Below are positions 1 to 20,676 of a DNA stretch of 20,676 nucleotides, one piece after another; within the stretch, counting starts at the first letter, position 1, and every line of letters begins with the position of its first letter. The notes beneath the pieces are model-generated. The model was not told where the DNA came from, searched no databases, and saw only the letters and a list, made by a program, of their open reading frames with translations. Origin of the DNA: a virus; the IMG/VR virus record IMGVR_UViG_3300037137_001960, positions 1 to 20,676 of that record. One strand, given 5' to 3'. A program made the translations under genes and the position numbers.

Positions 1-692
1 TCCCTCGGGGCAAGCCCGGGCCCAAGGGTCCTCGTGGGCCGGAGATTCGCATTCCGCAGCCGCAGTTCAAGGCGCGGGTGCAGCGCGAGGCCAACAGCGT
101 CGCGCGCACGACGCTCGGGATGTCGCTGGAAGAGGCGAAGGTGATCATCGAGGCGGCCAAGTCCGGCAAGAGCCCACAGGGGGACACGGCTTCGGCTCCG
201 CAGGTGAACGCGGCGCTCGTGAAGCTGGAGCAGGAGAACGCGAAGCTCCGGCAGAAGGCCGACGCCGAAGCGCGTCGTGCGACGGTCTGGGAGTCGAAGC
301 ACAAGAAGGACACGACCCGGCTGAAGGACCGGCAGGTCGAGATGGAACTGCGCGTGAAGGCGGCGCAGGCCGGCGTGCAGGACCCCGATTACGCGATCCA
401 CCTGTTCGCGAAGGCGGCATCGGCGGGGGCGACGACGGACCCTGACGCCTTCTTCGGGGGCCTCAAGGGGACACACGTCTACCTGTTCGCCGCTTCGCCG
501 GTCGCAGCGCCCCCGCGCGCGGTGGATGTTCCTGTGACCACCGCGCCTCCCGAGAGCCGTGCTCCCGGGGAGGAGACTCCCTCGCCAGCAGCGACGGGAG
601 CGGCGACGCCGAATGCGGACACGGACAAGATGAGTCCGCAGGATTTCGCGCGTCATGCGCGAACCACTTACGGCTTCGTGCCCGGGGCGTAA
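1..692 (+). CDS. Capsid scaffolding protein, 5'-truncated by window edge
   Basis: The reading frame is open from base 3 and ends at TAA 690-692, so the true start lies upstream. The GTG at base 78 is a weak alternative start, because coding-like sequence with a PGPKGPRGP stretch precedes it. The visible 229 residues have the make-up of a phage scaffold: a charged segment, a long helical Glu/Lys/Arg-rich stretch likely to form a coiled coil (nt 204-371), a Pro/Ala/Thr-rich flexible linker (about nt 500-627), and a short C-terminal helix beginning MSPQDFARHAR that would suit capsid binding. Its place 72 nt upstream of the major capsid gene supports the call. Scaffolds assist prohead assembly and are then lost. 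No protease motif is visible, so any maturation protease must be upstream. The call rests on architecture and position, not on a family signature. Confidence 0.75.
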   Translation, partial: PRGKPGPKGPRGPEIRIPQPQFKARVQREANSVARTTLGMSLEEAKVIIEAAKSGKSPQGDTASAPQVNAALVKLEQENAKLRQKADAEARRATVWESKHKKDTTRLKDRQVEMELRVKAAQAGVQDPDYAIHLFAKAASAGATTDPDAFFGGLKGTHVYLFAASPVAAPPRAVDVPVTTAPPESRAPGEETPSPAATGAATPNADTDKMSPQDFARHARTTYGFVPGA

Positions 693-714
693 CCGTCCGC
701 CCTGGGAACAACAG

Positions 715-744
715 ATGACAACCTTGACGACGGTGTGATAGAAC
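715..744 (+). promoter_or_regulatory. Putative promoter before the major capsid gene
   Basis: ATGACA at 715-720 matches five of six bases of a sigma70-type -35 box. It lies 18 nt before TAGAAC (739-744), which is preceded by TGA to give an extended -10-like TGATAGAAC at 736-744. The core TGATAGA recurs at 3365 and 3897, each time in a short intergenic gap. Transcription would start near 751, so the ribosome binding site AGGAG (751-755) would be at the very 5' end of the message. The last base of the -10 hexamer is C rather than T. This is a sequence match only. Confidence 0.45.
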
Positions 745-763
745 CCTCCCAGGAGAACACGCG

Positions 764-2140
764 ATGGCGAATTTCCCAGACTCCTCACTTCCGGTGGCCT
801 TCAACGCGAGCGTCGTCGCGTCGATTCAGGACCGCACGCTTCAGCGTGTGTTCCGCGACGCGCTCTACCCGCGACTCCTCTACCGGATGGAGGCGCTCGC
901 GGAACTGTGGCCGGTCAACCTCGGCGCGAACCAGACGTTCACGCGCACCGGGCTGATCCGTCCGACCACCCGGCCGCTCGCGCCCGGCGTCGAGCCTCTC
1001 CCCAAGACGTTCGTCATCGAGCAGTGGGAAGCGACCGCGCAGCAGTGGGCCGACACCATCGACACCCACATGCCCACCAGCTACGTCACGCTGGCGTCGC
1101 AGTACCTCCGCAACATGCACCAGTTGGGGCTGCACTCCGGCCAGTCCCTCAACCGGGTCACCCGCGACAAGCTGTTCAACGCCTACGTCGCCGGCAACAC
1201 CGTCGTCAAGGCGGGCGGCGTCGGCGCAGGCGTCAGCGTCCCCGTCGTGAACCTGGACGGCTTCACCCGTCGTCTGTTCAACGGTCGTCCGACCCCGGTG
1301 TCGGTGGCGAACCCCATCCCGATCACCATCCCGGCCATCGGCTACGTCGGCGTGGTCACCGGCTTCGTCTCGGACTTCCCCGGTGACGAGATCCACGGCG
1401 GAACCCTGACCGTCGCTCCGGCCACGGCGGCTGTGCTCGCCGGTCGCGAGGCCGTGCTGGCCGACAACCGCACCCGTCTGATCTACTCGGGCGGCGGCAA
1501 CCGCGTCGACGACATCAGCGCGGTCGACCAGTTCCGGCTGGCCGACATCCGGGCGGCCCAAGCGCAGCTTCGTTTCGACAACGTCCCCCCGCACGAGGAC
1601 GGCAGCTATCACTGCCACCTCGACCCGATCTCCGAGTCGCAAATCTTCGGCGACAACGAGTTCCAGCGGCTCAACCAGTCGATCCCCGATTACATCCACT
1701 ACCGGCGGTTCGCCGCGGCGTTCCTGCTGAACACCACGTTCTACCGGAACACCGAGGCCCCGACCGTCGCGACCGTGGACGAGGATCCGGCCACCGGCTT
1801 CACCACCGGCTTCGAGATGACGAACCCGGCTGGCGTCGCCATCCACCGTCCGATCATCACCGGCCAGGGAGCCCAGGAGGAGAAGTACCTCGACGAGTCG
1901 CGGTACATCTCCGAGGCCGGCATCCAGGGCAAGATCGGGGAGTTCGCCGTCGTCAACGGCGGTGTCCAGGTGATGACCGAGCGCATCCGGCTCATCCTCC
2001 GCGCGCCGCTGGACCGCCTCCAGCAGCAGACCAGCGCCTCGTGGAGCTTCTCCGGTGACTGGACCGTCCCCTCGGACGCAACGGCGCTGTCGAGCCCCGC
2101 GACCTTCAAGCGCGCGGTCTGTATCATTCACGGAGAATAA
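764..2140 (+). CDS. Major capsid protein
   Basis: The 458-residue protein is the expected size for an HK97-fold major capsid protein and directly follows the scaffold gene. The N-terminal third contains a block, including QYLRNMHQLGLHSGQSLNRVT followed by KLFNAYVAGNT, of the kind seen in capsid proteins of several contractile-tailed phages and related metagenomic phages. The C-terminal part (GEFAVVNGGVQVMTERIRLILRAP) is beta-rich, as in the P-domain of this fold. The ATG is chosen because AGGAG lies at 751-755, eight nucleotides upstream, and a promoter-like element lies just before it. The product forms the icosahedral shell and should be among the most abundant phage proteins. Two hairpins follow the stop codon. 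The family call is from recognition of pattern and position. Confidence 0.87.
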   Translation: MANFPDSSLPVAFNASVVASIQDRTLQRVFRDALYPRLLYRMEALAELWPVNLGANQTFTRTGLIRPTTRPLAPGVEPLPKTFVIEQWEATAQQWADTIDTHMPTSYVTLASQYLRNMHQLGLHSGQSLNRVTRDKLFNAYVAGNTVVKAGGVGAGVSVPVVNLDGFTRRLFNGRPTPVSVANPIPITIPAIGYVGVVTGFVSDFPGDEIHGGTLTVAPATAAVLAGREAVLADNRTRLIYSGGGNRVDDISAVDQFRLADIRAAQAQLRFDNVPPHEDGSYHCHLDPISESQIFGDNEFQRLNQSIPDYIHYRRFAAAFLLNTTFYRNTEAPTVATVDEDPATGFTTGFEMTNPAGVAIHRPIITGQGAQEEKYLDESRYISEAGIQGKIGEFAVVNGGVQVMTERIRLILRAPLDRLQQQTSASWSFSGDWTVPSDATALSSPATFKRAVCIIHGE

Positions 2141-2145
2141 TACTG

Positions 2146-2164
2146 CGCGCTTGAATTAAGCGCG
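2146..2164 (+). promoter_or_regulatory. Perfect 7-bp hairpin after the capsid gene
   Basis: CGCGCTT (2146-2152) and AAGCGCG (2158-2164) are perfect inverted complements with a GAATT loop, starting five nucleotides after the capsid stop codon. No U-tract follows, so it is not a standard intrinsic terminator. It could attenuate read-through or protect the 3' end of the abundant capsid message. Confidence 0.5.
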
Positions 2165-2165
2165 T

Positions 2166-2185
2166 CCCCGAGCTACCTCTCGGGG
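2166..2185 (+). promoter_or_regulatory. Second perfect 7-bp hairpin, over the start region of the zinc-ribbon gene
   Basis: CCCCGAG (2166-2172) pairs perfectly with CTCGGGG (2179-2185) around a six-nucleotide loop. It lies one nucleotide after the first hairpin and ends two nucleotides before the GTG at 2188. The only G-rich, Shine-Dalgarno-like bases before that GTG are in the 3' arm, so the folded RNA would hide them. Tandem stems here could act together as a weak terminator and as a brake on translation of the next gene. Confidence 0.5.
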
Positions 2186-2187
2186 CT

Positions 2188-2367
2188 GTGAACGAGCAGT
2201 CGAAGAAGTGCCCCCGGTGCGGCGAAACCAAGCCCATCGCGGGGCACTTTTACGTGGGGAAGAGCGGGCCCGCGGGCTACTGCATCGTCTGCACGAAGGC
2301 GAAGGCAGTCGAGTGGCAGAAGCGGGGTCTTGACACCGCCGCCATCTTGGTGAAGGCTGCACTGTAG
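2188..2367 (+). CDS. Small zinc-ribbon protein (two CxxC knuckles)
   Basis: This short frame encodes 59 residues from GTG to TAG. It carries CPRC (residues 8-11) and CIVC (residues 32-35), separated by KPIAGHFYVGKSGPAGY. The spacing pattern CxxC...K..xxxFY...Y CxxC resembles the zinc-binding knuckle at the N-terminus of endonuclease VII/HNH-type phage proteins, but no HNH catalytic His/Asn motif follows, so catalysis is not supported. Third codon positions are strongly G/C, as in neighbouring genes, which argues for real coding. GTG is the first usable start after the in-frame TGA at 2152. The ribosome binding site is poor and lies within a hairpin. It could be a nucleic-acid-binding regulator, a remnant of a homing nuclease, or a small accessory gene inserted after the capsid gene. 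Confidence 0.72.
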   Translation: MNEQSKKCPRCGETKPIAGHFYVGKSGPAGYCIVCTKAKAVEWQKRGLDTAAILVKAAL

Positions 2368-2643
2368 ATGGCGCGCGTCCGCAGCCTCCACAAGTTCCGA
2401 TCCCCTTCGGGGGTTTCGGGCTCCATCACTTATGGTGTTGGAGCGTTGAGTCGGTCTTGCACCGGCTCTGTTCCCCTTGAACAACGCAACGGTCTTCGGA
2501 CCTACCTGCTGCGTTCTATGGGGGTGGGGGGTTCGTGATGAGATCCCGCGTCCGCGCCGCGTAAAGCGCGTGGCTGTGACGGCTTCGGCCTGACCAGCAC
2601 TTCTCGCTCACTACTCCCCCCATTTTTTCGAGGGCACCACCGA
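2368..2643 (+). ncRNA. Candidate structured RNA island with three UUCG tetraloop hairpins
   Basis: No convincing gene lies here, but short inverted repeats nearly tile the + strand. Stem A pairs CCGA/TCGG (2397-2400, 2416-2419) and CCCC/GGGG around UUCG (2406-2409). Stem B is 10 bp with one U-U mismatch (2420-2429 with 2435-2444). Stem C is 8 bp with one G-U (2448-2455 with 2461-2468). A 4-bp stem spans 2470-2482. Stem D pairs AACGCA with TGCGTT (2483-2488, 2510-2515) and encloses GGTC-UUCG-GACC (2491-2502). A long-range stem ATGGGGG/CCCCCAT (2518-2524, 2617-2623) encloses CGCG/CGCG (2558-2570) and GCTG...GGC-UUCG-GCC...CAGC (2573-2598), and is followed by a U-run. The three UUCG loops start at 2406, 2495 and 2584, exactly 89 nt apart. 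It may be a leader, a terminator/antiterminator or a free RNA. I recognise no known family, and the function is unknown. Confidence 0.4.
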
Positions 2644-2925
2644 ATGAAGTCCCCCAGCATCATCCTCGGCACCATCGACGGCGGAAAGGCCATCCCGAAA
2701 GTTCGGGACGCGCAGCCTGCGTCTGTCGTCCGCGTCGAGCGATTCTATGCTGTCGAGCGGACTAGTCAGGTGCCCCGCGGAGCGTCGCACTACACGCTCC
2801 CGGCCGGGAAGGTCATCTCCTCCCGGGGCTACGACATCGAGGAGTTACTCCGGTTGGGCGTTCCGCTGAAGGAAACGTCCGTCGAGGTGACCCCGGTGCG
2901 CGCGCGGGTCAGTTCCGTCGCGTAG
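2644..2925 (+). CDS. Small hypothetical virion-region protein
   Basis: The 93-residue product begins at ATG 2644, nine nucleotides after GAGGG (2630-2634). I do not recognise a family. It has a beta-rich N-terminus (SIILGTIDGGKAIPKV) and a segment YTLPAGKVISSRGYDIEELLR near residues 57-75. That segment reads like a small structural domain with a short helix. It has no signal peptide, membrane segment or cysteine. It sits between the capsid gene and a connector-like gene, where head-completion or small head proteins are common, so a structural role is plausible but unproven. TAG at 2923-2925 is eight nucleotides before the next ATG. Confidence 0.7.
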   Translation: MKSPSIILGTIDGGKAIPKVRDAQPASVVRVERFYAVERTSQVPRGASHYTLPAGKVISSRGYDIEELLRLGVPLKETSVEVTPVRARVSSVA

Positions 2926-2933
2926 GTTCGTTC

Positions 2934-3347
2934 ATGCCGAACGCCGTTCTCGGGGAAGAAGAGAAGCACCGCATCCGGCACCATACCGGGTACACGATGT
3001 TGGACCCGGTGCCGAGCATCCAGTTGGGCGTTCGTGCGCTGGGGCAGCCGCAGTTCCTCCTGGAGCTTGCGATGAACCGCATCCCCGACACCGCGGTCGG
3101 GCAGATCCGACGTTACGTCGCCATCCTCGACCAGATCGAGGACACGCTCGTCGACGCGCAGTCGCGCATGGCGGCGGAGAAGCTCGGCGAGATCACCCTT
3201 CGGGCCGACGAGGCGGACGCCCTGGAGCGCGAGTATTCTCGCTGGGCGAAGAGGCTGGCCGACGACCTTGGTGTCCCCCTCAACGTGTTCTCGGAGCGAT
3301 TTCGTGCTGGCGGCGGGATGTCGATCTCGGCGACTGTCTCTCACTAG
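2934..3347 (+). CDS. Putative head-tail connector / head completion protein
   Basis: The 137-residue, mostly alpha-helical protein starts MPNAVLGEEEKHRIRHHTGY and continues with SIQLGVRALGQPQFLLELAM. This N-terminal style (EEKHRIRHHxGY, then an xSIQLGVP-like segment) is familiar from small proteins just downstream of the capsid gene in contractile-tailed phages, usually annotated as head-tail adaptor or unknown virion protein. Residues 48-100 form long amphipathic helices with many Arg/Glu/Asp residues. There is no good Shine-Dalgarno sequence before the ATG. TAGGTT (2923-2928), five nucleotides upstream, has a TAnnnT -10-like form but overlaps the previous stop codon and may be chance. The role is inferred mainly from position. 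Confidence 0.6.
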   Translation: MPNAVLGEEEKHRIRHHTGYTMLDPVPSIQLGVRALGQPQFLLELAMNRIPDTAVGQIRRYVAILDQIEDTLVDAQSRMAAEKLGEITLRADEADALEREYSRWAKRLADDLGVPLNVFSERFRAGGGMSISATVSH

Positions 3348-3373
3348 ACCCTCTGGCCCGGCGCTGATAGAGT
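3345..3373 (+). promoter_or_regulatory. Putative promoter before the 156-residue head protein gene
   Basis: TAGACC (3345-3350, four of six matches to TTGACA) lies 17 nt before TAGAGT (3368-3373). The latter is preceded by TGA, giving the extended -10-like TGATAGAGT at 3365-3373, which fits TGnTAnnnT. The start of transcription would be near 3380, leaving a leader of about 27 nt with AAGGAG (3391-3396) ahead of ATG 3407. This is the best-formed member of the repeated motif family in this window. Confidence 0.5.
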
Positions 3374-3406
3374 CCCCGGCAGAAACCCCCAAGGAGCTTT
3401 CCCCCC

Positions 3407-3877
3407 ATGAGCAACGGCAACGTCATCGTCGAAGACCTCGGAAACGGCAACGCCCGCGAGACGGCGTTCAACGCGCCGGCCATCGAGACGGTCAACGCCC
3501 GTCTGGAGCAGGTTGGCCCGTTCCGTCAGGACAACCCCGGGGCCGCACAGGCGGCCACTGCGCTCACGCTGATGGCGACGGACGCCAGCGCCCCCATCGA
3601 GATCATCGCGTCGCGAGCCGGCACCATCGTCGGTGTCGTGGCGCGCAGCAACGCGGACCTTTCTGCCGGCACCGCCACCTTCACGGCGAGCATCGCCGGG
3701 GCGCTGGTCGGAACCGCAGCCGTTCTGTCGGACCTCGTGCAGCAGGCCATCTCGGAGTTCGCCCCGGTGGATTTCGTGGCCGGCGCTCGCCTGGGCATCA
3801 AGCTCGCCACCAGCGCAGGCTACCTGCCGATCACGGCCGACCAGTCCGCCTGGCTGATGATCCGCTGGGGCGTCTGA
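3407..3877 (+). CDS. Putative capsid decoration or other abundant structural protein
   Basis: The 156-residue protein has a 40-residue polar N-terminus (MSNGNVIVEDLGNGNARETA...). A beta-rich, Ala/Thr/Ser-rich domain follows, alternating hydrophobic strands such as IEIIASRAGTIVGVVARS and GTATFTASIAGALVG, and the protein ends in AWLMIRWGV. This is typical of small virion surface proteins with a beta-sandwich, for example decoration or head-fibre proteins, but I recognise no specific family. It has its own promoter-like element and a strong AAGGAG site (3391-3396), suggesting high expression as expected for a decoration protein present in many copies. It stands in a gap of its own, with about 60 nt before and 34 nt after it. 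Confidence 0.5.
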   Translation: MSNGNVIVEDLGNGNARETAFNAPAIETVNARLEQVGPFRQDNPGAAQAATALTLMATDASAPIEIIASRAGTIVGVVARSNADLSAGTATFTASIAGALVGTAAVLSDLVQQAISEFAPVDFVAGARLGIKLATSAGYLPITADQSAWLMIRWGV

Positions 3878-3905
3878 ACAACCCCCCTCGTGGGGGTGAT
3901 AGACT
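3875..3905 (+). promoter_or_regulatory. Putative promoter with hairpin in its spacer; possibly leaderless start
   Basis: TGATAGACT (3897-3905) fits the extended -10 form TGnTAnnnT and is the third copy of the TGATAGA core. TGAACA (3875-3880) is a weak -35 candidate at a long 19-nt spacing. The hexamer TAGACT ends six nucleotides before ATG 3912, so transcription should begin at or next to the A of the start codon. A perfect ACCCCC/GGGGGT stem (3881-3886 with 3892-3897, loop CTCGT) fills the spacer. It might be the terminator of the upstream gene or an operator. Confidence 0.42.
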
Positions 3906-3911
3906 AGGGGC

Positions 3912-4517
3912 ATGGCGAGGGATCGCACTGATTCGGGCACGCCCACCGCTGAACTGCCGGAGCAGCGGGGGCAGGTCCGTTCCTTGCGGGACGGTGAGTA
4001 TGCGAAGACGCTCATCCCGAAACTCGTTCCCGTCGTCGACCGCATCCGGCAACTGAGCACGAACTTCGGGCTCATGCCCTACCGGGTGTTCCTCGTTCAC
4101 CTGTCTTGGGGAGGGATGCGTGTTGGCGAGGGGCAGCCCTACGAGATCGGGCGTGTCGAGATTCTCCCGACGCCGGAAGTGGGGGACCTCAACGCCACGT
4201 CCGAGGTGCTGCGTCCGCTGGGGCTCTCGGAGGAGGGCTCGTTGTCCATCTCGCAGATCAGCGCGAAGTACACCGAAGACGACCTCATGGGGCGGACCCC
4301 CGATTTGACGAACCCGGCGCTTCCGAGCACCACCAGCCGAAATACCGAGTTCTTCTACGAGGTGGTCGAGAGCCGGCCGTCGAGCCCGCGTTCGACGCGG
4401 AGACGGTACGTGCCCTCGTCAGTGCCGGCGCTGTCGCGAGATGGTTTCCAGTGGCGCGTGACCCTCACGAAGCAGGACTACAACCGTGTCCGCGAGGGAA
4501 GCCTGGGGCTCGTCTGA
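3912..4517 (+). CDS. Putative neck / head-closure protein
   Basis: The 201-residue protein has a charged N-terminus (residues 1-28), a helix around LIPKLVPVVDRIRQLSTNFG, and then beta-strands YRVFLVHLSWGGMRVGEGQPY and EIGRVEILPTPEV. The C-terminal half, ending WRVTLTKQDYNRVREG, is also strand-rich. I do not recognise a named family. Position between the connector-like gene and a gp10-like tail-completion gene makes a head-closure or neck role the best guess. The ATG has GGGG only one nucleotide upstream, too close for a normal ribosome binding site, so translation may start on a leaderless message. Its stop codon TGA (4515-4517) overlaps the next ATG by one base, indicating translational coupling. 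Confidence 0.6.
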   Translation: MARDRTDSGTPTAELPEQRGQVRSLRDGEYAKTLIPKLVPVVDRIRQLSTNFGLMPYRVFLVHLSWGGMRVGEGQPYEIGRVEILPTPEVGDLNATSEVLRPLGLSEEGSLSISQISAKYTEDDLMGRTPDLTNPALPSTTSRNTEFFYEVVESRPSSPRSTRRRYVPSSVPALSRDGFQWRVTLTKQDYNRVREGSLGLV

Positions 4518-5008
4518 TGGACTTCAGCGTGTCGCTCCAGAACTTCGCGAAAAGCCTGGAGGCATGGGCTGGAGGCGACAACTTCAAGGAGCGTGCGTAC
4601 AAGGGGCTGGTGCTGACGACGCGACTACACGCGCCGCGGGTTCTACAAGAGGAAATCTCGCGAGCGTCGCCTGTTCCTGTCGACCGAGGGACGTACCGAC
4701 GGTCGTGGCAGGTCATCGAAAATCGCCCCGCGTTGTCGGTGAGTTTGGTCAACGCGACGTCTTACGCGGCGGTCATCGAGTTGGGACGACGAGCCGGCGC
4801 GGCGATGCCCCCGCTGGACGCCATTGCGGGTTGGGTGCGAAGAAAGCACCTCGCGCGGGGCAAGAAGGAGATCAACGACGTTGCGTTCGCCGTCGCGCGG
4901 GCGATCTCCCGACGGGGGCTCCCGGGGCATTTCATCCTGAACAAGACGCTGAAGAAGCTGGTTCCGATCATCCAGCGGGGCATCGTCGACGCGCTTGGGA
5001 GGCCCTAG
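4517..5008 (+). CDS. Tail completion / neck protein, HK97 gp10-like
   Basis: The start is ATG 4517, overlapping the previous stop as TGATG. The frame is open further upstream but there runs through the preceding gene. The 163 residues include MDFSVSLQNFAKSLEAWAG, then PVPVDRGTYRRSWQV and ATSYAAVIELGRRAG. This pattern of a conserved thiol-free segment with 'G.yr.sw' followed by 'A.YA..iE.G' is characteristic of HK97 gp10-like/minor tail completion proteins, which join the tail tube to the head connector. A basic C-terminal helix (FILNKTLKKLVPIIQRGI) follows, as in the family. Length is normal. TAG (5006-5008) overlaps the next gene's GTG by one base. Confidence 0.75.
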   Translation: MDFSVSLQNFAKSLEAWAGGDNFKERAYKGLVLTTRLHAPRVLQEEISRASPVPVDRGTYRRSWQVIENRPALSVSLVNATSYAAVIELGRRAGAAMPPLDAIAGWVRRKHLARGKKEINDVAFAVARAISRRGLPGHFILNKTLKKLVPIIQRGIVDALGRP

Positions 5009-5655
5009 TGGTCCGCGCTCAGTACAGCCGGACGGCAACGCGGGACGTGCGCTCGGCGATGGCGCTCGCCCTGTCGCGTCACCTGGCGACGCTTCAGTTC
5101 ACCGGGCCGACCGGGGGCTTCTTCCCGTTCTCCCAGGTCTTCGACGAGTGGCCAACCTTCGGGGACAAGTTCATCCCGCCGGCAGCTTGCGTCACGCCGA
5201 CGCCCTGGCGGTACGACGAGGCCCGGATGGTCCCGCGTCTCCTGACGGAGACTTGGGAGCCCTCGGTCGAGGACGTGCTCACGGGGTTTCGCACAGGGAC
5301 CGCCGGCTTCGGGCTCTACGTCACGGCTGACATCGACGCAAGCTGGGACGTCACCATTCGATGTGTGAACGCCGCGCAGCGGGAGGCGGTGATTCAGGGC
5401 ATGGAGACTTCGTTCGTCCCCCTGGACGGTGACCTGTTCAGGAACATCTCCCGGTACGGGGTACTTCTCCCCCTCCCCGAGTACTACGGGATGCAGGCGA
5501 GGTTTGCCTTGCAGGGCGCCCGCGTGGTAGACGATGAGGAGCGCGCGATGCGGAATCATCGGGAGGCAGTTCTCACGTTCACCGGTCAGACCCGGCAGGT
5601 CGTTGTTGGCCCCGTCCGACCTCTCAACATCACGATCCGGCAACTCGACTGCTGA
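5008..5655 (+). CDS. Putative tail terminator / neck structural protein
   Basis: The chosen start is GTG 5008, which overlaps the previous stop (TAGTG) and has GGGAGG (4997-5002) five nucleotides upstream. The open frame extending further 5' would run inside the gp10-like gene and is rejected. The 215-residue product carries an N-terminal helix (RTATRDVRSAMALALSRHL), then aromatic-rich segments (GFFPFSQVFDEWPTFGDKF and PWRYDEARMVPRL), and a C-terminal beta-rich part ending RPLNITIRQLDC. I recognise no specific family, but the place between the gp10-like protein and the sheath is where tail terminators and neck proteins lie. The last residue is an unusual C-terminal cysteine. Confidence 0.6.
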   Translation: MVRAQYSRTATRDVRSAMALALSRHLATLQFTGPTGGFFPFSQVFDEWPTFGDKFIPPAACVTPTPWRYDEARMVPRLLTETWEPSVEDVLTGFRTGTAGFGLYVTADIDASWDVTIRCVNAAQREAVIQGMETSFVPLDGDLFRNISRYGVLLPLPEYYGMQARFALQGARVVDDEERAMRNHREAVLTFTGQTRQVVVGPVRPLNITIRQLDC

Positions 5656-5672
5656 TGAGGAGCTAGCTCATG
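5655..5672 (+). promoter_or_regulatory. Self-complementary translation initiation region of the sheath gene
   Basis: ATGAG (5655-5659) is the exact inverted complement of CTCAT (5667-5671), and an overlapping perfect palindrome GAGCTAGCTC covers 5660-5669. The ribosome binding site GAGGAG (5657-5662) and the start codon ATG 5670 therefore can pair with each other. The arrangement ATGAGGA...TCATG is shared with the start of the tail chaperone gene at 7774-7795, although the stem here is much weaker. Confidence 0.45.
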
Positions 5673-7295
5673 CCCTTGGTTCTTCGTTCCAGTACCGACC
5701 TCCCCCTGCGAACCTTGCAGGAGGTCGAGCAGATCGTCGTCATCGACAAGACCGGCCCTGGAGTCGCCCTCGGGGTGGGCACCGGTCGGGCGCTCATCGT
5801 GGGTGAGTTCCTGAAGGGGACGTTCATCCCCACGCAGGTCGTCTCCGACGCCGACTTCACCAACCAGTTCGGCAGCGTCTCGGACGTACTGTCGCAGGCG
5901 GCCAACGGGACGCAGAACGGCTCGGGGCTGCGGTACGAGGGCAACGGCGCCATCGCGCTGAAGAACAAGAGGTTCCAGGAACTCGTCATTCAGCGGGTCG
6001 ACACCGAGGCGACGGACACCGATGCGGGGGCCACCAAGGCCACCATCGACATCACGGTCGCAGGCACGCCGACGCCGACCGACATCGACCTCGTGATCCC
6101 GGCAGGTACCCGCTTCGCCGACGCCGCCATCGGGGTCGCGACGAAGGTGGTCGCGCTCTCGCAGGACGTGACCATCCCCAAGGGCACGGCGCTGCCCGTG
6201 GTGCTGCCGGTGCGCGTCTTCTTCGTGAAGGGCATCTCGGCGGTCATCGCGGAGATCGACACCGTGATCGAACCGGTCATCCCCGGGGCACCTCCGACGA
6301 CCACGATCACCGTGGTCAACAACGCGACCGCGCTGTTCCCGGGTGCGTCCGTGGCGGCGCTCGCGACGCTGGAGGAGAAGATCGAGAGCCAGTACCTCGC
6401 GGCCATCAACAAGACCCTCCCGGGCCAGGAGCCACAGGAGGGCGTGACGATCATCTGGTCGGCGCGGCGAGGTGCGACGGCATCCGTCATCCGAACCCCG
6501 CTCGTCAACAACGCCGATGACGCGGCTCGTTATGGACGAGGGCGCGTTGCGCTGGTGTCGGGCCCCCGCGTGGGCACCGCCGTCGGCGACTCAGCCACCG
6601 CGGCAGCGGCAAAGACCGCGGTGGACACGGTGACGACGGTGGAGTCGCCGGGGCGTGAGGATCGCAAGATCGTCAACTTCCCCTACGTCAAGCAGTTCGT
6701 CGACGAACTGGGCAAGAACGTCACGCTGGCGCCGGATAGCTTCATGGCGTCCACGCTGTCCAACTTCGCCGCCGAACTGAACCCCGGCGCGCGCAACGTC
6801 TACATCCAGCAGATCCAGGAGTTCGAAGACGCCTTCCAGGCGTCCTCGCTCGTGCGCGCGGACTACGTGAACTTCAAGGCCAACGGTGTCGCGGCGCTGC
6901 GTCTCGACCGCTCGGTGGGCTGGCAGTTCCAGTCGGGTGTCACCTCGGTCAACCCGGCAATCGATCCGACTCGCGCCCCGATCAAGCGTCGTCGCATGGC
7001 CGACGAGATCCAGGACAGTCTGGTCGACATCGCGGCCAAGTACAGCAAGGGGCCCGCAACGGCAGAGGCCATCGACTCCTTCACCGGCGAGGTCAGCGGC
7101 TACCTGACCGGGCTGCTGTCCCCCAACAACCCGGCAAGGCAGCGCATCGACGACTTCACCATCGACGCGAAGGGGGGCAACACCCCCGAACTTGTCGCCA
7201 TCGGCATCTTCACGATGATCGTGAAGGTGCGTCTGCTGGCGAGCATGGACACCATCGTCTATCAGACCCAGATCGGCGAGACGGTCACCCCGTAG
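5670..7295 (+). CDS. Contractile tail sheath protein
   Basis: The 541-residue protein is of normal size for a sheath and directly precedes the tube gene. The N-terminus PLVLRSSTDLPLRTLQEVEQIVVIDKTGPG leads into GRALIVGEFLKG and a 'gs..f...FGS' type segment (ADFTNQFGSVSDV), as in known sheath proteins. A central beta-rich insertion (residues about 110-235, Thr/Val-rich) fits the variable outer domain. The C-terminus has TIDAKGGNTPELVAIGIFTM and ends in a strand (ASMDTIVYQTQIGETVTP) able to take part in the inter-subunit strand exchange known for contractile sheaths. The start follows GAGGAG by seven nucleotides. The product surrounds the tube and contracts on infection. An abundant protein is expected. 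Confidence 0.88.
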   Translation: MPLVLRSSTDLPLRTLQEVEQIVVIDKTGPGVALGVGTGRALIVGEFLKGTFIPTQVVSDADFTNQFGSVSDVLSQAANGTQNGSGLRYEGNGAIALKNKRFQELVIQRVDTEATDTDAGATKATIDITVAGTPTPTDIDLVIPAGTRFADAAIGVATKVVALSQDVTIPKGTALPVVLPVRVFFVKGISAVIAEIDTVIEPVIPGAPPTTTITVVNNATALFPGASVAALATLEEKIESQYLAAINKTLPGQEPQEGVTIIWSARRGATASVIRTPLVNNADDAARYGRGRVALVSGPRVGTAVGDSATAAAAKTAVDTVTTVESPGREDRKIVNFPYVKQFVDELGKNVTLAPDSFMASTLSNFAAELNPGARNVYIQQIQEFEDAFQASSLVRADYVNFKANGVAALRLDRSVGWQFQSGVTSVNPAIDPTRAPIKRRRMADEIQDSLVDIAAKYSKGPATAEAIDSFTGEVSGYLTGLLSPNNPARQRIDDFTIDAKGGNTPELVAIGIFTMIVKVRLLASMDTIVYQTQIGETVTP

Positions 7296-7314
7296 CGACT
7301 GAAGGAGCCGGATC

Positions 7315-7761
7315 ATGGCCGAAACTCTGCGACTCCGAGGGCAAGAAGTCTCCCTGCGCATCACGCGGGGGGGCGTCTTGCAGGCGACCATCACCGCGAT
7401 CAAGAGCTTCTCCCTGGAAGTCTCGACGCGCATCCTCACCGACCAGTTCCTCGGGGAGACGACGATCCGCAAGGACGACATCTACGACGGCGTTCGCGGG
7501 GCGATGGTGATTCAGCCCGAGGGGCAGGACCTCCTGATCCTCCAGAACGCCATCAAGGAGCGGGCGCAGCGACGGACCGCGTTCGCCGTCTCTCAGGTCA
7601 ACATCACGGCGCGTCTCCAGTTCCCCAACGGGCAGACGCCGCTCCTGGTGGTCACCGACGCGAAGTTCGGCCCGATGCCCCTCAACATCGGGGCGCGGGA
7701 CGCTTACGTTGATCTGAACCTCTCCTACGAGGCGGACGACTACCAACTCGTATCGGCTTGA
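7315..7761 (+). CDS. Tail tube protein
   Basis: The 148-residue protein starts at ATG 7315 after a strong AAGGAG (7302-7307). Its size, beta-rich composition and position just after the sheath are those of a myovirus tail tube protein. It opens with a strand motif (TLRLRGQEVSLRITRGG), then has a helix-strand central part (LTDQFLGETTIRKDDIYDGVRGAMVIQPEG), and ends in strands (LNLSYEADDYQLVSA). The segment FLGE...D.i.dG..G.m.I is typical of such tubes. Hexameric rings of this protein form the inner tube through which DNA passes. TGA at 7759-7761 is 31 nt before the next start, and a hairpin lies in that gap. Confidence 0.83.
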   Translation: MAETLRLRGQEVSLRITRGGVLQATITAIKSFSLEVSTRILTDQFLGETTIRKDDIYDGVRGAMVIQPEGQDLLILQNAIKERAQRRTAFAVSQVNITARLQFPNGQTPLLVVTDAKFGPMPLNIGARDAYVDLNLSYEADDYQLVSA

Positions 7762-7769
7762 TCCGAGGG

Positions 7770-7798
7770 GGATATGAGGACAGGATGTCCTCATGTCC
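7770..7798 (+). promoter_or_regulatory. 13-bp hairpin burying the start codon of the tail chaperone
   Basis: The 5' arm 7770-7782 pairs with the 3' arm 7786-7798 around a GGA triloop. Twelve pairs are Watson-Crick and one is G-U (7773 with 7795). The start codon ATG 7793-7795 is wholly in the 3' arm, and the GAGG/AGGA ribosome binding bases (7777-7785) are in the 5' arm and loop. In mRNA this would repress initiation unless it is melted by ribosomes finishing the tube gene. As DNA, it is an inverted repeat that could also be an operator. Confidence 0.7.
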
Positions 7799-8173
7799 AT
7801 CATCGCGAACCCCACCGCCCCGCTGTCCCTCGTTTCGACTCGGCCTCGGTTCACCTACGATGTCCCGGAGGCCGCACGGCTGTTCTCCACGGACCCGAAG
7901 GAGATCACCTTCGAACCCCTGACGCTCGGTCAGGAGAAGCAGGCGCTCCAGGCGTCGAGCACCGCAGGCGCCCTCGGCTACGAACTGGCGAAGCACGCAC
8001 TCGTTGCGGCCGACGGCAAGCCGATCACCTGGGAGAACGCTGGCAAGGACAAGTTCCTGGAGGAGTTGTCTCCTCCCTGCCGGCAGCTTGTGTTGCACGC
8101 CTACGACGACATCCACAACCCGTCGATGACCGTGAAGGAGGCTTTTCTCAAGGGTCGTCGCACGGCGGTCTGA
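7793..8173 (+). CDS. Tail assembly chaperone, zero-frame product
   Basis: The 126-residue product lies between tail tube and tape measure, the standard position of the tail assembly chaperone pair. The sequence has a helical body (ITFEPLTLGQEKQALQAS, then GALGYELAKHALVAADGKPI) with a 'dG+.i.we..gk..fLe.Ls...+.lv..ay..ih' pattern usual for this class (residues about 75-110). TGA ends the frame at 8171-8173. A second frame, offset by -1, continues over and past this stop to 8361, as in lambda G/GT-type systems. The chaperone binds the tape measure protein during tail assembly and is absent from the virion. Start selection is discussed with the hairpin at 7770-7798. Confidence 0.8.
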   Translation: MSIIANPTAPLSLVSTRPRFTYDVPEAARLFSTDPKEITFEPLTLGQEKQALQASSTAGALGYELAKHALVAADGKPITWENAGKDKFLEELSPPCRQLVLHAYDDIHNPSMTVKEAFLKGRRTAV

Positions 8174-8361
8174 CCGACGTCATCGACGACCCTATCGAGA
8201 GACGCAAGCACTTGCGGTGGGTTCAAGTCGCGTACCTGGGGCGGTACGCGCATCAGCCCTACGCGGGGCTGTTGGACATGCTGCTGACGGACTTCCTGGA
8301 GTTGTACGTCGCTACCAGTGAGATCGTTCGCCGTGAGAGTGTTGCCACCCGCGAGGACTGA
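7793..8361 (+). CDS. Tail assembly chaperone, -1 frameshift fusion
   Basis: A -1 shift near the end of the zero-frame gene would join residues 1 to about 118 to a C-terminal extension of about 71 residues read in the frame ending TGA 8359-8361. The total is about 189 residues if the shift is at TTT 8144-8146. The extension is coding-like and helical (IERRKHLRWVQVAYLGRYAH, then GLLDMLLTDFLELYVATSEIV) and has no good start of its own: its first internal ATG (8278) is well inside the conserved part. The layout, an overlapping -1 frame between tube and tape measure, is the known signature of tail chaperone frameshifting. Its 3' end leaves GAGGA (8353-8357) as ribosome binding site for the tape measure gene. 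The slip site is not a textbook heptamer. Confidence 0.72.
8141..8155 (+). other. Candidate -1 ribosomal frameshift region
   Basis: Zero-frame codons here are GCT TTT CTC AAG GGT. The run T8143-T8146 lets a Phe-tRNA on TTT re-pair with TTT after a -1 slip, and GGT at 8153-8155 can re-pair as GGG. Neither is a perfect X-XXY-YYZ heptamer. The site lies within 35 nt of the zero-frame stop (8171-8173), where chaperone frameshifts usually occur. The exact site is uncertain. Confidence 0.45.
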
Positions 8362-8364
8362 GGC

Positions 8365-10116
8365 ATGGCTGACAACATCGACATCCACGGGACAATCTCG
8401 CTGGAGGACAAGGCCAGCGGGGCGCTCCACAGCGTTCAGCACGCGGCCCAGGGCGCGGGCCACTCCGCGCACGGTCTTGGGGAGCGGCTGGCGCACGTCA
8501 AGGAGCACAGCCTGGCGCTGGCGGCGTCTGTCGTGGGCGTGGGTTTCGGGTTGCACGAGATGGCGCACCTGGCGCTCCATGCGAACAAGCAACTCGACGA
8601 CATGCAGGATCACATCACGGGTGCGTACTTCGCCATGCTCAAGTGGCCCGAAGGCGCGACTGCGATGCAGAAGTGGAGCGCGAGCGGCAAGCAGGCGAAC
8701 GAAACCATCGAGTTGATCGAGCAGACCGCCTACGACTTCGCCCAGAGCGCCCCGGAGTTGGAGCAGTCCTGGAAAAGCATGGCTGCGGGGATGCTGACCG
8801 CCTCGGGGTCGACCGAGGAACTCAACCGGGCGTTCGTGGCGGCTGCGGGTGCGGCGGCGGCTCTTGGAACGAGCACGGCGGGGGCCGGGCAGCAGATGCA
8901 GATGATGGTGCGGACGGGCACGGTGATGCGGGGAGGGGGCGAGTTCGGGTCGTGGATGCGCGGCGTTATCGGGAACGTCAAGGAGTTCAAGCATCTGTCC
9001 GAGCACGCGCGTTTCGAGAAGCTGACGAACGCGATGGAGAAGCTCAAGCCCGCAGGGACCGCGGCGGCGCGGGGGTTCGATGAGTCGATCAAGCGTATCC
9101 AGATGAGCGTCGAGGAGGGGCTGCGCGATTTGACGAAGCCGCTGTTCGAACACCTGGGGCTGAAGTTAGAGGCGTGGGGGAAGAAGATCCGCGAGTTGCA
9201 GAAGTCGGGGCAGCTACATGAGTGGGCGGAGAAACTGGCGGGAGCCTTTCAGAAGATGGAGAAGGCGGGTGGTTTCCTGGTGGATCACTGGAAGGGGATC
9301 GCCGCGGTCGTCGCGGGCTCCAAGATCATGTCGGTGCTGGACTCCCTCAAGTCGATGTCGTCTGGGGTGGTCGGTGGGGCTCTCGGCGCCCTGACGGGGT
9401 TCAAGGGAGGGCTGGAAAAGGCCGGAGGCGCGGGCGATCTCCTCGGCACGTTGGGGAAGTTCAGCGGGGGGTTGTTGGTGGCGATTCCCGCCATCGTCGG
9501 GCTCACCGAGGCGCTGTCGAGTGCGGCGGTCGAAATCGCGGACTGGTTCGGGAAGAAGGTTGGGATGCGGGGCGCGAACATCGACCTGCTGTCGAGCACC
9601 CCGATGGAGGGCATGTTCAAGCGGGCGGGCCAGATCCTAAGTGGCGAGAAGCTACGCGCGAAGGGGAACGCCCGCGACGAAGGGGCCCTCGACGCGGGCA
9701 TCTTAGAGCAGCGACGCATCGCGGAGGGGCTGCTGCGTGGAACCGGGATGCTTGAAGGCAAAGGTTTCTCACCAGCTTTCAACGACGCGATGCTGGCTCT
9801 GGACGAGAAGGTCGTTGCGCGCTACGCGAAGCTCTTGGGCCTGGACCCGCTCCATGCCACCGCGGGAACAGTGTCAGGTGTTTTCCAGGAGATCATGTAC
9901 AAGGGTCTTCACGACCCACCACATGCGCGGAAGGACGCCACGGCGCCCGAGATCAAAGGAGCGGTGCCACCGGCCCCGCTTCTCACCGGGGACATCCACA
10001 TCCACATGGACTTCAAGGACGCGGACCCTGACCGCGTGATGCTGGAGTTCAAGGCGGGTCTGGAGACGATCGTGGATCGCGCGCACCAGAGTTCGCGGAC
10101 CTTCCATCACGGGTAG
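8365..10116 (+). CDS. Tail tape measure protein
   Basis: The 583-residue protein directly follows the chaperone frameshift gene. It is rich in Ala, Gly, Lys and His and largely helical. Hydrophobic stretches occur at about residues 49-71 (LALAASVVGVGFGLHEMAHLAL), 311-326 and 368-384 (LLVAIPAIVGLTEAL), as expected for a tape measure protein that later enters the host envelope. A Gly-rich region lies at about 340-370, and the C-terminus contains GDIHIHMDFKDADPDRVMLEF. It spans the tail lumen and sets tail length. At about 0.15 nm per residue, the upper limit would be close to 87 nm, a short tail for a myovirus. No peptidase or lysozyme domain is apparent. GAGGA (8353-8357) serves as ribosome binding site. 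Confidence 0.85.
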   Translation: MADNIDIHGTISLEDKASGALHSVQHAAQGAGHSAHGLGERLAHVKEHSLALAASVVGVGFGLHEMAHLALHANKQLDDMQDHITGAYFAMLKWPEGATAMQKWSASGKQANETIELIEQTAYDFAQSAPELEQSWKSMAAGMLTASGSTEELNRAFVAAAGAAAALGTSTAGAGQQMQMMVRTGTVMRGGGEFGSWMRGVIGNVKEFKHLSEHARFEKLTNAMEKLKPAGTAAARGFDESIKRIQMSVEEGLRDLTKPLFEHLGLKLEAWGKKIRELQKSGQLHEWAEKLAGAFQKMEKAGGFLVDHWKGIAAVVAGSKIMSVLDSLKSMSSGVVGGALGALTGFKGGLEKAGGAGDLLGTLGKFSGGLLVAIPAIVGLTEALSSAAVEIADWFGKKVGMRGANIDLLSSTPMEGMFKRAGQILSGEKLRAKGNARDEGALDAGILEQRRIAEGLLRGTGMLEGKGFSPAFNDAMLALDEKVVARYAKLLGLDPLHATAGTVSGVFQEIMYKGLHDPPHARKDATAPEIKGAVPPAPLLTGDIHIHMDFKDADPDRVMLEFKAGLETIVDRAHQSSRTFHHG

Positions 10117-10119
10117 CAC

Positions 10120-11316
10120 ATGGCCGACGCAAGCTCACAGGCAACGCCGTTCACGATCATCATCCTTGACGGGGATGAGGCGGGGACGGTCATCGAGTTG
10201 GAGGGGCGGTCGTTGCCCTACCGCCCGCTCAAGTTCACTGGACGGCAGCGGGTGAAGACGACGTGGTACCCCGGCGCCCCCGTCGCTACTCAGCAGGTCA
10301 TCGGGCCGACCGAGGAGCCCACGAGCATCAACGGTGTCTGGAAGGATCGCTACCTGGGGAACGGCGAGTCCGCGCGGTTGGTCAACGTCTTCGATCAGCT
10401 TCGCCGCGTCGGACGCTTGGTCGAGGTGCGCTGGGGCGGCGGGGTCATCACGACCACGAGCGCCGAGCGGTCGATCCTCAACGGGGTCGTCACTCAGCAG
10501 ACCACGCAGGACATCGGCACCGCCATCGTTCGTCGGGGGATCATCACCAAGTCAGAGTTCACCTGGGACCGTCCGCAGGATGTCGCCTGGGAGTTGGAGT
10601 TCACCTGGCAGAGCCGGGGAGAGAAAATCTCTCCGCCGAACTTCTCGACCGGGGGGCTCAATCCTACCGACGACTTCGCGGCATTCGCGGCGTCTGCCCG
10701 GGACGCAGCTACGACGGTGCAGGATTTCGCGGACGGATTCCGCGCCAAGGCTTTTGGGGCCTTCAACGAGTTGGCGTTCGCCATCGAGGGACCCCTCATC
10801 GTGTTGTCCTCCGTGGGTGACGCACTCAACACGTCCACCCAGATCGTCCAGACCATCGCGCTCTTGCCCATCAACATCGCGAACAACGTCATCGGGCAGG
10901 TGTCTTCGGTGATCGAGGCAACCCAGCAGTTGTTGGATGCGTTCGAAACTTTCAACTACGAGAAGCTGGCGCCGGAGGAGAACCCCCTCACGCAACTCCA
11001 GGTGCTCGTTGACGTGACTCGGATCACGAGCGGGCTGTCCCGCACGCAGGAGCAGGCGGCGCAGACGCGGCAGACGTTGCTGACGCAGATCGTGCCCGTG
11101 GTGCTGGCCGAGGTGCAGGTGCCTGCCGGTGTCGACCTTCGGGACCTGGCGCTCCAGTATTACGGCAACCCTGATCTGTGGCCGCTCATCGCGAACTTCA
11201 ACGGGCTGACGTCTTCGCGCGTGCCCAACCTGCCGAACGGCCCGAGCGACAACCCGGGGCTCCCCATCCGAGTTCCGAGGCAGACCGCCTCGCAGCTTGC
11301 CGCCTTCACCTGCTGA
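10120..11316 (+). CDS. LysM-domain baseplate / tail-tip protein
   Basis: The 398-residue protein starts three nucleotides after the tape measure stop with no Shine-Dalgarno sequence, suggesting reinitiation. The N-terminal part (residues about 10-165) is beta-rich and reads FTIIILDGDEAGTVIELEGR then LPYRPLKFTGRQRVKTTWYPG, as in tube-like or baseplate adaptor proteins. The middle is helical (residues about 180-320). Residues about 334-390 form a LysM-like domain: VPAGVDLRDLALQYYGNPDLW, then PLIANFNGL and a Pro-rich end with LPIRVP. LysM-bearing proteins follow the tape measure in many contractile systems and connect the tube to the hub, like T4 gp53-type proteins. Peptidoglycan binding is possible but not shown. 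Confidence 0.78.
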   Translation: MADASSQATPFTIIILDGDEAGTVIELEGRSLPYRPLKFTGRQRVKTTWYPGAPVATQQVIGPTEEPTSINGVWKDRYLGNGESARLVNVFDQLRRVGRLVEVRWGGGVITTTSAERSILNGVVTQQTTQDIGTAIVRRGIITKSEFTWDRPQDVAWELEFTWQSRGEKISPPNFSTGGLNPTDDFAAFAASARDAATTVQDFADGFRAKAFGAFNELAFAIEGPLIVLSSVGDALNTSTQIVQTIALLPINIANNVIGQVSSVIEATQQLLDAFETFNYEKLAPEENPLTQLQVLVDVTRITSGLSRTQEQAAQTRQTLLTQIVPVVLAEVQVPAGVDLRDLALQYYGNPDLWPLIANFNGLTSSRVPNLPNGPSDNPGLPIRVPRQTASQLAAFTC

Positions 11317-11319
11317 CGC

Positions 11320-13425
11320 ATGGCCACGGATCGTGTCACACGGCCCGCCGTCCTCATCAGGATGCAGATCCGGTTGGAGGACTTCACCGAGAGCGTCGAC
11401 CCGCTGGTCGCCACCGAGGAAAACGCCTTCAAGGCGAAGCTCGCCGGGCTGCTCACGACGCAGGCGAAGTTGGACATCCAGTTGTCGGAGGAGCGAGCAG
11501 AATCCGCACGGGGCTTCTTCGCCGTGGACCCGGAGATCCTCCGCAAGTCGCGGGCGGTGGCGGTGGAGATTTCTCAACTCACGTACAAGTTGGCGGGGAA
11601 ACGCTCCGAGCGAGGGGCGGCGTCGCTGGTCGTGCCACGGTCGTCATCGCAACTGACGGACCCCTACTCGGTAGAGGTGCTGTCCGTGCCGACGGACATG
11701 GCCCTGGAGATCAACAGCTTCCGTCTCGCGGACACGCTCAAGGCGTCCATGCCCTACAGGGACGCGCCGTTCGACAACCAGATCATCCGAGCGGCGCTCG
11801 TCGAGGTCTTCATGGGGGAGGTGCCGGCGGCGCAGTTCGCTTCGCCGGAAAGCTGGCAGCTTCCCATCGACCAGAGCACGCTCGTTTTCCGGGGCTTCGT
11901 TGACTCGTGGGACGACAGCCACGGTGAGGACGACACCGTGTCGTTTTCGGCGCGCAGCATGGAGTCGGTCCTCATCGACACCAAGGTACAACCTGCGGGC
12001 ATCCCGAAGGCAGGAAAGCCTGGCGAGAAGATCACGACCTGGATCGACAAGTTCTTCCAGACCATCCCCGCTGTGAGCGGCGGAGTTGGCGGGGTCGCGC
12101 TCCATGCCGTGCTGGACCCGAACATGGACCCGGCCGAGGAGCCGATCATCGACCGGGCGCTCGTCAACCGGGCGCTTCAGACGGCCAAGAGCCAGAACGC
12201 GGCCACGCAGTCGCTTCCCGGGCAGCCGCCCATTCCAGACCAGGCTCCGGTCACTCCAGGGGCCACCACCCCCGGAAGCGAGGAGGGAACCGGAGACGCA
12301 CGGGTGCCGGTGGCGTCGACCTCGGCAGGAGAGACGACCGCGTGGGACGTGGTTGTGGCGGTCTGCGAACTGGGCGGAGGGCTGCTGCCCACCTACGATC
12401 CGACCATCAACGCGAACGCCATCGTCTTGCGGCAACCGCAGACGACCTTCTCGGATGTCTCGGACGGGGTGAACTTTCCTGGGAGCCCTCTTGGGGACGA
12501 CACGCAAGTCGGCGACGGCTTTTCGCGGGCCTTGAAAGACGCCGACGGGGACACCTTCAGAACGGCGGTGCGGTTCTTCGTCTGGGGCAACAACATCAAG
12601 ACGATCAAGAAGTCGCGCAAGCTGGGGCGCATCAAGTCACCGACGGTCGAGGTCATCTGCAACGTCGAGGGGGCGTCGCCGAAGGAGCGCACGATCCGGG
12701 CGCGCTTCCCACCCACGAACTCCAAGCGCGCGACGCGCGTTGGCGAAAACGGCGCGGGGAAGCAGGAGGAGGTCGTCGTCCGAGTCGTCAAAGGAATCCG
12801 CAACAAGGCGCAGTTGGAGCAGGTCGCGGCCAGCCTCTACCACCAGATGAGCCGGCAGGAGACGGTGGTCACCATCGAGACGGACGACACGTCGAGCTAC
12901 ATCGATCACTCGACGACGCCATACCCCGAGAACAAGAACGACTTGTTCCGCATCCGTTCGGGCACTCCCGTTCGGGTGCTCGTCGCCAGTCAGTCAACCG
13001 ACGTGTCGCAGGGGCTCGTCGTGAACCAGCTTTCGGAAATCTGGGGCAAGCGTGGGGACGCCTTGCGTGACTTCCTGGAGCGGCAGATCGACCGTTTCAT
13101 CGACGTGCTTGGGTTCGAGGACATCGCTCGGATGCGTCGAACCTACAGCGCGATCTCGACGGCGTTCGAATCGGCACGGCTGTCGGACGTGTTCTACTGC
13201 CGTTCCGCCAGGCATCAGTGGAACATCGAGGATGGCTGGGCCGGGACCTTCGAACTGGTGAACTACATGCGCGTGCGCGGTGACCCGGCGAGCATGACGG
13301 CGGAAGCGCAGGCCATCAACAACGTGCGCAAGAAGCACAAGCCAGGGAAGGGCAAGAAGAAGCCTCTGCGCGAGGACACGAAGAAGGTTGTGGAGAACGC
13401 CGAGAAGGCGACGACGGCTGAGTAA
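11320..13425 (+). CDS. Baseplate hub protein (gpD / gp27-like)
   Basis: The 701-residue protein is placed between the LysM protein and the spike, as are P2 gpD-like and T4 gp27-like hubs. Hub-like features are SFRLADTLKASMPYRDAPFD (around residue 130), followed by LVFRGFVDSWDDSHGEDDTV and VSFSARSMESVLIDTKV (around 188-218). Residues about 300-325 are a Pro/Thr/Gly-rich flexible linker. A second beta-rich part follows, with FFVWGNNIKTIKKSRKLGRIK (residues about 419-439). The C-terminal tail from about residue 667 is very Lys-rich (HKPGKGKKKPLRE) and probably disordered. Length is larger than gpD (about 390), owing to the linker and C-terminal additions. It forms the trimeric hub on which the spike sits. 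There is no good ribosome binding site; the gap from the previous stop is three nucleotides. Confidence 0.78.
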   Translation: MATDRVTRPAVLIRMQIRLEDFTESVDPLVATEENAFKAKLAGLLTTQAKLDIQLSEERAESARGFFAVDPEILRKSRAVAVEISQLTYKLAGKRSERGAASLVVPRSSSQLTDPYSVEVLSVPTDMALEINSFRLADTLKASMPYRDAPFDNQIIRAALVEVFMGEVPAAQFASPESWQLPIDQSTLVFRGFVDSWDDSHGEDDTVSFSARSMESVLIDTKVQPAGIPKAGKPGEKITTWIDKFFQTIPAVSGGVGGVALHAVLDPNMDPAEEPIIDRALVNRALQTAKSQNAATQSLPGQPPIPDQAPVTPGATTPGSEEGTGDARVPVASTSAGETTAWDVVVAVCELGGGLLPTYDPTINANAIVLRQPQTTFSDVSDGVNFPGSPLGDDTQVGDGFSRALKDADGDTFRTAVRFFVWGNNIKTIKKSRKLGRIKSPTVEVICNVEGASPKERTIRARFPPTNSKRATRVGENGAGKQEEVVVRVVKGIRNKAQLEQVAASLYHQMSRQETVVTIETDDTSSYIDHSTTPYPENKNDLFRIRSGTPVRVLVASQSTDVSQGLVVNQLSEIWGKRGDALRDFLERQIDRFIDVLGFEDIARMRRTYSAISTAFESARLSDVFYCRSARHQWNIEDGWAGTFELVNYMRVRGDPASMTAEAQAINNVRKKHKPGKGKKKPLREDTKKVVENAEKATTAE

Positions 13426-13428
13426 ACG

Positions 13429-14223
13429 ATGTCACGACGGGCGAAGCTCCAGCGCAATACGAACCCGAGCCACACCTGGGACACCGGGAGGCTCGCGGCA
13501 GCGTTGCGGTCGCCAGGGATCGACACCCGGATGTGGGTATCCAACGCGACCGTCGCGGTCGTTGGCGATGACGGCGAGCCCGACTTCGAAGACCCGCACT
13601 CAGTCCACATCGGGCCGCAGGGCGTTTCGGTCGACGTGATCTTGGACCCGGGCGGGATGCCCATGACCTGCCGCTACAACGGGCTCGCTGGCGGGCAGGC
13701 CGGGAGTATCCAGTACCCGGTTCAGCCCGGCGACGAGGTGGTCGTGTTGATCCCGAGCGGCGAGATGGGCGGGGCTCCCATCGCGCTTCCGGCGTTCTCA
13801 TCGGCCTGGGCACCGCTACCGTTGGGCCCCGACCGCAAGCCCCTGTTCAACAACGACCGCATCCACGTCTACGCGAAGAACGTCCCGATCGACATCAGGA
13901 CGGCCGGCGGGGCGCGCATCCTGGTCAACCAGGACGGGACGGTCGAAGCCTCGGGAGAGCAGGTCACGCTGACGACCGACAAGGTGCGTCTTGGGGCAGC
14001 CAACGCGGTTGAGCAGCTTCTCAAAGGCACCACGTACCGCAGTGCCGAGTCGCAGATGAACATCGGCGTCGGTGGCTTGCAGGCAACCTACACCAGCATG
14101 GCGGCTCTTTGCGTGGGGCCCCTCGCGCCGTTGGCTGCGGGCTTCACCGCACTTGCGGCAGCGATTGGTGCGTTCGAGGCGCAGGCATCCTCCTTCCTGT
14201 CGGACGTGAGCAAGACGAAGTGA
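13429..14223 (+). CDS. Baseplate spike protein (gpV / gp5 OB-fold type)
   Basis: The 264-residue protein follows the hub by three nucleotides. Residues about 55-125 look like the OB-fold found in P2 gpV and T4 gp5: VHIGPQGVSVDVILDPGG, then YPVQPGDEVVVLIPSGEMGG and IALPAFSSAW. The 'PGDEVVV.IPSG....api.LP' pattern is characteristic. A short beta-prism-like segment follows (residues about 150-190, ARILVNQDGTVEASGEQVTL with TTDKVRLG). This matches the usual 'g..i.l..dG.i.i.g..v.i....v.lG' organisation of spike tips. The C-terminal 50 residues are Ala-rich and helical. No lysozyme domain is inserted, unlike T4 gp5. The spike pierces the outer layer of the host at contraction. Confidence 0.78.
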   Translation: MSRRAKLQRNTNPSHTWDTGRLAAALRSPGIDTRMWVSNATVAVVGDDGEPDFEDPHSVHIGPQGVSVDVILDPGGMPMTCRYNGLAGGQAGSIQYPVQPGDEVVVLIPSGEMGGAPIALPAFSSAWAPLPLGPDRKPLFNNDRIHVYAKNVPIDIRTAGGARILVNQDGTVEASGEQVTLTTDKVRLGAANAVEQLLKGTTYRSAESQMNIGVGGLQATYTSMAALCVGPLAPLAAGFTALAAAIGAFEAQASSFLSDVSKTK

Positions 14224-14225
14224 AG

Positions 14226-14255
14226 ATGACGGTGCCCCCCTTCCCGCGCTATAAG
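14226..14255 (+). promoter_or_regulatory. Putative promoter before the leader ORF and gp25-like gene
   Basis: TATAAG (14250-14255) is the best -10 hexamer in the window (five of six matches to TATAAT) and stands out against the GC-rich surroundings. ATGACG (14226-14231) lies 18 nt upstream, resembling the -35 candidate of the capsid promoter at the same spacing. TATAAG ends six nucleotides before ATG 14262, the same gap as at 3900-3912, so a leaderless message is predicted. Confidence 0.48.
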
Positions 14256-14261
14256 AGACAC

Positions 14262-14345
14262 ATGGACCGGACCCCTCCCCAGGATGCCCGGCAGAGGGCG
14301 CACGCCTCGCCTGTGAGAGCCCTGGAAGCCGTGGGGGTGCTGTAG
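14262..14345 (+). CDS. 27-codon leader ORF coupled to the gp25-like gene
   Basis: ATG 14262 opens a 27-residue frame (MDRTPPQDARQRAHASPVRA then LEAVGVL). Its stop TAG (14343-14345) overlaps the GTG start of the next gene by one base. Third positions are mostly G/C. No Shine-Dalgarno sequence precedes it, but a TATAAG -10 element ends six nucleotides upstream. The gp25-like gene has only GGGGG (14332-14336) before its GTG and no earlier in-frame start after the TAA at 14252. Ribosomes delivered by this small ORF would therefore help its initiation. I recognise no domain. The peptide itself may have no function. Confidence 0.45.
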   Translation: MDRTPPQDARQRAHASPVRALEAVGVL

Positions 14346-15160
14346 TGGCCGGCTTCGGCGGGGCTGGAGGAGGGCTGTTCGGGGACCCGTTCGGCACCGG
14401 GGGGCCCCTACACGTCACCGGGGCCAGGGCGGTCGCGGGGCAGGTGGTGCGCGTCGTCTACGACGAGGTGCCGATCTTCCACAGCGCAGCCGGGGCGAGC
14501 GACGCGCTAAACCCTGATAACTACTCGATTTCTGTCGTCTCTGGCCAGGCCACGGCTCCGGTGCCGGTGGGTGTGGGGCCCCTTCTCGTGGTCGGCCCGG
14601 TGGCCGGAGTGCCCGCGGGGGACTTCCGAGCGGTGGACCTACACGTCGACCGCGCCTTCGTCTTTGGGATCACCTACCGCGTCTCGGTCATCCGAGTGGC
14701 CGCCGCCGCTGGAGGGGCTCTCGGGGCTCCCACGACGGCGGACTTTGCCGGCGTCGTGCAGGTTCACGTCACGCGGCCTCCGGCGAAACGCCTCGACAAC
14801 ACCGACTTCGCGAACGACCCGTTCGTGGGCAAGTTCGTTGTGGATGACTCCGGCGACATCGCCATCCAAGCGGGGTTGGCCGCCGTCCGCAAGCGCATCC
14901 TGCGCAGGCTGGTCACCCCGCGCAACGCATTCGCCTTCTTGCCGGGCTACGGGGTGGGGCTGCGTCTGAAGGACCTCTACGCGGTTCGGCAGATCCAGAG
15001 CTTGAAGACCGACGTGCTCGCGCAGGTGGGGCAGGAGCCCGAGGTGACGGCTGTCTCGGTGTCGGTGTCCCTGGACGCCACCGGGTTCATCGCCCTCGAC
15101 ATCAAGGCGCAGACGCGCAGCGGGGTTGTCCCGGTGTCGCTCTCGGGGAACGCTGCATGA
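14345..15160 (+). CDS. Baseplate wedge protein: Ig-like domain fused to gp25/gpW-like domain
   Basis: The 271-residue product starts with GTG 14345. Residues about 1-18 are Gly-rich. Residues about 20-145 form a beta-rich domain, with VAGQVVRVVYDEVPIFHSAA, DALNPDNYSISVVSG and FGITYRVSVIRVAA. It resembles bacterial Ig-like (SbsA/Big-type) domains, in which 'v.V.F.e.v.....l.p.nYti' and 'Y.v.v' are usual. Residues about 170-271 look like a gp25/gpW-type wedge protein: QAGLAAVRKRILRRLVTPRN, then AFAFLPGYGVGLRLKDLY and a closing VSVSVSLDATGFIALDIKA. T4 gp25 and P2 gpW are about 110-130 residues, so the N-terminal domain is an addition. This protein and the J-like protein encoded next form the inner baseplate wedge. 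Its TGA (15158-15160) is part of a promoter-like motif. Confidence 0.78.
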   Translation: MAGFGGAGGGLFGDPFGTGGPLHVTGARAVAGQVVRVVYDEVPIFHSAAGASDALNPDNYSISVVSGQATAPVPVGVGPLLVVGPVAGVPAGDFRAVDLHVDRAFVFGITYRVSVIRVAAAAGGALGAPTTADFAGVVQVHVTRPPAKRLDNTDFANDPFVGKFVVDDSGDIAIQAGLAAVRKRILRRLVTPRNAFAFLPGYGVGLRLKDLYAVRQIQSLKTDVLAQVGQEPEVTAVSVSVSLDATGFIALDIKAQTRSGVVPVSLSGNAA

Positions 15161-15166
15161 TAAGGT
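15158..15166 (+). promoter_or_regulatory. Extended -10-like motif before the J-like gene
   Basis: TGATAAGGT fits TGnTAnnnT and is related to the TGATAGA elements at 736, 3365 and 3897. Its TGA is the stop codon of the gp25-like gene, and TAAGGT ends nine nucleotides before GTG 15176. I see no -35 box. AAGG within it could simply be the ribosome binding site of the J-like gene, which is an equally good explanation. Confidence 0.3.
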
Positions 15167-15175
15167 TCCCCCGTC

Positions 15176-16297
15176 GTGTCTGATCTCCCGCTCCGCAACG
15201 AGCTTTTTCAGGCGGGTCGTCGTGCCCTGGTGACGACGCCGAACCAGCGGATCAATCCGGTGGTCGTGGACGTCCCGGGCAGCGACGCGAATCTGATCGT
15301 CGGGGCGTCGTCGCTCATGGGCGAAGAAGTCATCGCGGTCATCGCCAACTGTTTCCAGGGGCTTTTCGTCGACACCGCCATCGGACCGCAACTCGATCGC
15401 GTGGCGTTCGACCGTTACGGCCTGACGCGCTTCTCGGCCATCCCGGCCACGGTCGACCTCGTGTTGTCGCGGCCGGCTCCCGGCGCGGCCGGAATCTACC
15501 CGCAGGGTGGTGTGGTGCAGACGCCGGGCGGGACGCGCTTCGCGACTGACAGTGAAGCGGTCTTCGCCCCGGCGGATCTCTCGAAGACGGTGTCCGCGAC
15601 GGCGCTGGTCACAGGCCCCGAGGGCAACGTCTCGGACAACACCGTCACCGCGTTCTCGGATGCTCCGTTCGACGTAACGATGTCGGTCACGAATCCGTCG
15701 GGGGCGGCCGGGGGGAGCGATGTCGAGACGGATGCGCAGTTCCGGGGACGCATCCGGGACTTCTTCCCCACCGTGCGGCGCGGAACGATGGGGGCCATCG
15801 AGTTCGGTGCTCGACAGGTGCCCGGCATCCGGGTGGCGAAGGGCTACGAGATCGACAACATCTGCTCCGAAGGGGGCGCCGACGTGTTCCTTCCCGCGTG
15901 CGAGGTGGATCTCGTCGTGGCCGATGTCAACGGTCGCGCGTCGTCGTCGCTGTTGGAGCAGGTACGACGCATCCTGATCGACTTCCGGGCCGCCGGCATC
16001 CCCGTGCGCGTGCGCGGAGGGACGGTCGTCAACACGACGGTTCGCTGGTTCCTGACCTTCACCCTCGGGTTCGACACGCAGCGAGGTCGTGACCAGCTTC
16101 GCGCGGTGACCGTGGCTTCTGCGCAGGCGCTTCGTCCTGGCGAGACGCTCTACCGGTCGACGTTGATCGCCGCCGCCCGGCAGGTGCCTGGGGCGATCAT
16201 CACGGACGCTTCGCTGGCTGACCCGCTGGTCGATATCGTGCCGGCCACGAACGACCAGATCATTCGCGTGCGACCGCAGGACGTTTCCTTCGCATAG
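15176..16297 (+). CDS. Baseplate J-like wedge protein
   Basis: The 373-residue protein starts with GTG 15176 and follows the gp25-like gene, as in P2 (W then J) and other contractile systems. Family traits are an N-terminal helical start (LRNELFQAGRRALV), a beta-rich region with PQGGVVQTPGGTRFATDSEA (residues about 107-126) like the 'p.gt....g..f.t...' strand of the family, GAAGGSDVETDAQFRGRIRD at about 176-195, and then RRGTMGAIEFGARQVPGIRV. The last two segments correspond to the conserved 'GG.d.Etdeelr.Ri' and 'gt...y...a..vpGv..a' of Baseplate_J proteins. It forms wedge dimers that hold the hub and trigger sheath contraction. Internal residues include two Cys in NICSEGGADVFLPACEV (about 226-242), possibly a disulfide or metal pair. 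Confidence 0.85.
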   Translation: MSDLPLRNELFQAGRRALVTTPNQRINPVVVDVPGSDANLIVGASSLMGEEVIAVIANCFQGLFVDTAIGPQLDRVAFDRYGLTRFSAIPATVDLVLSRPAPGAAGIYPQGGVVQTPGGTRFATDSEAVFAPADLSKTVSATALVTGPEGNVSDNTVTAFSDAPFDVTMSVTNPSGAAGGSDVETDAQFRGRIRDFFPTVRRGTMGAIEFGARQVPGIRVAKGYEIDNICSEGGADVFLPACEVDLVVADVNGRASSSLLEQVRRILIDFRAAGIPVRVRGGTVVNTTVRWFLTFTLGFDTQRGRDQLRAVTVASAQALRPGETLYRSTLIAAARQVPGAIITDASLADPLVDIVPATNDQIIRVRPQDVSFA

Positions 16298-16302
16298 GCG
16301 AC

Positions 16303-17856
16303 ATGCTCACCCGCGACCAACTCATCGGCGTTCTTCGTCGGACGACGGACGTGGACGGTTGGCTGACGCCGCTGCTCGCCGACCCGTCCAGCGAAGCCGT
16401 GCTCAACGCGATGGCGGCGGTGTGGACGCAGGTGTCCCTGTCCAGCGACGCCATCGGCAACGCAGGGATGATCACCCTGGCTCCGGGCGGGAACGCAGCG
16501 AACGCGGTCATCACGTTGTCGCGGCCTGCGCCGGGTCCCGCGGGAACGCTCCCCGTGGGCTTCCGTTGGAAGAACGCCAGGGGGTCGGTGTTCATCAACC
16601 AGGCACCGGTGGTCATCCTGGCAGGGACGCTGACCATCACCGCGAGCGTGAACTCGCTGTTCAAGAGCGACCTGGCGAACACCATCATCGACGAGGTGTT
16701 CGTCCCGGACACCGAGAACGCGGCGGCTCCGCTGGCGCTCGCCTTAGGCTTCACCTACACCTCGACCCCATCCGTCGGCGGGGCGTTGGACTGGCTCTCG
16801 GCGCACGGGAGCGAGCGCGGGCAGCAGCGGCAGTTCGGAGAGCCGACGGCTGACTACCGGCAGCGCGTGCGCAACATCCCCGACTCGGTGAGCCCGAGTG
16901 CCATCGTGAACTCCGTGCAGGGCGTGGCGAATCAGCGGGGCCTCCCTATCCCCATCGTCAAGGAACCCGAGTTCTGGTCGCCGGAGCAGAGCGTCACCAA
17001 CGCGACGAACGCGACCCCCATCGTTGTCACCACGCTGGCGTCGCACGGCTACGCGACCAATGAGACGGTGGAGGTCTTCGGGGTGTTGGGCAACCTGGCG
17101 GCGAACGGAATCTGGCAGGTGGACGTCCTCACCGACACCACGTTCCAGCTTCGGGGGTCCGTCGGGAGCGGGGCCTACGTCGCCTCCCCGACTGACTTCG
17201 TGGTGGGGAAGTACCTCGGCCTGGGGGCGTTCACCACGAGCTTCTGTGACGACGCTTTCTGTGACGACGCCTCGACCTACATCGTCGGTCGACGTGAGGC
17301 GTGCGCCTACTTCCTGGTCGAGATGCCGGGGATACCCCGCGACCCGGACTCGTTGAGGCTGTTCCTTGACGCGGGCTTCGCCGACGATCCGGTCTTCGGC
17401 TTCCTCGATGTGGTCGAGTCGCCGGTGATCACGTCGGGGCTTCTGGCGATGCACGAGGAACTCGACCGGAAGCGGGCTGCTTGCGTGCAGTTTGACATCG
17501 CCATCGACGCCTTCACCGAACTGGACGCGCACGCCCTGGCCGGGCCCCTCGCCGTGATGACCACGGTCTTCACCCTGACGCCTCCTGCTGGTAAGGTGTG
17601 GATCTTCGTGGAAACTGTCATCGGCCATACGCCTCCCGTGGTGGGGATTGCCCACCAGATCCGGGTGACCTACTCGGACGCGACTGTCGTGAGCACGCCC
17701 CCCTACGGGGGGTTCGACTCCCAGCGGATCACGCCGGCTGACCTCGGCGCGTTCGGGCCGGTGAAGACAGTTACCCAGATCGAGGGTAGGCTCCTCACAC
17801 CTGCGGCACCCGCTACCCTCAACGCCCACGTCCGCCTCATCGAGATGGCGGCGTAA
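16303..17856 (+). CDS. Second J-like baseplate protein with inserted repeat-type beta domain
   Basis: The 517-residue protein starts five nucleotides after the first J-like gene. Residues about 1-215 retain a J-like plan: N-terminal helices, a strand-rich part (PAPGPAGTLPVGFRWKNARG), then ALDWLSAHGSERGQQRQFGE and ADYRQRVRNIPDSVSPSAIV. The last parallels the '..d.fR.Ri...pd.vs..ai...v' element. Residues about 229-296 look like an inserted beta domain with ATPIVVTTLASHGYATNETV and NLAANGIWQVDVLTDTTFQL. This 'pi.vtt...HG..tg..V.v.gv.gn.aaNG.w.V......F.L.gs.g.gaY' pattern is common in phage tail proteins, often labelled FCCH-like. A tandem FCDDA duplication and a unique C-terminal region follow. 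The role is probably as an outer wedge component. Confidence 0.65.
   Translation: MLTRDQLIGVLRRTTDVDGWLTPLLADPSSEAVLNAMAAVWTQVSLSSDAIGNAGMITLAPGGNAANAVITLSRPAPGPAGTLPVGFRWKNARGSVFINQAPVVILAGTLTITASVNSLFKSDLANTIIDEVFVPDTENAAAPLALALGFTYTSTPSVGGALDWLSAHGSERGQQRQFGEPTADYRQRVRNIPDSVSPSAIVNSVQGVANQRGLPIPIVKEPEFWSPEQSVTNATNATPIVVTTLASHGYATNETVEVFGVLGNLAANGIWQVDVLTDTTFQLRGSVGSGAYVASPTDFVVGKYLGLGAFTTSFCDDAFCDDASTYIVGRREACAYFLVEMPGIPRDPDSLRLFLDAGFADDPVFGFLDVVESPVITSGLLAMHEELDRKRAACVQFDIAIDAFTELDAHALAGPLAVMTTVFTLTPPAGKVWIFVETVIGHTPPVVGIAHQIRVTYSDATVVSTPPYGGFDSQRITPADLGAFGPVKTVTQIEGRLLTPAAPATLNAHVRLIEMAA
17242..17271 (+). repeat. Tandem 15-nt direct repeat encoding FCDDA twice
   Basis: TTCTGTGACGACGCT (17242-17256) is followed directly by TTCTGTGACGACGCC (17257-17271), 14 of 15 bases identical and in frame. 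It places two Cys-Asp-Asp motifs five residues apart in the second J-like protein. Confidence 0.85.
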
Positions 17857-17865
17857 AGGAGCCCG

Positions 17866-19344
17866 ATGTCGTCCCAGCTTTCGTCAGTCCTGGAAAACGC
17901 TTTCGAACAGATCCTCTCGTCCGATCTGAATCGGATTCAGCGGATCTCGTCGAGGGAACTCCAGAACATCCTTCAGCAACTCTCGCTCGATTCGGCGGGG
18001 ATTCCCATCAGCGGTCTTCTGACGGCGCTCCCGGTGTTCACCGGCGTCCCCGCGACGTTCACCGGCACGGTGAGCCCGGCAGCGGGCTTCTTCCAGTCCG
18101 CCGTTGGGGTGACCTCGACGGATGACTCGCTGTACCAGGCGCTCCGCTGGCATGGTCCTCTTGGGCCGACTGACCCGATAACGGCGGCGTTCGCGGCGCC
18201 CGACCCGGGCAACCCGCGCATCGATCTCGTGACCGCGACTCCCGCGCAGGAGACGGTCGACGCTGCGGTGCGAAACATCCTCACTGACCCCGCGCTGCGT
18301 ACCGTGGTTCCCACGGCGGTCTTCAAGACCACCAACCCGCGCACGACGCTGGCGGTGGTCACCGGAACTCCGGCGGCGTCCCCGGTGCCCCCTGCGGTGC
18401 CTGTGGGGGCGGTCGCCGTGATGGAAGTTTTCGTGCCCGCGGCGGCACCGGATGCCACGACATTCCGGCCAACCCCTCGGCTCTGGCGCATGGTGGCGAA
18501 CCCCTCCACCAAATTGAACGCGGTCGTCGAGGGGTGCAGCCTCCTTTGGGACACCACGGCTGATCCGAGTGCCGCGGGGTGTTCGATCTCTCTCGGTCAG
18601 GGCGAGAAGTCCGCCATCCTGATCGACGGTGAACTGATCGAGTTCGTGTCCAACCAGGACGTCGTGTTCTTCACCGATACGTCCGCCAACCCGTACACCG
18701 GGGCGGCACCGGCAACGCAGAACCGGACCTACTTCCTGTATGCCTGTGGCGGACGCCACCTACCGCAAGCTGCGGGAAGCCCGCTTCGGATGCCTATCGT
18801 TGTGGTCGAATCCCTGACGCCCCCCAACCTCGGGTCGGGACAGCCGAGCGCAGCGATCACGACTCCTCGCGGGGTCACGATCACGGGAGCCTGCTACATC
18901 GGCATGGGCTTTGTTTACAAGGGGACGACCAACCGCGCTCCAGCCATCATGTCAGGTGACCGCGTTCACGCGGCCAACGACGTGATCGGAGAGATCGGCA
19001 AAGACCCCACGGCGTCGCCCGACTACGCCTTTTCGTGCATCCCGGCGTTCTGCCTGGAGGCGGACATCTGGGTGCGAGGGATCTCCGTCGCTGGGAACCA
19101 CGTTGCGGACGTGCGTCCTGGCGCCGTCGGGGACGTGCCGGCGCTCGGGCTGCCGATGATGATCATCTTTCTGCACAACCCGGTGGAAGTCAACCAGAGC
19201 GCGCGGAGTTACTTCCCGTCGGGGCGTCTCGCCAACTTCAACGTGATCGGGACGGTGGTCGGCGATTCCGTCAGGATCGGGATCACGGGCTTGCCCCACT
19301 ACGCGCCCCGACTCGACAGCAATTCGGGATTGCGCGGGGTCTAA
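17866..19344 (+). CDS. Probable tail fibre / baseplate-attached structural protein
   Basis: The 492-residue product follows a strong AAAGGAG (17855-17861) and starts nine nucleotides after the previous stop. Residues 1-45 are helical and polar (MSSQLSSVLENAFEQILSSD, then LNRIQRISSRELQNILQQL), a likely trimeric coiled-coil or anchoring helix. The rest is Thr/Val/Pro/Gly-rich and beta-rich, with segments such as LGQGEKSAILIDGELIEFVS and RTYFLYACGG, as seen in fibre and appendage proteins of contractile phages. The C-terminal part (residues about 400-492) contains hydrophobic strands (LGLPMMIIFLHNPVEVNQSA). I recognise no receptor-binding family. Position after the baseplate wedge genes and the strong ribosome binding site suggest a multi-copy virion appendage. 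Confidence 0.6.
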   Translation: MSSQLSSVLENAFEQILSSDLNRIQRISSRELQNILQQLSLDSAGIPISGLLTALPVFTGVPATFTGTVSPAAGFFQSAVGVTSTDDSLYQALRWHGPLGPTDPITAAFAAPDPGNPRIDLVTATPAQETVDAAVRNILTDPALRTVVPTAVFKTTNPRTTLAVVTGTPAASPVPPAVPVGAVAVMEVFVPAAAPDATTFRPTPRLWRMVANPSTKLNAVVEGCSLLWDTTADPSAAGCSISLGQGEKSAILIDGELIEFVSNQDVVFFTDTSANPYTGAAPATQNRTYFLYACGGRHLPQAAGSPLRMPIVVVESLTPPNLGSGQPSAAITTPRGVTITGACYIGMGFVYKGTTNRAPAIMSGDRVHAANDVIGEIGKDPTASPDYAFSCIPAFCLEADIWVRGISVAGNHVADVRPGAVGDVPALGLPMMIIFLHNPVEVNQSARSYFPSGRLANFNVIGTVVGDSVRIGITGLPHYAPRLDSNSGLRGV

Positions 19345-19348
19345 AGTC

Positions 19349-20614
19349 ATGGCTTTCGAGTCCGTCGTCGTCCGCACGCTGAAGAACGGGGTCACCCCGG
19401 TCGACGGCGTGTACCGGCAGGACTTCGTGATCGCCGATGTCATCCTGGCCTCGTTGCGGGACACGAACACCGGCGCACCAGCGGTCGTCAGCACATACCA
19501 CTGGCAACTGATCGGACGGCCCGAGGGGTCTGTCGCAGGAGGCGCGGGGCCCGAGCCCATCGAACTCGGGAACACCTCGACGGCGACCTTCACCGTCGAT
19601 AACGACGCGGGCTACCCGCACGACGGGGCCTACGTCCTCCAATGCACGATCAACGAGGGCAGCACGACGGAGCGGAAGGTGCAGCAGATGGGCGTCCGCC
19701 TGTCGGGGCTGACCACCGCCGACGGGCGCACGCTCCGCATGATCGGCGGCTTCGAAGACGAGTTCAAGGACACCTCCGAGGCGAACGTGCGGCAGGGCTG
19801 GGCGATGATGCTCAATCGTTGGCTGCGCTTCCTCACGGCAGCCGGGGGTGGCGGCGGTCCAGCGACGGTCGTGACCGGGACGTTCACCAACGCCGAGGCG
19901 GTCCCCATCACGCGGGGACAGATCGTCCGCGTCTTCGGCGACGGCTCGGTCAAGCTGGCCGACGCCCTCGTGGCGCTCATCCCCGAGAAGGCCCTCGTGG
20001 GAGTGGTGGCAGACGTGTCCATCGCCGCCGCAGCCTCCGGCAACATCGCGCTACTGGGACTCGCCCAGGTGGCGTTCGACGCCGGGCTGACTCTGGGACG
20101 CGACCCGGTGTACCTGTCGTCGGCGTTCGCACCCATCGGCCGGGCCACCAACGTCCCGCCCGACGGCGACACCATCGTCCCTCTGGGTGTCGTGGTGAAC
20201 GCTTCGACCTACGCGGGAGTGGCCGGGGACAAGGCGACGGTACTGCTCAACCCGCCGCCGCCGCCCTACATCTCGCGGCGTTCGGTGCAGTCGTCGGTCC
20301 TCAACCTCGGGCCGGGGCTCGCGACGCTGCTGTCCATCCCGCTGCGCATCGGGTACGTCTACCATCTCGACGCGACGGTGATCGAAGGAGGCACGGGGGC
20401 AGGTGCGGCCAGCGGCGGCTCGTTCCGCATTCAAGCGACCTGTTCCTCGGCGGGGCTGCTCGGGGCGCCGTCGACCCAGCATTTAATATCCAGCGGAGGC
20501 TACTTAGCAGACATCGACGTGTTGGCCGGGTCGGCGCGCATTCGCACTTCGGGCGGATCGCTCTGGGTAGCGACGGTGGACGTGTCAGCCGTGCTAGTCG
20601 CCCCACCCGCGTAG
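19349..20614 (+). CDS. Tail appendage / fibre-type protein with beta domains
   Basis: The 421-residue protein begins four nucleotides after the previous stop. Residues about 1-120 look Ig-like, with strands STYHWQLIGRPEGSVAG, TSTATFTVDNDAGYPHDGAY and VLQCTINEGSTTERKVQQMGV. A short helical part with VRQGWAMMLNRWLRFLTAAG (about 149-168) leads to a Gly-rich hinge. Residues about 172-300 have a beta pattern frequent in phage tail proteins: GTFTNAEAVPITRGQIVRVF, then ALVGVVAD...GNIALLGLAQV and DPVYLSSAFAPIGRATNVPP. This is a small roll in which an 'a.pi..GdvV....G.v.+a' half is followed by 'G.v.....G.v.v...g.....G..vyls...G..t'. A Pro-rich linker (PPPPPY) separates the last domain (about 305-421). 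The N-terminal domain may attach to the baseplate. Confidence 0.6.
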   Translation: MAFESVVVRTLKNGVTPVDGVYRQDFVIADVILASLRDTNTGAPAVVSTYHWQLIGRPEGSVAGGAGPEPIELGNTSTATFTVDNDAGYPHDGAYVLQCTINEGSTTERKVQQMGVRLSGLTTADGRTLRMIGGFEDEFKDTSEANVRQGWAMMLNRWLRFLTAAGGGGGPATVVTGTFTNAEAVPITRGQIVRVFGDGSVKLADALVALIPEKALVGVVADVSIAAAASGNIALLGLAQVAFDAGLTLGRDPVYLSSAFAPIGRATNVPPDGDTIVPLGVVVNASTYAGVAGDKATVLLNPPPPPYISRRSVQSSVLNLGPGLATLLSIPLRIGYVYHLDATVIEGGTGAGAASGGSFRIQATCSSAGLLGAPSTQHLISSGGYLADIDVLAGSARIRTSGGSLWVATVDVSAVLVAPPA

Positions 20615-20623
20615 GGAGAACTC

Positions 20624-20676
20624 ATGGCAACCGTCGTTTTCGTAACCGACATTCTCCTCCCGGTGGACCCGATAGT
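20624..20676 (+). CDS. Start of a further tail-region gene, 3'-truncated by window edge
   Basis: ATG 20624 follows GGGAG (20614-20618) at five nucleotides. The frame reads MATVVFVTDILLPVDPI and is open to the window end. Only 17 residues are visible, too few to identify the protein. Spacing and strand are those of a continuing operon, and another appendage or virion gene is likely. Confidence 0.6.
   Translation, partial: MATVVFVTDILLPVDPI

Follow-up and report, generated by a model that had tools for sequence, protein, structure and literature searches.

Genomic context of the RNA island

The window, which is the whole 20.7-kb stretch of DNA analysed here (IMG/VR record IMGVR_UViG_3300037137_001960), carries a hairpin-rich island between the major capsid gene and the next small gene. 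The major capsid protein gene (764..2140, + strand), which matched phrog_1357 'major head protein' (E 4e-8), is the fixed upstream neighbour of the island, and a small head-operon gene (2644..2925, + strand), with relatives in the same slot, is the fixed downstream neighbour. The slot was shown to belong to the late head operon of tailed phages from an uncultured lineage that has a tail sheath. The product of the 2644..2925 gene matched neither a Pfam nor a PHROGs family, and a fold search was uninformative; its N-terminus is predicted to be disordered, and it has a confidently predicted beta-rich domain, in which the motif RGxxYTLxxGKxISSxGYDI occurs.

Directly 3' of the capsid stop codon there are two tandem hairpins (2145-2185; GCGCGCTTGAATTAAGCGCG and CCCCGAGCTACCTCTCGGGG) with no U-run on the + strand. 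They are followed at 2188-2367 by a 59-aa ORF with a GTG start, which matches endonuclease VII/HNH proteins at their zinc-finger N-terminus (phrog_1035, E 3e-7) and is probably the remnant of a homing endonuclease. Given that longer HNH ORFs occupy the equivalent position in three related loci (L008, L184, and L215), an insertion hot spot for HNH genes is suggested between the capsid gene and the island.

The island itself, at 2389-2628 of the + strand, encodes a conserved structured RNA; besides hairpins it has a terminal domain and a long-range helix that holds a hairpin with an internal loop. Its start was placed near 2386-2389 because the element CACAAGTTCC is common to the window and the related locus L001, and its end at about 2623-2628, so that the RNA probably lies slightly inside the 2368-2643 region of the original prediction.

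Structure of the window RNA

All structural parts are on the + strand. The 5' element CACAAGTTCC (2389..2398), the probable start of the RNA, is largely conserved in alignment A5, which covers the full RNA of six sequences (the window, L001, L005, L008, L009, and L033). Hairpin 1 (2396..2419) bears a UUCG loop at 2406-2409 and corresponds to A5 helix 1, with 92.6% of cells paired and double changes in three pairs. Hairpin 2 (2420..2444) is an inverted repeat of GCTCCATCAC and GTGTTGGAGC that corresponds to A5 helix 2, in which six pairs have double changes, yet just 75.9% of cells are paired. Hairpin 3 (2448..2468; GAGTCGGT/ACCGGCTC) appears in the minimum free energy fold and as A5 helix 3 (92.7% paired, four pairs with double changes). 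A long-range helix (2473..2523) follows, formed by CCCC 2473-2476 with GGGG 2520-2523 and by AACGC 2483-2487 with GCGTT 2511-2515; these are A5 helices 5 and 6, with double changes in 10 of 17 pairs, and the region is also covered by alignment A6, which adds L002 and L003. The long-range helix encloses a GGTC-UUCG-GACC hairpin (2491-2502) with the internal loop AAC/UACC.

The terminal domain (2518..2623) has a matching architecture in distant loci. Its closing helix pairs GGGGGG 2526-2531 with CCCCCC 2616-2621, with ATGGGGG 2518-2524/CCCCCAT 2617-2623 as an alternative register, and corresponds to A5 helix 7 (14 pairs, double changes in eight). Inside it, an inner helix with one internal irregularity (2535..2611) joins GTGATGAGA 2535-2543 to TCTCGCTCAC 2602-2611, and a corresponding helix was found in most parsed distant loci. 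An H-type pseudoknot (2547..2570) comprises the stems CGCG 2547-2550/CGCG 2558-2561 and CGCGC 2553-2557/GCGCG 2566-2570 and the loop UAAA 2562-2565; it was assessed by swap tests over 35 loci, described below. The domain also contains a GGC-UUCG-GCC hairpin (2581..2590), which forms the innermost pairs of A5 helix 9 and includes GC<->AU double changes. A T-run (2623..2628) lies 3' of the closing helix, and in 14 of the 32 loci parsed TTTT was found no more than 25 nt away from that helix.

Much of what had been read from the letters of the window was borne out. UUCG loops begin at 2406, 2495, and 2584, where they cap stems of 4, 4, and 3 bp, and they are three of the only four UUCG-capped stems of at least 3 bp on the whole + strand of the window. 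Consecutive hairpins tile 2396-2444, 2448-2468, and 2473-2523, and both the ATGGGGG/CCCCCAT stem and the T-run after it are present. The 89-nt spacing of the three loops is exact in the window but incidental, as the loop spacings of relatives differ, and the idea of repeated units had to be abandoned: the similar 16-mers around two of the loops are parts of two different conserved hairpins. Folding energy alone is merely moderately unusual and suggestive (z -2.3 for 2368-2643, with 1 of 200 shuffles equally good; z -4.75 for 2130-2650), and the decisive evidence is comparative.

Distribution and inheritance

Relatives were collected from IMG/VR in overlapping sets: 19 loci by means of the capsid protein (764-2140), 80 by alignment and a further 80 by means of the capsid proteins of loci with long RNAs. 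In many relatives the DNA 3' of the capsid stop codon is hairpin-rich and non-coding and is followed by the same two genes, while in others the genes almost adjoin. The RNA was called present in 65 of 124 distinct loci by a rule that misses some. It measures about 240 nt in the window and is longer in relatives. On a capsid tree of 121 rows, in which some 'absent' labels are probably misses, presence and absence need 14 changes as against 40.6 after shuffling (0/500). The RNA is old, vertically inherited with the capsid gene and repeatedly lost. It was not found in the cultured phages of this capsid type (Kromp, phiKX1, and phiKX2), and model R1, built on the AAACCC hairpin of the distant clade, had no match in two bacterial genomes that possess a capsid gene related to this one.

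The distant-clade hairpin, flanked by CAAACCCU and AUGGAACCGC, was also searched as a DNA pattern across all 2.9 million IMG/VR contigs. Among the 51 stretches retrieved, the spacer can form a hairpin in 43, all from the capsid slot: 42 lie 176-854 nt 3' of the capsid gene, and the remaining one (L201) is on a contig that begins 65 nt before the motif and has the downstream head gene. The eight matches with no hairpin had no such capsid or head-gene neighbour. Some members of the distant clade (L205, L223, L192, and L208, among others) carry a short C-rich segment similar to CCGUCACCCUUUU in the interval from the closing helix to the ribosome site of the next gene, and L066, L069, and L071 have an extra hairpin within the terminal pseudoknot region, such as GGGGACGGTATCCCC in L069.

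Covariation and strand of the RNA

In the clade of the window, RNAalifold predicted 82 pairs on A5, with at least one compensatory double change in 37 of them. Paired cells amounted to 88.8%, compared with 75.6 after shuffling, and covariation to 0.407, compared with 0.192 +- 0.019 (0/500) and with 0.06-0.15 when partners were slid. It must be noted that the structure was derived from the same alignment, which makes the slid controls favour it on paired cells; more weight is to be given to the excess of double changes. In A6, double changes were found in 25 of 38 pairs.

In the distant clade, alignment A3 comprised 33 loci and was nearly gap-free outside the apical loop of the AAACCC hairpin. 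RNAalifold returned the same 12 pairs that had been drawn by hand, with 95.5% of cells paired, 80 double-change cells versus 21.8 in shuffled alignments and a covariation of 0.553 versus 0.116 (0/500). The inner CC/GG pairs and the letters of the loop are dictated by the search pattern; the changes lie in the apical stem beyond its first pair and in most of the outer stem, which the pattern leaves unfixed.

In both clades the 3' end of the RNA consists of a closing helix, an inner helix and an H-type pseudoknot, whose letters differ from locus to locus. A search for the best pseudoknot in each sequence did not discriminate from shuffles in such GC-rich DNA, and a swap test was therefore adopted. 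Over 35 loci, the second stem scored 182 within loci versus 143 +- 4.9 between loci and the first stem 105 versus 76.9 +- 2.7 (0/20000 for both), values that are optimistic and partly selected, since the pseudoknot cores were picked by eye. In the close relatives L218 and L181 the first stem is CCG/CGG and CGG/CCG, respectively. A MAFFT alignment of the cores (A4) misplaced the 3' strand and was excluded from the counts. With respect to the relationship between the clades, R1 had no match in the clade of the window, and the terminal-domain model R2, which recovers untrained distant loci at E 0.002-0.3, gave there a single match up to E 10, in the right place in L002 (E 1.8). The evidence that the RNAs of both clades form one family is suggestive: it comes from slot and architecture, with no significant model match.

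Regarding the strand, the RNA-bearing gaps, 21.8 kb in all, contain 72 copies of CUUCGG and five of its reverse complement CCGAAG. This corresponds to 3.30 and 0.23 per kb inside the islands, versus 0.36 and 0.59 in the remainder of the same loci; gaps lacking the RNA had 9 and 11, respectively. Judged from these counts, the bias of CUUCGG marks an RNA of the + strand.

Possible function

The claim of a phage-encoded structured RNA thus finds support in compensatory changes in both clades, the kind of substitution that had been set beforehand as a test in homologues, and in the strand-specific UUCG loops. As to its role, the most likely reading, to which we give about even chances, is that of a cis-acting element in the late head-gene transcript. 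The RNA would be transcribed together with the head operon, its terminal pseudoknot domain would fold at the junction with the next gene and its invariant loops might be read by a protein or another factor. In this way it could tune the transcription, or the intact message, that reaches the genes 3' of the capsid gene, whose protein is made in abundance; the presumed means would be end protection, processing or attenuation/antitermination, and not hiding of the ribosome site. The 3' end of the RNA is close to the next start codon, some 20-35 nt upstream of it, at a median of 32 nt in 37 parsed loci (a value inflated where the inner helix was taken instead of the closing helix), with many at 17-30 nt, and at 20 nt from the end of the closing helix in the window. 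Its 5' side is variable and takes HNH insertions (the window remnant at 2188-2367, L008, L215, and L184). This asymmetry between the two sides and the fixed slot speak for an action in cis where the RNA meets the next gene.

The suggestion of a regulatory leader or terminator is compatible with these data in general terms, but simple sequestration of the ribosome site is unlikely, and a leader that buries the Shine-Dalgarno sequence does not agree with the data: in most of the loci parsed that site is found beyond the closing helix, on its 3' side, and it is mostly free. Nor does the island look like an intrinsic terminator, there being no + strand terminator-like site in the island and the loop of the closing helix being very large.

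Several facts speak against a cis element: its size and elaborateness exceed those of most cis leaders, its loss in many relatives shows that these genes can be expressed without it, and the fixed position could also be the inertia of a trans-acting gene. A free, ornate RNA from the head operon, comparable to GOLLD or ROOL and acting in trans during infection or virion assembly, perhaps as a multimer or an RNA-protein particle, is the main competitor, although less probable. It would account for a fold as elaborate as this one, with several helices, a pseudoknot and invariant internal loops, and the terminal helix and U-run could define its 3' end. Promoter-like sites (TTGACn-16..18-TAnnnT) directly upstream in 3 of 51 loci (L003:6555-6585, L068, and L111), compared with 0.32 expected, and in L008 by eye, also fit a separate transcript, which they would allow in some lineages; they are missing from most loci. 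In L003 and L008 the promoter-like site is preceded by a terminator-like hairpin. Against such a free RNA, the pattern scan found the distant-clade hairpin nowhere outside the slot that separates the capsid gene from the next gene. GOLLD and ROOL, by contrast, are located near tRNA islands (PMC12286853), and the window has no tRNA genes. Somewhat more doubtful still is that we are dealing with a previously undescribed class of ornate phage RNAs, independent molecules in head formation or late-infection control, which would be located in the head operon because they act on the products made there.

The remaining explanations have a lower probability. A bulky 3' end of the capsid message, by which an exonuclease block or termination would let the capsid mRNA outlast the downstream message, is rather improbable. 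The location after the capsid stop codon, the length of the closing helix, which reaches 10-16 bp in many loci, and the T-run in 14 of 32 parsed loci agree with it, but the invariant internal-loop nucleotides and the conserved pseudoknot exceed the needs of a blocking stem, the closing-helix loop of about 60-80 nt is unlike that of intrinsic terminators and HNH genes separate the capsid gene from the RNA in several loci. By a crude rule, terminators 3' of the capsid stop codon were present in 5 of 65 RNA-bearing loci versus 10 of 59 others. A part of the head machine analogous to the packaging RNA of phi29, an analogy mentioned in the original prediction, is very improbable: nothing other than the head-gene neighbourhood speaks for it, there is no Rfam match and many relatives with the same capsid type do not carry the RNA. 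We give hardly any credit to a coding stretch or a DNA-level element in place of an RNA. An open frame is present (2368-2538, 56 codons), but it has no family match and its 56-aa product has no tblastn match in 19 relatives, one of them with an 85% identical capsid protein, so that conservation as a protein was not found; moreover, the pair-preserving changes and the strand-specific UUCG argue against both.

This is an RNA tied to one head-operon slot across widely diverged uncultured phages, and phage RNAs of comparable fold are few and their roles open. Its role is testable because it combines a fixed neighbourhood, a defined architecture of internal-loop hairpin and terminal pseudoknot, and natural presence and absence among close relatives.

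Comparison with known RNAs

In agreement with the earlier statement that no matching RNA family was known, cmscan against Rfam 15 with permissive filters found nothing up to E 1 in the window island or in those of 13 relatives, the families of GOLLD, ROOL, pRNA, HEARO, introns and riboswitches included. No description was found in the literature searched, which left subscription journals largely outside, so that a description elsewhere is possible. This is a phage RNA family missing from Rfam, with strong covariation support. A group I or II intron was rejected, since the capsid gene and the next gene are both complete and there was no Rfam intron match.

The phi29 pRNA, which acts on the packaging motor, is also a phage RNA, and the window RNA has a head-related neighbourhood; the latter differs in anatomy, in having no Rfam match and in being missing from many relatives. 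EAR and HK022 put are processive antitermination RNAs, and the likeness to them would be that of a structured RNA inside a long operon with a presumed cis action; the window RNA is larger and has no Rfam match, and its mechanism is only inferred. HEARO and the omega RNA of IscB-IsrB come to mind because HNH genes adjoin the RNA in some loci. However, these genes are optional here, belong to the endonuclease VII/homing type and sit as insertions on the side facing the capsid gene, and there is no Rfam match to HEARO. The closest in spirit are GOLLD and ROOL, large and elaborate phage or prophage RNAs with pseudoknots and unclear function found near tRNA islands (PMC12286853). The window RNA is likewise an elaborate phage RNA with a pseudoknot, but it has another architecture and no Rfam match, adjoins the capsid gene, the slot to which the hairpin of the distant clade is also confined, and at about 240 nt is shorter than GOLLD, with members over 800 nt.
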